Assembly (NCBI GenBank): GCA_016875195.1
Contig: VGRY01000007.1
Coordinates: 1 to 64,000, forward strand
DNA: 64,000 bases
Source of the DNA: Deltaproteobacteria bacterium
GTDB lineage: Bacteria; Desulfobacterota; BSN033; UBA1163
Direction of reading: 5' to 3'
The position numbers were made by a program, and so were the translations under genes. Positions 1 through 64,000 of this stretch are shown here, in pieces; positions within the stretch are counted from its first letter, which is position 1, and every line of letters begins with the position of its first letter. Under the pieces are notes generated by a model, which saw only the letters and a list, made by a program, of their open reading frames with translations, searched no databases and had not been told where the DNA came from.

Positions 1-1566
1 GTTCTTGAGCATGACTTCACAGGACCAAATGCAAGAGTCAAGAGAATTGACAATCAGGTGGCTGAGCAGAATCCTGCTCTTGCCTCGGTACGACCTGCGA
101 TGCGCCTGGCAACAACCATCCTTATGTATTCCTTCGGAGGCCTTCCGAGGGAAGAGAAAGGTGAACCTATACCCTCCGGGCTCTCTGAGAGAGAACTTCT
201 GGAAGTTTGTCTTTCCACGGAGATTGATAATCTCACAGCCCAATCTGTTTTAAAACGGTTGAGGGATGAGTGCCTCTATCTACATTACGACGGGGTCAAA
301 TATTGTTTCAAAACCACCTCGAATGTAAACAAGATTCTTGAAGACGAGGCTGACAATGTCCAGCCAAAAGAAGTGAAGGAATTCATCAAGCAGGACATGG
401 AGGCAAGGATTGGAAAGGCTACCAATGCTGCGATTATCTGGCCCGAGGAAAGTAGTAAGATCCCGGATGTTGAACCTCGATTTATACTTGCATATCTTCC
501 CTTGGAATTTAGTGAGAAAAAAGAGCGGGAGCAAGAGCAGAAAGCGATTGAATTGTTTACACAGTATGGGGTTCTACCGAGGCGGTTTCGAAATGGAATC
601 GGACTGGCCATATCAGACAGAAGGCAGCTCGAAGGGTTGCGCCGGGCAGCAAAATATTTGCTTGCAGTTGAAAGGGTTCGTTCAAAAAAAAGTTCTTATA
701 AATTGAACAAAGAGCAAATGGACCAACTAAAGGAGCGAGAGCAAACCGAAAAATCGGGTTTTGAGTCAGGGGTAAGGGTTCTGTATCCGGCTGTTCTGCT
801 TCTCAAGATAGAAAACGGTAAGCCCACCCTTGAGAAATTAGAGATTGGCGCCCGTCCATTAAAGGAGCACGGAGTCCATGAACGTCTTATAGAGTTTCTT
901 GGTAAGAATGTTTCGGGCAAACTCTTCGATGAATTTCGTGCATCAAAACTCTTTCCCCTTATGCAGATGGGAAGCGGTGCGGGTGAAAAGAAAGCAGTTG
1001 GAACAAAGATGATCCGGGATGTCTTCTTTGAAAGTTTGGATTTTCCCCGGGTAATAGAGGAAAAGGTTATAGCGTCTGCAATTGCCCAAGGTATTAAGGA
1101 CGGAATATTCGCTTACGCCTTGAAAAGCAAAGTCCTTGAAGAAGCTGGAAAGTATTTTGTGAAAGAAAGGGATGCAATATTTGGAAGGGCAGTATCATCA
1201 GATGAAATCGATCTTGATTCAGGTTTTATCCTTTTACCTGAATGCATTATTAAGGAAGCACCTCCAGGTCCAGAACCCACCCCTCCTGGCCCGATACCCC
1301 CAGGTCCAGTTCCTCCTGTACCAACTCCTGGTCCGAGACCCATTGAGCCGGGAAAGATTACCACGGTAAGAATGGAGATGAAATTAAATAAACAAACCCT
1401 TTACAAAACGTTCAATGCCCTTGGCAATCTGGCAGACATGGCAGGGGAAATAAAAATAGGTATTGAGGCTCAAAGTGGAGAGGGGTTTGACCGCAACCGC
1501 CTCCGCAACGCCGTCAAAGAACCCTTAGAAGAGGTGGGGATAGAGATCAAGATTAGTGAGGAGTAG
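1..1566 (+). CDS. DUF499-type ATPase, C-terminal part (cut by window edge)
   Basis: The frame is open from base 1, so the gene begins upstream and 521 residues are visible. A GTG at 58 would give a 502-residue protein, but the open frame before it continues the same domain, so I treat the gene as 5-prime partial. The stretch near residues 22-110 (RPAMRLATTI, SFGG, then a winged-helix-like LSERELLEVCL and a LYLHYDG/YCF tail) matches my memory of DUF499 proteins, large P-loop ATPases found beside DUF1156 methyltransferases in defence islands. A Pro/Gly-rich linker at about residues 421-448 separates a final domain of about 70 residues. The Walker motifs would lie upstream and are not seen. It is followed after 34 bases by an OLD nuclease, consistent with one operon. 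Family call from recognition only. Confidence 0.6.
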   Translation, partial: VLEHDFTGPNARVKRIDNQVAEQNPALASVRPAMRLATTILMYSFGGLPREEKGEPIPSGLSERELLEVCLSTEIDNLTAQSVLKRLRDECLYLHYDGVKYCFKTTSNVNKILEDEADNVQPKEVKEFIKQDMEARIGKATNAAIIWPEESSKIPDVEPRFILAYLPLEFSEKKEREQEQKAIELFTQYGVLPRRFRNGIGLAISDRRQLEGLRRAAKYLLAVERVRSKKSSYKLNKEQMDQLKEREQTEKSGFESGVRVLYPAVLLLKIENGKPTLEKLEIGARPLKEHGVHERLIEFLGKNVSGKLFDEFRASKLFPLMQMGSGAGEKKAVGTKMIRDVFFESLDFPRVIEEKVIASAIAQGIKDGIFAYALKSKVLEEAGKYFVKERDAIFGRAVSSDEIDLDSGFILLPECIIKEAPPGPEPTPPGPIPPGPVPPVPTPGPRPIEPGKITTVRMEMKLNKQTLYKTFNALGNLADMAGEIKIGIEAQSGEGFDRNRLRNAVKEPLEEVGIEIKISEE

Positions 1567-1600
1567 CTTTAAGTTTAATGCTAACTCTTGAGTAGTCACG

Positions 1601-3262
1601 ATGGCTGAATTGGCAACTTTAAAGATTTCAAAATTTAGATCAGTTGAAGATGCCACAATTGTATTCCCGCCGGGAATGCCTGTAGCTCTATTTGGGCAAA
1701 ATAACGCCGGGAAATCCAACATAATAAGGGCTTTTAACATAATTATGGGAGAACAGTACCCCAAAACAGTAACACTTGAAGAGTCGGATTATTTTTTGCG
1801 AGATCCTCACCAATTCATTGAAATCTTGGCTTCTTTTAGAACTCCTCTATGCGGCCAATACAGGGAATTACACTGGAGTCATCATCGTAACCGAGATCCT
1901 GAGCCAACTTTATTTGAGGGTAGAACAATATTTGGTACGAAAAAATGGCCCAAGAACGAAGAAAGGGATGATTGTATTGTCGTAATAATTGAAGCTGACC
2001 GTAACCTAAAGTATCAGCTAAGCTATGCCACTAAATACACAATGCTCAGCAGGTTGATGCACCGGTTCCATGATGTCCTTCATCAATATGAGGACGTAAA
2101 AGAAGACTTAAAACAGTGCTTCGCAAAGACGAAGGAAACTTTCGGTCAAATACCTGAGTTCCAGCAATTCTCTGACGCTCTGAGAGTAGACTTCTCATGT
2201 GCCCTCCAGTGTTGGTCCTACAAACTCGATATTGATTTTGAAGCATACAATCCTCTTAATTTTTTTCATGCGCTTCGTATTCAAGCAAAGGAGAATGAAG
2301 AAACAAGAGCCTTTGAAGAACTTGGCACTGGGGAGCAACAGATCCTAGCCATTTCTTTCGCTCACGCTTATGCAAAGGCTTTTAAAAGTGGTTTCATATT
2401 GGGTATCGAAGAGCCTGAGGCACATCTTCACCCCCTCGCACAGGCGTGGCTGGCTGACCGCATCAAGAGTATGTGTGAGGATGGGCTTCAATTTATCTTA
2501 AGTACCCATAGTCCATCCTTTCTAGACATCCTTTCCCTTCCTGGAATGCACCTGGTTTATAAAGATGGGAAAATAACCCGGGTCCGAAGGCATGATCAAG
2601 AGAGTTTGGTAAGAAGCTGTGTTGAAAAAGGTGCGAAACCACAGAAGTGTACGAGTGAGACCGTTCTTCCATTTTATGCAGCGAACAGCAGCGAAGAAAT
2701 CTTGAAAGGATTCTTCGCGGAGGCAGTGGTTCTTGTCGAAGGGCCAACAGAAGCTCTTGCTTTAACAATTTATCTCAAAGCTTGTGGGTGCGATACAAAA
2801 GAAAAAGGGATAGCCATGATTCCAACGCATGGGAAGGGGAGTATTCCTAGATATATCAGACTCTATGAAGCTTATAATATCCCGACCTATGCAATATTTG
2901 ATAACGATCCGGAAGATGACGGAGCCGGTAATAAAAGGAAAGAAATTATTGAGACTTGCGGATACACATTCGAGGAATGGTTAGTAGATGTAGAGGGAAT
3001 TTATGTGGAGAACAAATTCGCCATTTTTGGCGAAAGCTTTGAGAAGTCTCTTCGCAGGCAATTCAAAGAACTTGGATATGGAGAAAAAGAAGCTCAGGTT
3101 GTTACCAGATTCGGCCCGGCCAAACCCCTGGTAGCAAGGGAAGTGGCAAATCTTTTGGCTCTAAAGGGAAATGATGACAAGAGCTGGGAGCCGGTTAAGG
3201 ATCTCGCTTCAAAGATTGCTGCATTGGTTAAGAAAGGAGAAACGGAGGAAATTCCCTTCTGA
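1601..3262 (+). CDS. OLD-family endonuclease (ATPase plus TOPRIM)
   Basis: The 553-residue protein has an ABC/SMC-like ATPase half and a TOPRIM half. Visible are a Walker A GQNNAGKS at residues 32-39, a signature-like LGTGEQQ near 243, Walker B with ILGIEEPEAHLHP near 265, and an H-loop LSTHSPS near 303. The TOPRIM half has VLVEGPTEA near 377 and a FDNDPEDD acidic cluster near 433, the expected metal ligands. OLD proteins are ATP-dependent nucleases acting on DNA, and the family includes phage P2 Old and GajA of Gabija. No UvrD-like GajB partner follows, so this is not a standard Gabija pair. It lies 34 bases after the DUF499 gene and 36 before a small gene. The ribosome site before ATG 1601 is weak. 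Function as a defence nuclease is inference from family and context. Confidence 0.85.
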   Translation: MAELATLKISKFRSVEDATIVFPPGMPVALFGQNNAGKSNIIRAFNIIMGEQYPKTVTLEESDYFLRDPHQFIEILASFRTPLCGQYRELHWSHHRNRDPEPTLFEGRTIFGTKKWPKNEERDDCIVVIIEADRNLKYQLSYATKYTMLSRLMHRFHDVLHQYEDVKEDLKQCFAKTKETFGQIPEFQQFSDALRVDFSCALQCWSYKLDIDFEAYNPLNFFHALRIQAKENEETRAFEELGTGEQQILAISFAHAYAKAFKSGFILGIEEPEAHLHPLAQAWLADRIKSMCEDGLQFILSTHSPSFLDILSLPGMHLVYKDGKITRVRRHDQESLVRSCVEKGAKPQKCTSETVLPFYAANSSEEILKGFFAEAVVLVEGPTEALALTIYLKACGCDTKEKGIAMIPTHGKGSIPRYIRLYEAYNIPTYAIFDNDPEDDGAGNKRKEIIETCGYTFEEWLVDVEGIYVENKFAIFGESFEKSLRRQFKELGYGEKEAQVVTRFGPAKPLVAREVANLLALKGNDDKSWEPVKDLASKIAALVKKGETEEIPF

Positions 3263-3298
3263 TACAACGAACAATCTGAAAATTTCGAGGAGGTCACC

Positions 3299-3562
3299 GT
3301 GGGCAAGAAAGTGTATTTTTGTGTGGAATTTGATGATGATAATGAGGCCGAAAGGATAGCAATAAAGGTCCATGAGCTAGCAAATACACCAGAGGACGAG
3401 TTGCTTGAGGAGCCTCCGAAGTTGGAGATTTCTTCAGAAGAGCCTAAACTGGTTTATCCGAATGTTTTATTGGTCGAAAGAGTATCCGATCTCGGAGGCA
3501 AACCAGTAGTGGAAGGTAGAGTGGTTGGGGGTGAGAGAAGGTTTAAAATTGAATTTTTCTAA
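3299..3562 (+). CDS. Small acidic hypothetical protein
   Basis: I do not recognise this 87-residue protein. The GTG start at 3299 is supported by a strong GAGGAGGT site four bases upstream. The product is acidic, begins KKVYFCVEFDDDNEAERIA, has a Glu/Pro-rich middle (residues 30-55) and ends in two probable beta strands (VVEGRVVGG, RRFKIEFF). It lies 36 bases behind the OLD nuclease gene in the same direction, so it probably belongs to the same transcript. No function is proposed. Confidence 0.6.
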   Translation: MGKKVYFCVEFDDDNEAERIAIKVHELANTPEDELLEEPPKLEISSEEPKLVYPNVLLVERVSDLGGKPVVEGRVVGGERRFKIEFF

Positions 3563-3707
3563 TACAGGATTGGGGGTAAACTCATACAATACTTTTCCTA
3601 TGAGGCGAAACCTTCCGCATTTAAAAATTTAGATGAAAATAGGGCGGTTGTATTTATTAAAGGGAGCATAAAGCAGATGTTAAATAGGGTTAAGGAGGTG
3701 ACTTATC

Positions 3708-4007
3708 ATGTCAAGATCTAAGAGGGGTCAAGCGGAGCATGATAGGGAGGTTAGGCGTGTTGCCAATGAGTATTTGAGGAAGGGGTATAAGGTTTTGGCT
3801 GACCTTCCGAACTGGGAACAACCTGACACAATTAAAGGTGTGAGACCGGACCTAAGTGTTAAGAGAAAAGGACACGAGACCTTGATTGAAGTTGAGACTC
3901 CGGAATCGGCAGAAAGTGCAAGAGATGAAAAACAGAAGAAAGCCTTCAAGCAGTGGAGTGAGAAAAGCGAGCACAGACACTTCAGAAGAATCATCACCGA
4001 AGAATAA
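3708..4007 (+). CDS. Small restriction-endonuclease-like protein (possible PD-(D/E)XK fold)
   Basis: This is a 99-residue protein with an excellent AAGGAGGT site upstream of ATG 3708. A basic helix (REVRRVANEYLRKGY, residues 14-28) is followed by GVRPDLSVKR and TLIEVETPES, which resemble the D...(D/E)-x-K/E core of PD-(D/E)XK nucleases: Asp in RPD, then IEVET on the next strand. The usual catalytic Lys is not obvious. Next comes a helix with KAFKQWSE, a pattern I associate with small archaeal and bacterial nuclease-like proteins. It is the last gene of the defence-like run; 145 bases separate it from the previous gene. The fold is inferred from motif order only. Confidence 0.55.
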   Translation: MSRSKRGQAEHDREVRRVANEYLRKGYKVLADLPNWEQPDTIKGVRPDLSVKRKGHETLIEVETPESAESARDEKQKKAFKQWSEKSEHRHFRRIITEE

Positions 4008-4166
4008 GAAGCCTCAGAAGATTGACTGGGCCTATATATCCCCTACCTTAAAGCAACGGGGCAGATCCCCGTGATCCGTTTTACCGTTACCGTTGAGCTT
4101 ACCAAGCATGATTCCAGAAGAATTAATCCTTGAAGCTACGTAAATTATCGAACCCCTATTTTTTTG
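4008..4166. other. Intergenic spacer without recognisable gene
   Basis: No convincing coding frame is present between the defence-like genes and the metallo-hydrolase. I see no clear hairpin terminator, and only the promoter-like pair listed separately at the downstream end. Confidence 0.4.
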
Positions 4167-4196
4167 TTGACAGCGAATACCATTTGACTTTAGATA
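4167..4196 (+). promoter_or_regulatory. Putative sigma-70-type promoter for the MBL-fold gene
   Basis: A perfect -35 hexamer TTGACA at 4167-4172 is followed after 18 bases by TAGATA at 4191-4196 (or GATAAT at 4193 with 20-base spacing). The start codon of the metallo-hydrolase is 31 bases further on. Based on sequence match only. Confidence 0.45.
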
Positions 4197-4227
4197 ATAG
4201 GTAGAAGCAGAAAAATTGGAGTAAGTA

Positions 4228-4995
4228 ATGAAGATTAAGGTGCTGGGGTGTTCGGGGGCGGAGTTCCCGGGACGAAAGCCATCTGGTTTTCTTCTGGATG
4301 GTAAGATTCTGTTCGATGCGGGAAGTCTGACCAAAGCGCTGGATATCCGTGGACAGAGGAAGGTCGAGTACATCTTCATCACCCATGCCCATCTTGATCA
4401 TGTCATTGGCATTCCATTTCTTCTGGACAATATGATCGTCAGCAATATGTGGCATAGGGTCAACATCATCGGCATCCCTCATGTAGTGAAGACGATTAGA
4501 AAAAATATTCTGAACAATTCGATCTGGCCTGACTTCACCGCTATTCCAGATTTGGGTAATGGAGTTGTCAGGTTTATCAGTTTGAACCCGGAACATACGT
4601 TGGAGACCAACGGGTACATGGTCACTCCCTATAAGGTTCGCCACTCCGTTCCGGCGGCCGGATATCTTATTGAAGATGGAAAAGGGAAAAAGGTTTTTTA
4701 TACGGGCGACACAGGTCCAACAAGTTCAACCTGGAAGCAGCTAACGGGCAAAAAGATAGACTGCCTGATCATTGAGGTTTCATTCCCGGAAAAGATGAAG
4801 GACTTGGCCATCAAAACAGGGCATCTGACTCCGGGACTCTTAAAGAAAGAGATTGAAAAGATCGACCCACCCCCCCGGAGAATCTATATCACCCACCTCA
4901 AGCCCCAGTATTTCAAGACTATCCAATCAGAGATCAAAAGACTCCGGATTAAAAACCTTCAATTACTCAGGGATGGAGAAGTCTTTCGAATATGA
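4228..4995 (+). CDS. MBL-fold metallo-hydrolase, class II cyclic-nucleotide phosphodiesterase-like
   Basis: The 255-residue protein begins MKIKVLGCSGAEFPG, a strand-loop start shared by RNase Z and class II cAMP phosphodiesterases. The zinc motif THAHLDHVIG is at about residues 52-61, a second His in RHSVPAAGY near 140, an Asp in YTGDTGPT near 159, and a final His in ITHLKPQ near 226. Length and motif order fit a dinuclear-zinc phosphodiesterase of the cpdP/PDE type better than the longer RNase Z. The substrate cannot be read from sequence. A GGAG-type site precedes ATG 4228, and a promoter-like pair lies just upstream. It is transcribed towards the minus-strand phosphate cluster, so it is probably a single-gene unit. 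Confidence 0.75.
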   Translation: MKIKVLGCSGAEFPGRKPSGFLLDGKILFDAGSLTKALDIRGQRKVEYIFITHAHLDHVIGIPFLLDNMIVSNMWHRVNIIGIPHVVKTIRKNILNNSIWPDFTAIPDLGNGVVRFISLNPEHTLETNGYMVTPYKVRHSVPAAGYLIEDGKGKKVFYTGDTGPTSSTWKQLTGKKIDCLIIEVSFPEKMKDLAIKTGHLTPGLLKKEIEKIDPPPRRIYITHLKPQYFKTIQSEIKRLRIKNLQLLRDGEVFRI

Positions 4996-5082
4996 AGGCT
5001 TTTATGAAACGTGGCCAGGATGTCAATGAGGAGGCTGATTCTGGTTCTACGGGAGAATTCCATTGTTCTAATCCGACTGGTT

Positions 5083-5424
5083 TCAATCAAATAAGGTGTC
5101 TCTACGGGATCGTTTCTTTTGCGAATGGATCTTCTTTTCCTCCAGCCTTTTCTCCTTCACCTTTAAAGGAACCAATGTCGGCAAACGTCTCTTTTTCGGA
5201 CGGTTCAATTTTATCAGAGCTTTTTGAAGTCTCTCAAGAGCCAGCTTAAGGTTTTGAGATTGAAATCGATGTTCCGTTGCCGTCACGGTGATGCCGGATA
5301 ATGGGTGGCGCAACCTGATGGCGGTTTCAACTTTGTTCTTTCTCTGTCCACCCGGACCGCTCGAACGGAAGGTCTCGATAATGGCCTGCTTCTTAAGGGC
5401 TTCAAGGTCGGTATCGTATTTCAT
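5083..5424 (-). CDS. Release-factor-like peptidyl-tRNA hydrolase (GGQ protein)
   Basis: The 113-residue protein has the GGQ loop of class I release factors at residues 22-28 (SSGPGGQ, followed by RKNKVETAIRL). In that family the Gln positions water for peptidyl-tRNA hydrolysis on the ribosome. There is no codon-recognition domain. The C-terminal third is very basic (PKKRRLP, KKRSRRDT), as in ArfB-like ribosome-rescue factors, which use a basic tail to sense empty mRNA channels. A role in rescue of stalled ribosomes is therefore likely but not proven. It lies downstream of phoU on the same strand, separated by a 156-base hairpin-rich spacer, so it may be only loosely coupled to the phosphate genes. 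Confidence 0.75.
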   Translation of the reverse strand: MKYDTDLEALKKQAIIETFRSSGPGGQRKNKVETAIRLRHPLSGITVTATEHRFQSQNLKLALERLQKALIKLNRPKKRRLPTLVPLKVKEKRLEEKKIHSQKKRSRRDTLFD

Positions 5425-5449
5425 TGATAGTGCTTAACTCCTGTTATAA

Positions 5450-5580
5450 GGTAACTGTTTAAACTCTAAACACTAAACTCTAAATCCTAAACAAATCCAA
5501 AATCTCAAACTCAAAAGTATACACTATTATAGTTTTGTGTTTTGTACATTTGAGTTTGTTTAGAGTTTAGAGTTTTAAGT
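5450..5580. repeat. Intergenic inverted repeat of iterated CTAAAC / GTTTAG words
   Basis: The left arm repeats words such as AAACTCTAAACACTAAACTCTAAATCC, and the right arm carries the complementary GAGTTTAGAGTTTTAAGTTTAGG just before and into the end of phoU. The arms can fold into an imperfect AT-rich hairpin of more than 20 pairs. It may act as a transcript end between phoU and the GGQ gene, or be one of the word-repeat hairpins scattered through this window. Confidence 0.6.
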
Positions 5581-6264
5581 TTAGGGTTTTTCCTCAGCTT
5601 TGGCATCTGCATGATGCTTGATGACCAGGGCATCGACCATGAAGATCACATCTTCAGCAATATTGGTCGCATGGTCTGCAATTCGTTCGAGACACCGGCT
5701 GACGATCATGAGATGAACCGCTCTTGTAATCGTCTTCTGATCGGACATCATATAAGTCAGGAGTTCTCTGAAGACCTGGTCATTGAGCCCATCCACCAGA
5801 TCATCCCTTTCACAGACCGAACGGGCCAACTTGACGTCCTTGTTAACAAAGGCATCGAGTACATCTTTCACCATCGATTGAGCGATTTCGGCCATCCGGG
5901 GTAAATCAATGTACGGTTTAAGCTGAGGTTCCTGATTCAAAGAGAGGGCACGCTCTGCAATGTTGACCGCCTGATCACCCATCCGCTCAAGGTCCGTGAT
6001 GATCTTCATGGCTGAGGTGATGAAGCGAAGGTCCACGGCCATCGGCTGCCTCAAGGCCAAAAGCTTCAGGCACATCTTATCGATCACGAGCTCCATGTCA
6101 TTGATCTGTCTTTCCCGCTTGAAGATTTCATTTGCAAGATCCGAGTCCCTTTTTACCATCGACAGGACCGCATCGTGGATGGTTCCCTCCACCAGGGTGG
6201 CCATCTTCAAGAGGTTCTCTTTTAGTTCTTCCAGTTCCTTTTGAAATTGAGTCTCTGTGCTCAT
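5581..6264 (-). CDS. phoU: Phosphate signalling/transport regulator PhoU
   Basis: The 227-residue protein is fully alpha helical with two PhoU repeats of three helices each. Recognisable signatures are the repeated metal-binding acidic patterns near residues 65-100 (LKLLALRQPMAVDLRFI, DLERMGDQAVNIAE) and the matching second copy (SRCLERIADHATNIAEDV) near 188-205. PhoU restrains Pst uptake and signals to PhoR-type kinases when phosphate is sufficient. It is the last pst gene, 68 bases after the divergent pstB. A GGGAGAG site precedes ATG 6264. Length is normal for the family. Confidence 0.95.
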   Translation of the reverse strand: MSTETQFQKELEELKENLLKMATLVEGTIHDAVLSMVKRDSDLANEIFKRERQINDMELVIDKMCLKLLALRQPMAVDLRFITSAMKIITDLERMGDQAVNIAERALSLNQEPQLKPYIDLPRMAEIAQSMVKDVLDAFVNKDVKLARSVCERDDLVDGLNDQVFRELLTYMMSDQKTITRAVHLMIVSRCLERIADHATNIAEDVIFMVDALVIKHHADAKAEEKP

Positions 6265-6332
6265 GGTACTCTCCCTTCTCTTCCGCCCCCCACTCTCTCC
6301 CCCATAGGGAGATGGAAAGGGTGAGGGGAATT

Positions 6333-7094
6333 TTATCCAAACCGTCCAGTAATGTAGTCTTCGGTTCGCTGATCTTTCGGACTGGTAAAGAGTTGATAGG
6401 TCGGTCCTTCCTCGATCAATTCGCTATTTAAAAAGAAACCACAGCGATCTGCCACGCGGGATGCCTGCTGGATGTTATGAGGAACGAGGATGATGGTATA
6501 TTCCTTCTTGAGCCGTGTGAGTGTCTCCTCGATGCTGGTTGTGGAGATGGGGTCCAGACCGGAACAGGGTTCATCGAGAAGAAGGACTTCGGGTTCCAAG
6601 GCCAGGATCCTTGCGATACAGAGACGCTGCTGTTGTCCCCCGGAAAGACGGAGGGCGGAGGTCTGAAGGCGGTCTTTCACTTCCTCCCAAAGGACAGCGG
6701 ATCGCAGTGATTTTTCAACGGTTTCGTCCAGCAGTCCCTTCTGTGTCGTCCCTCTCAATCTCGGACCGTAAACCACATTATCATAGATGGACATCGGCAG
6801 GGGAATAGGCAAATCGAAAACGATTCCCACCCTGCGCCTCAACTGAGTGAGGCTCTGTTTCGGGTCATAGATGTCATCTCCATCCAGAAGGATCGTTCCG
6901 GTATGGCTCGATCCATAAACCAGATCGGTCAGTCGGTTAAGACTTTTCAACAGGGTGGTCTTACCGCTTCGCGCAGGACCGAAGATGGCAAATATCTCGT
7001 TGGCCCGGATCGAGAGATTAACCATTTTTAAAGCCTGGTGGGAATCGTAATAGAAGCTGAATTCCCAGACGATAATCTTATTCTGTGGCGACAT
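6333..7094 (-). CDS. Second phosphate ABC transporter ATP-binding protein, PstB paralogue
   Basis: A 253-residue ABC ATPase next to pstA. Walker A is GPARSGKTT (residues 38-46), signature LSGGQQQR near 149, Walker B VLLLDEPCSGLDP near 170, and the H-loop His lies in LVPHNIQQA near 205. The Q-loop, VFQ in typical PstB and in the other copy here, reads VFDLPIPLP, so the conserved Gln is replaced by Asp. That residue normally links ATP hydrolysis to the membrane subunits. The gene starts 10 bases after pstA and so is co-transcribed. It may serve as a partner in a heterodimer with the canonical PstB at 9914-10687, or couple to a different regulator. Transporter assignment is from context. Confidence 0.85.
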   Translation of the reverse strand: MSPQNKIIVWEFSFYYDSHQALKMVNLSIRANEIFAIFGPARSGKTTLLKSLNRLTDLVYGSSHTGTILLDGDDIYDPKQSLTQLRRRVGIVFDLPIPLPMSIYDNVVYGPRLRGTTQKGLLDETVEKSLRSAVLWEEVKDRLQTSALRLSGGQQQRLCIARILALEPEVLLLDEPCSGLDPISTTSIEETLTRLKKEYTIILVPHNIQQASRVADRCGFFLNSELIEEGPTYQLFTSPKDQRTEDYITGRFG

Positions 7095-7104
7095 TAGAAT
7101 TCAC

Positions 7105-7947
7105 TTACCTCTTTTTACGAACATACCGATTGAGCAGGAAGTTTGCTTTTATGTTAACCAGAAGGACCAGCAGGATCAACGCGGCTCCCGTTCCATAAGC
7201 CATCTCCATGGAGATCCCTTCCCGGGCAAGAATATAGAAATGGACGGACATGGTGCGAACAGGGGAGAAGAGGGAAGTCGGGATGATCAGCGATGATCCC
7301 GCCGTGAGGATGACCACTGCGGTTTCCTCGATGCTCCGGCAGACGCCCAAAATGATCCCTGTAAAAATTCCCGGCATGGCATTTGGCAAAATGGTCCGGG
7401 TCACGGTCTGCCATCTCGTTCCGCCCAAGGAATAACTGACTTCACGGAGGGCGTATGGGATTGCCCGGAGAGCCTCTTCCGCGGTGCAGATGATCGTGGG
7501 CAGGATCATAGCGGCCAGAGCCAAACCTCCGGAAAGGATTGACCACCCCATATTGAGATAGATGACAAAAAAGACAAACCCGAAAAGTCCGAAGATGATG
7601 GAGGGGACTCCCGCCAGACAGCCGATTCCAAAACGGATGACCCGGCTGACCTTCCCCTCCCGGGTATATTCTCCAAGAAAGATGGCTGTACCGACCCCTA
7701 GAGGCGTGGCTACGATAATGGCAACAATGGTCAGGGCAATGGTCCCGATGATGGGGGAAAGAATGCCTCCTTCGCGGCCCATGCTTCGTGGTGACTCGAG
7801 AAAGAAGCGAAGGCTCAGGACAGGAAGACCCTCCGACAGGACCTGGATAATGATCAGCGCCATCACGGTCATCGTTGACAAGGCCGCCATCCAGATCATG
7901 ATCTTTGCAGCGCCTTGGGTTAGATATCGTCTCCGTTCGATTCTCAA
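7105..7947 (-). CDS. pstA: Phosphate ABC transporter permease PstA
   Basis: The 280-residue inner-membrane protein has about six hydrophobic helices, starting at residues 15-40. The permease signature for contact with the ATPase is around residues 168-190 (SYSLGGTRWQTVTRTILP). Characteristic PstA segments IFGLFGFVFF and SLFSPVRTMSVHFYILAREG are present. It forms the membrane channel with PstC. The start overlaps the end of pstC by four bases (ATGA), the usual sign of translational coupling, and the divergent pstB follows ten bases later. Confidence 0.93.
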   Translation of the reverse strand: MRIERRRYLTQGAAKIMIWMAALSTMTVMALIIIQVLSEGLPVLSLRFFLESPRSMGREGGILSPIIGTIALTIVAIIVATPLGVGTAIFLGEYTREGKVSRVIRFGIGCLAGVPSIIFGLFGFVFFVIYLNMGWSILSGGLALAAMILPTIICTAEEALRAIPYALREVSYSLGGTRWQTVTRTILPNAMPGIFTGIILGVCRSIEETAVVILTAGSSLIIPTSLFSPVRTMSVHFYILAREGISMEMAYGTGAALILLVLLVNIKANFLLNRYVRKKR

Positions 7948-8798
7948 GCGGTCCTCCTTCTCGAAAGAACAAGGGCCAAAGAGTTTAACAGCATAATGAT
8001 CAGAAAGAGGACGACACCCGTGGCAAAGAGGGCCTGGCGATGATCCCCTATGGCATATCCCATCTCGATCCCGATATTTGTAGTCAATGTTCGCGCCGAA
8101 TCGAGGAAAGAAGAGGGCATCTTCACCGCATTGCCAAGAATCATGATCATTGCCATTGTTTCTCCCAGAGCGCGCCCCATCCCGAGGATGATGCTCGCCA
8201 CGATCCCCGACCGTGCAGCCGGGATAAGGACCCGCCAGATGGTCTCCCAGTGTGTGGCTCCAAGGGCGAGGGCCCCTGCCTTATAGGAGGGAGGAAGGGC
8301 TTTGATCGAGTCTTCTGAGATGCTGATGATGGTCGGAAGAATCATGATGCTCAAAATGAGAGAACCGGATAAGATGCTCAGTCCCGGACCTCCCAAAAAG
8401 TTCCGTACGAGAGGTACAAGGACGATCAACCCCCAGAACCCATAAATGACTGATGGAATTCCTGCCAGGACCTGAATGCCTGACCTCAGGATCATCCCGG
8501 CCCAGGGAGGGGTCCATTCGGAGAGAAAGACGGAACATGCCAACCCGAGAGGAATCCCAAGAAGAAGGGCTCCGAAAGTAACCCAGAAAGACCCCACGAT
8601 CATGGGCAAGATTCCAAAGGAACCCTGGCTCGGGACCCACCGCTGGCCCAGGAGGAATGATTTGGGCCCGATCTTCCATATCAATGGAAGGCCCTCGCCA
8701 AAGATGAAAAAAGCGATGAGGGCCAGAATGGAAATCGAGGAAAAAGCGATCAGGAGAAGAATTTTTTCAATAAACTTTTCTTTAAGTTCCACTCTCAT
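7944..8798 (-). CDS. pstC: Phosphate ABC transporter permease PstC
   Basis: The 284-residue membrane protein has a first transmembrane helix at about residues 10-33. PstC hallmarks include GIPSVIYGFWGL near 115 and the coupling loop GALALGATHWETIWRVLIP near 175-195. GRALGETMAMIMILGN near 208-223 is typical of PstC. It pairs with PstA. The start overlaps the end of pstS by four bases, and the stop overlaps the start of pstA by four bases, so pstS, pstC and pstA are tightly coupled. Length is slightly short for the family but complete at both ends. Confidence 0.93.
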   Translation of the reverse strand: MRVELKEKFIEKILLLIAFSSISILALIAFFIFGEGLPLIWKIGPKSFLLGQRWVPSQGSFGILPMIVGSFWVTFGALLLGIPLGLACSVFLSEWTPPWAGMILRSGIQVLAGIPSVIYGFWGLIVLVPLVRNFLGGPGLSILSGSLILSIMILPTIISISEDSIKALPPSYKAGALALGATHWETIWRVLIPAARSGIVASIILGMGRALGETMAMIMILGNAVKMPSSFLDSARTLTTNIGIEMGYAIGDHRQALFATGVVLFLIIMLLNSLALVLSRRRTA

Positions 8799-9613
8799 CC
8801 CCCGGAAGATTTGCTGATCATTGGAATAAGGCCTTCCGTTGAGAGAAGACGTTGCGCCTCAGGGCTCATCACAAAATCCAGAAAAGCTTTTGCCTCTCCT
8901 GAGGGCTCCTCACGCATCACAAAGAGGAAAGGCCGAACCAGTTGATATCTGCCCGTTTGAATATTCTCCAAAGCGGGCTCTACCCCGGAAATTTTCAGGG
9001 CTCTTACTCGTTCATTTACGATTCCGAGGGAGATGTATCCGATGGCATAGGGATCTCCTGTCACGACCTGGCGAATGGCGCCGTTGGAGTCCTGAACAAG
9101 CGCTTCAAGAGCAATCTCCTCTTTTCCCATCACCATTTTCTGGAATGCCTCCCTGGTTCCGGATCCCTCTTCCCTGGTGACCAGGATGATCGGTCTCTCC
9201 TTTCCCCCAACCTCTTTCCAGTTTCTTATCTTCCCGGAATAGATCTCCCTCACCTGAACAAGAGTGAGATCCCGAACAGGGTTATTCGGATTGACGATGA
9301 TGGCGATCGCATCCTGGGCAATTATCACGGAATAGAGGTCCTGCTCTTTTGAAATCAGATGACGGGAGGACATCCCGATATGGGCCGCTCCGGTCCTGAC
9401 CGCCTGAATGCCCGCGGTCGAGCCCCCTCCCTGGACGTAAATGTGAGATCGCGGGCGATGATGCATATATTCTTCGGCCAACAGTTCGGCAAAAGGCTCG
9501 ACGGAGGTGGATCCGGCTACCGTAATGTCCGCCTTGGACCGATGACAACCCACCGTTAAAAGGAATGGGAGCAGCAAAAGGAAACATAATAGGTGAGAAG
9601 CTTTTATGTGCAT
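8795..9613 (-). CDS. pstS: Phosphate-binding lipoprotein PstS
   Basis: I start the gene at ATG 9613, giving MHIKASHLLCFLLLLPFLLT followed by VGC, a lipoprotein signal with Cys at about residue 23. A longer frame to 9679 exists, but its extra residues (NWNLFGVWDLE) come from an intergenic word repeat. The mature protein is a periplasmic binding protein of the PstS family: ITVAGSTSVEPFAE at the start of the binding lobe, GSGTREAF for phosphate contacts, and IGYISLGIV. It captures phosphate outside the membrane and delivers it to PstCA. It is 273 residues, typical for the short PstS type in this phylum. A 300-base repeat-filled gap separates it from the upstream pstB. Confidence 0.9.
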   Translation of the reverse strand: MHIKASHLLCFLLLLPFLLTVGCHRSKADITVAGSTSVEPFAELLAEEYMHHRPRSHIYVQGGGSTAGIQAVRTGAAHIGMSSRHLISKEQDLYSVIIAQDAIAIIVNPNNPVRDLTLVQVREIYSGKIRNWKEVGGKERPIILVTREEGSGTREAFQKMVMGKEEIALEALVQDSNGAIRQVVTGDPYAIGYISLGIVNERVRALKISGVEPALENIQTGRYQLVRPFLFVMREEPSGEAKAFLDFVMSPEAQRLLSTEGLIPMISKSSGG

Positions 9614-9913
9614 ATTCAATGTCACATTGGAAATTCCAATTTCCAAATCCCAAACTCCAAATAAGTTCCAATTTCCCAATATCTAAAGTGAATGATTTAA
9701 ATAAGTTGACATCCATAACCTGTCATTGCGAACGAAGTGAAGCAATCTCTTGGGATTGCCACGTCCCTCCCGTCCTCGCAATGACTACTTTTTGAAGTCG
9801 TTCACTATAATTTCAAAAATTCAAGTCTTCGTTATCTGGAATTTCGGTCATTGGTGTTTGGTAATTATTTGGTTATTGGAATTTGGAATTTGGTCATTGC
9901 CTCTGGAAGAGGC
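9614..9913. repeat. Repeat-filled spacer inside the pst cluster
   Basis: This gap has no gene. Its flanks (about 9620-9680 and 9815-9900) are iterated words of the TTGGAAATTCCAATTTCC type, complementary to each other and able to pair into a long imperfect stem. Between them, at about 9685-9811, lies a copy of the GTCATTGCGA palindromic element described at 35484-35607. It splits pstB from pstSCA. Confidence 0.75.
9685..9811. mobile_element. MITE-like element with GTCATTGCGA inner arms (copy 1)
   Basis: The inner inverted repeat GTCATTGCGA (9722-9731) pairs with TCGCAATGAC (about 9775-9784). The right outer arm AAGTCGTTCACTATA at about 9796-9810 matches the outer arm of the 35484-35607 copy exactly, and the left outer arm is degraded. 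The short, non-coding, palindromic structure with a second dispersed copy in the window fits a miniature inverted-repeat element. Confidence 0.65.
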
Positions 9914-10687
9914 TTATCCATACCTTCCCGTCACATAATTTTCGGTTCGCTTGTCCCTGGGCCGCGTAAAGATATCTCCTGTCGGTCCATATTCCAGCAA
10001 TTCACCCAGCAGGAAAAACCCTGTCCAATCCGAGGTGCGGGCAGCCTGTTGCATATTGTGTGTGACGATGACGATGGTATATCTTTTTTTAAGTTCCTGC
10101 ATCAATTCTTCGATCTTCAAAGTGGCGATGGGATCGAGGGCGGAACAGGGTTCGTCCATCAGGATCACCTCTGACTCCACGGCTAAGACACGGGCGATGC
10201 AGAGGCGCTGTTGTTGGCCCAGGGTCAGGCTCAGAGCATCCCTGTGGAGGCGGTCGGAGACCTCTGACCAGAGCGCTGCGGCCCTGAGACTTTCTTCAAC
10301 TTTCTCATGAATCCTACCTTTTGAGTATCCGCCAAGGACCCTGAGACCAAAGGCCACATTTTCAAAGACACTTTTTGGGAAAGGGTTGGGGCGTTGAAAC
10401 ACCATTCCTACCCGCTGTCTGAGCGAAACGACATCCATCCCTGACTGATAAATATCCTGGCCGTCGAGTGTGATCGTTCCTTCGGTCCGAGTATGAGGAA
10501 TCAACTCATTCATCCGGTTGAGAGTCCGCAGAAAAGTCGACTTCCCGCATCCCGAAGGACCGATCAATGCCGTGATCTGCCGATCCTTTATGATGCTGTT
10601 TATTCCCTTTAAGGCATGAAAAGAGCCGTAATAGAGGTGAATGTTTTTGGTTTCAATCTTAATTAAAGGATTGATTGATGTCATCAC
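9914..10687 (-). CDS. pstB: Phosphate ABC transporter ATP-binding protein PstB
   Basis: The 257-residue ATPase has all ABC motifs: Walker A GPSGCGKS near residues 43-50, Q-loop VFQRPNPFP near 94, signature (as LTLGQQQR, slightly altered from LSGGQQQR) near 154, Walker [14 protein letters not shown] near 174, and H-loop [11 protein letters not shown] near 209. It powers phosphate import by PstSCA. It is the first pst gene in the direction of transcription, but is separated from pstS by a 300-base repeat region. The signature Ser-to-Thr and Gly-to-Leu changes are worth noting beside the second PstB, which has the normal signature but an altered Q-loop. Confidence 0.93.
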
Positions 10688-10792
10688 ATTTCGGCGTTAG
10701 GCTTTGAGAGATCACATTTTATCACTTTTTAAAAGATTAGCAAATTATCCCTCTCTGTTCAAGATATTAAAAATATGAAATATGCATGACCC

Positions 10793-10820
10793 TTGAACTT
10801 ACTGGGTCGATTTGTTATCT
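10793..10820 (+). promoter_or_regulatory. Putative promoter for the ACT-domain gene
   Basis: TTGAAC at 10793-10798 and TTATCT at 10815-10820, 16 bases apart, lie 40 bases before ATG 10860. The match to sigma-70 hexamers is moderate. I do not see a clear Pho box in the divergent pstB leader. Confidence 0.3.
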
Positions 10821-10859
10821 TCAATTTATCTTTGAATCGATTGGAAAGGGGTAACCTTC

Positions 10860-11354
10860 ATGGAAAAGAAAACACAACTTTCAGTGATTCTGACCAATGC
10901 TCCCGGAGAACTTTCCAAGATGTGTGACGTTTTAAAAGCCGCAAATATCAATATTCTGGCCATGAGCATTCAAAATGCAAAGGATTCGGTCAAGGAACTT
11001 TTTAACATGAGAGAGAAGACCGGAAGAAGAATTGCCCTCGCAGAAAGTTACCGGGGGATATTGAAAGATTCCTCGGATTACTCTTTGATCCGCATTCTTG
11101 TGGATCATCCCAGGAAAGCAGAAGAGGAATTGCTGAAATCAAAACACCTCGTTTCAAAAAATCATGTCCTGGTATTTAAACTTTTAAATAAACCGGGGAT
11201 GCTTGGCAAGATTGCAAAACGATTTGGCGAAGCCCATGTGAACATTGATTATATCTATGGTTCTACAACCGAAGACTGTCAGGACGCATTGTTTATCCTC
11301 GGTATTGCGGAATCCGAATTCGATCGAGTGAAGGATGCCGCTAAGGACCTTTAG
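10860..11354 (+). CDS. Double ACT-domain protein
   Basis: The 164-residue protein consists of two ACT-like domains. The first, residues 6-75, starts TQLSVILTNAPGELSKMCDVLKAA, and the second, 95-160, starts VLVFKLLNKPGMLGKIAKRF. Both show the strand, P-G-x-L turn and helix used by ACT domains to bind amino acids or other small ligands at the domain interface. There is no catalytic domain, so a ligand-sensing or regulatory role is likely. Its own promoter-like pair lies upstream and an AAGGGG site precedes ATG 10860. The stop overlaps the end of the convergent MFS gene by four bases. Confidence 0.8.
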   Translation: MEKKTQLSVILTNAPGELSKMCDVLKAANINILAMSIQNAKDSVKELFNMREKTGRRIALAESYRGILKDSSDYSLIRILVDHPRKAEEELLKSKHLVSKNHVLVFKLLNKPGMLGKIAKRFGEAHVNIDYIYGSTTEDCQDALFILGIAESEFDRVKDAAKDL

Positions 11355-12625
11355 CGTTTCGATCTGTTGAGTTTTTTGGGGCCGATAGACCACGCCAAAA
11401 ACACTGAAAGGGTACAGGAGAGAATTGCGATAAGAAAAGCCAAAAAATAACTTTGAGTTTGATCAAAGATATATCCTCCCAGCCAAGACCCCACAGCCGC
11501 TCCAACCCCGATCATGCCTTCCAGCATCCCATAGATCAACCCGAAATGTCTTCCTTTATAAAGATCTCCGGCGATGGACATGAACATCGGCGCAGTGGAA
11601 CCCCAGCCCGCCCCAAAGAGAAGAGCAAAGAGATAAAGAAAGACAAGGGAAGGGAAGGACTGGAATAGAATGAGGCATAGCACGCCAAACGAAAAACAGA
11701 CGCAGCCAATGGTATAAGTGATCTCTCTCCCTGCCCGATCCGAAAACCATCCCCAGAAGAAACGAAACCCTGCAGACAGGGCGCCCACGGCTGCAAAGAG
11801 AGAGGCGGCCCAGATCCGATTTATCCCGAGGTCGATGAGATACTTCACATGATGGACAATGATGATGTAAACACCAAAGATCGTCAACGCCGGAAAGAGG
11901 AGGAATGACCAGAACCTTACGGTTTTTATCAAATGCCTCACCCTCTGATCTGGGTTCCCCTTCCTGGACTCTACTTTTTGAGAGGTTGATGGCGGATGAT
12001 CTCCGTCTATGGAGAGTCCCATATCCTCAGGCCTGTGTCTCAAAAAGAGGCCGATCAAGGGAAGCGGAATCAGGAAGACAAGAAGAGAGAATATGAAAAA
12101 TGCAAATGGCCAATCACGAGTGGAGATCAGATACTGAATCAGCGGGACAAAGAGAAGAGGGCCGAATCCGATGCCAACACTGGCCAGGCCATTGGCCATC
12201 CCTCTCTTTTTCTCAAACCAGTGAGAAATAATCGTAGTAAAAGGAGAGATGCTGAGGAAGGTGACTCCAACCCCTGCGATCAATCCGAAATAGATATAGA
12301 AGTGGAGAAGAGATTTAATCTGTGTGCAGAGGAGAAGACCCAGGCCCATCAGAAAAACTCCGGGAAGCATCACTTTCCGAGGGCCCACCCGGTCGACCAG
12401 GTAACCGACCACAGGGGCTGTGACCATATAGACTAACATTCCGATGGACTGGGCTCCTGCGGTCTCTGCCCGGCTCCAATGAAAATGGTCGATCAAAGCA
12501 ACAAAAAAAATGGCAAAGACGGTTCGAAAGGCATACCAGAAGGCCATAGAGATCATGGCCAACCCCACAATCACCCAGCCATAATAAAACTTTTTTTGGA
12601 TAAGAGCGATCAATTTTTCCATCAA
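11351..12625 (-). CDS. Major facilitator superfamily transporter (monocarboxylate/OFA-like)
   Basis: The 424-residue protein has twelve predicted hydrophobic helices in two halves with a polar central loop at about 205-225. The loop between helices 2 and 3 carries GYLVDRVGPRKVM, the MFS motif A, repeated in the second half as GWFSDRAGR. The helix-1 segment YGWVIVGLAMISM and the GPLLFVPLIQYLI region resemble monocarboxylate and oxalate/formate antiporter relatives. The likely cargo is a small organic acid, but this cannot be fixed from sequence. It is transcribed alone, convergent with the ACT gene. Confidence 0.8.
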   Translation of the reverse strand: MMEKLIALIQKKFYYGWVIVGLAMISMAFWYAFRTVFAIFFVALIDHFHWSRAETAGAQSIGMLVYMVTAPVVGYLVDRVGPRKVMLPGVFLMGLGLLLCTQIKSLLHFYIYFGLIAGVGVTFLSISPFTTIISHWFEKKRGMANGLASVGIGFGPLLFVPLIQYLISTRDWPFAFFIFSLLVFLIPLPLIGLFLRHRPEDMGLSIDGDHPPSTSQKVESRKGNPDQRVRHLIKTVRFWSFLLFPALTIFGVYIIIVHHVKYLIDLGINRIWAASLFAAVGALSAGFRFFWGWFSDRAGREITYTIGCVCFSFGVLCLILFQSFPSLVFLYLFALLFGAGWGSTAPMFMSIAGDLYKGRHFGLIYGMLEGMIGVGAAVGSWLGGYIFDQTQSYFLAFLIAILSCTLSVFLAWSIGPKKLNRSKR

Positions 12626-12740
12626 TCAATTTTAATTTAAGAGATTTTTCCTCATAGGGTCAAGTTTAAGAACAATATTCCTTGATTTGCATTCCATTTT
12701 TTGTTAATGATTCAAAAAGTCTTTAGAAAGGAGAGGTCCT

Positions 12741-13493
12741 TTGAAAACCTTAGCGAGATCCTTTTTCATTTTTATCATGATGCTTCTTTTGATTTCATGC
12801 GGGTCGTCGTCTAAAACCAAAAAAGACGACAAGGCCTTGGGTGTTGAGGAACATTTTCAGTTAGCTTTTAAAGCGGCGGAAAGAGGGAATCTGGAAGAGG
12901 CTGTTACAGAATACGGAAAAGTTCTAAAATTGGACTCGAAGCATTCCAGGGCACACCTTAACCTCGGCCTGGTCTATGGAAGACAGGGCAAGTGGGATAA
13001 AGAGATTTCCCAATACAAGAAAGCCATCGGGGTGGATCCAAATTTTGCAGAGGCCTATTATCATTTGGGAGTGGCTTACTCGGAAAAGGGAAACCTCAAA
13101 GAAGCGATCGCTCAGTATCAAAAGGCGCTTCAGACCAACCCCCATTATGTGGAGGCGCTTAATAACTTGGGGAATATTTACTTCAGAACTGGAAAAACAG
13201 ACGATGCCCTCGCCGCCTATATGAAAACAGTCGAGATCAAACCCGACTATGCGAGAGGACATTTCAACATCGGCAGTGTTTACCGCCAACGGGGGAAGCT
13301 GGATGAAGCGGCAACTTCTTTCATGAAGGCATTGGAGATTGATCCGAGATATGCCTTGCCACACTACCATCTGGCTTTTATTTATGCCGAGAAAGGTGAA
13401 TTTAAACTCGCCATTGAACACTGCGATCTGGCGGGAAAATTAGGAGTGGTTGTGGATCCAAAACTACTCGAACGCCTCAAACCTCACCGATAA
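12741..13493 (+). CDS. TPR-repeat lipoprotein
   Basis: Translation starts at TTG 12741 behind a GGAGAG site. The N-terminus is a lipoprotein signal ending in LLISC, with the lipid Cys near residue 20. About six tetratricopeptide repeats follow from residue 37, each with the W/L-G-Y-A-P type spacing (for example HLNLGLVYGRQGKWDKEISQ and HYLGVAYSEKGNLKEAI-like units). TPR lipoproteins act as scaffolds at the membrane, often for envelope assembly or secretion. The partner is not evident. It is 250 residues and complete. No operon partner is close; a repeat spacer follows. Confidence 0.8.
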   Translation: MKTLARSFFIFIMMLLLISCGSSSKTKKDDKALGVEEHFQLAFKAAERGNLEEAVTEYGKVLKLDSKHSRAHLNLGLVYGRQGKWDKEISQYKKAIGVDPNFAEAYYHLGVAYSEKGNLKEAIAQYQKALQTNPHYVEALNNLGNIYFRTGKTDDALAAYMKTVEIKPDYARGHFNIGSVYRQRGKLDEAATSFMKALEIDPRYALPHYHLAFIYAEKGEFKLAIEHCDLAGKLGVVVDPKLLERLKPHR

Positions 13494-13499
13494 TGATGA

Positions 13500-13645
13500 A
13501 ACAAGGGTAAAATACGTCAATGGGCAAAGGTTATGAAGCCCGTTTCGGTTATCGGTAATGGTTAAGTAAAATGACTTAAAAGTCGGCAACCGTAACCTTT
13601 TATTAACGATACGGGCATCGATACCCTTACCTTAACCGAAGGACA
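13500..13645. repeat. Intergenic inverted word repeat (GGTTA / TAACC type)
   Basis: The spacer carries iterated words such as GGTTATCGGTAATGGTTAAG on the left and complementary CCGTAACC, TACCCTTACCTTAACCG on the right, with an inner CGATACGGGCATCGATA also seen in the 27025-27200 and 57720-57860 spacers. No gene is present. Confidence 0.55.
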
Positions 13646-13670
13646 TTATATCCTGAGCAATAAGGACCCG

Positions 13671-14033
13671 ATGATGGACACCAAAGAAGCGATTTATCAC
13701 TTCCAATATTCGGAGAAGATGAAATCCGGGCTGATCATAGGAATCAATCTCCTGGAACAGTTGCTTGGCCTTAAGAAGGAAGAGGAGCATTATGGCGGAC
13801 GAAAGGTGTTGACCTGGTATCTTGAAGCTCTGCTCCGGGAGCTCCGGGTCGCTCAGAATGTAGTTGGTCTGGATCACTATGCGGACCTGGAGAGGAAGTT
13901 GATGGAGATCATCGGAAGGATCCAGATGTCCCAGTTTGAAGAGGCGCAGAGATCTTTTTCCGAGGCCATTTCCCTTGCCACTACGTCATGCCAGGCTTCG
14001 ATGAGTTTTCTACTGGCGAAAAAACTGCTTTAA
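13671..14033 (+). CDS. Hypothetical all-helical protein
   Basis: I do not recognise this 120-residue protein. It appears fully alpha helical with amphipathic stretches at 2-35, 42-65, 70-95 and 95-118, and has no signal peptide or metal motif. An AAGGA site is placed 5-8 bases before the tandem ATGATG at 13671. The end lies 26 bases before the signal-peptide gene at 14060, so the two may be co-transcribed. A longer frame of that next gene would overlap this one, but its true start is after this stop. Confidence 0.55.
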   Translation: MMDTKEAIYHFQYSEKMKSGLIIGINLLEQLLGLKKEEEHYGGRKVLTWYLEALLRELRVAQNVVGLDHYADLERKLMEIIGRIQMSQFEEAQRSFSEAISLATTSCQASMSFLLAKKLL

Positions 14034-14059
14034 ACGGCTTAAAAGAAGGAGGAGAACAA

Positions 14060-14851
14060 ATGCAAAGAAAACATTTTCTTATTCTTCTTGGACTTTTAAT
14101 CTTGCTACCTACTATGGTGCATTCCCAACCCATCCCCCCATTTGATAAGATTTTCGATAGATGGGGTCCTCGAATCCACCCCAGCGATCTCCGGGTACTT
14201 CAACTTGATATGACTCCGGATCCAGTACGAGAAAGAGAGAGGATCACTTTTTCAGCGACTATTTCTAATCTATCACACTATTCAACCCGGTTAAGCCTGC
14301 TTGTAAAGGACAGGGATGAAGTGGTAACCTCGGTTCAGGATGTATTGGTCAAGCCTGGCCATAACCGGATTGTCTTTCCCCATACGGGTTACCGGTTTTC
14401 ACGCCATGAACATTGTTTTATAGTAGAGGTCGACATCGAGCGAACAAAAAGGTCAATTGATGTGGTAAAGGAATTCTGTGCCCGCAGAACCTATGCGGGG
14501 TGGACACTGAAAGAAGTCCGCATTGGGCCGTTGTTTGTTGAAGACCTGGATATGTTTCCCGATCCGGTCACACCAGGGCAGGAAATTCGATTCCGGGTGC
14601 GATTAAGAAATGATGGATCCCCTATCCGCGGAAACATCCGTATTCAAGATCGGGACCAGACTATCGTTTCTTTAAATGATACTTATCTTCCTTATGGTCA
14701 TTCGGAATTTCATTTTCCCTACGCCCGCTACGCCTTTCAACGATTTGATCACTGTTTCACGGTGATTGTGGATGTGGAACGTACTCCTTATCGGACAGAT
14801 GCCATTCGGGAGTTCTGCGCGAAGCCCTTGGGCTGGACGCTTAAACCCTAA
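14060..14851 (+). CDS. Exported protein with two tandem CARDB-like domains
   Basis: The start at ATG 14060 has a strong AAGGAGGAG site seven bases before it and gives a signal peptide (QRKHFLILLGLLILLPTMVHS) of about 22 residues; the frame can be extended upstream but without these features. The mature part is an internal duplication. Copy one (about residues 50-150) runs from LDMTPDPV through DRDEVVTS, HTGYRFSRHEHCF, VDIERT and EFCARR. Copy two (about 165-260) runs from LDMFPDPV through DRDQTIVS, YARYAFQRFDHCF, VDVERT and EFCAKP. Each copy has two conserved Cys, perhaps a disulphide. The repeat fits a beta-sandwich of CARDB type used in cell-surface adhesion. Exact function unknown. Confidence 0.7.
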   Translation: MQRKHFLILLGLLILLPTMVHSQPIPPFDKIFDRWGPRIHPSDLRVLQLDMTPDPVRERERITFSATISNLSHYSTRLSLLVKDRDEVVTSVQDVLVKPGHNRIVFPHTGYRFSRHEHCFIVEVDIERTKRSIDVVKEFCARRTYAGWTLKEVRIGPLFVEDLDMFPDPVTPGQEIRFRVRLRNDGSPIRGNIRIQDRDQTIVSLNDTYLPYGHSEFHFPYARYAFQRFDHCFTVIVDVERTPYRTDAIREFCAKPLGWTLKP

Positions 14852-14946
14852 TCTATTTCGGATTTCGGATTGCAGAATTCGGAGTGAGAAAAAATAAGCC
14901 CGAACCTCAGGTCTAAAAAACTGAGATTAAATGGAGGGAACAGATT

Positions 14947-15816
14947 ATGGCAGAAAGGACATTACAGGATTTTGATTTAAAAGGGCCAAGGCCACGGACC
15001 GTGGGAATACTCATCCTTCTATTTTTGGTCATCCTCCTGATATGGAGTTCTTTTGTCATTGTCCCTGCAGGCAACAGGGGGGTCGTTCTCTGGTGGGGAA
15101 GTGTTGAGAAGAGGGTGATGGGGGAGGGGCTCAACTTCAAAGTCCCCATCGCCGAGAGGGTGATCAAAATGGACGTCCGAATCCAGCCCCATCCCTTTAA
15201 AGAGATTGATGGTGCTTCAAAGGAATATCAGATGGTGAAACTGACCGGGATGATGAACTTTCATATTGATCCGGCCTATGTGAATAACCTGTATCAGAAA
15301 GTGGGGCATGACTTTGCCAATAAGGTGATCGACCCGGCCTTTAATGATTTTGTCAAGGAGGTCGTTCCCAATTATTCGATCACCGAAATTCTTCCAAAAA
15401 GAGAAGAGATTCGGAAGAGGGCCATGACCAAGCTCGGAGATAATCTTGCCCGGTACCATATCATTGTGGATGATATCTATATTTCCAACATCCGGTTCTC
15501 CCCTGAATACGAAAAGGCCATTGAGGCTAAACAGGTTGCCCAGCAGCAGGTGGAGACACAGAGGCAGGTTCTTGCACAGCGGGAGATCGAAGCTCAACAG
15601 AAGATTGTTACCGCCAAGGGGGAGGCTGAGTCCATTCTGGTCGTCGCTCAGGGACAGGCCAAGGCTAATGAGGCCCTTTCTCGTTCAATCAGTGGCATCC
15701 TGGTTGAATATAAAGCCATTGAAAAATGGAATGGAGTTTTGCCCCAGGTGTCCGGAGGGGCTGTCCCTTTCATTGATCTTGGAAAGATGGGAGGGACAAC
15801 ACCAGCTAAAAAATAG
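14947..15816 (+). CDS. Prohibitin/HflC-like SPFH-domain membrane protein
   Basis: The 289-residue protein has one N-terminal membrane helix at about residues 20-39 (ILILLFLVILLIWSSFVIV), followed by the SPFH fold beginning VPAGNRGVVLWWGSVEKRV. It ends in a coiled-coil rich in Gln, Glu and Arg (about 195-240, with repeated QQ and QR units) and a short tail. SPFH proteins form ring assemblies that scaffold membrane microdomains or regulate FtsH. A GGAGG site is present 6 bases before ATG 14947. It seems to be transcribed alone; a hairpin spacer separates it from the convergent histidine kinase. Confidence 0.88.
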   Translation: MAERTLQDFDLKGPRPRTVGILILLFLVILLIWSSFVIVPAGNRGVVLWWGSVEKRVMGEGLNFKVPIAERVIKMDVRIQPHPFKEIDGASKEYQMVKLTGMMNFHIDPAYVNNLYQKVGHDFANKVIDPAFNDFVKEVVPNYSITEILPKREEIRKRAMTKLGDNLARYHIIVDDIYISNIRFSPEYEKAIEAKQVAQQQVETQRQVLAQREIEAQQKIVTAKGEAESILVVAQGQAKANEALSRSISGILVEYKAIEKWNGVLPQVSGGAVPFIDLGKMGGTTPAKK

Positions 15817-15892
15817 TTCGGAGTAATGAGTTCGTAGTTCGGAGCCTTTTTATATCTCCGAACTCTTAACTCCGAACTCCGAACTGTTAATT
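15817..15892. repeat. Inverted AGTTCGGAG word repeat between convergent genes
   Basis: The left arm AGTTCGGAGTAATGAGTTCGTAGTTCGGAG pairs with the right arm CTCCGAACTCTTAACTCCGAACTCCGAACT, giving a long stem around a T-rich loop. It can serve as a bidirectional terminator for the SPFH gene and the histidine kinase. The right arm is translated as the last dozen residues of the kinase. Confidence 0.7.
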
Positions 15893-17001
15893 TTTTTGGG
15901 GAGCATGACTGAAAAGACGGTTCCTTTTCCTTCCTCGCTTTCGATCTGGACCTCGCCGTGATGCAATTTCACAATTTCCTGCACCAGTGAGAGGCCAATG
16001 CCAAGCCCTTTTACATCTCCAAGGGGCTTCTTTTTCTCTTGAAAGTGGCGTGTGAAGACTTCGCTCAGAGACTGGTGGGATATTCCGAGTCCTGTATTCA
16101 TGATGTGGGTAAAAACAAACCGGTCATTTTCCGTGAGAGTGATATCGATTTTTCCACTCCGATGGTTATACTTGATGGCATTGGTGAGAAGATTGTCAAA
16201 AAGCTGGTCAAGTTTGTCTGCTACCCCTTCAATCATCAATGGTTCCTCTGGAAGTGTTGTTCCCACTTCGATCTGATATTCTTTTGCAAGGGGAGCAACC
16301 GTAGAGCAAGAGAATTGAATGACCTTCACGAGGTCAATCGGTTCGAAAGTAAACACTTCCTTTCGGATTCCGAGTTCCGCTAGATCGAGGAGGTTGTCGA
16401 TATTTTTCTCAAGTTTGAGAAGGTTTTTATGAGAAATTTCCAGAAACCTCTTCTGGGTTTCTGTTAGGGAACCCACTTTCTCTTTAAGTATCATCCCAAG
16501 ATATCCCATCACAGAAATCATGGGAGTCTTCAGTTCATGGCTTACATTGGAGAGAAAATTATCCTTCATCCGGTCCAGGCGGACCAGTTCCTCGTTTGCC
16601 AGCCTTAAATTGACCAGTGCCTCTTTCAGTTCTTCCTCGGCTTTTTTCCTTTCAGTCACTTCTCTTGTAACGACGATCACGCCCAAATACTGATTTTCCG
16701 GACCCCATACTGCGGAGTAGGTGTTGTCATAAAACTTTCCCTTGACCAACTGAAGATTCATCCGTTGATGCCCTTTGATCTTCCCCGATCTCAAATTTTC
16801 AATGATTTTCATCACCTTTGAATGGGATTTCTTGGGGTGACAGTTCAGGATGGACTGGCCAAGCATCTCATGCAGGGAGGTGTCCCTGATCTTTTCTGCG
16901 GCTGGGTTGAAATAGGCGATACGGTTTTGGTCATCGATGAAAACGACTCCCTGTTCCATCGACGCAAAGATCTCTTTTAAAACGGATACGTTCATCTCCA
17001 T
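15850..17001 (-). CDS. PAS-domain sensor histidine kinase with altered G1 box
   Basis: The 383-residue soluble protein has a PAS domain (about 5-115), a coiled linker, a HisKA domain with phospho-acceptor H155 in SNVSHELKTP, and a HATPase domain (about 255-370). N-box NLLTNAIKYN and the G2-like KGLGIGLSLV are intact. The G1 box, normally D-x-G-x-G, reads NTGLG with Asn at residue 302, where the Asp normally contacts the adenine. No transmembrane segment is seen and no response regulator gene is adjacent, so it is an orphan cytoplasmic kinase. The last dozen residues (SSEFGVKSSEI) are encoded by an intergenic repeat arm and are probably not functional. Confidence 0.85.
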   Translation of the reverse strand: MEMNVSVLKEIFASMEQGVVFIDDQNRIAYFNPAAEKIRDTSLHEMLGQSILNCHPKKSHSKVMKIIENLRSGKIKGHQRMNLQLVKGKFYDNTYSAVWGPENQYLGVIVVTREVTERKKAEEELKEALVNLRLANEELVRLDRMKDNFLSNVSHELKTPMISVMGYLGMILKEKVGSLTETQKRFLEISHKNLLKLEKNIDNLLDLAELGIRKEVFTFEPIDLVKVIQFSCSTVAPLAKEYQIEVGTTLPEEPLMIEGVADKLDQLFDNLLTNAIKYNHRSGKIDITLTENDRFVFTHIMNTGLGISHQSLSEVFTRHFQEKKKPLGDVKGLGIGLSLVQEIVKLHHGEVQIESEEGKGTVFSVMLPKKINSSEFGVKSSEI

Positions 17002-17233
17002 GCCGATTAAAAAATAACACAGGAGTTAGGTTGAAACAAGAAAAAAATGGGCCCAACTCTTTAAAAGATGTTTCCCAAATCCCCCTGATTTCTTCCCATC
17101 CCACTTAACGCCTATCCAGAGAGGTTGAAGACTATTTTAGGAAGGTAAGCTTGCGATAAAATCCATAAATCTGTTAACATGTTGATTACTATCGGAAACG
17201 ATAGTCATCTCTGCCGAAATCTTTTGACGCCAC
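17002..17233. promoter_or_regulatory. Spacer with a GAAA-loop palindrome upstream of the fatty-acid operon
   Basis: The gap upstream of the DUF177 gene has no gene. It contains a perfect 7-pair palindrome ACTATCG-GAAA-CGATAGT at 17188-17205, 28 bases before the -35 box of the promoter listed next. It could be an operator or an RNA hairpin closed by a GNRA loop. It does not match the FapR operator as I know it. Confidence 0.4.
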
Positions 17234-17261
17234 TTGACAAAGAAAGGTTTTCTTTTATATT
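17234..17261 (+). promoter_or_regulatory. Strong sigma-70-type promoter for the rpmF-plsX-fab operon
   Basis: A perfect TTGACA at 17234-17239 is followed, 16 bases later, by TATATT at 17256-17261. A transcript from here would run through the GTTAGAA repeat element at 17284-17395 and into the DUF177 gene. Confidence 0.55.
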
Positions 17262-17283
17262 TATCAGTTTAATTTAACTGTTT

Positions 17284-17395
17284 ACCCTGTTAGAGAGCCC
17301 AGCGGGGATGAGCTTTTATCCTTTTGAGCGAAAACAGGGTTTAAAGTCCCGTGTGAGTATTTCCGTTAGAATGGCGAAAGTCCTTCTAACGGGGT
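17284..17395. mobile_element. MITE-like element, CCCCGTTAGAAA family (copy A)
   Basis: Left end ACCCTGTTAGAGAG and right end CTTCTAACGGGGT form terminal inverted repeats. The interior includes a second GTTAGAATGG segment and a CAGGGTTTAAAGTCCCG core shared with the 23939-24062 copy (CGGGGTGTAAAGCTCC). It lies between the promoter and the start codon of the DUF177 gene, so it forms that gene's 5-prime leader. The open frame that reads through it from 17308 is probably not used. Confidence 0.7.
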
Positions 17396-17409
17396 TTCCT
17401 GAGAACAGA

Positions 17410-17946
17410 ATGCTGACCATAAAAGTGGATGATATTCCTGATGAGGGTTTAGAACTGAAATGGAAGGAAGAACCGGAGACCCTCTCTGGATATCTCGAAG
17501 AACTTTCAGAACATCAATTTGAGTTCGACAGTCCCCTGGAGTCCGAAGCTAACATAAGAAAAATAGGGGGGTCGGTCTTTATCAAGGGAGGGGTGCAGAC
17601 AGTCCTGCGGATGCATTGTGTCAGGTGCCTTAAGGAAATCTCCCACCCTTTTTCTTCTGGGTTCGAAATGGTTTTACAACCCTTTAAAGGGAGTTCCCTT
17701 GCAGAAGAAACCGAGTTGTCCAGTAAAGAATTGGAATCGAATTTCTTTGAAGGAGGGGAGATTCACCTCTCGGAGATCGCATGTGAGCAGGTCTTTTTAG
17801 AAGTCCCCATTCAGCCCCTTTGCCAGGAGGAATGTAAGGGGCTTTGTCCTAAATGTGGAAAAGATTTGAATATTTCAAGCTGTGATTGTATAAAAGAAGA
17901 ATTTGAGGCAGGGTTCAACGTATTAAAAAAATTGAAAGTTCATTGA
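17410..17946 (+). CDS. DUF177 (YceD) family protein, 23S rRNA accumulation type
   Basis: I start at ATG 17410, giving MLTIKVDDIPDEGLELKWKE, the usual beginning of this family; the frame extends back to 17308 only through a repeat element. The 178-residue protein has the CVRCLKEISHPF motif near residue 74 and a zinc-like cluster CQEECKGLCPKCGKD and CDC near 138-160. YceD proteins are almost always encoded just before rpmF, and are linked to 23S rRNA processing or accumulation. The 63-base gap to rpmF and the same strand support an operon. The ribosome site is weak, with GGGG of the repeat end about 15 bases upstream. Confidence 0.88.
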   Translation: MLTIKVDDIPDEGLELKWKEEPETLSGYLEELSEHQFEFDSPLESEANIRKIGGSVFIKGGVQTVLRMHCVRCLKEISHPFSSGFEMVLQPFKGSSLAEETELSSKELESNFFEGGEIHLSEIACEQVFLEVPIQPLCQEECKGLCPKCGKDLNISSCDCIKEEFEAGFNVLKKLKVH

Positions 17947-18009
17947 TCGTACTCTTCCGCTTTCCATGAGATGAGAGAAAAGATGGGGAGAGAGAAAGGA
18001 TGTTGACCG

Positions 18010-18195
18010 ATGGGAGTTCCCAAAAGGAGACACTCAGCCTCGAGAAAGGGTAAGCGCCGAGCCCACGATAAATTAAAATCTCCGGCCTTCACGCTCTGCC
18101 CGCAATGTCATGAGCCGGTTCTACCTCACCATGTCTGTCCGCATTGCGGGGTCTATAGAGGAAAAGAGATTGTTGCGGTAGAAGAAGAGAAATAG
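18010..18195 (+). CDS. rpmF: 50S ribosomal protein L32
   Basis: The 61-residue basic protein starts MGVPKRRHSASRKGKRRAHD, a near-standard L32 N-terminus. A zinc ribbon follows: CPQCHEP and CPHCGVYRG, with paired cysteines at about residues 36, 39, 49 and 52. It is part of the large ribosomal subunit. An AAAGGATG site precedes ATG 18010. It lies between the DUF177 gene and plsX, the conserved order that couples ribosome and phospholipid synthesis. Confidence 0.97.
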   Translation: MGVPKRRHSASRKGKRRAHDKLKSPAFTLCPQCHEPVLPHHVCPHCGVYRGKEIVAVEEEK

Positions 18196-18214
18196 GGGGA
18201 AAGAGAATAAGGCG

Positions 18215-19276
18215 ATGAAAATTGCGGTTGATGCAATGGGGGGAGATTTTGCTCCCCGAAACATTGTAGAAGGGGCCTACCGAGCCGCGAAAGAGCACGG
18301 AATGAAAGTCGTCCTGGTGGGAGATGAGGACCAAGTGAGCAAAGAACTCTCACGGTATCCCACCTCAAAGCTCCCTATCTTTATTCACCACACCACTCAT
18401 GTGGTCGCCATGCATGACTCTCCCTCCACCGTTCTACGGAGAATGAAAGATAGTTCCATCAAGGTGGCCATCGATCTCGAAAAAACAGGCGAGGTCAGCG
18501 GAGTCGTTTCCGCTGGAAATTCCGGAGCAGCCATGGCGCTGGCCATGTTCATCTTTAAAAAATTGGAGAGCGTGGACCGGCCTGCAATTGCGACGATCCA
18601 TCCTGCACTAAAGGGCTCCACGGTGCTCGTTGATTCTGGTGGTAATGTGGATTGCAAACCTTCCCACCTCGTTCAGTTCGCCCTGATGGGGGACGCCTAT
18701 GCCAAATATATCCTTGGAGAAAAAGAACCGAGGATCGGCCTCCTGAGCAACGGCGAAGAAGAAGGAAAAGGAAATGAACTGACCAGGGAAGTCCATGAGA
18801 TTTTATCAGAGATGGATATCAACTATATTGGTTATGTGGAGGGAAGGGGGCTCAATAGCGGCGAAGTGGATGTGATCGTCTGCGACGGTTTTGTCGGCAA
18901 TGTTGCTTTGAAGATCAGCGAAGGACTCTGGGAGACCGTTCACGGTATTCTCAAATGGGAAGCAAAGGATAATTTAAGGGCTAAGCTTGCCTATTTTTTT
19001 ATGAAACGGGCAATCCGTCGATTGGAGAAGAGGTTTGACTATTCAGAATACGGAGGTGCCCCTCTGCTTGGAGTGAATGGAAATTGTGTCATCTGCCACG
19101 GCGCCTCGAATGCCAAAGCGATTATGAACGCCATTGTTCTGGCTGCCAGTCTTGCAAAAAACAAACTGAATGAGCACTTGATTCAGGAATTGAAAGAGAA
19201 ACAAGATATGCTGCAACTCGGGCAGAGATCGAGAACCGGCCTAAAAAAATTAGGGAACTCCAAGCCCAATGGATAG
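18215..19276 (+). CDS. plsX: Phosphate acyltransferase PlsX
   Basis: The 353-residue protein starts MKIAVDAMGGDFAPRNIVEG, diagnostic for PlsX, which converts acyl-ACP and phosphate to acyl phosphate for PlsY (encoded here at 32737-33351). Further family segments are SAGNSGAAMALAMF near 107, the LSNGEEEGKGNELTRE stretch near 175, and YSEYGGAPLLGVNGNCVICHG near 274-294. It is a soluble peripheral membrane enzyme. The gene begins 19 bases after rpmF. Normally fabH comes next; here an acyl-CoA dehydrogenase does. Confidence 0.96.
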   Translation: MKIAVDAMGGDFAPRNIVEGAYRAAKEHGMKVVLVGDEDQVSKELSRYPTSKLPIFIHHTTHVVAMHDSPSTVLRRMKDSSIKVAIDLEKTGEVSGVVSAGNSGAAMALAMFIFKKLESVDRPAIATIHPALKGSTVLVDSGGNVDCKPSHLVQFALMGDAYAKYILGEKEPRIGLLSNGEEEGKGNELTREVHEILSEMDINYIGYVEGRGLNSGEVDVIVCDGFVGNVALKISEGLWETVHGILKWEAKDNLRAKLAYFFMKRAIRRLEKRFDYSEYGGAPLLGVNGNCVICHGASNAKAIMNAIVLAASLAKNKLNEHLIQELKEKQDMLQLGQRSRTGLKKLGNSKPNG

Positions 19277-19288
19277 GAGGAATGAACG

Positions 19289-20452
19289 TTGGACTATTTT
19301 CTAACACCTGACCAGATATCGATTAAAGATTTAGCACGAAAAATTGCCATGGAGAAAGTCCTACCGGTTCGGGCGGAACTGGATGAGAAAGAGGAGTTTC
19401 CCTGGGAGATCATTAAGGTCTGCGCAGAGGCCGGCCTGATGGGGGTCTCGATTGAGGAGGAATATGGAGGATTCGGAGGAGGGGTCTTTGAAAACTGTTT
19501 GGCAGTCGAGGAAATGAGCCGAATCTGTCTGGGAGTGGCGACCAGTTATGCAGCCACTGGCCTGGGTGCCCATCCGATCATGCTATACGGAAATCCCGAG
19601 CAGAAGAAAAAGTACCTTCCGGATATCGCCAGCGGAAAGAGATTAGCGGCCTTTGGACTGACCGAAGCCGATGCTGGAAGCGATGCGGGTTCGATCCGCA
19701 CGACTGCTACCCGTAAAGAAGGCGGTTATGTCCTTAACGGGACAAAACAGTGGATCACCAATGGCGGGGAAGCAGAAATTTATACGGTCATTGCGATGAC
19801 CGATCGATCAAAGGGACCACGGGGAGCAAGCGCCTTCATCCTTGAAAAAGGAATGCCGGGTTTCACCTTCGGAAAAAAAGAGAACAAGATGGGCATTCGC
19901 GCCTCCGCCACACGGGAACTGGTTTTCCAGGACTGCTTCGTCCCGAAGGAAAATCTTATCACCAAAGAAGGAATGGGATTCATTGTCACCATGAGGACTT
20001 TCGATCGGACGCGGCCCGGAGTCGCAGCTCAGGGCGTTGGGTTGGCCCAGGGAGCGCTGGATGAAGCAGTTCGATACGCCAGGGAACGGGAGCAGTTCGG
20101 CAAGAAGATCATCTCTTTTCAGGCTGTTCAACATATGCTGGCAGATATGGCTACCCAAGTGGAGGCTTCACGGGCTCTGGTTTATGCCGTGTCGCGGTAT
20201 ATTGACCAGTCGAAAGACCCGAAAGAGATTTCGAAGGTTTCCGGTATGGCAAAAGTGTTTGCCAGTGATACAGCCATGAAGGTGACAGTCGACGCCGTCC
20301 AGATTTTTGGCGGTTACGGTTATATGAAAGAATACCCCGTGGAGAAGATGATGCGGGACGCCAAGATCCTGCAGATCTATGAGGGGACGAACCAGATCCA
20401 GAGGAATGTCATTGGTCTGGAGTTGAGCAAAGAATACGCAGGGAAGAAGTAG
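19289..20452 (+). CDS. Acyl-CoA dehydrogenase in the fabH position
   Basis: Start is TTG 19289 with AGGAGG eight bases upstream; the nearby ATG at 19282 is in another frame and closes at once. The 387-residue flavoprotein shows the ACAD motifs: LTEADAGSDAGSI near 129, KQWITNGGEAEIY near 153, RTRPGVAAQGVG near 238, and YEGTNQIQRNVIGLEL near 362, where the Glu is the catalytic base. It removes two hydrogens from an acyl-CoA, passing electrons to ETF. It sits 12 bases after plsX and before fabD, fabG, acpP and fabF, in the place usually taken by fabH. A role in short-chain acyl supply or degradation is possible; the substrate is not readable. Confidence 0.92.
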   Translation: MDYFLTPDQISIKDLARKIAMEKVLPVRAELDEKEEFPWEIIKVCAEAGLMGVSIEEEYGGFGGGVFENCLAVEEMSRICLGVATSYAATGLGAHPIMLYGNPEQKKKYLPDIASGKRLAAFGLTEADAGSDAGSIRTTATRKEGGYVLNGTKQWITNGGEAEIYTVIAMTDRSKGPRGASAFILEKGMPGFTFGKKENKMGIRASATRELVFQDCFVPKENLITKEGMGFIVTMRTFDRTRPGVAAQGVGLAQGALDEAVRYAREREQFGKKIISFQAVQHMLADMATQVEASRALVYAVSRYIDQSKDPKEISKVSGMAKVFASDTAMKVTVDAVQIFGGYGYMKEYPVEKMMRDAKILQIYEGTNQIQRNVIGLELSKEYAGKK

Positions 20453-20530
20453 TCAGTTAGTCGTATAGTCTGTTAGTCTTATCGTTTTTTTGACTATTCG
20501 ACTATAAGACGATATGACTAGGTGACTTTG
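20453..20530. repeat. Inverted TAGTC / GACTA word repeat
   Basis: Left arm repeats TAGTC (TTAGTCGTATAGTCTGTTAGTC), then a T-run, then a right arm repeats GACTA (GACTATTCGACTATAAGACG, ATGACTA). It forms a stem followed by or interrupted by Ts and may attenuate transcription between the acyl-CoA dehydrogenase gene and fabD. The same words recur at 32042-32135. Confidence 0.7.
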
Positions 20531-20540
20531 TAGGGAATCA

Positions 20541-21461
20541 ATGAAGCAGACGGCATTTGTTTTTCCGGGACAGGGAGCACAAGCAGTTGGAATGGGTAAG
20601 GAGCTTTACGAACATTTCAAACAGGCCAGAGAAGTGTTCGAAGAAGCCAATGATACTCTTCGCTTCTCCATTTCAAAACTCTGTTTTGAGGGGCCGGAAG
20701 AAACGTTGAAGTTGACTGAAAATACACAGCCCGCTGTTTTAACAGCAAGCATTGCTGCCCTCAGAGTTCTGCAGTCGGAGAAAGGGATTGAACCCAAGCT
20801 CACGGCCGGCCATAGTCTGGGGGAATATAGCGCGCTGGTTGCATCAGGCGGCCTCTCATTCCCCGAAGCAGTCCAGACCGTACGGTTGAGAGGTAGATTC
20901 ATGCAGGAGGCTGTTCCTGTCGGAGAAGGGACAATGGCCGCTGTCCTCGGCATGGATCCGGAGGAAGTGGAAAAGATATGCGAAGAGGCTGCCGAGGGAG
21001 AGGTTCTCTCTCCTGCCAATTTTAACTGCCCGGGGCAGATTGTTATTGCCGGACACACAAAGGCGGTCGAGCGAGGCATTGAACTGGTTAAGAAGAAGGG
21101 AAAAAAGGCGATGCTCCTTCAAGTTAGCGCACCTTTTCATTCCCCTCTGATGAAACCTGCGGGTGTCCGATTAAGTGAGACGCTTGATGGAATCACCGTT
21201 CAATCGCTCCGGGTTCCAGTGGTGACAAATGTGGAAGCCCAGGTCAATACATCTTCAGATAGGGTAAAACCTCTTCTGGTGGAACAGGTCTCAAGCCCGG
21301 TTCGCTGGGAAGAATCGATGCGCCGGATGATCAAGGAAGGGATTGAGCGAATTCTTGAGATCGGTCCAGGAAAAGTTCTCTCCGGCCTGATGAAACGGAT
21401 TGATTCAAAAGTGGGAACAGCCAATCTCGATGATATCGAGTCGTTAAAAAAGATTGTTTAG
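20541..21461 (+). CDS. fabD: Malonyl-CoA:ACP transacylase
   Basis: The 306-residue protein starts MKQTAFVFPGQGAQAVGMGK, a standard FabD beginning. The active-site Ser is in GHSLGEYSALVASG at about residues 90-103, with the catalytic His in SAPFHSPLMKPA near 200. The oxyanion Gln is in FPGQGAQ. It loads malonyl onto acyl carrier protein, the first committed unit for each elongation. TGTAGGGA precedes ATG 20541. Transcription continues from the upstream acyl-CoA dehydrogenase gene through a hairpin spacer. Confidence 0.97.
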   Translation: MKQTAFVFPGQGAQAVGMGKELYEHFKQAREVFEEANDTLRFSISKLCFEGPEETLKLTENTQPAVLTASIAALRVLQSEKGIEPKLTAGHSLGEYSALVASGGLSFPEAVQTVRLRGRFMQEAVPVGEGTMAAVLGMDPEEVEKICEEAAEGEVLSPANFNCPGQIVIAGHTKAVERGIELVKKKGKKAMLLQVSAPFHSPLMKPAGVRLSETLDGITVQSLRVPVVTNVEAQVNTSSDRVKPLLVEQVSSPVRWEESMRRMIKEGIERILEIGPGKVLSGLMKRIDSKVGTANLDDIESLKKIV

Positions 21462-21470
21462 TAAATAAAG

Positions 21471-21555
21471 TAACTCCCCCTTTCCCCCTCTTAAATTAAG
21501 AGGGGGTACGTTCCTCCCATTAAGATAAGGGGAGGATAGGTGGGGTTATGAGTCA
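21471..21555 (-). repeat. Dispersed CCCCACCT...GGGGGAGTT repeat, inverted short copy
   Basis: Read on the minus strand this is the same element as at 27226-27439 and 55270-55501: ACTCATAACCCCACCTA, CCTCCCCTTAT, then CCCCCTCTTAATTTAAGAGGG and AAGGGGGAGTTA. It lacks the inner CGCCCAGAGCGGATCCGCC hairpin found in the two larger copies. It ends a few bases before the GTG codons of fabG. Confidence 0.75.
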
Positions 21556-21575
21556 TTGTGACAAAGGAGAAATAC

Positions 21576-22316
21576 GTGGAACTTTTAGGAAAGGTTGCTT
21601 TAGTCACCGGAGGTGCACAGGGAATAGGAAAGGCCATCGCACTGCTTCTTGCAAAAAATGGGGCGGATGTGGCCATCTCGGATATCAATCTTGAAAAGGC
21701 TCAAGAGACTGCAAATGAGATCCAGGGCATGGGTCAACGATCTCTCGCATTGAAAGCGAATGTTGCCGATTTAAAAGAAGTCGAGCAGATGGTGGAAGCG
21801 ATTGTCCAGCAGTTGGGTCGGATCGACATCCTTGTCAACAACGCGGGCATTACCCGTGACCGATTGATCCTGAGGATGACGGAGGAGGACTGGGATGCTG
21901 TCCTGAACGTCAATCTGAAGGGGACTTTCAACTGCACGAAGGCAGCTATCCGGTACATGTCAAAGCAGAAGAGCGGAAAGGTCGTCAGCATCGCTTCCGT
22001 AACCGGAGAGATGGGAAATGCAGGGCAGGCCAATTATGGGGCCTCCAAGGCAGGGGTGATCGGTTTTACCAAGACCATCGCACGGGAATTTGCCGCCAGG
22101 GGAATCAATGTCAACGCCATTGCTCCCGGGTATATTCAGACGGCCATGACCGATGCGGTCCCCGACAAGGCCAAAGAGATGTTGAAACAGATGATTCCCA
22201 TGGAACGATTAGGGCAGCCCGAGGACGTAGCCGAGGCTGTGCTCTTTCTTGTTACAGAACGTTCGAGTTATATCACCGGACAGGTATTAAACGTCAACGG
22301 TGGCATCTATATGTGA
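21576..22316 (+). CDS. fabG: 3-oxoacyl-[ACP] reductase
   Basis: I prefer GTG 21576, with an AAAGGAG site six bases before it, giving VELLGKVALVTGGAQGIGKA; an upstream GTG at 21558 is also in frame. The 246-residue short-chain dehydrogenase has the NADP site TGGAQGIG near residues 10-17, NNAGITRDR near 85, catalytic Ser in SIASVTG near 138, and YGASKAG near 151. It reduces 3-oxoacyl-ACP during elongation. It begins right after a dispersed repeat and ends 12 bases before acpP. Confidence 0.95.
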   Translation: MELLGKVALVTGGAQGIGKAIALLLAKNGADVAISDINLEKAQETANEIQGMGQRSLALKANVADLKEVEQMVEAIVQQLGRIDILVNNAGITRDRLILRMTEEDWDAVLNVNLKGTFNCTKAAIRYMSKQKSGKVVSIASVTGEMGNAGQANYGASKAGVIGFTKTIAREFAARGINVNAIAPGYIQTAMTDAVPDKAKEMLKQMIPMERLGQPEDVAEAVLFLVTERSSYITGQVLNVNGGIYM

Positions 22317-22328
22317 GGAGGTGGATCA

Positions 22329-22565
22329 ATGGACGTAGAAAAGAGGGTAAAGGAAATTATCGTTGAGCAGTTGGGGGTAAATGAAAGTGAGGTCAAGCCG
22401 GAAGCCAAATTTATTGATGATCTGGGAGCGGATTCTCTTGATCTGGTAGAATTGGTGATGGCGTTAGAGGAAGAGTACAATATGGAGATCTCCGATGAGG
22501 ATGCGGAGAAAATCCAGACGGTGGGTGATGCGATTGAGTTTATTCGATCCCACGTGGCTAAATAA
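22329..22565 (+). CDS. acpP: Acyl carrier protein
   Basis: The 78-residue acidic protein carries the phosphopantetheine Ser in [18 protein letters not shown] at about residue 38. The first helix [15 protein letters not shown] and the last segment [13 protein letters not shown] are standard for ACP. A GAGGAGG site overlaps the fabG end, and the gap is 12 bases, so fabG and acpP are cotranscribed. It shuttles acyl chains between FabD, FabG, FabF and PlsX encoded around it. Confidence 0.97.
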
Positions 22566-22578
22566 GGATCACAAAGTA

Positions 22579-22685
22579 ATCATTGCAAAATGCTAACTTA
22601 GTCCCGCAGACGCGGGACTAAGTTAGCAATGAAAAAAATTTTCCATTGCTAATGGCTAATTTTGTAATGTTAATTTTGCAATGAT
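22579..22685. repeat. Nested palindromes between acpP and fabF
   Basis: An outer 13-base inverted pair ATCATTGCAAAAT (22579-22591) and ATTTTGCAATGAT (22673-22685) encloses a perfect 16-pair stem, GCTAACTTAGTCCCGC at 22592-22607, loop AGAC, and its complement at 22612-22627. A second weaker pair, TTGCTAATGGC, lies between. No T-run follows the stem, so a simple terminator is unlikely. Confidence 0.75.
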
Positions 22686-22705
22686 CTTTAAGAGGGGGAG
22701 ATGTA

Positions 22706-23962
22706 TTGAAAAGAAGAGTTGTTGTTACAGGAATGGGATTGGTCGTTCCTACTGGAATCGGAGTCGGGACAGCGTGGAAAAATGTCTGCGAAGGGAAGTC
22801 AGGCATCGGACGTCTCACACGGTTTGACTGTGAAGGGTTCGAAACCAGGATTGCCGCAGAGATTAAGGACTTCAACCCCGAGTTATACATCGAGAAGAAA
22901 GAGGTCAAGAAGATGGACCTCTTCATCCAGTATTCGATTGCCGCAACCCGGGAGGCTCTGGAAGATGCCAAGTTAAACATCACCGCCGACAATGGCGACC
23001 GGATTGGGGTGATCGTTGGCACGGGCCTGGGAGGACTCCCCACCATCGAGAGATATCACAAAATCCTGATGGAGAAGGGGCCTTCGCGTATCAGTCCCTT
23101 CTTCATTCCTATGCTCATTGCAAACCTGGCTTCAGGACAGATTGCCATCCATTTTGGCGCCAAAGGGCCAAATACCTGTGTTGTGACCGCCTGCGCCACA
23201 GGCGGTCATTGCATTGGCGACGCTTTCAGAGCCATTTCCTACGGAGATGCGGATGCGGTCATCGCCGGGGGAACCGAATCAAATATCACTCCTCTTACGG
23301 TCAGTGGATTCAATGCAATGAAAGCCCTCTCAACACGAAATGACGAACCGGAAAAGGCCTCTCGTCCTTTTGAAAAGAACCGGAATGGCTTTGTCATCGC
23401 TGAAGGGGCTGGGATTGTTATTCTGGAAGAATTGGAATATGCAAAAAAGAGAAACGCCAACATTTACGCCGAACTGATCGGCTACGGTTACACCGGAGAT
23501 GCCTACCACATTACAGCGCCTTCTCCGGACGGGGATGGGGCCATCCGATGTATGAAAATGGCCATGAAGGATGCTGGTCTGAAGCCGGAGGATATTGATT
23601 ATATCAATGCCCACGGGACCTCCACCCAACTGAATGATTTGACTGAAACCATCGCCATTAAAGCGGTCTTCGGCGAACACGCTAAAAAAATTCCCATCAG
23701 TGCTACAAAATCGATGACCGGCCACCTCCTCGGAGCAGCCGGAAGCACCGAGGCCATCTTCACCATTCTCTCGCTCAGGGATGGAATCCTTCCTCCCACT
23801 CTCAACTATGAGGAGCCAGACCCTGAATGCGACCTGGACTATGTCCCCAATGTGGCGAGACGACAGAACGTCAAAACGGGGATGTCAAACGCCTTCGGTT
23901 TTGGCGGAACGAATGCCACCCTCATTTTTAAAAAATTTACCCCGTTAGAAAAGCCCCGCTGA
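22706..23962 (+). CDS. fabF: Beta-ketoacyl-ACP synthase II
   Basis: TTG 22706 with a GAGGGGGAG site five bases upstream gives [20 protein letters not shown], the usual FabF start. Catalytic residues are Cys in [11 protein letters not shown] near 166, His in INAHGTST near 306 and His in [13 protein letters not shown] near 342. The protein is 418 residues. It condenses malonyl-ACP with acyl-ACP, and as no fabH is present in the cluster it would be the only condensing enzyme here. The final residues TPLEKPR and the stop codon come from the left end of the MITE at 23939, which trimmed or replaced the native tail. The core ends [12 protein letters not shown], so activity should be unaffected. Confidence 0.96.
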
Positions 23963-24062
23963 TTGCATCGGGGATGGAGGTGGAGTTCTGTTGAGAGAAA
24001 ACACGGGGTGTAAAGCTCCATGTAAGCTACTCCATTAGAAAGTCAAAGCCTTTTAACGGGGT
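23939..24062. mobile_element. MITE-like element, CCCCGTTAGAAA family (copy B)
   Basis: Left end ACCCCGTTAGAAAAG and right end CTTTTAACGGGGT are a 13-15-base terminal inverted repeat with one or two differences. The interior has GCATCGGGGATGG, ACACGGGGTGTAAAG and CTCCATTAGAAAG. It overlaps the fabF 3-prime end (last 24 bases including stop) and stops 16 bases before the rpiB start. Confidence 0.8.
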
Positions 24063-24078
24063 GAACAGGATAGCAGTG

Positions 24079-24531
24079 ATGCAGATCGGTATAGCCTCTG
24101 ACCACGGCGGTTTTGAACTCAAAGAGGAGTTGAAACTCTATCTCAAATCGATGGGCCATGAGCCCATCGACCTGGGAACTTTCAATGAGGAATCCGTCGA
24201 CTACCCTGATTACGGTATCCTGGTCGCAGAAAAAATATCGAAGGGAGATCTGAAAAAAGGCATCCTCATCTGCGGAACCGGAATAGGGATGTCGATCACT
24301 GCCAACAAGTTCCGCGGCGTACGCGCTGCTCTCGTCAATGATCTTTTCTCTGCACGCTTCTGCCGGGAACATACGGATGCCAACATTCTGGTCATCGGAG
24401 GGAGAATTGTCGGAAAGGAAGTGGCCAGAGAGATCGTCCGAATATGGCTGGAGACTCCTTTCACAGGAGAAAGGCATCAAAGACGATTAGAGAAGATTGA
24501 AGCCCTGGAAAAGAAAAATTTCAAATTCTAA
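24079..24531 (+). CDS. rpiB: Ribose-5-phosphate isomerase B
   Basis: I choose ATG 24079 with AGGA eight bases upstream, giving MQIGIASDHGGFELKEELK; an in-frame GTG at 24061 lies inside the MITE end. The 150-residue protein has the RpiB signature with ASDHGG, the Cys base in GILICGTGIGMSITANK near 70, and DVNILVIGGR-like ANILVIGGRIVG near 103. It interconverts ribose-5-phosphate and ribulose-5-phosphate, the latter being the precursor of riboflavin made by RibBA in this same run. Confidence 0.95.
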   Translation: MQIGIASDHGGFELKEELKLYLKSMGHEPIDLGTFNEESVDYPDYGILVAEKISKGDLKKGILICGTGIGMSITANKFRGVRAALVNDLFSARFCREHTDANILVIGGRIVGKEVAREIVRIWLETPFTGERHQRRLEKIEALEKKNFKF

Positions 24532-24534
24532 GCA

Positions 24535-24700
24535 CGAAATCCGAATTCCGAAACAATCTCAAATGCCCAAATTTTAAATGTTCGAAACAAATAAGTTTAG
24601 GACATTTGGATTTCGAAAATTCGAATTTGTTTCGGATTGGTCCGAGACGGACGCTTCGCCCGATATTCGAATTTCGAATTTATGATTCGAAGAACCTCGT
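24535..24700. repeat. Inverted CGAATTTC / GAAATTCG word repeat
   Basis: Words such as CGAAATCCGAATTCCGAAAC on the left and GGATTTCGAAAATTCGAATTTG, ATATTCGAATTTCGAATTTATG on the right give an AT-rich imperfect hairpin of over 100 bases. It contains no plausible gene and forms the leader of the dCMP deaminase gene. Confidence 0.65.
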
Positions 24701-24712
24701 GATGGTTTTCCT

Positions 24713-25204
24713 TTGAAAGCGAAAGAAAAGAAAAAAAGCCAAACCCAACGCCCTTCCTGGGATGAGTATTTCATGGACATCACCCACCTCGTGGCCAAAC
24801 GTTCCACCTGCCTCCGGAGGCAAGTGGGAGCCATTCTCGTCAAAGATAAGAAGATTTTAGCTACCGGTTATAACGGCGCACCTTCACGCACTGACCACTG
24901 CCTCGACATCGGATGTCTTCGCGAAAAACTAAAAATCCCTTCGGGGGAGCGCCATGAACTGTGCCGGGGCCTTCATGGAGAACAGAATGCCATCATTCAG
25001 GCAGCCTACCATGGGGTAGAGATACGAGGCGCCACCCTATACTGCACCAATCATCCCTGTATCATCTGCTCCAAGATGATTATCAATTCCGGGATTGAGA
25101 AGATTATTTATGAAGAGGGCTACGCCGATGATTTAGCTAAAGTCATGCTAAAAGAGTCGGGCGTCACTGTTCAACAGTTTACCCGAAAACGGAGGGCGGA
25201 GTAG
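24713..25204 (+). CDS. dCMP deaminase (ComEB family)
   Basis: The 163-residue enzyme belongs to the zinc cytidine/deoxycytidylate deaminase family. The catalytic motif is [11 protein letters not shown] near residue 84, with Ala of the usual H-A-E replaced by Gly but His and Glu kept, and the zinc motif is HPCIICSKM near 112. [23 protein letters not shown] is the family N-terminal signature. It makes dUMP from dCMP for thymidylate synthesis; a ThyA-family gene lies at 33572. TTG 24713 is the likely start, with a weak ribosome site. It precedes nrdR by 38 bases. Confidence 0.9.
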
Positions 25205-25242
25205 GGGCAATTCATGAATTGCCCCTACAGCGTTGATAAAAG

Positions 25243-25716
25243 ATGAAATGTCCCTTCTGTAATCATCCAGAAAGCAAAGTTGTTGATTCACGTGTTGGCA
25301 AAGACAAGGAGACGATCCGTCGCAGGAGGGAGTGTCTTAAATGCCAGAAACGTTTTACCACGAGTGAGCGGGCAGAGGATTCTCTTCCCCTGGTCATCAA
25401 GAAAGACGGGAGAAGAGAAACCTTTAACCGGATTAAAATCTTCAATGGCCTCAAGAAGGCTTGTGAGAAGAGGCCGATCAGCATCAATGTGATCGAGAAG
25501 AGCGTTAACCGGATTGAGTCCCATTTCCAGGAAAGAGGGGAAAGGGAGATTAAAAGCTCCGAAATCGGCGAGAAGGTAATGGATGAGCTTCACCGTCTCG
25601 ATGGGGTCGCCTATGTCCGTTTCGCCTCAGTTTATCGACAGTTTAAGGACATCCATGAATTTATGAATGAGTTAAAGGATCTTTTGGGAAATAAGGAAGA
25701 AGGTAAAAAGAAGTAA
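25243..25716 (+). CDS. nrdR: Transcriptional repressor NrdR
   Basis: The 157-residue protein has the N-terminal zinc ribbon, [16 protein letters not shown] and [11 protein letters not shown] (cysteines 3, 6, 31, 34), followed by an ATP-cone domain (residues 49-139, with [16 protein letters not shown]). It senses ATP/dATP and represses ribonucleotide reductase genes at NrdR boxes. No nrd gene is in the window. It is a standard neighbour of ribD in this phylum. Confidence 0.97.
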
Positions 25717-25915
25717 ACTCGACAGACGGGAATCAGGTTACCAGGAAATCAGGATGCAGGATAGCAGGCTATCAGGATATCAGAAAAACGGAAAAAGATA
25801 ATTTTACCTTGATACCCGGATGTCCTGATATCCACTTCCTGGTAGCCTGATTCCCCGATAACCGCTAAAACGTGTATCGAACTGATACCCTTCGCAAACC
25901 CTTGCTTGATACCTG
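25717..25915. repeat. Inverted ATCAGG / CCTGAT word repeat
   Basis: The left arm iterates ATCAGG-type words (GAATCAGGTTACCAGGAAATCAGG, GGATAGCAGGCTATCAGG) and the right arm iterates the complement (CCCGGATGTCCTGATATCC, CTTCCTGGTAGCCTGATTCC) around an A-rich loop. The spacer has no gene and no sign of an FMN riboswitch before ribD. Single-arm relatives occur at 32655-32735. Confidence 0.7.
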
Positions 25916-25930
25916 ACTTTGAGTTTTTTT

Positions 25931-27022
25931 ATGAAGGATGATGAACATTGGATGCGACGGGCCCTTCGGCTTGCTGAAAAAGGCAGGGGAAGGACATCGC
26001 CCAATCCCATGGTAGGAGCGGTCCTCGTCAAAGAAGGCAGGGTAGTAGGAGAAGGATTCCATGCGAAGGCAGGGGAACCTCATGCCGAGATCATCGCCAT
26101 GAGGAAGGCGGGCGAGGAGGCTCGAGGGGCGACCCTTTATATCAACCTCGAACCCTGCAGCCACTACGGCAAGACTCCTCCTTGCGCTCCAGCCCTGATC
26201 CAGGCGGGCATCAAGAGGGCGGTGGTGGGAATGGAAGATCCCAATCCCATGGTAAAAGGAAAAGGGCTGGGGATGCTTCGAGCCTCTGGCCTTGATGTGG
26301 AAGTTGGAATTTTAGAAGAAGCCTGCCAGAAATTGAATGAAGCCTTCTGCAAGTATATTCAAACGAAAGAACCCTTTGTCATTTTAAAAATTGCTGCAAC
26401 GATTGACGGTAAAATCGCAACGAAACAGGGTGAGTCAAAATGGATTACTGGAGAAGCGTCCAGACGACTCGTCCATCGCATGAGACATGAGGCGGACGGT
26501 GTTCTCGTTGGCATTGGAACCATCCTTAATGACGATCCCCTGTTGACGGCGCGTGTCAGAGGAGGGAACGATCCTTATCGAATTGTTCTCGACAGCCATT
26601 TGAGGATACCGGAAAAGGCAAAAATCATTGATCAAAACCCAGAAAGAACGATCCTCGCTACAACCGAACAGGCCCCAAAAGAAAAGATTGAGCGTCTCGA
26701 GAAGAGAGGGGTTCGGATATTGATTTTTGATTCCAACCAAGGAAAGGTGAATCTGAAGTCACTTCTTTCAAGGTTAGGAGAGATGGGCATGATGAGCCTT
26801 CTGGTTGAAGGGGGAAGCGAAGTAAACGGTTCGTTCCTGGATGAGAGGTTGATTGACAAGATCTTCCTCTTTCTCTCCCCGAAATTGTTAGGGGGCTCAG
26901 CATTGGGAATCTTTGGCGGAAGGGGATCTGAAAACCTTAAAGAAGCGATTTCGCTTAATTTGGTGAAAATCAAGAAGGTGGGGGACGATATTCTTCTCGT
27001 AGGATATCCCAAAGAATCGTAA
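25931..27022 (+). CDS. ribD: Bifunctional riboflavin deaminase/reductase RibD
   Basis: I start at ATG 25931 (a TTG at 25919 is also in frame; neither has a clear ribosome site). The 363-residue protein has an N-terminal deaminase domain with HWMRRALRLAEKGRG, zinc motifs HAEIIAM near 50 and EPCSHYGKTPPC near 74, and a C-terminal reductase domain with VILKIAATIDGKIAT near 153, ITGEASR near 172 and LLVEGGSEVNGSF near 291. It performs the second and third steps of riboflavin synthesis from GTP. It leads the rib genes but is separated from ribE by 417 bases of repeats. Confidence 0.95.
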   Translation: MKDDEHWMRRALRLAEKGRGRTSPNPMVGAVLVKEGRVVGEGFHAKAGEPHAEIIAMRKAGEEARGATLYINLEPCSHYGKTPPCAPALIQAGIKRAVVGMEDPNPMVKGKGLGMLRASGLDVEVGILEEACQKLNEAFCKYIQTKEPFVILKIAATIDGKIATKQGESKWITGEASRRLVHRMRHEADGVLVGIGTILNDDPLLTARVRGGNDPYRIVLDSHLRIPEKAKIIDQNPERTILATTEQAPKEKIERLEKRGVRILIFDSNQGKVNLKSLLSRLGEMGMMSLLVEGGSEVNGSFLDERLIDKIFLFLSPKLLGGSALGIFGGRGSENLKEAISLNLVKIKKVGDDILLVGYPKES

Positions 27023-27024
27023 AT

Positions 27025-27225
27025 TATGAATTTGTCACCTTTGGTTTGGTTCGATAGTAATACAAGCTTCCAGTTTCGACAAACGAGCCCTGAACCTAAT
27101 ATGGTACAGGGCGAGCATCGATACGAGCTTCGACAACGATAAACGTCAATTTCAATTTACCGATACGAGCATCGTTACCTTAGCCGTATTACGATCTACA
27201 TAGTTTTGAGGTAATTATTAAGAGT
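27025..27225. repeat. Inverted CGAGCATCG / CGAAGCTCG-type word repeats, no gene
   Basis: Words like ACGAGCCCTGAACC, GGGCGAGCATCGATACGAGC, TTCGACAACG and CCGATACGAGCATCG recur and partly pair with each other. The same words appear at 57720-57860 (CGAAGCTCGTATCGAG, TTCGATACCAGCATCG) and in part at 13500-13645. No open frame of note. Together with the element that follows it fills the ribD-ribE gap. Confidence 0.6.
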
Positions 27226-27439
27226 CTCAAAATAGTCTATACATGGAAAACCAAATGCTCAAAGACTCATAACCCCACCTACCCTCCCCTTATTTTTCCG
27301 CCCAGAGCGGATCCGCCTCTGGCGGAAAGGGGAGGAATATACCCCCTCTTAAATTAAGAGGGGGAGGGGGAGTTATTTAATTGATCAAACCCTTTAAGTT
27401 CATGCCAAAAAATGTCTATTCTATAATGAGACTGTTAAT
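27226..27439 (+). repeat. Dispersed 215-base element upstream of ribE (copy 1)
   Basis: It runs from AGTCTCAAAATAGTC through ACTCATAACCCCACCTACCC, a strong inner hairpin CCGCCCAGAGCGGATCCGCCTCTGGCGG, CCCCTCTTAAATTAAGAGGGG and GAGTTATTTAATTG to AATGTCTATTCTATAATGAG. The last segment has a TATAAT at 27422-27427 and ends at the ribE start codon. The copy at 55270-55501 shares the whole layout, and a short inverted copy is at 21471-21555. Confidence 0.8.
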
Positions 27440-28105
27440 ATGTTCACAGGAATCGTAGAAGGGAAGGGGAAGGTTTTAAAGATTGAATACAGGGGCGATA
27501 CGAGAAAGCTTTCGCTCGAATTTCCCCCTCATTTGACAGACGTGCAACTGGGTGATAGTATTAGTATAAATGGAGTTTGTTTAACCGTTACAGAAAGACA
27601 TGGATTGATTTCAAAATTTGACTTGTCCGATGAAACGATAAAAAGAAGTGCTTTGGGCGAAATTAAAGAAGGAAGTTGGGTTAATCTGGAGTGCGCCCTG
27701 AAACTGAATGGCCGTTTGGGAGGGCATTTTGTAACAGGACATATCGATGGCATTGGCATCATCACAGAGAAGAGAAAAGAGAGGGATTTTTATAGGCTGA
27801 AGGTAAGGCTTCCCGAACATTTTGCAAGGTACGTCGTCCCCAAAGGATCAATTGCGATCGATGGGATCAGTTTAACGGTTAATGAATGCAGGAGTAATGA
27901 GATTCAGCTCACACTGATTCCATATACCCTGGAAAAGACAGTGATGATGGATAAGAGGGTAGGGGATCATGTCAATCTGGAGACAGACATTTTGGGCAAA
28001 TATGTGGAAAAACTCTTAAAGGGGGAGAAACTATCTGAAGGTTTAAGTCTTTCCTTTTTAAAAGAACATGGCATGACAGGTGGAAACGAGGGAACTGATG
28101 GTTAG
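27440..28105 (+). CDS. ribE: Riboflavin synthase alpha chain
   Basis: The 221-residue protein starts [15 protein letters not shown], the standard start. Two lumazine-binding barrel repeats are visible: [15 protein letters not shown] near 36 and [14 protein letters not shown] near 135, with the conserved [14 protein letters not shown]-like [12 protein letters not shown] near 93. It dismutates two 6,7-dimethyl-8-ribityllumazines to riboflavin. Start codon immediately follows the dispersed repeat and no clear ribosome site is seen. Its end overlaps the ribBA start by eight bases. The symbol ribE follows Bacillus and deltaproteobacterial usage; it is ribC in E. coli. Confidence 0.95.
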
Positions 28106-29309
28106 TACGATTGAAGAAGCTTTAAAGGATATTCGAGAAGGGAAATTCGTCATCCTTGTCGATGACGAAGATCGTGAGAATGAGGGCGATCTAACGATGG
28201 CTGCAGAGAAGGTAACACCCGAGGCCATCAATTTTATGGCAAAATACGGAAGGGGACTCATCTGCCTCACATTGACTGAGACACGCCTAAACGAGCTGCG
28301 GCTTCCCATGATGGTCTCTGATAATACCTCCCGGTTCCAGACCGCTTTTACCGTTTCAATCGATGCGAGAAAAGGAGTGACCACTGGTATTTCAGCAGCT
28401 GACCGTGCCACCACCATTCTCACAGCGATCGATGACCAATCGACAACGGACGATCTTGTTTCTCCGGGTCATATCTTTCCTTTGCGAGCTAGAGAAGGCG
28501 GGGTTCTGGTCAGAACAGGACAGACTGAAGGCTCAGTTGACCTATCCCGTTTGGCCGGCCTAAAACCCTACGGGGTCATTTGTGAGATTATGAATGAGGA
28601 TGGCACCATGTCCAGGATGCCCGATCTTCAGACTTTTGCAAAAAAGCACGGTTTGAAGATTGTCACGATTGCCGATCTGATCAAATACAGACTTCATAAA
28701 GAAAGTCTGGTACGCAGGATAGCGGAAGCAAAAATTCCCACGAAATATGGTGGACTCTTCACTGCCATTGCCTACGAGAACGATGTTGATCCTTTTCACC
28801 ATCTGGCACTGGTTAAAGGAGATATTCAGCCTGATGACGAAGTCCTGGTCAGGGTTCATTCTCAGTGTCTGACCGGGGATGTGTTCGGGTCGAGGCGATG
28901 TGATTGCGAGGAACAGCTTCATAAGGCAATGGCCATGGTCGAACAAGAGGGGAAGGGTGTCATCGTCTATATGAGGCAGGAGGGAAGAGGAATTGGTTTA
29001 GTGAATAAACTCAGGGCTTACTGTCTTCAGGAACTGGGAAAGGACACGGTGGAGGCAAACGAGGCGCTTGGATTTCAGGCGGATATGAGGGATTATGGCA
29101 TCGGAGCTCAGATCCTTGTGGATCTTGGCTTACATAAGATCAGGCTGATGACGAACAATCCGAGAAAGATTAAAGGGCTTGAGGGCTACGGCATTAAAGT
29201 GGTCAAAAGAATTCCCATTGAATCAAAACCCAGCCAGGAAAACATTGAGTATCTGAAGACAAAAGCAAAGAAGATGGGTCATATTCTCTCCATCAAACCA
29301 GGAGATTGA
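28098..29309 (+). CDS. ribBA: Bifunctional DHBP synthase / GTP cyclohydrolase II
   Basis: I start at ATG 28098 after GAGGGA; the GTG at 28080 is in frame but deeper inside ribE. The first half (about 1-200) is the RibB type, with [12 protein letters not shown] near 23 and [10 protein letters not shown] near 99. The metal-site region that normally reads G-H-T-E-A reads GQTEG (Gln142). The second half is RibA type, with [20 protein letters not shown] near 250 (three zinc cysteines) and [10 protein letters not shown] near 292. It feeds both entry points of the riboflavin path. Total 403 residues, full length for the fusion. Confidence 0.95.
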
Positions 29310-29437
29310 ATTAAGAGTTTTGAGTTTAGAGTTTAGAATTATGAATCATAAAACAATAAGGTCTGCATAGAGAGTTCGGAAAATTCACGAATCACCAACA
29401 CGAATCACGTTCTTTAATAGGGGGAAAGGAGACGAGG

Positions 29438-29914
29438 ATGGCAAAGACTATTGAAGGCAAATTGATGGCAAAGGGGCTTAAATTTGGAATCGTTTTAAGC
29501 CGGTTTAATAGTTTCGTCAGCGATCGTCTGTTAGAGGGAGCGCTGGATGCATTGCGAAGAAGCGGAGCAGAAGAGGGGGATTGCTCAGTCGTCCGGGTTC
29601 CGGGATCCTTTGAAATTCCGCTGGCCACCAAGAAAATGGCCAAAAGCGGCCGCTATCATGCCATCATCTGTCTTGGCTGTGTCATTCGAGGGGCAACGCC
29701 CCATTTCGAGTATATTGCCACTGAAGTCACCAAGGGCATTGCCAGCATCAGTCTGGAAAGTGAAATTCCCATCGCCTTTGGAGTCCTCATCACCGAAACG
29801 ATCGAACAGGCTATTGAAAGGGCGGGTACCAAGGTAGGCAACAAGGGATTCGATGCCGCCATGTCGGCCATTGAGATGGCTAATCTCATGAAGGAAATCG
29901 GAAAGGGCTCATAA
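29438..29914 (+). CDS. ribH: 6,7-dimethyl-8-ribityllumazine synthase
   Basis: The 158-residue protein shows [21 protein letters not shown] near 16-36, [15 protein letters not shown] near 52, [19 protein letters not shown] near 77 (with the catalytic His) and [13 protein letters not shown] near 116. It condenses the products of RibD and RibB and forms 60-subunit or pentameric shells. A AAAGGAGACGAGG site precedes ATG 29438. The 128-base leader from ribBA contains another word repeat (GAGTTTAGAGTTTAG). Confidence 0.96.
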
Positions 29915-29919
29915 AATCT

Positions 29920-30336
29920 TTGGGAAAAAGAAGAAAATCGAGGGAGTTTGGCCTCCAGGTTCTTTACCAGCTTGAAATTACAAAAAAGGATGCTCTTCAG
30001 GCGATGGATCTATCGAGACAAAATTTTTCGCCTGTGGAAGACGAGGATGAGTTTGCAAAACGAATTGTCATTGGGGTACTGGAGCACCGGCAGGAAATCG
30101 ATCGATTAATCGAAGAGCGTTCGGAACATTGGCGACTCGATCGCATGACGGCCATAGACCGAAATATCCTCCGTATCGCACTCTTTGAACTTTTATACTG
30201 CAGCGAAATTCCACCCAAAGTCACCATCAACGAAGCGATTGATCTTGGAAAGCGATATGGTTCCGAAGAATCGGGAAGTTTTATTAATGGAATCCTGGAT
30301 CGAATCCAGAATGAAGTCGTCCGGAAACCCCTCTGA
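29920..30336 (+). CDS. nusB: Transcription antitermination factor NusB
   Basis: The 138-residue all-helical protein has [14 protein letters not shown] near 9, [20 protein letters not shown] near 73 and [27 protein letters not shown] near 99-126, the diagnostic C-terminal stretch. It binds BoxA RNA with S10 during rRNA transcription. The start TTG at 29920 is five bases after the ribH stop, so both are coupled. ribH-nusB order is widely conserved. Confidence 0.95.
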
Positions 30337-30424
30337 CAAACGATGAACAATAAACAGTGAACAATGTACAAAAAAATCTGCATTGCGTTCATCGTTCATC
30401 GTTTAATGTCCATTGTGCTCTAAT
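30337..30424. repeat. Inverted ATGAACAAT / ATTGTTCAT-like word repeat
   Basis: Left words CGATGAACAATAAACAGTGAACAATG face right words TTCATCGTTCATCGTTTAATGTCC. The region is the leader of the following M17-like gene, and a frame through it (from 30357) would add residues that are clearly repeat-encoded. Confidence 0.6.
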
Positions 30425-30428
30425 ACGT

Positions 30429-31031
30429 ATGGATGTCATCATTTCGAAAGAAGCGGTTGATCTACAGGAAAGCGATCTCCTGATTGCAACCTTTTTCCAG
30501 GATGAGAGACCTTTGAGAGGCTCCATCGGCTGGGTCGATTGGAGGCTCAATGGAATGTTGTCGCGCCTCCTGATCGAAAACAAACTGAAAGGCGAATGGA
30601 AAGAAAGAATATTGATCCCATCCGAAGGAAGAATTTCTTCCCGCTTGATTCTCCTCTTCGGCCTGGGAGAAGTGAGAGGATATAGTTATTTAACCGTAAG
30701 AGAAATCATGCCCTTTATCATGGAAACGCTTAAAAACTTAAATGCCTCTCGTCTCTGTTTATCGCTCCCCTTTGGTGAGGAGTATCATGTGGACTGCGGC
30801 AAGTTGACATTAGTCCTTCTGGAAGGAATAACGGACCGTCTGGATCAATATCCATCGGATCGGGAATGGATTGAAAATCTGACGCTCTCTTTTGGGGAAG
30901 GAGAGGAGCGTTTTTCTGAAATTCTCTATGGCATTCAAACAGCCAAGTCGACCTTAAAAGACCGGCTTCAAATTAGAATATTAACCCCCTCTGACTCTCG
31001 CCCCAAAGTTAACCCGGTTCGCAACGTTTGA
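30429..31031 (+). CDS. Stand-alone M17 aminopeptidase N-terminal domain
   Basis: Starting at ATG 30429 the protein is 200 residues. The pattern DLLIATFFQDERPLRGSIGWVDWRLNG (residues 13-40), RISSRLILLFGLGEV and YSYLTVREIMPFIMETLKNLNASRLCLSLP is the macro-like N-terminal domain of leucyl aminopeptidases (peptidase M17). The C-terminal metallopeptidase domain, with its zinc ligands, is missing. The last residues (PKVNPVRNV) look repeat-derived. In M17 enzymes this domain aids hexamer assembly; alone it may bind nucleotides or partners. Role unknown. Confidence 0.7.
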   Translation: MDVIISKEAVDLQESDLLIATFFQDERPLRGSIGWVDWRLNGMLSRLLIENKLKGEWKERILIPSEGRISSRLILLFGLGEVRGYSYLTVREIMPFIMETLKNLNASRLCLSLPFGEEYHVDCGKLTLVLLEGITDRLDQYPSDREWIENLTLSFGEGEERFSEILYGIQTAKSTLKDRLQIRILTPSDSRPKVNPVRNV

Positions 31032-31123
31032 ATCTTAGACCGTTTTCATTTTTTGACAATTGCCCTGAAATAGGATAAAAGGGATACGCATGGGGTTGAA
31101 TTTATTAGGGGAGGGATGTCGTT

Positions 31124-32041
31124 ATGGTGCAAAAGTTGGAAAAGATATGGATGGATGGGAAATTAATCCCATGGGATGAGGCCAAGGTACATGTATTGAC
31201 CCATACCCTCCATTATGGGTTGGGCATCTTTGAAGGGATTCGGTGTTACCTCTGCCATGACGGAAGATCAGCCGTTTACAGGTTGAAGGAACATATCGAT
31301 CGGTTCTACGATTCGGCACACATCGGACAACTGAAGATGCCGTTTTCGAAAAAGGAGTTGGTAGAGGCCTGTAAGGAAACGTTGAGGGCAAATGGCTTAA
31401 AGGCAGGGTACATCCGACCGCTGGCCTTCATCGGAGAAGGAGCCATGGGAGTTTATCCTGGGGACAATCCAATTCGGGTGGCAATCATTACCTGGTCCTG
31501 GGGAGCCTACTTAGGAGAAGGGGCATTAGAAAAGGGAATCCGGGTCAAGACCTCATCTTATAACCGCCATCATGTCAATGTGATGATGACTAAGGCTAAG
31601 ATTTCGGGAAACTATGTCAACTCGGTCCTTGCCAAAAGGGAAGCCATGAAAATGGGATATGATGAAGCCCTGATGCTCGACACCGAAGGTTATGTGTCCG
31701 AAGCCAGCGGAGAAAATATTTTTATCGTTAAGAATGGAGTGATCAAAACCACTCCCCTCACGTCTATCCTTCCCGGGATTACCAGGGATTCGATTATTCA
31801 GATCGCCAAAACAAGGAAGATACCTCTGGTCGAAGATAAGTTTACCCGGGATGAACTCTATACCGCTCATGAATCCTTTTTTACAGGAACCGCAGCCGAA
31901 ATTACCCCTATTCGTGAAGTGGACGACAGGCAGATCGGGGAAGGAAAACCCGGTCCTGTCACCTTAGAACTTCAGGCTGCGTTCTTTGAAATCGTAAAAG
32001 GCAAGAACCCAGAATTCAGCGAGTGGCTCGACTATTTATAG
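31124..32041 (+). CDS. ilvE: Branched-chain amino acid aminotransferase
   Basis: The 305-residue class IV PLP enzyme starts [21 protein letters not shown] and has [13 protein letters not shown] near 29. The PLP Lys is in [21 protein letters not shown] near 158, and [15 protein letters not shown] near 190 and [12 protein letters not shown] near 218 are family motifs. It transfers the amino group between glutamate and leucine, isoleucine or valine. A GGGAGGGA site lies seven bases before ATG 31124. D-amino-acid transaminase is a less likely reading given the length and N-terminus. Confidence 0.92.
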
Positions 32042-32135
32042 TCGGATAGTCATTTAGTCATATAGTCTTGTGGTCCTGAAATTATTCAATAGAATTGTTG
32101 ACTATTCGACTATGAGACTACAGGACTACTCGACC
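32042..32135. repeat. Inverted TAGTC / GACTA word repeat (second locus)
   Basis: GGATAGTCATTTAGTCATATAGTC on the left and GACTATTCGACTATGAGACTACAGGACTACTC on the right enclose an AT-rich loop. This is the same word pair as at 20453-20530. It could terminate the ilvE transcript. Confidence 0.7.
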
Positions 32136-32142
32136 CCCAAAC

Positions 32143-32649
32143 ATGCTTCTCCTCATCGATGGTTATAACCTTCTCCATTCCGGTCGAACCCTTGCCAATT
32201 TAAATTCAATTGAACTTCAATGGGAGAGGGACCGTCTCATCGACAAACTCTCTCTTTACCGTCAGACTAAATCCATTGAGATCCTTGTCGTCTTCGATGG
32301 TTGGCAATCGGGCTGGGGTGCTGAAAAAAGAGAAAGAAAAAAGGGAATTGATCTGATCTTCTCAAGAGTAGGTGAGAAGGCGGATGAAGTCATCAAAAGA
32401 CTGATTAAGGAGAAGGGCTCTGGAACGATTGTTATCACTTCTGATAGAGAAATATCGAATTATGCCAATAAACTTTCGGTACCGGTCATTCCCTCCGACC
32501 AGTTTCATAAGAGGATGGAGAACATCGTTTTCACGAATGTAAAAGAAATTGACTCTGATGAAGAGGAAAGAGGTCTTAAGAGAAAAGGGCCTTCGAGAAA
32601 ACTATCCAAGAAAGAAAAAAGGAAGCTTGCTGCTCTAAAGAAACTGTAA
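32143..32649 (+). CDS. NYN-domain (YacP-like) RNA-binding/nuclease protein
   Basis: The 168-residue protein begins MLLLIDGYNLLHSGRTLANL, with the first acidic metal ligand in LIDGYN, followed by EILVVFDGWQSGWGAE near 46 and a third cluster TIVITSDREISNYAN near 92. These are the Asp positions of the PIN-like NYN fold. The C-terminus is Lys/Arg-rich (KRKGPSRKLSKKEKRKLAALKK), fit for RNA binding. YacP/Rae1 relatives cut mRNA on the ribosome. The exact target is unknown. Confidence 0.82.
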   Translation: MLLLIDGYNLLHSGRTLANLNSIELQWERDRLIDKLSLYRQTKSIEILVVFDGWQSGWGAEKRERKKGIDLIFSRVGEKADEVIKRLIKEKGSGTIVITSDREISNYANKLSVPVIPSDQFHKRMENIVFTNVKEIDSDEEERGLKRKGPSRKLSKKEKRKLAALKKL

Positions 32650-32654
32650 CAGGA

Positions 32655-32735
32655 CTGAACCGGCTTTCCTTGATATTCTGATCCACTGATGTCCTGCTTC
32701 CTGATACCCTGGTAACCCGATATCCTGATTCTCTG
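32655..32735. repeat. CCTGAT word-repeat spacer
   Basis: Iterated words CTTGATATTCTGATCC, TGTCCTGCTTCCTGATACCC and CCCGATATCCTGATTCTC match one arm of the 25717-25915 hairpin. It lies between the convergent NYN and plsY genes. Confidence 0.6.
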
Positions 32736-32736
32736 T

Positions 32737-33351
32737 TCAACCCATTTTCCACTTATTTTCCGTCCCCTGTAAAAGCCTTGCAATATTGGATTGATGGCGG
32801 TAGAGGATCAGTGCCGCTATGATGATGCTCATGATAAAATAAGCCTGAGAATCGCTCCGGAGATAAGCCAGAAGGATTGGAATCGTTATTGCGCAAGTGA
32901 TTGAACCAAGCGAAATATATCTCCATTTCCAAACAAGGCCAGCAAAGATAAAAACCTCAATCAGCACTGCTATCGGAGAGATGGGAAGGTAGATCCCTAC
33001 GGCTGTAGCTACTCCTTTTCCGCCTTTAAATCCCAGAAAAATTGGAAAGACGTGACCGAGAAAAGGGCTCAACCCTGCAAGGGCGATCCACTGATTCTCG
33101 GTTATTCCCCACTGGTCCGACACTCCCCATTGAATGGCGATCCAGACAGGAATCAACCCTTTTAAGATATCTCCGATCAATGTGAGAATGCCCAGTGTCT
33201 TACCGGCAGTCCGGAAGACATTGGTCGCGCCGATGTTTTTACTTCCAGCCAATCTTGGATCGATTTTTGAGAAGAATTTGCTCAGAAGAAGCCCTGTGGG
33301 AATGGAACCCAGGAGATAGCCGAATAAAGCGATGAAGATACCAACAGGCAT
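32737..33351 (-). CDS. plsY: Glycerol-3-phosphate acyltransferase PlsY
   Basis: The 204-residue membrane protein has five hydrophobic segments. The three family motifs are GYLLGSIPTGLLLSKF (12-27), KNIGATNVFRTAGK (38-51) with the catalytic region, and HVFPIFLGFKGGKGVATAVGIYL (101-123). It acylates glycerol-3-phosphate with the acyl phosphate made by PlsX, encoded at 18215. The start at 33351 lies 16 bases downstream of the tRNA-Pro 3-prime end on the same strand, so it may be read from the tRNA transcript. Confidence 0.95.
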   Translation of the reverse strand: MPVGIFIALFGYLLGSIPTGLLLSKFFSKIDPRLAGSKNIGATNVFRTAGKTLGILTLIGDILKGLIPVWIAIQWGVSDQWGITENQWIALAGLSPFLGHVFPIFLGFKGGKGVATAVGIYLPISPIAVLIEVFIFAGLVWKWRYISLGSITCAITIPILLAYLRSDSQAYFIMSIIIAALILYRHQSNIARLLQGTENKWKMG

Positions 33352-33367
33352 GTTTTTTTAATGAAAA

Positions 33368-33444
33368 TGGTCGGGGAGAGGAGATTTGAACTCCCGACCT
33401 CTTGGTCCCGAACCAAGCGCGCTACCAGGCTGCGCTACTCCCCG
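33368..33444 (-). tRNA. tRNA-Pro (anticodon CGG)
   Basis: The minus strand from 33444 to 33368 gives a 77-base cloverleaf: acceptor stem CGGGGAG with CTCCCCG, D-arm GCGCAGCCTGGTAGCGC, anticodon stem CTTGG/CCAAG with loop TTCGGGA, T-arm GTCGGGAGTTCAAATCTCC, discriminator A and an encoded CCA. The anticodon CGG reads CCG proline codons. A bogus plus-strand frame (33361 onwards) runs antisense through it. Confidence 0.96.
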
Positions 33445-33571
33445 ACTGAATGCATCCAAATTACACGATTTTATATAAAATATCCAGCCTTTTACGTCAA
33501 TGAAGTTGACATTTTCTTTAAGGATAGGTTAAAAAATTTAATTGTGATTTTGCTCTTCATCGAGGAGTCTG

Positions 33572-34225
33572 ATGAATATCGAGTCAATTAAAGCAAGGGA
33601 TCTTCCGGATGCCTGGTTTCAATGCGTCTATCATATCTTTGATAAGGGTTATGAGTATACAATCGACCGGGGGAGCTTTAAGGGACAGAAAAGAATCGAG
33701 TATGACTATATTGTGGTCCACATTGCATATCCTGGAACCCGGCCACTCATTCCGGATATGCCTCCCGGCTGTGGGGTTCCGCCTCCCACATCGATGGAGT
33801 ATGTGGAGCAGTATCTTGAAAAGCTGATCACTTCAATCAAAGGAACTCACGAAACCTACACCTACGGGGAAGACCTGGAAAAACAGATTGACGAAGTGAT
33901 CCGGATGTATCGCGAGGAAGGGCACAATACGAATCAAGCCTATATGGCTGTAGGCAATGCCAACTCCCTGCTCCTGGATGATCCGCAATGTCTCCGGGGC
34001 GTGGACACCCGGATTCGTTACGGGAAGCTCCATTTCATGCTCTATTTTCGTTCATGGGACCTATGGGCTGGGTTTCCTTCGAATCTGGCCGCCCTTCAGT
34101 TGTTGAAGGAATCGATGGCAAAAGAGATCGGCGTTGAAGATGGAGAAATCATTGCCGCCAGCAAAGGGCTCCATCTGTATGACTATTGCTGGGACCTTGC
34201 AAAAACACGAACAGGAAGAAAATAA
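33572..34225 (+). CDS. thyA: Thymidylate synthase family protein, short archaeal-type
   Basis: The 217-residue protein lacks the standard long ThyA N-terminus, but its second half carries the full catalytic set in order: Cys140 in DDPQCLRG, Arg160-Ser161 and Asp163 in YFRSWDLWAG, Asn171 in FPSNLAAL, and His201 and Tyr203 in GLHLYDYCW. These match the nucleophile and dUMP-binding residues of thymidylate synthase. Length and spacing recall the about 220-residue TS of methanogens. A close relative with another one-carbon reaction (hydroxymethylation) cannot be excluded. An GAGGAG site precedes ATG 33572. It is 10 bases from the acyl-CoA dehydrogenase gene and likely cotranscribed with it. Confidence 0.7.
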   Translation: MNIESIKARDLPDAWFQCVYHIFDKGYEYTIDRGSFKGQKRIEYDYIVVHIAYPGTRPLIPDMPPGCGVPPPTSMEYVEQYLEKLITSIKGTHETYTYGEDLEKQIDEVIRMYREEGHNTNQAYMAVGNANSLLLDDPQCLRGVDTRIRYGKLHFMLYFRSWDLWAGFPSNLAALQLLKESMAKEIGVEDGEIIAASKGLHLYDYCWDLAKTRTGRK

Positions 34226-34235
34226 GGAGAACAAA

Positions 34236-35387
34236 ATGGATTTCACATTATCGACCGAACAGCAGATGATCAGGGATTTGTGCAAAAACTTCGTTAAAAA
34301 TGAGATCGCCCCCATCGCAGAAGAGATGGATGAAAGCGGCCATTTCCCCTATGAGGTCTGGAAAAAAATGGGCGACCTGGGGATCGTCGGCATTCCCATT
34401 CCAGAGGAATATGGCGGAGGAGAAATGGACTGGGTTTCCATGATGATCGCCATTGAGGAGATCAGCCGGGGAGATGCCTCGATCGGCGTTTCACTGCTGG
34501 ACTCGGTGACCCTTCCGATGAACCTCATTAACACCTTCGGCACAGAACAACAGAAAGAGAAATGGCTTCCTCCTCTATCGACCGGAGAGAAGATAGGGGC
34601 TTTCGGTTTAACCGAGGCTCAGGCAGGATCCGATGCCAATGCCATCCAGACAAAGGCAGTGCTCGCTGAAGAGGAGTGGGTGATTAACGGAACAAAACAG
34701 TTTATTACCAATGCCGGATTAAAACACAATAATCTGGTGATCATTGCTGCTGTGACAGGAGAAGGAACAGGGACGAGGAAGAGGATTTCCAATATTATCG
34801 TGCCCACTGGAATCGCAGGATTCAATTTCGGTGAGAAATATAAGAAGATGGGATGGAAGGCTTCGGAAACCAGGGAGCTGATCTTTGACGACTGCAAAGT
34901 TCCAAAAGAGAACATTTTGGGCAACCCCGAAAGGGGATACAATCAATTTATGATGGCTCTTCAGACCTCTCGCATCGGGTTTGGCGCCCATTCCGTTGGC
35001 CTGGCGCAAGCCATCTTCGATGTTTCGCTCGCTTACGCCAAGGAGAGGGAACAGTTTGGAAAAACGATCAGCAAGTTCCAGGCCATTCAGTTTAAGTTGG
35101 CCGACATGATCACGGAGATTGAATTGGCGAGACTGATGGTCTATAAAGCCGCCTGGCAGAAGGATCAGAAGGAAAATTACTTTGCCACTTCAACCTATGC
35201 AAAGCTCTTTGCCTCTGAGGTGGCCAAGCGATGTGCGGACAAGGGGGTCCAGATCCACGGCGGATATGGATTGATGGATGAATATCCCATTTCCCGGTAC
35301 TGGCGCGAAGTGAAATTCGATGAGATTCTGGACGGGACTTCTGAGATTCAGAGGCTAAACATTGCCCAGAAGATTCTAAAACTTTAA
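34236..35387 (+). CDS. Acyl-CoA dehydrogenase with Asp at the catalytic-base position
   Basis: ATG 34236 has an AAGGAG site eight bases upstream; the longer frame to 34134 overlaps thyA and is rejected. The 383-residue flavoprotein starts MDFTLSTEQQMIRDLCKNFV and has LTEAQAGSDANAI near 128, KQFITNAGLKHNN near 152, RIGFGAHSVGLAQA near 246 and GVQIHGGYGLMDEYP near 334. The C-terminal motif that usually reads Y-E-G-T-x-x-I-Q-R reads LDGTSEIQR, with Asp for the catalytic Glu. It should still bind FAD and acyl-CoA. Substrate unknown; a 1,4- rather than 1,2-dehydrogenation or an altered chain preference is conceivable. Confidence 0.9.
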   Translation: MDFTLSTEQQMIRDLCKNFVKNEIAPIAEEMDESGHFPYEVWKKMGDLGIVGIPIPEEYGGGEMDWVSMMIAIEEISRGDASIGVSLLDSVTLPMNLINTFGTEQQKEKWLPPLSTGEKIGAFGLTEAQAGSDANAIQTKAVLAEEEWVINGTKQFITNAGLKHNNLVIIAAVTGEGTGTRKRISNIIVPTGIAGFNFGEKYKKMGWKASETRELIFDDCKVPKENILGNPERGYNQFMMALQTSRIGFGAHSVGLAQAIFDVSLAYAKEREQFGKTISKFQAIQFKLADMITEIELARLMVYKAAWQKDQKENYFATSTYAKLFASEVAKRCADKGVQIHGGYGLMDEYPISRYWREVKFDEILDGTSEIQRLNIAQKILKL

Positions 35388-35622
35388 AGGTTCATCCGGG
35401 TATTGAGTGGGTAACCTCCCATTAGGTTAAGTCGTTGCGACTCAAAACCGAGTTTTCACCGGAGTGACGAATTTTGAATTATTATAGTGAACGACTTTGA
35501 AAAGTAGTCATTGCGAGGAGTGAAGCGACGTGGCAATCTCATGAGATTGCTTCACTTCGTTCGCAATGACACATGGTGGGCGTTAATTTATTAAGTCGTT
35601 CACCATAGAGGTTCCCTTTAGT
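35388..35622. other. Gene-free spacer holding repeats
   Basis: It holds a 24-base segment AAGTCGTTGCGACTC plus AAAACCGAG at 35429-35452, shared almost exactly with 55410-55433, and then the palindromic element at 35484-35607. It separates the convergent acyl-CoA dehydrogenase and folE2 genes. Confidence 0.7.
35484..35607. mobile_element. MITE-like element with GTCATTGCGA inner arms (copy 2)
   Basis: Outer inverted repeat TATAGTGAACGACTT (35484-35498) pairs with AAGTCGTTCACCATA (35593-35607), with one mismatch. Inside, GTCATTGCGA (35507) pairs with TCGCAATGAC (35561-35570), and GGCAATCTCATGAGATTGC forms the centre. It is 124 bases and non-coding. Copy 1 is at 9685-9811. CATTGCGAGGAG-type repeats are common in bacterial intergenic DNA. 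Confidence 0.78.
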
Positions 35623-36396
35623 CTACTCTGTTATATTCCTCTCCACAAAGGCGTAAGCACTGTGGTTGTGGATGGATTCGAAGTTTTCCGATTCCACCGT
35701 AAACCAGGTGATGTTCCTGTCTTTCTTTAGCCGCTTCGCGACCTCCCGCACCACATCCTCGACGAACATCGGTTTCTCGTAAGCCTTTTCTGTTACGAAC
35801 TTTTCATCCGGCCTTTTCAAGATGGAATATAGGTCGCAGGAGGCACATTCCTCTACAATGCGAATAATATCTTCTATCCAGATAAATTTTTTAAACCGGA
35901 GATTCACGGTAACTACAGATCGCTGATTATGAGCCCCGAATTCACTGATCTCTTTCGAGCAGGGACAGACCGTGGTGATGGGGACAACAATGCCCACATA
36001 AAAATCATCCTTGTCATTACTTGAACCGGTAAACCGGCAGACATACTCCATCAGGCTTTTCGACCTGGTGACCGGGGCCTCCTTCTCAATAAAATAGGAG
36101 AATTCGACTTCCAGATGGGCCGTCTTGGCCCTCAGCTTACTTTTCACCTCGGAAAGAATTTTGGAAAAGTTTTTAATCGCAATATTGCCTTTGTATTTGT
36201 TGAGGATCTCGACAAAACGGCTCATATGCGTACCCTTGAAACGATGAGGGAGGTCCACATACATATTGACGTTTGCCACCGTATGCTGAATCCCTTTTAC
36301 CTTGTCGAGCACGGTGATGGGGTATCGAATATTCTTCACCCCAACTTTGTTGATTTCAATCCTTCGATGATCCCGTTGATTCTGGATATCGTTCAT
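35623..36396 (-). CDS. folE2: GTP cyclohydrolase IB (FolE2)
   Basis: The 257-residue protein has the FolE2 signature VPITTVCPCSKEISEFGAHNQR near 139-160, with the metal Cys in CPCSKE. VNMYVDLPHRFKGTHMSRF near 42-60 is also typical, and KPMFVEDVVREVA lies near the end. It opens GTP to 7,8-dihydroneopterin triphosphate, the substrate of QueD (encoded directly upstream) and of folate synthesis. It starts two bases after the queD stop, so the pair is coupled. Confidence 0.95.
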   Translation of the reverse strand: MNDIQNQRDHRRIEINKVGVKNIRYPITVLDKVKGIQHTVANVNMYVDLPHRFKGTHMSRFVEILNKYKGNIAIKNFSKILSEVKSKLRAKTAHLEVEFSYFIEKEAPVTRSKSLMEYVCRFTGSSNDKDDFYVGIVVPITTVCPCSKEISEFGAHNQRSVVTVNLRFKKFIWIEDIIRIVEECASCDLYSILKRPDEKFVTEKAYEKPMFVEDVVREVAKRLKKDRNITWFTVESENFESIHNHSAYAFVERNITE

Positions 36397-36398
36397 GC

Positions 36399-36770
36399 TT
36401 ATCTCCCGAAGTAGGTGGCGCAGGATGTTTCCGACTCCCAGGCTGATACCTTAGTCATTTTTGCTGAAAAACCCTTTAATTCGCTTTTCATCTTGTCAAA
36501 GATGTATTTTGCAATGTTCTCAGAGGAGGGTTCCTGACCTGAAAAATAAGGGAGGTCATTGAGGAAGGTATGGTCCAATGACTTTAAAACCTTCTCCAGT
36601 TTCTGTTTTAAAATCTTAAAATCGATGACCACTCCTTCCTGATTCAATTTAGAAGAGGCCACCGAGACTTCGATCTTCCAGTTATGGCCGTGGAGCTCTT
36701 CGCACTTGCCGTGGAGGTAGCGCAACCGGTGAGCCCCTGAAAAATGTGAAGTAACTGTCAGTTCATACAT
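36399..36770 (-). CDS. queD: 6-carboxy-tetrahydropterin synthase QueD
   Basis: ATG 36770 with GGGAGATCC upstream gives MYELTVTSHFSGAHRLRYL; the frame back to 36872 has no support. The 123-residue protein has the zinc His in SGAHRL near 12 and CEELHGHNWKIEV near 24-36 (catalytic Cys plus two zinc His), and ends with VSAWESETSCATY, holding the substrate Glu. It takes the FolE2 product to 6-carboxy-tetrahydropterin, the second step of queuosine synthesis. No queE or queC is in the window. Confidence 0.94.
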   Translation of the reverse strand: MYELTVTSHFSGAHRLRYLHGKCEELHGHNWKIEVSVASSKLNQEGVVIDFKILKQKLEKVLKSLDHTFLNDLPYFSGQEPSSENIAKYIFDKMKSELKGFSAKMTKVSAWESETSCATYFGR

Positions 36771-36926
36771 TCTGGATCTCCCTTGGAATTCATTAGTCAT
36801 TGAAAAAAAAGCAGTGATACGGCGAGGCGGAGAAAAAATCTTTTTCTCCCCATCTCCATATCTCCCTATCACCCTATCAGCCCTTTACCATTCTCATGAT
36901 CCTACTTTTTCAATCGCTAAATTAAT

Positions 36927-38279
36927 TCAAGCGATTAAAAGGATTCGTACATCCATCACATTGGTTTGGGTTGGGCCTGTCATGAGTAAATCCCCGAGCT
37001 TCTGGAAAAATGGGTATGCATCATTGTTATTGAGATGGGCTTTTGCGTCCAAACCTAATCGTTGTGCTCTTTTGATCGTTGTATGATCGGCTATGGCACC
37101 TGCCGCATCCGTCGGTCCATCGGTTCCGTCTGTGCCACCGCTCAGGAGGACTATCTTCTCGAGGTTCTCAATCTCAAAAGCCCCGGCCAGTACAAACTCC
37201 TGATTCCTTCCTCCTTTTCCCTGGCCTTTAATGGTCACTGTCGTCTCCCCTCCCGAGATGATACAGGCAGGCCTCGGAATGGGATGCCCTGTTGAAATCA
37301 CCTCTTTAGCCAGAGCTCCATGGAATCGAGCAACTTCCCTGGTTTCCCCGACGATTGAAGAGGAGAGGATGATCGTGTTGAACCCGAGAGAGGAAGCCTC
37401 TTTTTCGGCGGCGCGAAGGGCAAGGATGTTCGACCCGATCAGTATGTTATGAATCTTATTAAACACTACATCTCCGGGCTTGGGTGTTTCCTCGCTCTTT
37501 TTCTCTTTTCCGGATAAGAGATGGTTTCGAACGGAAGAGGGTACTTTTTGGATGAGATCGTATTTTTCGAGAATTTCCCATGCTTCTTCAAAAGTGGATG
37601 TGTCAGGCACTGTAGGCCCGGAGGCGATTGAATCGAGCGGATCTCCCACGACATCGGAAAGAATGAAGGTGATGACTGTTGAAGGGTAGGCCCACCGGGC
37701 GAGCCAACCTCCCTTCGTCTGTGAGATATGTTTCCGAATCGTGTTCATCTCTATGATATCCGCACCGCAGTCAAGAAGGAGTTGGGTGGTTTTCTGTTTT
37801 TCCTCAAGGGAAATCCCATCAACAGGAAGAGGGAGCAAGGCGGATCCACCCCCTGATATAAGGAAGAGGACGAGATCCTTCTCTCCGGATTCTTTAAGTA
37901 GGGACTGAATCTTTTTGGCTCCCTCAATCCCTTTCTGGTCGGGAAGGGGATGTCCAGCTTCGATCACCTCTGTCTTTTTCAAAGGCAACCCGTGGCCGGT
38001 CTTCGTGGTGATCACGCCAGAAGTAAGGCGATCAACAAAAATCTCTTCGATCGCCTGCGCCATGGAAGCCGAAGCTTTGCCTGTACCCACCAGAAAAACC
38101 CTTTGAAAGGCGGTTAAATCAAAAGACTCTGCTGGATTATCAAAGACCTGAATTGTCAGAAGATTATTTTGTATTTGAACAGATCGTTTGAGCGCCTCTG
38201 AGGGATTGACTGCAGACACAGCCTTCTCAAAAATACCCTTTGCCATTTTTCTCATTTCATCAAGTGACCAATTCTTCAA
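36927..38279 (-). CDS. Glycerate 2-kinase (GckA/MOFRL family)
   Basis: The 450-residue protein has the DUF4147 N-terminal domain, with FLVGTGKASASMAQAIEE near 66 and ISGGGSALLPLPVDGISLEEK near 141. The C-terminal MOFRL domain has ISGGETTVTIKGQGKGGRNQEF near 341 and LSGGTDGTDGPTDAAGAIAD near 380. It phosphorylates D-glycerate to 2-phosphoglycerate. The frame begins at TTG 38279; ATG 38255 or 38246 would shorten it by 8 or 11 residues, and the ribosome site does not decide. The repeat copy C starts 7 bases upstream. Confidence 0.92.
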   Translation of the reverse strand: MKNWSLDEMRKMAKGIFEKAVSAVNPSEALKRSVQIQNNLLTIQVFDNPAESFDLTAFQRVFLVGTGKASASMAQAIEEIFVDRLTSGVITTKTGHGLPLKKTEVIEAGHPLPDQKGIEGAKKIQSLLKESGEKDLVLFLISGGGSALLPLPVDGISLEEKQKTTQLLLDCGADIIEMNTIRKHISQTKGGWLARWAYPSTVITFILSDVVGDPLDSIASGPTVPDTSTFEEAWEILEKYDLIQKVPSSVRNHLLSGKEKKSEETPKPGDVVFNKIHNILIGSNILALRAAEKEASSLGFNTIILSSSIVGETREVARFHGALAKEVISTGHPIPRPACIISGGETTVTIKGQGKGGRNQEFVLAGAFEIENLEKIVLLSGGTDGTDGPTDAAGAIADHTTIKRAQRLGLDAKAHLNNNDAYPFFQKLGDLLMTGPTQTNVMDVRILLIA

Positions 38280-38285
38280 TTATTT

Positions 38286-38381
38286 AACCCGTTAGAAATA
38301 ATGTCCTACGCCTACATCACAAGGTTGGATTTTAGAGTAATTCCGCCAAAGTTTAAAGCCCCGTTGTATTTCTAACGGGGT
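38286..38381. mobile_element. MITE-like element, CCCCGTTAGAAA family (copy C)
   Basis: Left end ACCCGTTAGAAATA and right end TATTTCTAACGGGGT form a near-perfect inverted repeat around an 65-base interior that contains GTTTAAAGCCCCG, shared with copies A and B. It separates the glycerate kinase gene from the toxin-antitoxin region and may mark its left border. Confidence 0.75.
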
Positions 38382-38580
38382 GAATCTCCACTATCATTGT
38401 ATGTGAATTTTATAACTAAACTGGTGGGTCGTGTCAATCATTAGGAATGGGGTGTCCTGATCATTTCAACTTTTGAAAATGGTTTTTTCACTTCTATCTC
38501 TAATGTCAATAAGTCTCACATCTTGACATAATGATACTATGATGCTAATATACCATTTAATAAGAGATAGGAGGTTTACT

Positions 38581-38832
38581 ATGTCTTTGACGATAGCAAC
38601 TAATATAAGGCTTCCGGAAGATCTTTTGAAGGCCCTCAAGTATAAAGCAATCGAGGAAAAGAAGAGTATGAACCAGGTTATCCGTGAGGCGATCGAAACG
38701 TCCCTTGCTGTAGAACCAAAGTCGAAGGTTTCTAAAAAGGATTCTTTTGAAGACATCATTGGTATTGCAAGATCAGGCATCAAAGATGCGTCTTCAAAGC
38801 ATGACCGCTACCTCTATGGGAAAAAGAGATGA
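38581..38832 (+). CDS. Ribbon-helix-helix-type antitoxin (VapB-like)
   Basis: ATG 38581 has an AGGAGGT site seven bases upstream; a longer frame from 38539 lacks one. The 83-residue protein starts with a strand TIATNIRLPEDLLKALKYKAIE and a helix with SMNQVIREAIE, the ribbon-helix-helix pattern of DNA-binding antitoxins. The C-terminal tail (SKHDRYLYGKKR) would block the toxin. It overlaps the PIN toxin gene by four bases. It should repress its own operon. Confidence 0.85.
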   Translation: MSLTIATNIRLPEDLLKALKYKAIEEKKSMNQVIREAIETSLAVEPKSKVSKKDSFEDIIGIARSGIKDASSKHDRYLYGKKR

Positions 38833-39236
38833 AGATTTTCATAGACACAGGAGCATTCATAGCGCTAACAGATAAAGATGATGAAAACCATCAAGCTGCT
38901 GTCGCTTTTTACAGAAGTGCAAGGGAAAAGGGGAATCGGTTTCTCACCTCTAATTTCGTTTTATGTGAGACACTAAACTACCTTAGGGCGCGTATTTCAC
39001 ATCCTACCGCCGTTTTTTTCAGAGAGAATCTCAAGAAAAGTGGTCTCATTGAAACGATCCAGGTTACCCTTTCGATTGAGGAGGAGGCTTATACTATCTT
39101 CAAACGATACAGTGATAAAGATTTTAGCTTCACCGACTGCACAAGTTTTGCTGTCATGAGGTCATTAAGACTAAAAAATGCTTTTGCTTTTGACAAACAT
39201 TTTGAACAATTTGAAGGCATCAGCCGCTTGCCCTGA
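38829..39236 (+). CDS. PIN-domain toxin (VapC-like)
   Basis: The 135-residue protein has the PIN active-site acids in order: Asp6 in IFIDTGAFI, Glu47 in LCETLNYL, Asp103 in FTDCTSFAVM and Asp122 in AFAFDKHF. These bind Mg2+ for RNA cleavage. VapC toxins cut initiator tRNA or rRNA. It starts inside the last codon and stop of the antitoxin gene, so the pair is translationally coupled. All key residues are intact, so the toxin should be active. Confidence 0.9.
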   Translation: MKIFIDTGAFIALTDKDDENHQAAVAFYRSAREKGNRFLTSNFVLCETLNYLRARISHPTAVFFRENLKKSGLIETIQVTLSIEEEAYTIFKRYSDKDFSFTDCTSFAVMRSLRLKNAFAFDKHFEQFEGISRLP

Positions 39237-39394
39237 TGTTCAAGAAAGTGGAACATTTAGTTGAAGTGGTCTGGATATAGCACTGGACAATAACAAAGGA
39301 TTTTGAAGAACCACGTACTCAATTCCCTCCTGAAAAAGAGGAAAGAAAAACGTTAGATTTCTTTCCAGTAAAGAAGTAAAGCAGGAGGAAATTC
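39237..39394. other. Short spacer between two toxin-antitoxin modules
   Basis: There is no gene or clear repeat here. A frame-like tail (ERKTLDFFPVKK) precedes the AbrB-type antitoxin but has no start. Confidence 0.3.
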
Positions 39395-39676
39395 ATGCAA
39401 ATTACAAAAGTGAGTCCAAAACACCAAATCATCATTCCAAGAGAGGCCTTTAAAAGGTTAAACTTAGAAGTGGGAGATTATCTGGAAGTGGATGTAACGG
39501 AAGAAGGGCTACTTCTTGTTCCCACAAAACTCAATTCCAAAGATCAAGCCTGGTTCTGGACGAAGGAGTGGCAAAAAAAGGAAAAGGAGGCTGACGAAGC
39601 AATCGCCAAGGGAGAAGTATCGGGTCCGTTCAAGAACACGAAGGAATTGGTTCGGCATTTCAGAAAACGCCGATGA
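39395..39676 (+). CDS. AbrB/SpoVT-type antitoxin
   Basis: The 93-residue protein starts MQITKVSPKHQIIIPREAFKRL, the swapped-hairpin AbrB DNA-binding motif, followed by LEVGDYLEVDVTEEGLLLVP. The C-terminal half is charged and helical (KEKEADEAIAKGEVSG), as in antitoxins that wrap a RelE-type toxin. A CAGGAGGAAA site precedes ATG 39395. Its last four bases overlap an ATG that begins the toxin frame, but that frame is interrupted (next entry), so this is now probably an orphan antitoxin. Confidence 0.85.
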   Translation: MQITKVSPKHQIIIPREAFKRLNLEVGDYLEVDVTEEGLLLVPTKLNSKDQAWFWTKEWQKKEKEADEAIAKGEVSGPFKNTKELVRHFRKRR

Positions 39677-39930
39677 AAATTTAGACCACCAGGCCATTTG
39701 ACGAAGATTACCGTTCTCTGCCCGAAGCTATTCAGGAGAGGACCGAGAAACAACTTGCTTTACTTCTGGAAATTCCGCATCATCCATCCTTCCGAATCAA
39801 AAAAATCAAAGGACACCCGAGTATATGGGAGGGCAGGGTAACAAAGAGTTATCGGTTCACTTTTCAGATTTCAGGAGAAATATATTTCCTAAGAAGGATC
39901 GGAACCCATGATATCCTGAAGACTCCATAA
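39673..39930 (+). pseudogene. RelE/ParE-family toxin gene with in-frame amber at codon 4
   Basis: From ATG 39673, overlapping the antitoxin stop as ATGA, the codons read ATG AAA ATT TAG and then remain open for 81 codons to a TAA at 39928-39930. The sequence after the stop (RPFDEDYRSLPEAIQERTEKQLALL and WEGRVTKSYRFTFQI, YFLRRIGTHDIL) is a typical RelE/ParE-fold mRNA interferase, including the basic strand and C-terminal His. TAG would come from TTG (Leu) by one change. No ATG, GTG or TTG restart exists before the first helix. The toxin is therefore probably silent unless the stop is read through. Confidence 0.8.
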
Positions 39931-40501
39931 AGTATAATCGGGGACAGGTTCCTATTTCGGAGGATCAAAAAAACCTTAATTAAAACCCGTCCCCAATTCA
40001 TTTTGTCCCGTGTCAAGGCCTAACCTCTTGTCCTGGCACATTATCTTTCGCTATTTCACAATTCAATGCCTGACACCGAAGCCTTTTATTTGCAAAGTGA
40101 GCCAACCTCCAACCTTCATGATTACGGAAAGAAGGGAAACATAACGATAGAGATAAGGTCGGGAGCACTGAGCTCCGCTAAAAGGCGACGGGGCTATTCC
40201 CCGCCGCCTTCATTGACTTGTTGGAACTTGGGTTTGGCACTTATCATTTTATGTCTTTGGTCTTCTGTTGTTCTTTATTTCTTGGCTCTTGCCTTTATAA
40301 ATCCCTCTCCCCAGGGGGAGAGGGTAAGGGTGAGGGGGTAAATGGCATTGCTGCAAAGTATGTTTAAGGCTACCTCACCTGCCACCGAGACCGTGCCCAT
40401 TGGCTATTTCTTCAATCATAAATTTTGTTCCAAAGTGTCAGGTAACAGGCGGTGCGGATTTTCGCGTTGTCCTCGTTCACCTTGAAGTTAAAAAACAACG
40501 T
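39931..40501. other. Gene-free region with repeat fragments
   Basis: At 39943-40020 lies a GGGACAGGTTCCTATTTCGG and ACCCGTCCCCAATTCATTTTG repeat, also seen at 42436-42560. Around 40307-40338 is a CCCTCTCCCCAGGGGGAGAGGG hairpin. A 91-codon frame at 40066-40341 is made largely of repeat and is rejected. No convincing gene is seen. Confidence 0.6.
39943..40020. repeat. GGGACAGGTTCCTATTTCGG / GTCCCC repeat (copy 1)
   Basis: It consists of GGGACAGGTTCCTATTTCGG, GGATCAAAAAAACCTTAATT, AAAACCCGTCCCCAATTC and ATTTTGTCCCGTGTC. The parts recur in swapped order at 42436-42560. The GGGAC and GTCCC ends pair. Similar sequences are often tied to REP-type elements. Confidence 0.6.
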
Positions 40502-41311
40502 TCACTTGCTCTGGATGATCCATTCAGCAATTTTCCCGACAACTTCGTTTTCCAGTCCGTTGAAGCCGTGATATGCAAAAGGTTCACATGGATCGCCGCG
40601 ATTCTCTCCGCCCTTGAACGCCATCAATTCCTTTTTGGGCGTCGAGCTCAACTTTTTCATCAGGCGAGGGATTTCACGATAAGCGCAGTGTTTGCAACCA
40701 TCTTGCTCGTGGTGGACGACTAAAACTGGTATAGCAATATCTTGCAAAGGCATGGCGGGTACGGGGCGCCCTGCGTCGAAGGACACAAGCGTAGATGTTA
40801 GCACCAGCCCATCGGGCCCCCCGTCGCCTGGACCAACTTGTGTAGCAATAAAGGCAGCGGACATAGTTCCCATACTCGTTCCAACTAACCATACCAGAAC
40901 ATTCGCCTGCTGTTTGAGCCAGGAAATGACTGCCTTTATGTCCGCAATATGCTCCGGCTTTTGGCGAAAGCCGCCGAGAAAAGGGGGGGCTTGACGATCA
41001 GATGGTGCGTCAACGACGGCGACGGACAATCCGTTTTTCGCAAATAGCTGACGAGTCCGCACCAGGAAATTTCCCTCTCCCCATGTGAAGCTGCCATTCG
41101 TACGTATCTGAAGGCCACCATGCCCACCTGCGAACAGTATTACAGCGGCTTTGGGGCTTTCCGGAGCAAGATAGACAAACCGCTGCGTGACGCCAGGCCG
41201 GGTTGGAATGTCAACGACGGGTTGTGCCTGTGCCCACACCGGACCAGGGGGCAGCATTAATACCATCCCCAAAACCGATAGGCCTAATCCCAATGAGAAT
41301 TTATTCTTCAT
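40502..41311 (-). CDS. Secreted alpha/beta hydrolase
   Basis: The 269-residue protein has a signal peptide ending PVWAQA near residue 29. The alpha/beta hydrolase core has the oxyanion segment FAGGHGG near 60, nucleophile elbow GTSMGT near 143-148 with Ser, a probable acid in VHHEQDG near 200, and the catalytic His in FAYHGF near 250. The substrate is unknown; the fold resembles dienelactone hydrolase or carboxylesterase types. It is one of two exported hydrolases in the same direction, with 182 bases between them. Confidence 0.75.
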   Translation of the reverse strand: MKNKFSLGLGLSVLGMVLMLPPGPVWAQAQPVVDIPTRPGVTQRFVYLAPESPKAAVILFAGGHGGLQIRTNGSFTWGEGNFLVRTRQLFAKNGLSVAVVDAPSDRQAPPFLGGFRQKPEHIADIKAVISWLKQQANVLVWLVGTSMGTMSAAFIATQVGPGDGGPDGLVLTSTLVSFDAGRPVPAMPLQDIAIPVLVVHHEQDGCKHCAYREIPRLMKKLSSTPKKELMAFKGGENRGDPCEPFAYHGFNGLENEVVGKIAEWIIQSK

Positions 41312-41425
41312 TTTTTCCCCCTTTCATTCGATCAAGGATTGATCCTTCCCCATAAGCTGCAAAGAATGTGCAAGACCCTTTAGGAGCTTTGTATTGGCAT
41401 CTTCAGCAATCTCCATTTCATGTTG

Positions 41426-41497
41426 CATTCCAACGATGAAGCTAAGGGGCGCGCAGCTTTTTGCCCGTCCCTTTTGAGCGACTTGTTGGCCACTCAG
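41426..41497. other. Weak attC-like hairpin after a hydrolase gene
   Basis: Directly downstream of the 41494-42285 gene's stop, GTTGGCCA and CATTCCAAC mark the ends of an imperfect hairpin with GCTAAGGGGCG opposite CGTCCCTTTTGAGC. The layout recalls an integron attC site, but the core sites do not match the GTTRRRY and RYYYAAC consensus fully and no second site or integrase is present. Confidence 0.2.
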
Positions 41498-42285
41498 TAA
41501 TTCAGTGACATGATCCATTCAAGAATTTGGGGGGCAGCTACCTTGGGCGTAGTGCTGTGGTTGGCATCCACAACCAGGTACGCGTTCCTGGGATGCTTCG
41601 GGACCTTATCAAAGACATAGTCTTCTCCTCTGCGTAATATTTGGTCATCCCATCCGACGACCCACAGGAAAGGCACCGGCTTGGGTATTGCTGCAGCATT
41701 CTTCGGCATGACCCCCAACCCGTTCGGATCGAAAAACGAAAGGTAGAGCTTTGCGGTCGTACTGATCGTCTTATCTTGTCCCTGATTGTTGTAAACGAAT
41801 GAAGCAATCTCTTCACCTTTTCCCTCCTTTATCATTTTGCGGGCTTTGGCAACACTGGCGCCAAAATTCTGCTGATCGGGCATATACCCAGGCGCCATTG
41901 CCATCACTCCATCTACCTCCCTGCCGGAGGCAGCGTAAGCTATGGAAGCATTGGCCCCGAAGCTTTGACCGGCGACAATGATGCGGGTGGCCCCTTTCTT
42001 GCGAAGATCTTCCGCCGCTGTTTCAATCTCCGAGAGGGCCGTTGGGTAGTCGGCATCGTACATCCGTTTTAGTCCCCAAGGCATGACGGGCGTGATTACT
42101 TTGAAGCCCTTAGATCTTAGCGCTGTTGCAAGAAACTGGATCGGTGGGGCGGGTGGACCTGCCCATTTCCCATGCATGAGAACAATGCCGACATCAGTTT
42201 CAGCGGACTTCACTTCGGAGGATAGAACCAGAGCCAGAGCCATTACAACGATCACAACAATCAGAGATCTACAGAGTCCCTGCAT
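41494..42285 (-). CDS. Secreted alpha/beta hydrolase (second copy type)
   Basis: The 263-residue protein has a signal peptide to about residue 28 (ending EVKSAE). The hydrolase core has VLMHGKW near 36 (oxyanion), GQSFGANASIAYA near 106 with the nucleophile Ser, Asp in VVGWDDQI near 212 and His in DANHSTTP near 243, a complete triad. The product may clip an ester or peptide-like bond outside the cytoplasm. It differs enough from the 40502 hydrolase to be a separate family rather than a recent duplicate. Confidence 0.78.
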   Translation of the reverse strand: MQGLCRSLIVVIVVMALALVLSSEVKSAETDVGIVLMHGKWAGPPAPPIQFLATALRSKGFKVITPVMPWGLKRMYDADYPTALSEIETAAEDLRKKGATRIIVAGQSFGANASIAYAASGREVDGVMAMAPGYMPDQQNFGASVAKARKMIKEGKGEEIASFVYNNQGQDKTISTTAKLYLSFFDPNGLGVMPKNAAAIPKPVPFLWVVGWDDQILRRGEDYVFDKVPKHPRNAYLVVDANHSTTPKVAAPQILEWIMSLNY

Positions 42286-42593
42286 GGTATCCTCCTTTTG
42301 CTTTGGATTTTTAATTGTTTCCGACTGCCTGATATCAAATTTCTTGTCTGTTCCAAATAATTTAAATAACTAAACTACGCCCCCGTGCGACCTAACGGGT
42401 TCCTATCCCGAACTGTCGAATAAGTCCTGAATTATGAACCCGTCCCCAATTCATTTTGTCCCGAGTCAATGGCTGACCCCATCAGCGAACTTTTTTCTTT
42501 TGACACAGATTCCTATTTCGGAGGATCAAAAAAGATTTTAATTAAAACTTTTTCCCAATCCCATTATTTATTTTAGGCCACCGGTCCCCATGC
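42286..42593. other. Gene-free region with repeat copy 2
   Basis: The first 150 bases show nothing I can name. From 42436 to 42560 it carries CCCGTCCCCAATTCATTTTG, GTCCCGAGTCAATGGC and then TTCCTATTTCGGAGGATC, the same parts as at 39943-40020 with the order exchanged. The two repeats bracket both secreted hydrolase genes. Confidence 0.6.
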
Positions 42594-43235
42594 TTACTTT
42601 TGGCGATTCAGTGCATCTATAAATGCCTGAATGAGTTCAATGTTGCAGTCAGGGAATCCTTCACTTTCTGAAACCACAGGACAAATACCGCAAGTGATAA
42701 TATTTCCATCTTGCACAACTCCCATACCGCTATAGATTGCCCCGGTGAATTTTGGGTTTCTAAATTGTCCATCAATTCGAAAGCCATATCTTTTACCTGC
42801 TAAAACCTCTGCCTCTGCCAGCGCACTAACGGAACTATGTGAGGCAGCCACAGGCTTTCTCTGGGTAATTGCTTCTTTAACGATCGATACGGCTTCTGGA
42901 AATACCGGTGTGCGTTCCCCGGAACCCATGCAGGCAATGATAACTCCTACGTAGTCGTCAACTTTAACTTTCGATAGCTCTAAATCGGGCGTAAAGGTTA
43001 TCTTTGAATCTTTGATTGGCAGACCATCTATGGTGGCTGCCACTACCTTAAAATTTGCCTTTTCAAGCATTCCCTTCATTACATTAACTTCTTTGTGAAT
43101 CACAGTATCTAAATTTTCTGGGTTTAACAATTTCGGCAGGATGAGAAGAACTTTAGGGGTGCCTGCCGAAATTGTAATCGCAGAGGGAATTAAAATACAT
43201 AAAGAAATCGCTAAAATAATCATAAATCTTTTCAT
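42594..43235 (-). CDS. Exported DJ-1/PfpI-like protein with Ser for nucleophile Cys
   Basis: The 213-residue protein has an N-terminal signal (about residues 1-24, ending TISAG). The class I glutaminase-like fold shows VLLILPKLL near 30, DDYVGVIIACMGSGE near 93, and KPVAASHSSVSALAEAEVLAGKRYGF near 127-152. In DJ-1/PfpI proteins the nucleophile elbow reads A-x-C-H-G; here Ser132-His133 stand at that place. FPDCNIELIQAFIDAL closes the protein. Periplasmic location plus a Ser in place of Cys suggest a binding or changed catalytic role. Confidence 0.72.
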   Translation of the reverse strand: MKRFMIILAISLCILIPSAITISAGTPKVLLILPKLLNPENLDTVIHKEVNVMKGMLEKANFKVVAATIDGLPIKDSKITFTPDLELSKVKVDDYVGVIIACMGSGERTPVFPEAVSIVKEAITQRKPVAASHSSVSALAEAEVLAGKRYGFRIDGQFRNPKFTGAIYSGMGVVQDGNIITCGICPVVSESEGFPDCNIELIQAFIDALNRQK

Positions 43236-43457
43236 TTTTACCTCCTTTCTGGACTAACCGTATAGTGCTTCGTGCGAGACAAAAAAGTAACCAAAATTCA
43301 ATAAAAAAATTGGATGCCCTCTCCCCTATGTCACCTTCTTTTCCCCCCCCACAAAGTAGCGGGTCTTTTCTTATGAAAACGATTTTGATTTTTCTCTTAT
43401 CACAGATGGAGGTACAGATCGGGTACAGATTGAGAAGTTTTTTAAGGATTTCCCCTC

Positions 43458-43703
43458 TCACCTCCGCCCTCTCCCCGTTGATGGGATATTGGACCCGCAA
43501 GAGGAGAGTGGGGTATCTTGTTGGTTATTTTTTGAAGAATTCAAAATCTCCCAGAGTTCATCGTAAGTGTGAAAACCCTTCTTTCCCTTTTTCCCAACTT
43601 CCTCAACGAGCCCGACCAGGCTTCGAGGTTTGTTTTTTTCAAAGCGATAGATGCGAACGATGTAGTCGTGAGAGAAATCAGTTGAACCCAAAGTAAACTC
43701 CAT
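43458..43703 (-). CDS. Small hypothetical protein (YIVRIYR family-like)
   Basis: The 81-residue frame starts at ATG 43703 inside a MITE end. Residues 10-58 (HDYIVRIYRFEK, SLVGLVEEVGKKGKKGFHTYDELWEIL) resemble small proteins often found in Desulfobacterota genomes: a beta strand with basic residues, an EEVG turn and a helix with DELWEIL. The last 20 residues (SSCGSNIPSTGRGRR) look like spacer sequence read in frame. No function is known. The competing plus-strand frame 43265-43696 has no family features. Confidence 0.5.
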   Translation of the reverse strand: MEFTLGSTDFSHDYIVRIYRFEKNKPRSLVGLVEEVGKKGKKGFHTYDELWEILNSSKNNQQDTPLSSCGSNIPSTGRGRR

Positions 43704-43797
43704 TAGAAGAGTTTCGCCATTCTAATATCGGATAGCTCACACCCAGATAGAAGCCAAGCTTCACACAGGGGAAGCAGAGGGGGCTTTCTAACGGGGT
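43690..43797. mobile_element. MITE-like element, CCCCGTTAGAAA family (copy D)
   Basis: Left end AAACTCCATTAGAAGAG and right end GGGCTTTCTAACGGGGTAAA belong to this family; an inner CCATTCTAAT and CACACCCAGATAG replace the GTTTAAAGC core. It carries the start codon of the small hypothetical gene at 43458-43703. Confidence 0.65.
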
Positions 43798-44036
43798 AAA
43801 CTCCTTATTGCATTATTCCGCCGTTTATCTGCTCTATATCACAGACTCAGTTACATATAAGTCACATATTCAAAAATATTTTTTACGGGTATGGGATGGG
43901 TTGACACAGAAGGGTAGGGAAATAGAATAAAGATATAAATTCAAGATGTTAGTCGCCATTTTTAAGAGGCGGGGAACATTAACTCCCCCTTACCCCCTCT
44001 TAATCTAAGAGGGGGGATTGAGTGGGGTCCATTCAT
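43798..44036. repeat. Spacer with a CCCCCT...AGGGGG repeat fragment
   Basis: The first 180 bases show no feature. At 43981-44030 is AACTCCCCCTTACCCCCTC followed by TTAATCTAAGAGGGGGG and GTGGGGTCC, a shortened relative of the dispersed element at 21471-21555. A similar bit is at 47250-47300. Confidence 0.55.
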
Positions 44037-44099
44037 TTAGAACCGGTAGCCGAGGCTGAAGCCGATACTATGGTAGAATATAGTTTTGGCATAGTAGCT
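44037..44099 (-). pseudogene. 3-prime remnant of a FadL-like outer membrane protein gene
   Basis: On the minus strand about 20 codons read SYYAKTIFYHS and then IGFSLGYRF followed by TAA at 44037. The last nine residues are nearly identical, down to DNA level, to the end of the intact FadL-like gene (VGFSLGYRF, stop at 46001), including the final Phe of outer-membrane barrels. Upstream the similarity stops at about 44100. This is the stub of a second porin gene, cut off next to the AbiE-like module. Confidence 0.75.
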
Positions 44100-44200
44100 T
44101 GAAGAGGGGGGAGAAGGGAGGCGAGGGGGATTTATTTTCCCCCACGCACTCTAAATGGGTTGAAATTAAATTTATATAAAATTATAATTAGTCCAAAAAA

Positions 44201-45043
44201 ATGGTACTATCTATGAAAAAATATAAAATAGAAAGTGTTGAAAATTATAAACAGGGTCTCACAGCAAAGGAGTCTCTTCTGATTTCAAGCCTGGCAAGGG
44301 TGGACAAAAAGATATTCAGTATCAATGATGCAAGAAGTGTGATCGAGAAGGAAACTAAGAAGATCATGTCCTCCCTTATTCGGAAAAAATGGGTCCTTCC
44401 CCTGAAAAGAGGGCTCTATGCAATCGTCCCTCTTGAAGCCGGGATAAAGGGGGCGGATAGTTTCATCCTCCATAATTTTATCATCGCCTCTTATTTAGTG
44501 AAACCTTACTATATAGGATACTGGTCTGCGCTTAATCACTATGGGTTTTCTGAGCAGATACCGAGGACCACTTTCATTGCAACCACCAAACCGAAAATCC
44601 CTATGGACATTGTAAATGCGAATTACTATTTTGTTAAAATAGCAAGACAGAAATTTTTCGGATTTCAGGAGGTAGAGATGGAGGGGGGGAAAGTAAATAT
44701 CTCGAACCCTGAAAAAACCATTGCCGATTGTTTGGACCACCCTGAACATTCCGGGGGGATCGAGGAAGTAGCCAGAGCCATTTATTTTAATCATGAGGAA
44801 ATTGATCTTAAAAAAGTATATCATTTCGCCAAACGTATGGGTAATATGACTATCCTGAAAAGGCTTGGATATTTATTGGAAGTAACCAACCTTATTGACA
44901 ACTACAAGGATCTTTTTGACCCGTTCTCCCCCTCAAAGGGTTATCCTGCCCTTGACCCCCTCTCTCCAAAGAAAGGAAAGCACCTATCCAGATGGGGTCT
45001 CCTTGTCAATTTTGAACTCAATCCGAACAGGTGGATCTATTGA
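44201..45043 (+). CDS. AbiEi-like antitoxin / regulator of a type IV TA system
   Basis: The 280-residue protein has an N-terminal winged helix (residues 15-65: TAKESLLISSLARVDKKIFS, IRKKWVLPLKRGLYAIV) and the AbiEi middle region with YYIGYWSALNHYGFSEQIP near 103-121 and SNPEKTIADCLDHPEHSGG near 167. In AbiE systems this partner represses the operon and counteracts the nucleotidyltransferase toxin. Start may be ATG 44201 or 44213. It overlaps the next gene by 13 bases. Confidence 0.85.
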   Translation: MVLSMKKYKIESVENYKQGLTAKESLLISSLARVDKKIFSINDARSVIEKETKKIMSSLIRKKWVLPLKRGLYAIVPLEAGIKGADSFILHNFIIASYLVKPYYIGYWSALNHYGFSEQIPRTTFIATTKPKIPMDIVNANYYFVKIARQKFFGFQEVEMEGGKVNISNPEKTIADCLDHPEHSGGIEEVARAIYFNHEEIDLKKVYHFAKRMGNMTILKRLGYLLEVTNLIDNYKDLFDPFSPSKGYPALDPLSPKKGKHLSRWGLLVNFELNPNRWIY

Positions 45044-45813
45044 TAGACAAAAGAGAGCTTCTGGATAAATCACGAGAGAGAAATCTCACGCTTGGCATGA
45101 TAGAAAAAGATTATGTCCTGGGCTGGATGCTGTTCGGTTTTGGAAAAATAAAGGGTTTAACCTTTAAGGGGGGAACTGCTCTTTCAAAGGTATATTTCCC
45201 TCGACTTTGGCGTCTGTCAGAAGACCTTGATTTTGTATTTGAAGATGACTTCAACATCATTGCAGTGGAATTAGCGGAGATATTTGACCGCATATGGCGT
45301 TCCAGTGGAATCAAGCTGATACTAAAGGCACAACATTCGAATCCAGACTATTTGCAGCTTAAAGTCCAATATGATGCTGTGCTCGGGAAAAATTGGATCA
45401 AGATCGATGTCACACGAGAGGCTCCTATTGATAGAATTTTAAGTCGAAAACTCAGCCAGAGGTATTCTGATTATCCTTCATTCAAGGTACGGGTTGAAAC
45501 TTTAGAGGAAATGGGTGCTGAGAAAATAAGGGCACTTGTGGAAAGAAAAAAGTGCAGGGATTATTACGATGTCTGGCAGCTCACGAAACTTACGATGAAT
45601 AAGGTTAGGCTGAAAACTCTGCTGGGAAAGAAGTTTCAATACAAAGGGATAGAGTTTAAAGGTTTGGACGATATGTTTCCCTCTGACCTTTTGGAGATAC
45701 TTGAAGGGTACTGGGAAAGAGAACTTGCGAGGCTTGTCTATCCCGTACCAGAAATGAAAAAAATGATCAGTGATGTGAGAAACCATTTGAAATTCCTGGA
45801 AAAATCAATTTAA
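45031..45813 (+). CDS. AbiEii-like nucleotidyltransferase toxin
   Basis: The 260-residue protein starts at GTG 45031 within the end of the AbiEi gene. The nucleotidyltransferase core is TFKGGTALSKVYFPRLWRLSEDLDFVF (residues 45-71), with the G-G-T-x-L-x-K and R-x-S-x-D-x-D motifs. A second acidic strand is IKIDVTRE near 129, and ALVERKKCRDYYDVWQL near 170 is typical of AbiEii proteins. These toxins transfer nucleotides to tRNA and cause growth arrest or abortive phage infection. Motifs are intact. Confidence 0.88.
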   Translation: MDLLIDKRELLDKSRERNLTLGMIEKDYVLGWMLFGFGKIKGLTFKGGTALSKVYFPRLWRLSEDLDFVFEDDFNIIAVELAEIFDRIWRSSGIKLILKAQHSNPDYLQLKVQYDAVLGKNWIKIDVTREAPIDRILSRKLSQRYSDYPSFKVRVETLEEMGAEKIRALVERKKCRDYYDVWQLTKLTMNKVRLKTLLGKKFQYKGIEFKGLDDMFPSDLLEILEGYWERELARLVYPVPEMKKMISDVRNHLKFLEKSI

Positions 45814-46000
45814 CTCAACTCAGGAATACAATCGTGCGGGAGCCTGGAGAAATGTTTTAATAGAAACAGAAGTGGAATGGCGCGAAGCCGGCTACTTCGC
45901 CGAAAAAAATAAAGGGACATAGTCCTCCTTCTCCCCGTGTACAGAGACTGTGTCGTCATTGCAAGGGGCAGGGAGGAGGTGAGGGGGCATTTGTATATGT

Positions 46001-47230
46001 TCAGAACCGGTAGCCGAGGCTGAAGCCGACGGCATAGATCAGGCTCTCATATTTTCCGCTGAGGATGGGGTTGGTCACCTTACGATCAGCATAGAAAGTG
46101 GCATTATAATAAAAATCAAAGACATACTTTTTACCCTTATATCCGAAGCCAAGTCCTATATTATGCTGGTCCGAATCGGGATTATCCGGGGAGAGGGTTC
46201 TTTCCGGCACCGGGCTTTTGCCATAGACATAACCTCCCCTCAGAGCCCATTTTTCATTCAGCAGATGCTCGATGCCAAACTTGAACAACCATTGTGAACC
46301 CCATCTTAAATCCGTCGAAGCGTCGGTAAATCCGGCGGCCGGCACCTCCCTTTCGATATCGAGACGTGACTTTGAGAAGCGGGACCAATCGATCCACTCC
46401 ACATCAAAACCGAGAGTCCATCTTTTGGTTGGCCGATAGGCTATTCCGGCGGTAATATTGGCAGGGAATTTTATGGTCGTTTCAGCATCGGTCTTGAATC
46501 GGCTTCCGCCGAACAGAGGCTGAAGGGCAGGGGTGATATCCTTCAGAATAATTTCTCCCTCCTGCTTAACATTGACACGGCTCCGAAAAGCCGCTCCAAG
46601 GCTCACTTTTTCCGAAACAGCATAAAGCACACCCAGGTTAAACCCCCAACCGCCTCCGTCTCCCTTGAAGCTGAAACGGCCGTCGGGAGCGCCTAAAAAA
46701 GATTGGTCAATCTTTCTTTTCGACTTGCTGCTGGCGTAAATGTAATCAATTCCAAACCCGATGGAAAAGCCGGAGAACGGGCTCCAGGCTAAGGTGGGAT
46801 TGAGATTGATCGTTCCGATGAAGCTATCCGTTGAAGCATAACGCGTGAGACCCGTGTCGGGCCATTTACGTCCGCCGATTCCAAACGGAGAAAAGATCCC
46901 CAGGCCGAAGGTCATATTCTTGACTCCAAGATCCGAGCAAAGGTAGAGGTGAAACGGCAGGAAGATCTGGGACAGGGTCTTTTCAGACTGAGCCGTGGAA
47001 TTTTCAAACGTGCTTTTAATCGAGAGAGCGGTCATCCCGTTGTAAAGATGGGTTCCTCTCAGGTTGGCCAGCCCCGCAGGGTTGTGGGCGATGGCGGAGG
47101 GGGCGTCGGCAATGGCAACCACAGCCGTTCCCATGGCCGCTGCCTTAGCCCCCTGCGTTGGGTTCGAGGCATGGGAGTCCAGTGGGGTGATAAAGAAAAA
47201 TAGAAGATAAAGAAAGAAAAAGTAGTACAT
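46001..47230 (-). CDS. FadL/TodX-family outer membrane transporter
   Basis: The 409-residue protein has a signal peptide (YYFFFLYLLFFFITPLDSHAS) followed by the FadL hatch motif with GAKAAAMGTAVVAIADAPSAIAHNPAGLANL (residues 27-57), where NPAGL is the family mark. Alternating beta strands fill the rest, and it ends GFSLGYRF with the terminal Phe needed for barrel assembly. FadL proteins pass hydrophobic substrates such as fatty acids or aromatics across the outer membrane. It suits a degrader with acyl-CoA dehydrogenases. A stub of a paralogue lies at 44037-44099. Confidence 0.9.
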   Translation of the reverse strand: MYYFFFLYLLFFFITPLDSHASNPTQGAKAAAMGTAVVAIADAPSAIAHNPAGLANLRGTHLYNGMTALSIKSTFENSTAQSEKTLSQIFLPFHLYLCSDLGVKNMTFGLGIFSPFGIGGRKWPDTGLTRYASTDSFIGTINLNPTLAWSPFSGFSIGFGIDYIYASSKSKRKIDQSFLGAPDGRFSFKGDGGGWGFNLGVLYAVSEKVSLGAAFRSRVNVKQEGEIILKDITPALQPLFGGSRFKTDAETTIKFPANITAGIAYRPTKRWTLGFDVEWIDWSRFSKSRLDIEREVPAAGFTDASTDLRWGSQWLFKFGIEHLLNEKWALRGGYVYGKSPVPERTLSPDNPDSDQHNIGLGFGYKGKKYVFDFYYNATFYADRKVTNPILSGKYESLIYAVGFSLGYRF

Positions 47231-47249
47231 TTTGTGGCCTTTTGTTACC

Positions 47250-47300
47250 CCTTTAATAACTCCCCCTCACCCCCTGACTTAAGAGGGGGGGAGCAATGTG
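47250..47300. repeat. CCCCCT / AGGGGG repeat fragment
   Basis: AACTCCCCCTCACCCCCTGAC and TTAAGAGGGGGGGAGC at 47258-47297 form a short hairpin. It is related to the dispersed element of 21471-21555 and lies between two minus-strand genes, where it might end the large regulator's transcript. Confidence 0.5.
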
Positions 47301-47320
47301 AAGGACGGATGCGATATGCT

Positions 47321-50300
47321 CTATGCGCTCTGCGTTTTCTTGGTTAATGCATCTCGAAGAGCTTTTATTTTTTCGGAGGGTTCAATCCCGAGGACCGTTT
47401 TAAGCCTCTTCTCAAAACGCAGGTAAAGCGACAGGGCCTCGGTCCTCTGGTCAAGGTGGTGATAGCATGTCATCAGCCCTTTGCAGAACCCCTCGGATAG
47501 GTCATCCACCTCAAAACCTTTCTGGTAACAATCCCTGGCAGTTTCCCACTGCCCTGCCTGAATCCAGTGATCGCCCAGTCTTGACACACCTCTGAGGAAC
47601 TTGTTTCGCAACCGCTCTCTTACGGGCATCTGCCAGGGTTGCTCCTCCTCTTTCCCCAAAAATGGGCCCTGATATAATGCTAATGCCTTTTCAGTGAGCT
47701 GAATCGCTTTTTGTGTAATTCCTTCCTTCCATAAGATATCGGCCTCCTCCTGCAGGTGTTCAAAGGCCCAGGCATCCACCCAGCAACGTTTGGAATCCAG
47801 AGAGAGTCGTCCCTCCCGAACCAGCACGGTCTCAGAATAACCGATCAGCGAGCGGAGCCGGTAAAGTGCCGTCTGGAAAGAGTGATATGCCAGATCGCCG
47901 GTCGCCTTGGGCCAGAGAATGTCAGCGATATCCTCCGTCCTGATCCCCTTGTCTCTCATGATTATTAATAGTTTCAGGATTGAGAGAGGCTTTTCCTGTG
48001 CTTTTCTCGAATAGGGAATCGGTTTTCCATCCTTTAAGACCGAAAACTGTCCAAGGGTGCAGATCTTCAAAGGCCAGGGCCAGAGCTCTAATTGAAGTGA
48101 GCTCTTTTCCGGTATCAGATTTCGTTTCTGGATGATCTCCCGGACATACTCCACCTCAATCCCCGCCTCAAGAGCCTTAACGCAGAGCTTTGTCGTGATT
48201 AAGAGATCGTCGAAAAAAGTGTTCAGATACCTCAGGTCCCTTCCCAAAGTTAAGGCTATTTTAAGGATTTGCAGCCCTGAAGCTTCTTCTCCTTGATCGA
48301 AGGCAAAGTAGGCTTGAGCCATAAGTGAACAGAATTCGAGAGTTTTACTCTTAATTTCTTTGGCAATCAGAAAACCTTTTTGAAGCTGATCCAAAGCTTC
48401 TTCTTTCTTCCCAAACCTGTGCATGGCAAGGGCATTCATCAAATGGTTCATGGATATAAAGACGGGGGCACCCACTTGATTGCCGTGCTTTGAAGCCTGA
48501 TCGATATGGAAGGGGAATTCAGCGAGATCTCCACAACACAGTGCATACCGGGCGCTTGCAAAATGGTAGATGAGTCTATTTCGAATATCCAAAAAATCAT
48601 CGGATGTAGGGTTTCGGTATAAAGAGGCGTTTAATTTATCCAGAAACTGGCGTGCCTTTTCAGAATCGTTTGCATTGATCGAACTCGATACGGCGTGCGC
48701 CAGAAGCGGCTGATCCGCAATGTGGATGCCGGTCGTCCGGGACAGTTTCATGCCTTCAGAGACAGCCTCCATGCATTTCTGATGAGATCCTGTAAATTGG
48801 TAGAACATAGCATCAGCCAGTTTTCCCATGATTTTGAGGAAAGGAGGCGCGTCTCTGGATCTCGTCAATTGGGATAGCAGGTTGAAGGCAGAGGCTATCC
48901 TTTCAAACTCCCCCATCAAGCATCCGTGGAGGACGAGCTGGAACAAAACCCACATTCTGATATGGATCATCTGAGGAGACCCTGTGAGCGAAAGAGCCTG
49001 ATCTGCCCACTTATGGAATTCAGGATGCTGGGGCTGTCTGAGTGCCAATGCTGTAATCATGCCCGATGCGACCCTTGCTCCAATCTCCGGGGAGGGAAAT
49101 TCCTTGATATCGCCCATCAGGTCTTCCAATTCATGAATCCAGTGGTCAAGCCGGGAGAGATCGTTGTGACTGAAATCAATCCCATCGACAATGCTTGACC
49201 ACGAAAGAAATGTTCCCTCCATGTTTCCTTCTTCGCGAAATAACTTGAAGGCTTTCTCATGGCACCTCAGGCTTTGAGAAGGGTCAAAGGGAAACCGGCA
49301 TGAACCCATCCAGAAAAGAAGCCACGGGTTGGTCTCAACCAAATTCTCCGGAAGGGAAGACAGCCATTCTTCAAGAAGTTGAAATCTTCCCTGACCCAGA
49401 AGAGAAGGTCCATGCTTCATGATGAGTCGAATCAGTCCATCCCAGTTCTTCTGATCTATATAAATTTGGGCCGCCTCTTCCGTGAGGTTGGAGTCCTCGA
49501 GGAGCAGTGAAGCCCTCCGGTTTAGATCCGATATCGTATCAGGACTCAATCGCTCTTTAGCCTGTGAGAGAAGAAAATTCCTGAAAAGCGGATGGTATTG
49601 ATAGACCGGCTCTGCAGAGAGATGTTGCTCTATAAAATAGTTGTTTCTTATCAGGCCGGAAAGAATGGCCTCCGCATTTGTGAAACCTGTAAGTTCCTCT
49701 GACATCTTGACGGTCATCTTGGATAGAAGGGCGGTCTTCATGAGGAAGGTCTGGACCTCTTCTCTCGTTTTGGAAAAAATAACGCTTCCAAAATAGTTGA
49801 CAATCTCCTCCGGGGTAATCTTTTGGAGAGAATGAATCTCAACCCCTCTCCTCACTGCATCCGAAATGAGGATCAGTCCTGCCACCCATCCATTCGCAAT
49901 TTGATGGAAACGTTCGATTGTCTCTTTCTGTCGTAATCCGGGTATTCGAGAACAGACGACGTTTTTGGATTCCTCCAGTGTGAAACGGAGTTCATTCCAT
50001 CCTAGAAATTTCATCTGGCTATGGGCGTGCAGGCGGCCAAAGGCAGGCGGAGGCTCTCTCCGGCTGATCAGGATGACGTTCACCCCTTCGGGGATGACAA
50101 AGATCCCGTTGAGGATGACTTCATGAAATGGAGAGTCCAAATCTATTTGGTGATAATTGTCAAAGACAATGAAGAAAGGAGGTTTTAACCGTCCGTAGAG
50201 GTTTTCAAAAAATCTTAACGTGAATACAGGAATATCCATTAGATATTCGGGTGTGAGCAAGGGCAGAGGTTTTCGGAAACGGGGGGATGCCTTCTTTACC

Positions 50301-50548
50301 GCGAGTCCCAGATAGTAAAAGAAGGAGGCAATGTCCGAGTCGCGTTCGTCGACCTGGTACCAGAGACAGGGGAATTTTCGGGCATCAAGATAGTTTGCGA
50401 TGAGAGTAGTCTTCCCGGAGCCCGCAGGGCCTGAAAGCCAGACAACTGGACCTGCACGGGCACGGTCGAGAAGGGAGAAGAGACGCTTTCGTGGAAAAAC
50501 CTCCCTGATAACAGGCCTGCTTATCTTGGCAAGAGAAAACTTTGCCAT
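47321..50548 (-). CDS. Large MalT/SARP-type STAND regulator
   Basis: I start at ATG 50548 with GGGGGTGG upstream; a TTG at 50560 is in frame. The 1075-residue protein opens with a MalT-like NTPase: VVWLSGPAGSGKTTLIANYL near 33-52 (Walker A), VFDNYHQID near 130 (Walker B) and VILISRREPPP near 159. Then come a winged-helix segment and long TPR-like helices. The C-terminal part (about 830-1070) has an OmpR-type DNA-binding domain (LGQFSVLKDGKPI, SFQTALYRLRSLIGY) followed by a bacterial transcriptional activation domain (CWVDAWAFEHL, TALSLYLRFEKRLKTVLGIEP). A ligand-switched activator. Target not evident; the FadL gene is downstream on the same strand. Confidence 0.88.
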   Translation of the reverse strand: MAKFSLAKISRPVIREVFPRKRLFSLLDRARAGPVVWLSGPAGSGKTTLIANYLDARKFPCLWYQVDERDSDIASFFYYLGLAVKKASPRFRKPLPLLTPEYLMDIPVFTLRFFENLYGRLKPPFFIVFDNYHQIDLDSPFHEVILNGIFVIPEGVNVILISRREPPPAFGRLHAHSQMKFLGWNELRFTLEESKNVVCSRIPGLRQKETIERFHQIANGWVAGLILISDAVRRGVEIHSLQKITPEEIVNYFGSVIFSKTREEVQTFLMKTALLSKMTVKMSEELTGFTNAEAILSGLIRNNYFIEQHLSAEPVYQYHPLFRNFLLSQAKERLSPDTISDLNRRASLLLEDSNLTEEAAQIYIDQKNWDGLIRLIMKHGPSLLGQGRFQLLEEWLSSLPENLVETNPWLLFWMGSCRFPFDPSQSLRCHEKAFKLFREEGNMEGTFLSWSSIVDGIDFSHNDLSRLDHWIHELEDLMGDIKEFPSPEIGARVASGMITALALRQPQHPEFHKWADQALSLTGSPQMIHIRMWVLFQLVLHGCLMGEFERIASAFNLLSQLTRSRDAPPFLKIMGKLADAMFYQFTGSHQKCMEAVSEGMKLSRTTGIHIADQPLLAHAVSSSINANDSEKARQFLDKLNASLYRNPTSDDFLDIRNRLIYHFASARYALCCGDLAEFPFHIDQASKHGNQVGAPVFISMNHLMNALAMHRFGKKEEALDQLQKGFLIAKEIKSKTLEFCSLMAQAYFAFDQGEEASGLQILKIALTLGRDLRYLNTFFDDLLITTKLCVKALEAGIEVEYVREIIQKRNLIPEKSSLQLELWPWPLKICTLGQFSVLKDGKPIPYSRKAQEKPLSILKLLIIMRDKGIRTEDIADILWPKATGDLAYHSFQTALYRLRSLIGYSETVLVREGRLSLDSKRCWVDAWAFEHLQEEADILWKEGITQKAIQLTEKALALYQGPFLGKEEEQPWQMPVRERLRNKFLRGVSRLGDHWIQAGQWETARDCYQKGFEVDDLSEGFCKGLMTCYHHLDQRTEALSLYLRFEKRLKTVLGIEPSEKIKALRDALTKKTQSA

Positions 50549-50706
50549 GACCACCCCCAATATAACAAGGCCAGTTAAGTCGGAGCACGTTCAATTCGGA
50601 GAGTGATAGTAGTCTATTAAAACCGCAAGGAGAAGTCAAGAAGAAGATTTTTTTCATTTTTAAAATTTTACACCTTGCCTTTTCTTCTGTTATATTTAGG
50701 GTCATC
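50549..50706. promoter_or_regulatory. Divergent spacer between the regulator and xseA
   Basis: The spacer must hold both promoters. AT-rich stretches and a TATATT at 50691-50696 just before the xseA start are visible, but no -35 hexamer at correct distance stands out. GGAGCACGTTC and AATTCGGAG words do not form a clear operator. Confidence 0.3.
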
Positions 50707-52047
50707 ATGGAGCTTCCTTTTCGATATATTCTCAGCGTCTCTGAACTGACCCGTGAGATTAAAGACATCCTTGAGGATCGATTCCCTGATATCTGGGTGG
50801 AAGGAGAGATTTCTAATCTTCGAATTCCCCCTTCGGGCCACATCTATCTCACCCTGAAGGATGAACATTCACAAATCCGGGCTGTCCTCTTTAAGATGCA
50901 GTCCCGGGCCCTCCGTTTTGTTCCCGAAGACGGCCTGCATGTCATCTGCCGCGGAAGAGTAACGCTCTATGAGAAGAGGGGAGATTATCAACTTATCCTG
51001 GAGGGGATGGAGCCCAAGGGGATCGGCGCCCTTCAATTAGCCTTTCTCCAGTTGAAAGATAAACTCGAAAAGGAGGGATTTTTTGATACGGGTAGAAAGA
51101 AGGCAATTCCAATCCTTCCTCAAATGATTGGAATCGTCACCTCTCCAACCGGAGCCGTGATCCAGGATATGATCCAGATCATCCAGAGAAGGTTTGAGAA
51201 TGTCAGGCTGCTTCTTTATCCTGTAAAAGTTCAAGGGGAGGGAGCAGCAGTCGAGATCTCCGAAGCAATCAGATACTTAGACAAGAGAGGAAATATTGAT
51301 GTCATCATCGTCGGAAGGGGCGGAGGATCGCTGGAGGATTTATGGGCATTTAACGAGGAAGAGGTGGCAAGGGCGATCTTTCATTCGAAGATACCTATTA
51401 TCTCTGCAGTGGGGCATGAGACCGATTATACCATCGCCGATTTTGTGGCTGATCTCAGGGCGCCCACACCCTCTGCCGCAGCAGAGCTGGTGGTCAGGGA
51501 TAAAAGGGAACTATCAAGAAATCTTAATCGTCTGACAACCATCCTTGAAAATCAGATGAGACAATATTTCCAGGATCTAAAAACCAGCTTGGCTCATCTC
51601 AAAAAAGGTTTAATCGATCCCCGAAAGATGATAGGGGATTACCTTTTAAGGGTGGATGACCTGGTCAACCACTCCCGGAGGCTTCTCCTGTGGAACATGA
51701 CAAGGAAGAATGAAAAAAGAGGATTCCTTACCGAAAGACTGAATCTTCAGAGTCCTTTCCAGAGAATAAGAAATATGGAAACATCCCTTTCGGAAGCAAA
51801 GAAGTGGTTAGCGCAGAATATGAGATATAAGATTCAAATCAATAAACAAAATTTAAAGGGAGTCTTAGGAAAACTTGACTCATTGAGTCCTCTGGCCATC
51901 CTGCAGAGAGGTTATAGCATCACACGAAAACTTCCTTCCCTTAAAATCCTGAGAGATTCGGATGAAGTCCAGGTTGGAGATCAGATAGAGGTAAGACTGC
52001 ACAGGGGAATTCTGTCCTGCAATGTTGATGGAAAAGAGAGGCCTTGA
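50707..52047 (+). CDS. xseA: Exodeoxyribonuclease VII large subunit
   Basis: The 446-residue protein has the N-terminal OB domain (FRYILSVSELTREIKDILED, VEGEISNLRIPPSGHIYLTLKD) and the catalytic domain with IGIVTSPTGAVIQDMIQIIQRR near 139 and VGRGGGSLEDLWAFNEEEVARAI near 199. A long coiled coil with basic residues follows, then the final ALLQRGYSIT-like ILQRGYSIT near 398. With XseB it degrades single-stranded DNA from both ends. xseB follows after 59 bases. Confidence 0.96.
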   Translation: MELPFRYILSVSELTREIKDILEDRFPDIWVEGEISNLRIPPSGHIYLTLKDEHSQIRAVLFKMQSRALRFVPEDGLHVICRGRVTLYEKRGDYQLILEGMEPKGIGALQLAFLQLKDKLEKEGFFDTGRKKAIPILPQMIGIVTSPTGAVIQDMIQIIQRRFENVRLLLYPVKVQGEGAAVEISEAIRYLDKRGNIDVIIVGRGGGSLEDLWAFNEEEVARAIFHSKIPIISAVGHETDYTIADFVADLRAPTPSAAAELVVRDKRELSRNLNRLTTILENQMRQYFQDLKTSLAHLKKGLIDPRKMIGDYLLRVDDLVNHSRRLLLWNMTRKNEKRGFLTERLNLQSPFQRIRNMETSLSEAKKWLAQNMRYKIQINKQNLKGVLGKLDSLSPLAILQRGYSITRKLPSLKILRDSDEVQVGDQIEVRLHRGILSCNVDGKERP

Positions 52048-52106
52048 CGATAGTCGTCTCAAAAAGATACTATAATACATTATATTAAAACTATTGGAGA
52101 TTTCCA

Positions 52107-52424
52107 ATGCCAAGAGAAAAGAAGGAGAAGTTTGAAGACGCCCTTCAAAAGTTGGAAAAGATCGTTTCTCAATTAGAGGAAGGGGATATCTCCCTGGAAG
52201 AATCTTTAAAACTCTTTGAAGAAGGAATCCGACTGTCCCGCTTTTGCGGCCAGAAACTGGATGAGGCAGAAAAGAGAGTGGAGATTCTGCTCAAAGACAA
52301 GGATGGGGAGTTAATAAGAGAGCCCTTTGATCCTTCCAAAAGCACTGGGCAGAGGTCTTCAAATAACCCAGGGCAATTTTCTTTCGAGTATTCAACGGAT
52401 AACGAACCCGAAGAAGATGAGTAA
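52107..52424 (+). CDS. xseB: Exodeoxyribonuclease VII small subunit
   Basis: The 105-residue protein starts MPREKKEKFEDALQKLEKIV. The family core FEDALQKLEKIVSQLEEGDI and LEESLKLFEEGIRLSRFC covers residues 9-50 as a helical hairpin that packs on XseA. The C-terminal extension of about 30 residues (Ser/Pro/Asp-rich, ending NEPEEDE) is longer than in the average XseB. It begins 59 bases after xseA and ends six bases before ispA, the usual order. Confidence 0.94.
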   Translation: MPREKKEKFEDALQKLEKIVSQLEEGDISLEESLKLFEEGIRLSRFCGQKLDEAEKRVEILLKDKDGELIREPFDPSKSTGQRSSNNPGQFSFEYSTDNEPEEDE

Positions 52425-52430
52425 GATTTA

Positions 52431-53330
52431 ATGGACATTAAAACATATCTCCTGGAGAAAAAAGAGATAGTCGAAAGAGCCCTGGAGAACTATCTGCCCA
52501 GACAGGCGGAGAAGGGTGGAGATGATGAATATCCGGTCTCTCTTCGCCAGGCTATGAGGCATAGCCTGTTCAGCGGAGGGAAAAGGATTCGTCCCATCCT
52601 GTCCATTGCCGCTTATGAGGCAGTAGGGGGCAAAGGGGATAAAATCCTTCCTTTTGCCTGTGCCCTGGAGATGATTCATACTTACTCCCTGATCCACGAC
52701 GATCTCCCGGCCATCGATAATGACGACTACAGAAGAGGAAATCCCACCTGTCATAAGGTTTTTGGCGAAGCCATGGGGGTTTTAGCAGGTGATGGGCTCT
52801 TGACAGAAGCCTTTCGTCTGATGACTCTCGTCTCAACCGACCATCCTGAAATTGTCGTCCATGTCATCCAAGAAATTGCTCAGGCCTCCGGGATATCGGG
52901 TATGGTTGGAGGCCAGGTAGCGGACATTGAATCAGAAGGCAAGGAAATTAAACTACCAATGCTTCAATATATCCATACCCGTAAGACCGGAGCGCTCATC
53001 ACGGTCTCTGTACGAACCGGAGCAAAGTTAGGAGGAGGGGATGAAAAAACAGTTCATGCCTTCACCCGTTACGGAGAAAAAATAGGGCTTGCCTTTCAAA
53101 TTGCCGACGATATCCTGAATGTAGAGGGAAAACCAGAACTCCTGGGTAAAGCTACAGGCAGTGATCTATTTAAAAAGAAAGCGACCTATCCCTCATTGCT
53201 GGGACTTGAAGCATCGAAGAAAACAGCCAGGGATTTGATGGAATCTGCCATCGATGATCTCCGGCCTTTTGGCCTTGAAGTCGAACCGCTCAGAGAGATC
53301 GCTCAATATATTATTTTGAGGGAAAATTAG
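52431..53330 (+). CDS. ispA: Farnesyl/geranyl-type polyprenyl diphosphate synthase
   Basis: The 299-residue all-helical protein has GGKRIRPILSIAAYEA near 45, the first Asp-rich motif LIHDDLPAIDNDDYRRG near 84-100, LAGDGLLTEAF near 116 and a second motif QIADDILNVEG near 223. Residues before the first motif (M-I-H-T-Y-S-L) fit a C15 to C20 product. It is the usual IspA between xseB and dxs. It starts six bases after xseB and ends three bases before dxs. Confidence 0.95.
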   Translation: MDIKTYLLEKKEIVERALENYLPRQAEKGGDDEYPVSLRQAMRHSLFSGGKRIRPILSIAAYEAVGGKGDKILPFACALEMIHTYSLIHDDLPAIDNDDYRRGNPTCHKVFGEAMGVLAGDGLLTEAFRLMTLVSTDHPEIVVHVIQEIAQASGISGMVGGQVADIESEGKEIKLPMLQYIHTRKTGALITVSVRTGAKLGGGDEKTVHAFTRYGEKIGLAFQIADDILNVEGKPELLGKATGSDLFKKKATYPSLLGLEASKKTARDLMESAIDDLRPFGLEVEPLREIAQYIILREN

Positions 53331-53333
53331 TCC

Positions 53334-55220
53334 ATGGTGAAATTATTAGACCAGATCAAACACCCTCACGATCTTAAAGGACTTGACAGTGAAGAACTTG
53401 GGAAGATCGGCGAGGAGATACGGCAGGAGATTCTTGCCACCGTCTCAAAGAATGGGGGACATCTCGCCTCCAACCTGGGTACGGTGGAGCTGACGATCGC
53501 CCTTCACTATGTTTTTGACCTTCCCCGGGATAAATTGATATGGGATGTAGGCCATCAGAGTTATTCACATAAACTGCTCACCGGAAGGAAGGATCGTTTC
53601 CATACCCTGAGGCAGTATGAAGGAGTGAGTGGTTTTCCAAAAAGGGATGAAAGCCCCTATGATACTTTCGATTCCGGCCATAGCGGCACTTCCATCTCAG
53701 CCGCCCTTGGAATGGCAGAAGCGAGAAGAATCAGAGGCAAAGAAGGAAAAATGGTTGCTATCATTGGTGACGGATCGATGACCGCCGGACTGGCCTTCGA
53801 AGGCCTCAATCAGGCAGGCCACATCGATCAGGACTTGATCGTTGTCCTGAACGATAACGAGATGTCGATCTCTCACAATGTGGGCGCTCTCTCCTCCTAT
53901 CTCAACCGACTGATGACAGGTCAGTTTGTCAATCGGTTCCGGGACGAGATGAAGGACTTTCTCGAAACCATTCCAAGCATTGGAAAATCGGCCCTCCGTT
54001 TTGTAAAAAAGGCTGAGGAATCGTTGAAAGGTTTTCTTATGCCAGGCCTCCTCTTCGAAGAGTTGGGGATGAAATATATCGGACCCATTAATGGGCATCG
54101 TCTCGATCATCTGATTGAAAACTTTCAAAATATTAATAAATTGAGAGGTCCGTTCCTCGTTCATGTGATTACTAAGAAGGGGAAGGGTTATGAGCCTGCC
54201 GAAAAGAACCCTGCTCTTTTTCACAGCGTTCCTCCTTTCGATATTGAAACTGGAGAGATCAAAAAAAGCGAAACGCCCTCTCCGCCCAGTTATACTGAAG
54301 TATTCGGAGAGACGCTCTGCCAATTGGCCAGCCAAAATAGTAAGGTTATCGCCATCACAGCAGCCATGCAAAGCGGGACAGGTCTGGAGCAGTTTTCAGA
54401 GAAGTTTCCTGACCGGTTCTATGACATCGGGATTGCAGAACAACACGCAGTCACTTTTGCAGCAGGCCTTGCCCTCGAAGGCATGAAACCGGTCGTGGCC
54501 ATCTACTCTACTTTTCTTCAAAGGGCATATGACCAGGTTCTTCTGGATGTCTGCCTTCAGAACCTTCCTGTGGTCTTTGCGCTTGACCGGGGGGGGCTGG
54601 TGGGTGAGGACGGACCGACTCACCACGGCGCCTTCGATTTCTCTTATCTTCGGCACATACCGAATCTGACCGTGATGGTGCCCAAGGATGAAGAGGAATT
54701 TCGCCATATGATCAAGACGGCTGTGGATTGTCCTACCCCCATCGCTTTCCGATATCCCAAGTCAAAAGGAGTGGGCGTAAAGAGAGATGGAGATCTTATA
54801 CCGATCGATATCGGCAAAGGGGAACTGCTCCGGGAAGGCAAGGATGCTCTCATCCTTGCCATTGGTTCAACCGTCTATCCCGCCCTCCATGCAGCGGAAC
54901 GTTTGGAAAAGTTCGGAATCGATGTTGCAGTGATCAATAGCCGTTTTTTAAAACCAATTGATAAAGATCTCATTTCACACTGGGCTGCAAAAACCGGGTT
55001 TGTTCTCACGGTAGAAGAGAATGCCCGGATGGGGGGGTTTGGAAGCGCTGTTCTCGAGCTTTTTCAGGAGGAGGGGCTCTGTAACATTTCGACGAGAATC
55101 CTGGGTATTCCGGACCATTTTATCGAACATGGGCCTTTATCCCTTCTCAGAAAAAAATGCGGAATTGATGAGCATGGGATAGTCGAAGAGATAAAAAAGA
55201 TTCTGGGAAATAAGGGATAG
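53334..55220 (+). CDS. dxs: 1-deoxy-D-xylulose-5-phosphate synthase
   Basis: The 628-residue TPP enzyme has [17 protein letters not shown] near 67, the TPP motif [18 protein letters not shown] near 146, [15 protein letters not shown] near 244, and the catalytic Glu region [17 protein letters not shown] near 363 with [16 protein letters not shown] near 421. It condenses pyruvate and glyceraldehyde 3-phosphate, the first step of the MEP isoprenoid pathway. Closely spaced after ispA. A dispersed repeat follows the stop codon. Confidence 0.97.
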
Positions 55221-55269
55221 GAGCGGGGGTGTTTCTTGAGGGAAACTCCCCGCCGTCTACGTGCTGACA

Positions 55270-55501
55270 TATTAAGAGTCTCAAAATTGTACATACATGG
55301 CAGCCAGCGACCCAAGGATTCATAACCCCACCTAACCTCCCCTTATTTTTCCGCCCAGAGCGGATCCGCCTCTGGCGGAAAGGGGAGGAACAACCTCCCC
55401 TCTTAAAATAAGTCGTTGCGACTCGAAACCGAGAGGGGGAAAGGGGGAGTTATTTTATCTATTGAAAGGCTTAAGTTCATTTAAATAATGTCTATTCTAT
55501 T
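55270..55501 (+). repeat. Dispersed element between dxs and tlyA (copy 2)
   Basis: It mirrors 27226-27439: AGTCTCAAAATTG, ATTCATAACCCCACCTAAC, the inner hairpin CCGCCCAGAGCGGATCCGCCTCTGGCGG, GGGGAGG, CCCCTCTTAA and GGGGGAGTTATTTT, then AATGTCTATTCTATTATGAG. It additionally carries the 24-base AAGTCGTTGCGACTC plus AAACCGAG segment (55410-55433). Its right end supplies the ATG used as the tlyA start. Confidence 0.8.
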
Positions 55502-56284
55502 ATGAGACTGTTAATAACCAACCCCGAGGATATTCCTCCGAGGCGGAAGATCGAAAAACAGAGGCTCGATAAACTTCTATTAAAGAACGGTTTTGTCCAG
55601 AGCCGGGAAAAGGCAAACGCCCTCATCATGGAGGGAAAGGTTCTCGTCAACGGATCGATCGTTGACAAGCCGGGGACCAAAATTGATTCAGGGGCCGATA
55701 TCAGGCTTCAGGAAGAAGATTCGCCCTATGTGAGCCGGGGGGGTAAGAAGTTAAGGGGCGCCATTGATTCCTTTGGAATTGATCCTGAAGGGATGGTGGT
55801 GATGGATGTAGGAGCTTCAACGGGTGGGTTTACTGACTGCATCCTTCAGAAAGGAGCCCGTAAGGTCTTTGCAGTGGATGTGGGTTATGGTCAATTAGCC
55901 TGGAAACTTCAGCAAGATCCGAGGGTGGTTAACCTTGAAAGGAGAAATATACGCTACCTGAAGCGGGAAGAGATCAATGAGGAGATCGACCTGATCCTGA
56001 TCGACACCTCTTTTATCTCCATCGAGAAGTTTCTCTCCCATCTTCTTCAATTTCTTAAAGACGGCGGAATGATCCTCAGTCTCATCAAACCCCAGTTTGA
56101 GGTGGGAAAGGGCCAGGTGGGAAAGGGAGGAGTGGTCAGGGACGAAGCCTTGCATCAGAAAGTGATCGAAAGAATCTCCGAATTTTGTGGCGACCTGGGA
56201 TTGAAGATTCTCGGTGTAATCGAATCTCCACTCTTGGGGCCCAAGGGAAATAAGGAGTTTTTCATCTGGTTAAGAAAAGACTAA
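55502..56284 (+). CDS. tlyA: TlyA-family RNA 2'-O-methyltransferase
   Basis: The 260-residue protein has an S4 RNA-binding domain (residues 18-78: KQRLDKLLLKNGFVQSREKA, IMEGKVLVNG) and an FtsJ-type methyltransferase domain with VVMDVGASTGGFTDCILQKGA near 98-118, VFAVDVGYGQLAWKL near 122 and LILIDTSFIS near 161. TlyA methylates 16S and 23S rRNA and in some species acts as a haemolysin. ATG 55502 lies in the end of a dispersed repeat and has no ribosome site; no later ATG, GTG or TTG precedes the S4 domain, so the true start is uncertain. Confidence 0.9.
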   Translation: MRLLITNPEDIPPRRKIEKQRLDKLLLKNGFVQSREKANALIMEGKVLVNGSIVDKPGTKIDSGADIRLQEEDSPYVSRGGKKLRGAIDSFGIDPEGMVVMDVGASTGGFTDCILQKGARKVFAVDVGYGQLAWKLQQDPRVVNLERRNIRYLKREEINEEIDLILIDTSFISIEKFLSHLLQFLKDGGMILSLIKPQFEVGKGQVGKGGVVRDEALHQKVIERISEFCGDLGLKILGVIESPLLGPKGNKEFFIWLRKD

Positions 56285-56287
56285 CAA

Positions 56288-56824
56288 ATGGGAAAGCCAA
56301 GTAAACCTCGGCCGGCCAAACTGTTTATGAGTTTGATTGCAGGAGAGGACGATATCGTTTATCAGGGGATGGAGGCGTTGAGGAAGGATTTTGGGACAAT
56401 CGACTTCGTTAGTGAAAAATTTCAATTTGATTTCACTGACTACTATACCGAGGAGATGGGAAGAAATTTGTTCCGCCACTTCATCACTTTCGAGAAACTT
56501 ATTGGGAGAGACTCGCTTCCTGAAATTAAACTGGCCACCAACCATCTGGAGGAGAGACTTGCGGGTTCCAATGGAAACAGGCAGATTAATATTGACCCGG
56601 GCTATCTCTCTCATGCACATGTTATTCTTGCGACAACGAAAGCCTATGCTCACCGACCCTATCTCGAGAAAGGGATTTATGCTGATTTGACGCTGATCTA
56701 CCGGGGTAAATCTTTTCAAGCCCTGGAATGGACCTACCCTGACTATCGGCAGGAAGCGACGATCGAACTTTTCAACCAGATCAGGAAGCAATACCTTGAA
56801 ATGATAAAAGAAGGGAAAGAATAG
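56288..56824 (+). CDS. DUF4416 family protein
   Basis: The 178-residue protein has the DUF4416 pattern: KPRPAKLFMSLIAGEDDIV near 7, FDFTDYYTEEMGRNLFRHFITFEKLI near 48-73, and NIDPGYLSHAHVILATTKAYAHRPYL near 101-127. It is widespread in Desulfobacterota and related groups, commonly next to tlyA or yicC. The biochemical role is not established. It starts three bases after tlyA and ends two before yicC, so all three are one unit. Confidence 0.88.
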   Translation: MGKPSKPRPAKLFMSLIAGEDDIVYQGMEALRKDFGTIDFVSEKFQFDFTDYYTEEMGRNLFRHFITFEKLIGRDSLPEIKLATNHLEERLAGSNGNRQINIDPGYLSHAHVILATTKAYAHRPYLEKGIYADLTLIYRGKSFQALEWTYPDYRQEATIELFNQIRKQYLEMIKEGKE

Positions 56825-56826
56825 TT

Positions 56827-57705
56827 ATGCTGAAATCAATGACAGGCTACGGAAGAGGGGAAGGGGAGACCAGTTTGGGAAGGGTCCTTATCGAATCCCG
56901 CTCGGTCAACCACCGTTATAGCGATATTAACATCAAGCTTCCGAAACGCATGGTGACCTTTGAAAACCGGATCAAAGAGATGATTCGATCTCATGTATCA
57001 AGAGGCAGGATTGACGTCTCGATTAAACTGGATTCCCTCGAAGGTGAGAAGGTTCAGCTTCAGGTCAATTCTGGCCTCGCCGAACAGTACTTTCAGGCCC
57101 TTGTCGCATTGAAAGATAAGTTTCAACTTAAGGGTGAGATCACCCTGGAACTGCTGGCTGAAGCCAAAGACCTGATCTCGGCGAAAGAAGAGTCCGGAGA
57201 TATTGAACCCTACTGGCAGGAAATCGTCCCGATCCTGAAACGGTCCTTACAGGAGATGGATGAGATGAAACGCCTGGAAGGGGATACGCTTACAAAAGAC
57301 ATAGAGAAACGGCTGGAACGAATCACCCAGCAACTGGAGGAGATCAAAGCCCAGTATCCTTCTTCTGTGAAGGCCTATCAAAACAGGCTTCGGGAAAGAC
57401 TTCAATCTCTACTTGGAGGGATTGAAGTGGATCCCATCCGGTTACAACAGGAAGTGGCCATCCTCGCCGAACGGACGGATATCACAGAGGAAATTGTGAG
57501 GGCCCAGAGTCACCTCAACCAGCTTGCCCAGTTCTTCAATGCGAAAGAGTCTGTAGGCAGGAAAATGGATTTTCTGATTCAGGAGATCCATCGCGAAGTC
57601 AATACCGTAAGCTCAAAAGTCAATGACGCGGAGATCTCCCGGAAGGTAGTGGAGATTAAAAGTGAATTGGAAAAGATCCGGGAGCAAGTGCAGAACATCG
57701 AGTAG
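56827..57705 (+). CDS. YicC-family endoribonuclease
   Basis: The 292-residue protein begins LKSMTGYGRGEGE, the mark of the YicC family, followed by IESRSVNHRYSDINIKLPKRM near 20-41. The long coiled-coil middle (residues 145-190) is followed by the C-terminal domain with QEVAILAERTDITEEIVRAQSHL and GRKMDFLIQEIHREVNTV near 247-264, as usual. YicC proteins are Mg-dependent RNases that can target small RNAs. It lies upstream of gmk, but a repeat spacer and no remA-like gene come between. Confidence 0.92.
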   Translation: MLKSMTGYGRGEGETSLGRVLIESRSVNHRYSDINIKLPKRMVTFENRIKEMIRSHVSRGRIDVSIKLDSLEGEKVQLQVNSGLAEQYFQALVALKDKFQLKGEITLELLAEAKDLISAKEESGDIEPYWQEIVPILKRSLQEMDEMKRLEGDTLTKDIEKRLERITQQLEEIKAQYPSSVKAYQNRLRERLQSLLGGIEVDPIRLQQEVAILAERTDITEEIVRAQSHLNQLAQFFNAKESVGRKMDFLIQEIHREVNTVSSKVNDAEISRKVVEIKSELEKIREQVQNIE

Positions 57706-57719
57706 GAGGATATAAGTTT

Positions 57720-57860
57720 CCTTTAACGATCAAATGGATATTGACGTTTTTCGTTGTCGAAGCTCGTATCGAGACTCGTTCAAAGAGGCCTGATGCTCGA
57801 GTATCATTTTCCGAGTTTCGAGTTTCGATACCAGCATCGTCACCGTAGACCCATTTTCTT
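57720..57860. repeat. CGAAGCTCG / CGAGCATCG word-repeat spacer
   Basis: Words TCGTTGTCGAAGCTCGTATCGAG, CTGATGCTCGAGTATC, GAGTTTCGAGTTTCGATACC and AGCATCGTCACCG recur, partly complementary. This matches the family at 27025-27225. No gene is in this spacer; where other members of this phylum often carry remA between yicC and gmk, none is present here. Confidence 0.6.
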
Positions 57861-57901
57861 TAAAATTATAACCTTGACCGGTAAAGACTTTTGGTTTCCA
57901 A

Positions 57902-58522
57902 ATGGAAAATCAAGAACAGGTAAACAAACGGGGAAAAGGGCTCGTGTTCATTATCTCTGCGCCTTCGGGCGCGGGGAAGACCACTCTGGTGAGAAGGGTG
58001 ATGGAGGAATTGCCCGGTCTTCGATTTTCAGTTTCCTATACCACACGTCCTCCCAGGGCCAGCGAGAAGGAGGGGGTGGATTACCATTTTGTTTCCAGGG
58101 ATGTGTTCCAGGAGATGGTAACAAATGAGAAATTTTTAGAGTGGGCAGAAGTCCTGGGCCATTGTTATGGAACAGCCCAGGTGGATGTCAACTCTCTGGA
58201 GTCGGAAAGGATAGATCTGATTCTCGATATCGATACACAGGGAGCGAAGAAGGCGAAGGAGAAGCTGGCCAGCGCCATATTGATCTTCATTCTGCCTCCT
58301 TCCATAGATGTCCTTCAGGAACGATTATTAGGCAGAGGCCTCGATTCAGCGGAGACCATTCAATTTCGCTTGGCACATGCTAAAAACGATATTGAGGAAG
58401 CCCACTGGTACGACCATATCATTGTCAATGAGAGGGTTGAAGAGGCTGTTGAAAAATTAAAAACGATCATCATCTCTAAAAGAGACCAAAAGGAGGAAAA
58501 ATCATGGCAAGGGTTACAGTAG
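57902..58522 (+). CDS. gmk: Guanylate kinase
   Basis: The 206-residue protein has the P-loop [14 protein letters not shown] near 20-33, the GMP-binding [20 protein letters not shown] near 47-66, and [13 protein letters not shown] near 80. It converts GMP to GDP. ATG 57902 lies just downstream of the repeat spacer, with GGTTTCC but no strong ribosome site. Its last 19 bases overlap the rpoZ start. Confidence 0.96.
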
Positions 58523-58725
58523 AGGATTGTTTGAAAAAGGTGGAAAGCCGGTTTGAACTGGTCGTCCTGGCAGCAAGAAGAGCTAAAATGCTGATGAAAG
58601 GAGCAAAACCCCTGGTCGAAACGGATAACCGGGCCATCGTGAACGCCCTTCGGGAAGTGGCTGACGGGAAAGTAAAATTTATCAACCCAAGAGATAAACA
58701 GATGGGTGCGTCTCGGGAGGAGTAA
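58504..58725 (+). CDS. rpoZ: RNA polymerase omega subunit
   Basis: The 73-residue protein starts [20 protein letters not shown], followed by [19 protein letters not shown] and [16 protein letters not shown], the conserved omega core. It helps assemble beta-prime in RNA polymerase. An AGGAGGAAA site inside gmk precedes ATG 58504. gmk-rpoZ order is standard. The stop shares one base with the next start. Confidence 0.96.
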
Positions 58726-60158
58726 TGAGGGCAGGGATGATAGGAAAAAAAGTCACCCTGGAAAGCCAGGGGACTGGATTAATTGCCGATCCTATCTATC
58801 ACTATGTCGTGATGACCGACTGTATCCGTGGAGAGAAGACCGAGAGAGATCTGATCGACTCTCCTTATGTTCAACGGTTGCGTCGCATCTTTCAACTCCA
58901 GAGTGCCCGCTGGGTCTTTCCCTCTGCAGAACACACCCGTTTTCAGCATTCACTCGGGACGATGCATGTAGCAGGAGTTTTTTCAGAACAACTCTATCCC
59001 TCCCTGTTTGATATCTTTAAATCGGAACTTCCTTCTTTCTGCTATGTCGAAGAGTTACTGAGGGTAGCCGGCCTGCTTCATGACATCGGACATGGTCCGT
59101 TCTGCCATTTTTTCGACGAGCAATATCTATCGCGCTTTCAGACCAATCATGAAGAGATCGGACAGTATATCATCCGCGAAAAAGTCTCTTCTATATTGAA
59201 AGGGATTCGCAGGAGCGCTCGAGGCCCATTGAAAAAAACGGAGACCCTCGATCCGGATCAAGTGGCCTTTCTCATCAAAAGACCTCAAAAGAAGGAGAGA
59301 CAAAAGTATCCGAAATGGCTTATCTTTCTACAGCAACTCTTCAGGGGGATCTTTACCTTTGACAATATCGACTATGTACTCAGAGATGCTTATATGACCG
59401 GTGTCTCCATCGGGCCTGTTGATTGGAGGCGGCTTCTCTTTTATACCTCCTTTCGTAAAGAGGGGCTCGTTCTCGATAAGAGGGGAATGGATGCCCTGGC
59501 GATGTTCCTCAATGCGCGACTTTACCTTTACTCCAATGTCTATTATCATCGAACCACACGCTCCATTGACCTTCAGCTCCATGAGATCTTTAAAGAGACC
59601 ATGGAGATCCTCTGTCCTTTTCATCCCGTCAAAGAAATCGATCAATATCTTGACCTGACAGACTGGTTTCTGATGGAAAAGGTGATGGAGTGGAAGAAGT
59701 CCCTGTCGCCCAAAGAGAGACGGCTGGGCGAAAAATGGGGAGAGGTGCTTTCCAGGAAGCTGAAATGGAGTAGTGTCTTTGAGGAGAAATTGACTCTCAA
59801 GGAGATGGAGGTCGGGAGACCGATCTTCCTGACGCCTGAAGAGGTGAGAAGAAGAATGGAGGCTGTATTGCCCGCGCCAATAAGAAAGGTGGATTTTTAT
59901 GTGGATATGGCCCATCACGACCCCAGACCTCTCAATCCTTGGCATGAGACAGAAGGAGCGACCCTGCTGATTTACGACCCGGGAGTCCGCAGGATTTCAA
60001 GGGAACCCCTCCGGAAACTCTTCCAGTATATCCCGGCAAAAGTGGCCATCTGTCGCGTCTATGCGCTGGATCACCGTTTTGATCGCCAGTTGAGCCAGGC
60101 CGCACGCCAGGCCCTTTCATCCGAAGGACCCGTCGAAACTTTCGAAACGAACCTATAA
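58725..60158 (+). CDS. HD-domain phosphohydrolase (SAMHD1-like)
   Basis: The 477-residue protein has the HD set: PYVQRLRRIFQLQSARWVFPSAEHTRFQHSLG near 47-78 (first His), LLHDIGHGPFCHFFDEQY near 116 (HD pair) and FDNIDYVLRDAYMTG near 208 (last Asp). This arrangement is typical of dNTP triphosphohydrolases of the SAMHD1/YdhJ kind. It may regulate dNTP pools or act in phage defence. The C-terminal 200 residues are less conserved. Start overlaps the rpoZ stop by one base. Confidence 0.85.
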   Translation: MRAGMIGKKVTLESQGTGLIADPIYHYVVMTDCIRGEKTERDLIDSPYVQRLRRIFQLQSARWVFPSAEHTRFQHSLGTMHVAGVFSEQLYPSLFDIFKSELPSFCYVEELLRVAGLLHDIGHGPFCHFFDEQYLSRFQTNHEEIGQYIIREKVSSILKGIRRSARGPLKKTETLDPDQVAFLIKRPQKKERQKYPKWLIFLQQLFRGIFTFDNIDYVLRDAYMTGVSIGPVDWRRLLFYTSFRKEGLVLDKRGMDALAMFLNARLYLYSNVYYHRTTRSIDLQLHEIFKETMEILCPFHPVKEIDQYLDLTDWFLMEKVMEWKKSLSPKERRLGEKWGEVLSRKLKWSSVFEEKLTLKEMEVGRPIFLTPEEVRRRMEAVLPAPIRKVDFYVDMAHHDPRPLNPWHETEGATLLIYDPGVRRISREPLRKLFQYIPAKVAICRVYALDHRFDRQLSQAARQALSSEGPVETFETNL

Positions 60159-60466
60159 GAGCCTCCAACTATTAGAATACACTCCTTTTTCAACCTTGTC
60201 ATGAAAGGTTAGGCCATGTTAAAATTAATTTGTTAATTTAATTTTTTGAAAAAAAGAGATTTTTGAGTTAATGGATCAAAAGAATCATCATAAAATCCCC
60301 CTTAATCCCCCTTTGCCTGTCTTTGACAGGGAAAAGATTACCAAAGGGGGAACCCCTTTTGCCTCCCTTTGGCAAATAGGGAGGTTGGGAGGGATTTTAT
60401 AAAGTTTTTTTCAAACCGCTAAAGTATTAAAATTAATAAATTAATGAACAAAGAAAGGTGCTCGTC
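60159..60466. repeat. Gene-free spacer with a CCCCCTTAATCCCCC hairpin element
   Basis: At about 60288-60404, AAAATCCCCCTTAATCCCCC and GGAGGGATTTTATAAAG form ends of an inverted repeat enclosing TTGCCTGTCTTTGACAGGGAA and CCTCCCTTTGGCAAATAGGG, which pair within. It divides the gmk-rpoZ-HD run from the MoxR cluster. A TTAATTT-rich stretch on either side may carry the cluster's promoter. Confidence 0.7.
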
Positions 60467-61804
60467 GTGGAAAAAAACGGATATCAGAAGCAGGTAATGA
60501 CCCTCTATCGCTTTATCAGCGATCATCTCTATTTCAATCGGCCGGATATTGAAGTTAAAGGCGAGACCTATAACTCTGTCATCCTCTTCAGTCTGTTGAC
60601 TGGCCTGCTCAAAGGGAAAGAACTGATTATCGGAGAACCAGGATTAGGCAAAACGACCTCTGCTGAATTTATCTGCTCACTGATCTATCAATTTCCGTTG
60701 GGGGTGATCTGGGGCAGTGAAGTTTCAGGCCATCCGGAGCAGACCGAGGAAAAGATCATTGGCAGACCGGACCTAGGAAAACTGAACCGGGGCGAGGAGG
60801 ATGTCGTGTGGACCAATTTTGCACAGGTCCCCGTTAAGATCGTGGATGAAATAAACCGTCTTCCAGAGACGAAACAGAGCATGATTCTCGATGGAGTGGA
60901 TAGGGGCAACTGGGAATATCTGAATGAGATGATCATCAACGATGAATACTGTCTGTTTGCCACTGCCAATTATCAGGACGGAGGGACGAACACGATCATC
61001 GCTCCTTTGATCGACCGGTTCGATGTCATTGTAGAGTCAAGATATCCAGGTCCCAACCTCTCCTTTCTCATAGGAAAATCACGCAGGAAAGAACAGGTTC
61101 TGAGACATCCCAAATATGAGAAGGCTCTCCATCGTATTCTGAAATCAAAGGTCGCCTACGAGAAAAAAATTCCGAAATTGGAGGAGGTCTGCGACGCCTT
61201 CGGAGAATATGTTGAAGAAACAACGGGGATAAAACCTTTGAGGAGGGAAGATCGCAACCATATCCGAACCGAAATAGAAAGCCTCGAATTAGATCTCGAT
61301 GCCAGCGCCTTTACGCGGATGGTATTGGCTGAACTTTCATTCTGCGACCGTTACGGACAGAAAAGAATCGTAGAGAATTGCGAAGAGGGCTGTCATTATA
61401 CAGGATATCTCTGCCGTCAGATTAAAAATTGCGCCTCGAACCGCCTTCCGACCTCCATTAAACTGTTTGCCCAGGGGCTGGCCTGGTTATCGGGAGACTC
61501 CGAAATCGATATCGAACATGTGAAGGCCATCATGCCGTTTACCTTTTCGCATCGTATCCAGTGGAAAGACGAGGTCATCTCACAAAAAGAGAGGGCGAAA
61601 CGGGATGACCCCTTTCAGATCTTTCTTGCCAAGGAAGCAGTCAAAACGGTTTCCCAGAGATACCGGGAACAGAGTGATCATCTGAAAGATGCACTTGCCT
61701 TAGGATCGAAAATCTTTCAGGGTGAATCCTTGGAACCCCTCGAAGGGGATCATCCGATTTATGCCGAAATCAAGAAAGATCTTCTCCGCAGAAGAAATCA
61801 GTGA
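60467..61804 (+). CDS. MoxR-type AAA+ ATPase with Cys-rich insertion
   Basis: I choose GTG 60467, with GAAAGG nine bases upstream; GTG 60458 is in frame. The 445-residue protein has Walker A GEPGLGKTT at residues 56-64, a Walker B VKIVDEINRLP near 124, a sensor ATANYQDGGTNTI near 164 and an arginine-finger region PLIDRFDVI near 179. Unusual is a stretch near residue 291-321 holding five cysteines spaced C-x11-C-x3-C-x6-C-x5-C, which might bind a metal or Fe-S cluster. MoxR ATPases work with VWA proteins to insert metals or remodel enzymes. The partner VWA gene is at 62573. Confidence 0.85.
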   Translation: MEKNGYQKQVMTLYRFISDHLYFNRPDIEVKGETYNSVILFSLLTGLLKGKELIIGEPGLGKTTSAEFICSLIYQFPLGVIWGSEVSGHPEQTEEKIIGRPDLGKLNRGEEDVVWTNFAQVPVKIVDEINRLPETKQSMILDGVDRGNWEYLNEMIINDEYCLFATANYQDGGTNTIIAPLIDRFDVIVESRYPGPNLSFLIGKSRRKEQVLRHPKYEKALHRILKSKVAYEKKIPKLEEVCDAFGEYVEETTGIKPLRREDRNHIRTEIESLELDLDASAFTRMVLAELSFCDRYGQKRIVENCEEGCHYTGYLCRQIKNCASNRLPTSIKLFAQGLAWLSGDSEIDIEHVKAIMPFTFSHRIQWKDEVISQKERAKRDDPFQIFLAKEAVKTVSQRYREQSDHLKDALALGSKIFQGESLEPLEGDHPIYAEIKKDLLRRRNQ

Positions 61805-62565
61805 TGAAAAACGGCGATTTAAAGAAAAAAAGTTTCCACCCCCCTGTGTCAAAGCCGAACACTTTCTCGAATCCTTTTGAAGAATTCAGGACGTTCCATT
61901 TCCGCAAAGAAGAAATCCCTTTGGACCGGATTGTCCAGTCAGCCGAAGTGGTCATGGATCAGATTCGGCTCGGGTACGAGAAGCTTCTGGAAGAGGAAGC
62001 AAAAGAATTGGTCTGGATGGTTCAGTATAACACGATCATCAAGGCCTATGAGGTGGCAGAGAAATATATTAAAGAGATCGATTATTCAGCGGAGGATATC
62101 GAGGATTTCTGCTTTGCCCTGGAAAACACCCAGAAGATTCCCTATCTCATTCCCGGGCCTGCAGGAATCTATATCTCCGCATTGTGCAATTATGCGAAAG
62201 AAGAGGAGATCGTCCTGAAGCTCTCCGAGTTGAAGACGGAGATCAATCTCATCGGGTTTCGCCTTCCTAAAGGGAAACGGCTTATGGTGGAAGGAGATAC
62301 AGGCGATTTTACTGGCATCGGTCTGGAAGGCGGAGAGATGGTGATTGAGGGGAGCTCAAAAAACTGGACCGGTGCAGGAATGCGATCTGGAAAGATCTTA
62401 GTCAAGAAGAACATCGGTCTCCACACCGGAGAGTGGATGATGGGTGGAGAGATCTATGTGGGAGGAAGGGTAAGGGGACTCGGAAATATCGTCGAAGGAA
62501 AGGTCTTTGAGAGGGAGAAGCTGGTTTATCCGGGAAAAGCTCGAAATCCCAACATCTATTATTGA
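61804..62565 (+). CDS. GXGXG beta-helix protein (FwdC/GltB-like C-terminus)
   Basis: The start ATG 61804 shares a base with the ATPase stop (TGATG). The 253-residue protein has a helical N-terminal half with no match I know, and from about residue 158 a GXGXG repeat region (VEGDTGDFTGIGLEGGEMVIEG, then AGMRSGKILVKK, GEWMMGGEIYVGG) as found in formylmethanofuran dehydrogenase subunit C and the end of glutamate synthase. The right-handed beta helix is structural in both. It has none of the catalytic parts of those enzymes. Its place between a MoxR ATPase and a VWA protein is the main clue to function. Confidence 0.75.
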   Translation: MKNGDLKKKSFHPPVSKPNTFSNPFEEFRTFHFRKEEIPLDRIVQSAEVVMDQIRLGYEKLLEEEAKELVWMVQYNTIIKAYEVAEKYIKEIDYSAEDIEDFCFALENTQKIPYLIPGPAGIYISALCNYAKEEEIVLKLSELKTEINLIGFRLPKGKRLMVEGDTGDFTGIGLEGGEMVIEGSSKNWTGAGMRSGKILVKKNIGLHTGEWMMGGEIYVGGRVRGLGNIVEGKVFEREKLVYPGKARNPNIYY

Positions 62566-62572
62566 GTGACTC

Positions 62573-64000
62573 ATGGAAGAAGAAAGACTGCAAGCCATCA
62601 TTGAAGAGATGTGGCCCCGTCTAAAGAGGAAACACCTCTTTCCTGAAATTCCCGTTCCCAAAGTCGGGAAGGTGGTTGATCTTTCAGTTGACGAACAGGG
62701 TATGGATGACTCCGCGGAACGCCGCGTGGGGTTGGAGATGAAAGAGAAACAGATGACCATCAACCCCGCCTTTCTCTCTACCCTGAAAGGAAAGATGACC
62801 GAGGAGAACCTGATCGAAGCGCTTCTCGATCATGGAATTACTCACTATACCTTCTGTCCATGGGATTTTCAGACCCATCTCATGCTCTATGCCGAAGCCA
62901 AAAAAGTGATGGGCGATAAGGAGTCAGCCAAACAGGCTGCTAATTACTTCATCGATGTCATTGCCGATACTCACTGTGTGAAAAAGAGGGCAACCGAGAT
63001 CCCTGAATTACACCGAAACCTCAAAAAGGGAGCGGTTGAGGAGGTTATCGCCTCTCTCTACCAGAAGATCTGGGGAATCGATCTCGGCATCTCGCCCCAA
63101 GGTAAAGAGGAAAAGGGACGTGCTGAGATTGTCCGGAGGCTTGCGAGAATTCCATATCTGGATCGGTCCAGGTGGACCGAAAGTATCCGGAAGTTTACAC
63201 GTTCTCTCAAGCCCCTTCTCCTTTTGGCGCAGCAAGAACAGGAAGCCAGGGGAGGAAAAGGAGATTCGAATCCTCAGGGAGAACATGATATGAATCACTA
63301 CTCCTATGAAGAGATCGATGATGGACTGAGGGAATATGCCCAAAAGACGATGGGCCTTTCAGAATTCAGAGAAGTGGTTGAGGATTTTTCCACTGAGTTG
63401 AAGGAGATGGGTTATGGAATTGAGGGGGGGATGGGAAGGGGGAGAGGAACTCACATTGATGCCGATATCCTTTTCTATATGAAACTGGCAGAGAATTATT
63501 CCATCCCGGTAAAGAGACTTCCTCTCGAAAAAACAGGAACCCTCCACCCCCATTCCCATTCCCCATGGGAGGTTGGAACACCTTTTCAAGATATCGACAT
63601 CTGGACCAGTTTCGGAAAGATCATGCCAGGAATCACACAGACCTGGAAGAAAAAGGAAGGTAAGGGTCGGGGAAAAATTGAGGGGACGCCAGACTGCCTG
63701 ATCATCATCGATTCTTCGGGAAGTATGATCAATCCACGGAAAAGCCTTTCCTATGCGGTCCTTGGGGCAGCCTGTGCAACCAATGCCTATCTGAGGAACA
63801 ATTCAAAAGTGGCGGTCTATAATTTCAGCGACGCTCCCATGGGAGGCCGGGAAATTCTCGATTACACCGAGAATCGGGAGGATATCTACCGGGCACTCTG
63901 TAAATACTTCGGAGGCGGAACCGCATTGGATCTCGAAGATATCATGCCTCTGATTAAAGGAAAAAAAGAACTCGACCTGTTTATCATCACAGACATGAAG
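62573..64000 (+). CDS. VWA-domain protein with HxxxH segment (cut by window edge)
   Basis: The frame is open from ATG 62573 to the window end (476 codons), so it is 3-prime partial. The N-terminal part has an HGITHY segment (His87, His91) and ADTHC near 131-135, which look like the metal site of DUF2201-type predicted metallopeptidases, although the usual H-E-x-x-H Glu is Gly. The VWA domain has the MIDAS motif DSSGSM at residues 380-385, a Thr in GGGTALD near 439 and TDMK at the edge. Such proteins are the usual partners of MoxR ATPases. It starts seven bases after the GXGXG gene. Confidence 0.8.
   Translation, partial: MEEERLQAIIEEMWPRLKRKHLFPEIPVPKVGKVVDLSVDEQGMDDSAERRVGLEMKEKQMTINPAFLSTLKGKMTEENLIEALLDHGITHYTFCPWDFQTHLMLYAEAKKVMGDKESAKQAANYFIDVIADTHCVKKRATEIPELHRNLKKGAVEEVIASLYQKIWGIDLGISPQGKEEKGRAEIVRRLARIPYLDRSRWTESIRKFTRSLKPLLLLAQQEQEARGGKGDSNPQGEHDMNHYSYEEIDDGLREYAQKTMGLSEFREVVEDFSTELKEMGYGIEGGMGRGRGTHIDADILFYMKLAENYSIPVKRLPLEKTGTLHPHSHSPWEVGTPFQDIDIWTSFGKIMPGITQTWKKKEGKGRGKIEGTPDCLIIIDSSGSMINPRKSLSYAVLGAACATNAYLRNNSKVAVYNFSDAPMGGREILDYTENREDIYRALCKYFGGGTALDLEDIMPLIKGKKELDLFIITDMK

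Follow-up and report, generated by a model that had tools for sequence, protein, structure and literature searches.

The window, a 64,000-nucleotide stretch of a Desulfobacterota contig, opens with the tail of a defence operon whose upstream half lies on a second contig of the same assembly, C92. The two contigs overlap exactly over window positions 1-127 (127 bases). The co-directional genes recovered on C92 are those for HmaA, a SIR2-like protein and HmaB, followed by a gene for a Schlafen/AlbA_2-HATPase protein and by the 5' part of the HmaC gene. The successive gaps along the operon are 1, -35 (-8 if a later start is taken), 33, 137, 34, 36 and 145 bases. The features around the join and at the right edge are as follows.

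C92, L003:2-1363, minus strand: 5' part of HmaC, joined through the exact 127-base overlap with the window
1..1566, plus strand: DUF499/HmaC AAA+ ATPase, 3' part (codon 413 to stop), 5' part on C92
1601..3262, plus strand: OLD ATPase-TOPRIM nuclease (Pfam, PADLOC), 553 aa, 34 bases after HmaC
3299..3562, plus strand: acidic 87-aa ORF, GTG start, gap of 36 bases, GAGGAGG ribosome-binding site
3708..4007, plus strand: 99-aa REase_AHJR-like ORF (PD-(D/E)XK superfamily; Pfam PF18743), gap of 145 bases, AAGGAGG
4228..4995, plus strand: metallo-beta-lactamase-fold hydrolase (Pfam)

The metallo-beta-lactamase-fold gene is a host gene at the right edge of the operon and lies outside the system; in congeners it adjoins lptF-like or pyrimidine-type genes (neighbours named by eye). 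A preliminary description of the window had given the coordinates and order of its first four genes (1-1566, OLD at 1601-3262, then the 87-aa and 99-aa ORFs) correctly. Its prediction of a DUF499/DUF1156/helicase operon also proved right, as the upstream genes on C92 encode a Snf2 helicase and a DUF1156 methyltransferase.

The Hma core

The HmaC fragment in the window matches PADLOC HmaC (E 2e-26) and NCBIfam DUF499_antiphage (E 4e-11) and by itself has no match in Pfam, and the part on C92 matches Pfam DUF499 (2e-32) and PADLOC HmaC (4.8e-76). The joined protein has 933 aa, and its residues 5 to 926-933 align in one piece with HmaC from six other loci at 44-46%. HmaB is assigned by PADLOC (1.7e-130) and DUF1156 (1.1e-25) and contains the DPPY motif within TDPPYYDN. 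HmaA, the Snf2 helicase (PADLOC 1.9e-85), carries a C-terminal NOV_C nuclease-like domain (7.7e-21) with apparent D...EVKG residues visible by eye. Its N-terminal part is absent from the assembly; that part and the Tudor domain lie beyond the end of C92. The closest core relative, in genome G177, shares 79% with HmaA and 84% with HmaB and has no SIR2 gene between them.

DUF3780, which the preliminary description had suggested looking for upstream, was not found among the scanned genes of C92 and window positions 1-4995, a set in which the helicase N-terminus falls beyond the contig; the locus is thus not the DUF3780-bearing (Type-2) form. No PglZ gene occurs in the recovered 13-kb stretch, which starts within the helicase gene. 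The core, once taken for a composition without a name, is that of Hma, or Type-1 BREX-Related (BR), systems.

The OLD nuclease and its neighbours

The OLD protein exceeds the curated Pfam cut-offs for both AAA_15 (1.7e-25) and OLD-like_TOPRIM (2.4e-19) and matches PADLOC Old (1e-41). Its TOPRIM domain (residues 371-436) is fused to the ATPase in the same chain, and the nearest solved structure is that of Thermus scotoductus OLD (6P74; E 2.3e-55 with a four-row profile). Across eight relatives, G32, N34, G37 and K38 of the Walker A region, E271-P272-E273, H303 and the TOPRIM residues E380 and D434 are invariant.

Is this nuclease part of the operon, or does it only lie next to it? OLD may be an independent, stand-alone Class 1 defence gene that merely shares a defence island with Hma, a reading that we consider possible but doubtful. 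A 2023 review (PMC10568477) describes Class 1 OLDs as single, isolated genes. Consistent with that definition, the OLD relatives in G044, G282 and G360 (3 of 10 loci) have no adjoining restriction gene, and OLD is missing from all 13 other Hma regions of the same phylum (L046-L058; tblastn at 1e-4); OLD is therefore not a general Hma partner. However, 6 of the 10 loci, this one counted, have OLD abutting restriction, BREX or Hma genes with gaps of -4 to +34 bases, and the adjoining systems are of five types (BREX, type II, IIG, III and Hma), an arrangement at odds with the isolation stated in that review. A compact set of type III RM genes with OLD occurs in Bacillus badius. Among viral contigs, 80 OLD relatives were kept, mostly partial matches with 22-51% identity in the best segment, and a phage search at 1e-20 gave no OLD match. 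A search for further OLDs, covering G044's order and G000's class, added no new one, and the genome contig collection contained a single OLD locus, on the contig of the congener G215. The work of Krishnan et al. 2020 on ABC ATPases may already list OLD beside restriction systems.

The G215 locus also argues against a stand-alone OLD. In a blastn comparison, window positions 1463-3281 match positions 7542-9363 of G215 contig C153 at 79%, and the homology begins within the HmaC 3' end and ends 19 bases past OLD. G215 retains just the last ~100 bp of HmaC, followed by OLD in broken frames. Since the HmaC tail still precedes OLD there, the HmaC-OLD pair is old in the genus, already joined in the ancestor shared with G215, and, by an argument from one congener, OLD seems to have decayed where HmaC was lost. 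A change of partner by the G215 OLD, from Hma to a BREX-like system, was considered and rejected, because the HmaC tail precedes that OLD; the methyltransferase/helicase system at this locus adjoins OLD but is not a proven partner. The G215 contig ends in a repeat, with the gene preceding this system on its far side, and none of four candidate contigs continued the sequence.

Junction genes and the two small genes

Accessory genes occupy three core junctions: the SIR2-like gene between HmaA and HmaB (A|B), the Schlafen/AlbA_2-HATPase gene between HmaB and HmaC (B|C) and OLD after HmaC. The locus is thus an Hma core with all three junctions filled simultaneously. The SIR2-like assignment is weak (Pfam SIR2_2 at E 0.0039, 17.7 bits against a cut-off of 24.5; PADLOC Aga_SIR2 at 2.7e-5); three of five plasmid relatives are annotated as SIR2 family proteins, and the search for a solved structural relative found none.

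The accessories could be passive cargo, with the Hma core serving as a preferred landing site to which they have no working tie. The A|B junction holds differing genes in 11 of 14 readable Hma loci (SIR2, Schlafen, DUF4062-HATPase, YhcG/DUF1016, HD, UvrD, RelE-HigA and unnamed genes), as such a site would, and B|C carries an insertion in 4 of the 14. We nevertheless regard passive cargo as unlikely, given that many of the inserted genes are of defence or toxin type, that Schlafen/HATPase proteins recur and that, in a published survey, phyla retain the same classes of nuclease (PMC12839542).

The two small ORFs are probably genes, as their codon usage supports. Their in-frame codon scores are 0.314 and 0.222, compared with 0.19-0.26 for the six larger operon genes from which the codon table was itself built. 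Read in the two wrong forward frames, the small ORFs score -0.07 to 0.11; on the reverse strand they score 0.13 and 0.06. The 87-aa protein contains about 20 D/E against 12 K/R (counted by eye). It matches no family of Pfam, PADLOC or NCBIfam, a search of 246 other genomes gave no relative at E<=0.01, and the genome contig and plasmid collections gave none. Three weak matches (E 0.05-0.08) were taken as chance, and L060, the one inspected, showed nothing. The AHJR-like ORF scores 28.6 bits against the PF18743 cut-off of 26.1 and has matches in five other genomes. Gene contexts were read in G209, G120, G043 and G173; G087 was left out because its match falls in a 693-aa frame. The relatives in these contexts (L149-L152) are stand-alone genes of 125-146 aa that share, by eye, a PD...EVET-like pattern, and no OLD or Hma gene adjoins them. 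The AlphaFold pLDDT values of the 87-aa and AHJR-like proteins, 42.6 and 48.8, are too low for a structure search.

Co-occurrence of the four genes elsewhere had been suggested as a check, and OLD and the two small genes as a possible added module. The OLD part of this proposal holds: OLD is an added module, joined to HmaC already in the ancestor shared with G215. The small genes do not follow: neither lies near OLD or Hma in the other genomes searched and both are absent after the G215 OLD, so they are not shown to belong to an OLD module. A separate three-gene system of OLD, the 87-aa gene and the AHJR-like gene downstream of Hma, to which co-direction, strong ribosome-binding sites before the small genes and the codon bias of real genes would lend themselves, is very improbable given those same absences in the genomes searched, and was rejected. 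Both small genes share the direction of the operon and belong to it by position only, as cargo whose relevance is unproven.

Relation to known systems and proposed function

Hma comprises the HmaA helicase, the HmaB methylase and the HmaC ATPase (PADLOC, PMC8565338). The present locus has HmaA, HmaB and HmaC in that same order and differs in the SIR2-like and Schlafen-HATPase genes within the core and in OLD, the 87-aa gene and AHJR after it. It resembles Type-1 BR systems (PMC12839542) in its DUF499 ATPase, its DUF1156 N6-type methyltransferase and its Snf2 helicase, which ends in a nuclease-like domain, and in that neither DUF3780 nor PglZ was seen. As defined, Type-1 BR systems have an active nuclease domain in that position, methylate host DNA and restrict phage. 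Type-2 BR, in contrast, has a stand-alone DUF3780 and an HKD nuclease on the helicase. The Type-3 BR locus has PglZ and iSTAND. OLD itself is a single ATPase-TOPRIM chain with no adjoining UvrD or reverse transcriptase, like Class 1 OLDs (P2 Old, 6P74), and is unlike them in that it is no isolated gene but a cistron at or near the end of a restriction-like operon. An OLD ATPase, a TOPRIM domain and a defence role are shared with GajA of Gabija and AriA/AriB of PARIS; however, no GajB-type UvrD helicase is present here, where HmaC and the 87-aa ORF flank OLD, and the ATPase and TOPRIM domains are fused in one chain, whereas PARIS has a separate TOPRIM protein, AriB.

According to a 2026 paper, OLD-TOPRIM and Schlafen back-up effectors adjoin DUF499 BR systems, with OLD next to BREX/BR systems in 1242 taxa and Schlafen in 1017; SIR2 and AHJR have no occurrences in its main text (PMC12839542). 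None of the other genomes searched yielded this exact gene set. Because such back-ups beside such systems are already published, the locus is a variant of Hma/Type-1 BR and not a new kind. We propose, with a probability of roughly 0.8, that it is an Hma/Type-1 BR restriction-like operon with nested back-up effectors. This reading builds on the observed gene content and order, the intact motifs, the HmaC-OLD co-ancestry and the broken OLD where HmaC was lost.

How might such an operon work? We infer every function, including that of the accessories as back-ups. Judged by their families, the HmaB amino-methyltransferase would mark host DNA, and HmaC and HmaA would together form the complex that locates unmarked DNA and attacks it. 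OLD would be a companion that fires if the core is blocked or if the core produces broken DNA, and would thereby supply a second layer through degradation or abortive infection.

More broadly and only tentatively, a clade of Class-1-like OLDs may act as general "restriction companions", added as a cistron to unrelated self/non-self DNA systems (Type-1 BR, BREX, HaeII-type II, IIG and type III), that sense the failure or inhibition of the restriction complex, or its DNA ends, and deliver a second nuclease strike. Loss of the partner would make such an OLD useless or harmful, and it would consequently decay as in G215. PARIS and PrrC act in a comparable manner; the proposed companion would not be tied to one system. 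Whether Class 1 OLDs defend alone is called an open question in the 2023 review (PMC10568477), and OLDs that abut several unrelated restriction types offer a concrete, testable partner for them. Such OLDs would then be expected to respond to anti-restriction proteins of phages.

Operon architecture and classification

Base 1 of the window is the end of contig C7 rather than a gene boundary. A second copy of window bases 1-127 is located in the opposite orientation at the extreme end of contig C92 (9172 bases) of the same assembly, generating an exact 127-base overlap. Assemblers leave overlaps of this sort where contigs adjoin. The DUF499 frame stays open across the joint for 933 codons, and the joined HmaC aligns in a single piece, from residue 5 to residues 926-933, with proteins from six loci of other genomes (L046, L048-L051 and L053) at 44-46% identity. 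On this sequence evidence, we treat the C92/C7 joint as real. The operon genes are co-directional.

Operon and 3' flank, 5' to 3'
C92: HmaA-like Snf2 helicase, last 651 residues (Helicase_C, 2.4e-25; NOV_C, 7.7e-21), remainder beyond the contig end
C92: SIR2-like protein, 377 residues, starting 1 base past the helicase stop
C92: HmaB, DUF1156 methyltransferase, 974 residues, starting 35 bases inside the SIR2 gene, or 8 with a later ATG
Between HmaB and HmaC: SLFN_AlbA_2 plus HATPase_c_4 (Schlafen-HATPase) protein, 551 residues
C92 into window 1-1566 (+): HmaC (DUF499 ATPase), 933 residues, 5' of OLD
1601-3262 (+): OLD (ATPase-TOPRIM nuclease), 553 residues, 3' of HmaC
3299-3562 (+): 87-residue ORF, 3' of OLD
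3708-4007 (+): AHJR-like ORF, 99 residues, last gene of the run
220 bases past the operon: metallo-hydrolase gene
Beyond it, opposite strand: arfB-, phoU- and pst-like genes (named by eye), ordinary host genes

No contig continuing HmaA 5' of the C92 end was found in the assembly. By eye, the metallo-hydrolase gene adjoins lptF/lptG-like genes in genomes G140 and G215 and pyrimidine-type genes in G407 and G408, and the arfB-phoU-pst block of congeners has different neighbors and no Hma gene there. The operon looks inserted in the source genome, because its flanking host genes occur in congeners without Hma and beside other neighbors. Window 5457-5590, between the arfB-like and phoU-like genes, is a genus-wide interspersed repeat: at ~67-95%, G215 has dozens of matches and other congeners have several.

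The preliminary description regarded the composition as unnameable. PADLOC and Pfam nevertheless assign the core genes to Hma (HmaA, 1.9e-85; HmaB, 1.7e-130; HmaC, 4.8e-76), a name from Payne et al. 2021 (PMC8565338). The text consulted of Rakesh and Krishnan 2026 (PMC12839542) describes Hma genes as 'DUF499-centred BREX-Related' (BR) systems, in which Type-1 comprises an ATPase, a methyltransferase and a helicase-nuclease, Type-2 adds DUF3780, and Type-3 adds PglZ and iSTAND. The DUF1156 and helicase genes predicted 5' of base 1 are both present on C92; DUF3780, also sought there, and PglZ were not found in the 13 kb recovered (C92 plus the operon part of the window), and thus Type-1 appears to fit best. 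The same text describes auxiliary or back-up effectors next to BREX and BR loci, among them OLD-ABC nucleases in 1242 taxa and Schlafen-histidine-kinase-wHTH proteins in 1017. Therefore, the DUF499-OLD adjacency, confirmed here, is a theme already in print as far as that text goes. SIR2 and AHJR have no occurrence in its main text, and no paper combining DUF1156 with SIR2 and defense was found in the literature searched. We conclude that the locus is a genuine, already classifiable defense operon in an unusually loaded form.

Accessory genes of Hma loci

HmaB matches occur in 37 of 247 phylum genomes, including the source genome. We compared 13 further Hma regions from the 12 best-matching genomes, together with three plasmid records out of the 99 that match HmaB. 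Among 14 loci, including our own, whose helicase and methyltransferase genes share a contig and a strand, the HmaA|HmaB junction holds at least one ORF in 11 (L047-L051, L053, L055, L058, L186, L187 and our own) and is empty in L052, L054 and L056. Its contents are Schlafen or HATPase proteins, YhcG/DUF1016, HD, UvrD, RelE-HigA, SIR2 (our locus only) and unnamed ORFs. This junction is a cargo slot for varied genes, many of defense or toxin type. The HmaB|HmaC junction is filled in 4 of 14 loci with both genes visible (our own, L056, L058 and L188), and OLD is found in none of the 13 other genome regions. In L188:8165-16124, on Thermus thermophilus HB8 plasmid pVV8, the DUF1156 gene is separated by HicAB toxin-antitoxin genes and two HTH genes from a Swt1-family HEPN-domain gene, likely the HEPN-fused DUF499; a Fic gene stands in front.

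Relatives of the SIR2-like protein occur in 2 of 243 other genomes; in one of them, G038, the HmaB match lies ~two million bases off. Five plasmid records also carry relatives, with no Hma genes beside them in the two examined.

The 87-residue and AHJR-like ORFs both look like real genes by codon usage, and the preliminary description tentatively grouped them with OLD as a module added to the DUF499 set. This grouping is not supported: neither gene was found beside OLD or Hma elsewhere in the genomes searched, and both are absent at the G215 OLD locus. The 87-residue protein has no clear relative in genome, contig and plasmid searches. AHJR relatives in four contexts examined (125-146 residues) lack OLD or Hma neighbors and extend further at the C-terminus. 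We leave both genes out of the proposed mechanism.

OLD and its possible partners

The nearest solved protein to OLD in a profile search is Thermus scotoductus OLD (6P74, E 2.3e-55), assigned to Class 1 in PMC10568477, whereas GajA of Gabija matches more weakly (1e-18). The catalytic-type residues are intact (Walker A G32, G37 and K38; E271-P-E273; H303; TOPRIM E380, E384 and D434) and invariant across eight relatives. A four-row, sequence-only profile (E<=1e-50) detected OLD in 8 of 395 phylum genomes, and tblastn detected it in three plasmid records, two sharing one plasmid-length element with an identical protein, giving 10 distinct loci.

Neighbors of OLD
Source genome: HmaC, gap 34
G250 (L163:7599-11742): C5-methylase, HaeII-type endonuclease and Vsr, overlapping run, OLD overlap 4
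G062: Eco57I-type IIG enzyme, overlap 1; then PLD/NgoFVII-like gene
G296: within a BREX locus of DUF6079 ATPase, Fic-like gene (by eye), OLD, methylase (overlap 4) and helicases
Bacillus badius plasmid pPM400 (L041:9949-16623): type III Mod-Res, gap 25; OLD relative, 36% identity
Mesorhizobium plasmid: IIG enzyme, gap 28
G215: HmaC fossil
G044: no defense gene beside OLD
G282: no defense gene beside OLD; uvrA-like gene precedes
G360: OLD broken, adjoins integrase

In the congener G215 (contig C153), an OLD ~80% identical to ours is split across broken frames. Nucleotide homology (blastn) spans window 1463-3281: it starts ~100 bases short of the HmaC stop, crosses the 34-base gap and OLD, and ends 19 bases beyond the stop of OLD. 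The rest of HmaC is missing. The simplest story for this single case is that HmaC and OLD were joined before the species split and that G215 lost the Hma core, after which OLD decayed, the kind of pattern that dependence of OLD on the core would predict. A methyltransferase and helicase system, best matching HmaB/PglXI and BrxHII/HmaA/DrmD, lies 5' of the remnant; its ATPase is absent from C153. This stretch (L045:117-7013) encodes the methyltransferase, a 140-residue unknown, the BrxHII/DrmD-like helicase and a 225-residue ORF whose sequence, by eye, shows a PD-(D/E)XK-like pattern.

The observed gene set, order, spacing, intact motifs, HmaC-OLD shared ancestry and broken OLD where HmaC was lost are accompanied by a proposed mechanism. 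Judged by their named families, HmaB would modify host DNA and HmaC/HmaA would restrict; experimental support for HmaA is cited in the text consulted of PMC12839542. The OLD, Schlafen-HATPase and SIR2-like proteins may be second-line effectors, with OLD responding to core inhibition or to core-made DNA ends.

OLD abuts a restriction, BREX or Hma gene in 6 of 10 loci and the remains of one in a seventh, and has neither in three. Clustering in islands alone would not easily explain five unrelated partner types at gaps below 35 bases, although ten loci are a small sample. The Bacillus badius type III RM-OLD set, being compact, would suit a test of whether OLD accompanies restriction. A possible companion role beside unrelated restriction systems is what makes the OLD family worth following.

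Follow-up and report, generated by a model that had tools for sequence, protein, structure and literature searches.

The window (the whole 64,000-nucleotide stretch of DNA that was analyzed) ends with three same-strand open reading frames that encode a MoxR-type ATPase, then a GXGXG protein (referred to here as GX), and then a VWA protein; their coordinates and the features predicted within them are listed in Table 1. The MoxR and GX genes overlap by 4 bases (61801-61804), and a gap of 7 bases separates GX from the VWA gene. The most likely start of MoxR is the GTG codon at 60467, which lies ~8 bases 3' of an AGAAAGG sequence and is favored over another in-frame GTG at 60458. GX (254 amino acids) also starts with GTG, and the VWA gene, when read past the end of the window to contig base 64219, codes for a complete protein of 548 amino acids. 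On the same contig, the trio is preceded by an HD-domain-like hydrolase and followed by a DUF4124-like gene, PilZ-like genes, and rimP-nusA-infB (these gene names were assigned partly by eye).

Table 1. Genes and sequence features of the MoxR-GX-VWA locus (window coordinates)
Feature	Position	Strand	Evidence and remarks
MoxR-type AAA+ ATPase	60467..61804	+	AAA_5 E 6e-6; mean column identity 66% in alignment A3; alternative start 60458
Walker A, GEPGLGKTT (residues 59-67 of the 448-aa reading)	60632..60658	+	Entirely or almost invariant in A3
Walker B region, VPVKIVDE (residues 124-131)	60827..60850	+	D130 and E131 invariant in A3
MoxR Cys/His cluster: C296, C308, C312-H313, C319, C325 (lid region)	61343..61432	+	Conservation in A3; candidate metal site
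GX protein: disordered N-tail, helical domain, FwdC-like GXGXG beta-helix	61801..62565	+	Profile matches, AlphaFold model, Foldseek
GX NPFxxF motif (N24, P25, F26, F29) in low-confidence N-tail	61870..61887	+	Alignment and model; proposed docking motif
GX helical domain (residues 40-131)	61918..62193	+	AF2 model; profile homology to archaeal array proteins
GX beta-helix (residues 136-243), FwdC/FhcC/GltB-like	62206..62529	+	Profile match, model, Foldseek
VWA protein with N-terminal zincin-like domain	62573..64000	+	Gene cut by window end (contig end 64219); L002 4574-6220
Degenerate zincin motif H87-G-I-T-H91	62831..62845	+	Alignment; catalytic Glu replaced
D128, putative third metal ligand of zincin-like site	62954..62956	+	85/86 aligned copies, E in the remaining 1
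VWA MIDAS motif DxSxS (D380, S382, S384)	63710..63724	+	Alignment; T450 at 63920, D474 at 63992

Domain composition of the three proteins

In comparisons with Pfam, the ATPase passed the cut-offs for AAA_5 (26.6 bits, cut-off 22) and AAA (24.4 bits) and remained below that for AAA_3 (PF07726; 14.9 of 27 bits). Judged by its sequence, it is a MoxR-like but divergent ATPase that falls outside AAA_3 and has the features of MoxR-like AAA+ proteins in the wide sense, namely intact Walker A and Walker B motifs, an AAA_5-type core, and an adjacent VWA partner. MoxR sequences of the window type, referred to here as type A, form a single clade (SH-aLRT 100). In their alignment (A3), residues C296, C308, C312, H313, and C325 of the Cys/His cluster are invariant, and C319 is nearly so; the same residues, C325 excepted, are shared by type B and by part of the archaeal MoxR proteins (see below) and are missing from other copies. 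This cluster may bind zinc or hold an Fe-S cluster.

A profile search of the PDB with GX retrieved chains of Mo/W formylmethanofuran dehydrogenase subunit C (FwdC) with an E value of 3e-22. The FwdC family TIGR03122 matched with an E value of 5e-17, but at 62 of 130.65 bits, below its curated cut-off, and the score against the Pfam GXGXG domain (PF01493) was also below the cut-off (25.8 of 32.5 bits). In the AlphaFold (AF2) model (mean pLDDT, 84), GX is predicted to have a loose N-tail, helices up to residue 131, and then a beta-helix, modeled at pLDDT >90; Foldseek matched this model to FhcC, FwdC, and GltB at a probability of ~1.0, with an E value of only 0.02. By profile and by model, GX can be assigned the GXGXG beta-helix fold of FwdC, FhcC, and the C-terminal domain of GltB, from which it differs in the shorter beta-helix, in the possession of its own helical N-terminal domain and N-tail, and in the lack of linkage to Fwd or glutamate synthase genes. 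The Asn, Pro, and two Phe residues of the NPFxxF motif in the N-tail are invariant across 43 aligned GX proteins, in a region with pLDDT of ~55-63.

The VWA protein scored below the Pfam cut-off for VWA_2 (21.4 of 27 bits), and its profile found nothing beyond coiled-coil noise among the PDB sequences. Its structural model (pLDDT 80), when submitted to Foldseek, matched VWA domains, including that of NorD in the NorQD complex, and this predicted fold, along with the DxSxS...T...D motif, places it among the MIDAS-bearing VWA proteins. The MIDAS is intact: its D-S-S-T-D residues are retained in all 86 aligned VWA proteins (68 of type A, 3 of type B, and 15 archaeal), 1 unresolved X aside.

N-terminal to the VWA domain is a degenerate zincin-like domain, which was missing from the preliminary description of this locus. 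It was recognized by its motif and by the predicted arrangement of its helices rather than by structural similarity to a known zincin. The putative metal site, formed by H87, H91, and D128, maps to predicted helices 77-93 and 116-138, an arrangement that resembles the His-x-x-x-His helix and subsequent Asp-bearing helix of the HExxH zincin metallopeptidases. Both His residues are found in 86/86 aligned VWA proteins, and all three putative ligands are found in 68/68 copies of type A. In contrast, position 88 is occupied by Gly or Ala in 68/68 type A copies and by Glu in 3/3 type B and 15/15 archaeal ones; with the HEVGH sequence of the Muiribacteriota protein (L109), HExxH is seen in 19/19 copies outside type A. 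The window protein, which has HGITH in place of HExxH, lacks the catalytic Glu, and produces no Pfam peptidase match, differs in these respects from the zincin metallopeptidases. The alignment shows a uniform loss of this Glu in type A with retention of the putative His/His/Asp ligands.

Conservation of the operon and its relatives

The operon is retained in all 10 genomes of the source genus and in all 7 other members of the family that were searched. A search with MoxR as the only query and with one genome per species yielded 79 loci, which, after the addition of L002 and the removal of the outgroups L109 and L111, left 78 bacterial loci; MoxR, GX, and VWA are found together, with the gene order preserved, in 66 of these. 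Among the remaining 12, 7 are located at contig ends and 5 are split (L086, L087, L097, L106, and L107), with GX adjoining VWA elsewhere in all 5 genomes. The existence of reduced, MoxR-only loci was accordingly rejected, as the apparent cases represent split loci in genomes that have all the parts. In the Desulfobacterota phylum panel, the three families each mark the identical set of 21 genomes out of 237; most genomes in the comparisons are MAGs. Among 64 genomes of the phylum to which the Latescibacteria record L087 belongs, 18 also contain GX. Such co-occurrence rules out a chance adjacency of the three genes; the trio is a real and ancient unit. The preliminary description had regarded the three genes as one unit in which the GXGXG gene was inserted between MoxR and VWA. 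The overlap, the short gap, and the joint occurrence bear out the former statement, whereas GX proves to be a native member of the unit and not an insertion. The co-occurrence across Desulfobacterota that the same description had proposed to look for is indeed seen, and the observation that it had named as contrary, the GXGXG gene next to unrelated genes in relatives, did not occur.

A second form of the operon, type B, with the gene order MoxR-VWA-GX and the VWA motif HHELNHW, was detected at an additional locus of G026, which also carries type A, and in two f40-family genomes; the two panel genomes outside the set of 21 that have type B only are G061 and G143, and in G061 MoxR is split off. 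A profile comparison matched the window GX to type B GX at 99.6%. In the Muiribacteriota genome with locus L109, MoxR and VWA are present and no GX was detected, so not every relative requires GX.

Further relatives were found in archaea with genomes of ~1 Mb. In the phylum of L111, a record that is labeled Candidatus Woesearchaeota and is possibly mis-binned, a match was found in 33 of the 194 genomes searched, and about 20 of these matches were strong. All 15 of the archaeal VWA neighbors or partners that were read carry HExxH. In several archaeal loci, the neighbors of MoxR-VWA are not metalloenzymes but tandem arrays of paralogues in which GXGXG-like repeats follow an N-tail and a helical domain (L111, L203, L204, L206, L208, and L209); more distant array sets are present in L214, L215, and L210. 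The window GX matched the main archaeal array family at 99.3% in hhalign (E 2.5e-20), and its helical domain alone did so at 93% (E 2.7e-7), compared with ≤0.7% for decoys (shuffled, reversed, and unrelated profiles). At the level of sequence profiles, this establishes homology between GX and the array proteins beside archaeal MoxR-VWA pairs. The matches of the window GX to L214 and L215 were weaker (66 to 81%), and a comparison of the profiles of the two archaeal families with each other gave no significant match.

Within the arrays, the first 20 residues of the paralogues are on average more similar than the rest. The identities of N-tail and body are 68% versus 34% in L209 (15/15 pairs) and 100% versus 45% in L210, with tail start points that were chosen by pattern and with a likeness of the tails to which recent duplication may add. 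There are also tail-bearing proteins without a detectable GXGXG body (L204 5187-5849, L203 8407-9138, and a pair in L210). These archaeal arrays of tagged proteins would fit GX as a substrate just as well as GX as a subunit.

Client search and comparison with known systems

None of the genes that flank the trio on the source contig is a plausible client. In ORF clustering of 80 loci, the flanking genes varied by lineage and were all lineage specific: DXS/HD/nusA in the source family, Lon in L050-L055, methylmalonyl-CoA mutase in L083-L084, polyamine-type transporters in Latescibacteria, and aldehyde ferredoxin oxidoreductase (AOR) near L073, L079, and L108. A Pfam comparison of 143 flanking proteins from ~26 loci revealed no recurring enzyme family, with ≤3 members per family in either scan. 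This variation and the lack of a recurring family suggest that the operon is self-contained and that the client, if any, is encoded in trans. Formylmethanofuran dehydrogenase, a candidate suggested by the GXGXG fold, was rejected: its subunit B is over the cut-off in 6 of the 237 panel genomes, none of which is among the 21 with the trio. AOR is encoded in 181 of the 237 panel genomes, including 21/21 of those with the trio and 160/216 of those without it. Since about three quarters of the trio-less genomes have this common enzyme and the trio-bearing ones cover only 8 families, its presence is uninformative, and the case for AOR as the client is not decisive.

Published MoxR-vWA ternary systems have been divided into four classes by their third component, VMAP, iSTAND, FtsH, or beta-propeller (eLife 2020, PMC7159879), and GXGXG is absent from that paper. 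Like these systems, the trio joins a core of AAA+ MoxR and vWA to a dedicated third component whose gene is adjacent. It falls outside the four classes in that its third protein is a GXGXG beta-helix and no other gene is conserved with it, and it differs further in the zincin-like domain N-terminal to vWA, the lack of effector domains, and, in type A, the vertically kept core set. With NorQ-NorD, CbbQ-CbbO, and CoxD-CoxE it shares a MoxR-class ATPase and a MIDAS-bearing VWA partner, the latter with the Foldseek match to NorD, whereas the third subunit, the MoxR Cys/His cluster, and the zincin-like domain set it apart, as does the absence of the client enzyme genes that accompany CoxDE and NorQD. 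No description of MoxR with GXGXG was found in the open-licence papers searched, in agreement with the earlier suggestion that the system may be undescribed, and the evidence suggests a three-part protein-remodeling machine that has not been described before.

Possible functions and origin

In known MoxR-VWA pairs such as NorQD, a hexamer grips and twists its VWA partner (PMC13036017). The interpretation that we tentatively prefer, whose chance we put at slightly less than even, is that the trio encodes a MoxR-VWA ternary remodeling machine that derives from a protease-type ancestor, does not cut, has GX as a dedicated third subunit, and acts on a client encoded elsewhere. By analogy with NorQ on NorD, a MoxR hexamer would grip the VWA protein, and ATP would drive a twist or pull. 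The target, with its gene elsewhere in the genome, would be held by the MIDAS and by the zincin-like domain, presumably metal binding and proteolytically dead. GX could dock through the NPFxxF-containing N-tail and the helical domain, and its FwdC-like beta-helix could offer a face on which the target is recruited or braced. Every type A copy lacks the catalytic Glu but retains the putative metal ligands, so the type A machine would be expected to remodel its target without cutting it. The ring assembly, the docking, the adaptor role of GX, the lack of proteolysis, and the protease-active ancestor are all elements that we infer.

The main alternative is that GX is the substrate. The MoxR-VWA pair would then read a short N-terminal tag on beta-helix proteins, which would be remodeled in type A and cut in type B and archaea, perhaps so as to be activated or released. 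The better conservation of the N-tail than of the body among archaeal paralogues is consistent with such a tag, as are the tail-bearing proteins devoid of a detectable body and the HExxH that is intact in every VWA protein of type B and archaea, but recent duplication could also explain the tail conservation within an array. We regard this alternative as rather unlikely: the loss of Glu argues against cutting in type A, where, moreover, GX is a single-copy protein strictly kept with MoxR and VWA, as would be the case for a subunit. The preliminary description saw in the trio a chaperone or metal-insertion system with GX as its scaffold or client mimic; in this view, a machine comparable to CoxDE and NorQD would supply metal to a redox enzyme whose genes lie outside the locus, or bring that enzyme to maturity. 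This is a known activity of NorQD and other MoxR-VWA pairs (PMC13036017), and it would be in line with the invariant MoxR Cys/His cluster, the retained putative metal site of VWA, the kinship of the GX fold to a subunit of Mo/W enzymes, and the presence of AOR in every trio-bearing panel genome and, at a few loci, close to the operon. Nevertheless, it appears improbable, as the genes have no conserved enzyme beside them, the Fwd subunit is absent from the trio-bearing genomes at the cut-off used, the distribution of AOR is uninformative, and the relatives in small archaeal genomes come with GX arrays. No client enzyme is visible in the window, as that description had stated; however, its expectation of a conserved redox enzyme or metalloenzyme client, and with it that of metal insertion, finds no support in these data. 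Its comparison with CoxD/CoxE maturation is no more than a remote analogy. A scaffold or adaptor role for the GXGXG protein is still plausible.

A conflict or defense system akin to the VMAP ternary systems, with GX as the sensor or effector, seems very improbable, even though the MoxR-vWA two-component core with a third protein is the same (PMC7159879) and the tandem arrays in archaea are diversifying. Unlike patchy defense genes, the operon is universal, single copy, and syntenic in the source family, and no effector domains were seen. Membership in a known defense family was rejected, as GX only weakly matches the phage-defense candidate PDC-S31 (E 7e-4) and PADLOC found no match among 9 archaeal array or tail proteins plus an additional GX.

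If the trio is a remodeling machine with GX as a subunit, it brings to the MoxR-VWA machines, which are poorly understood, a third partner whose fold is known, and it links this family to a metallopeptidase-like domain. It also gives a first starting point for functional work on three-gene operons that carry only fragmentary annotation in Desulfobacterota, Latescibacterota, and related lineages without cultured members, as well as on the GX arrays of small-genome archaea. In a wider scenario, which we consider possible and yet doubtful, these systems would constitute a fifth MoxR-VWA ternary class that spans archaea and bacteria. Their ancestor would have been an ATP-driven zinc protease that recognized N-tagged GXGXG proteins, encoded in diversifying arrays in small-genome archaea, and in one bacterial clade the protease site would have been permanently disabled and the machine turned into a chaperone that no longer cuts and has just one beta-helix subunit. 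The natural series from HExxH (archaea and type B) to HG/AxxH (type A) could show the transition from a cutting to a remodeling machine. The gain of GX as the cause of the Glu loss was dropped from consideration, as type B and L111 combine GX with HExxH.

Hairpin upstream of MoxR

The imperfect hairpin located 5' of MoxR (AAATCCCCCTTAATCCCCCTTT...GGGAGGGATTTTA) is present in one copy within the window and resembles a small mobile element or one of the REP type.

Coordinates of the hairpin and of genes discussed in the text
Feature	Position	Context	Folding z-score
Imperfect hairpin, ~110 bases	window 60290-60399	intergenic, upstream of MoxR	-4.1
GXGXG paralogue (232 aa) with its adjoining ORFs	G000:C4:49060-52610 (L142 5061-8612)		
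GXGXG domain within the 2533-aa ORF	G000:C6:89900-90112		
Ku-like and ATP-dependent DNA-ligase-like ORFs (by eye)	L152 6414-8180	directly 3' of the G143 type B system	
GKPDEKK-tailed archaeal proteins	L203 8407-9138; L204 5187-5849		
Archaeal protein pair	L210 5643-6548; 8160-9035	either side of an archaeal VWA gene	

Other GXGXG proteins in genome G000

The 232-aa GXGXG paralogue adjoins glutamine-amidotransferase-like and glutamate-synthase-core-like ORFs, with an aldehyde dehydrogenase close to the cluster (all by eye); to the eye, this gene group resembles the GlxBCD or N-methylglutamate synthase genes. The GXGXG domain of the 2533-aa ORF, perhaps a fused glutamate synthase, is found in most searched genomes of the window's family.

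MoxR copies and co-occurring systems

The MoxR ORF of the trio locus in genome G258 is shortened (180 aa), while ~2.9 Mb away the genome has another MoxR, itself truncated (369 aa; loci L191 and L107, the latter split from GX-VWA), possibly reflecting decay or a frameshift. Genome G026 (G026:C138, locus L151, and G026:C31) carries both the type A system (Gly or Ala replacing the catalytic Glu of the VWA protein) and the divergent, HExxH-containing type B system.

Archaeal proteins sharing N-terminal tails

The GKPDEKK N-tail of the listed archaeal proteins is common to the adjoining GX-like proteins, as if it were a transferable tag; the tailed proteins themselves have no GX match. The two L210 proteins, also devoid of a GX match, are identical in their first 28 residues and 45% identical in their bodies.
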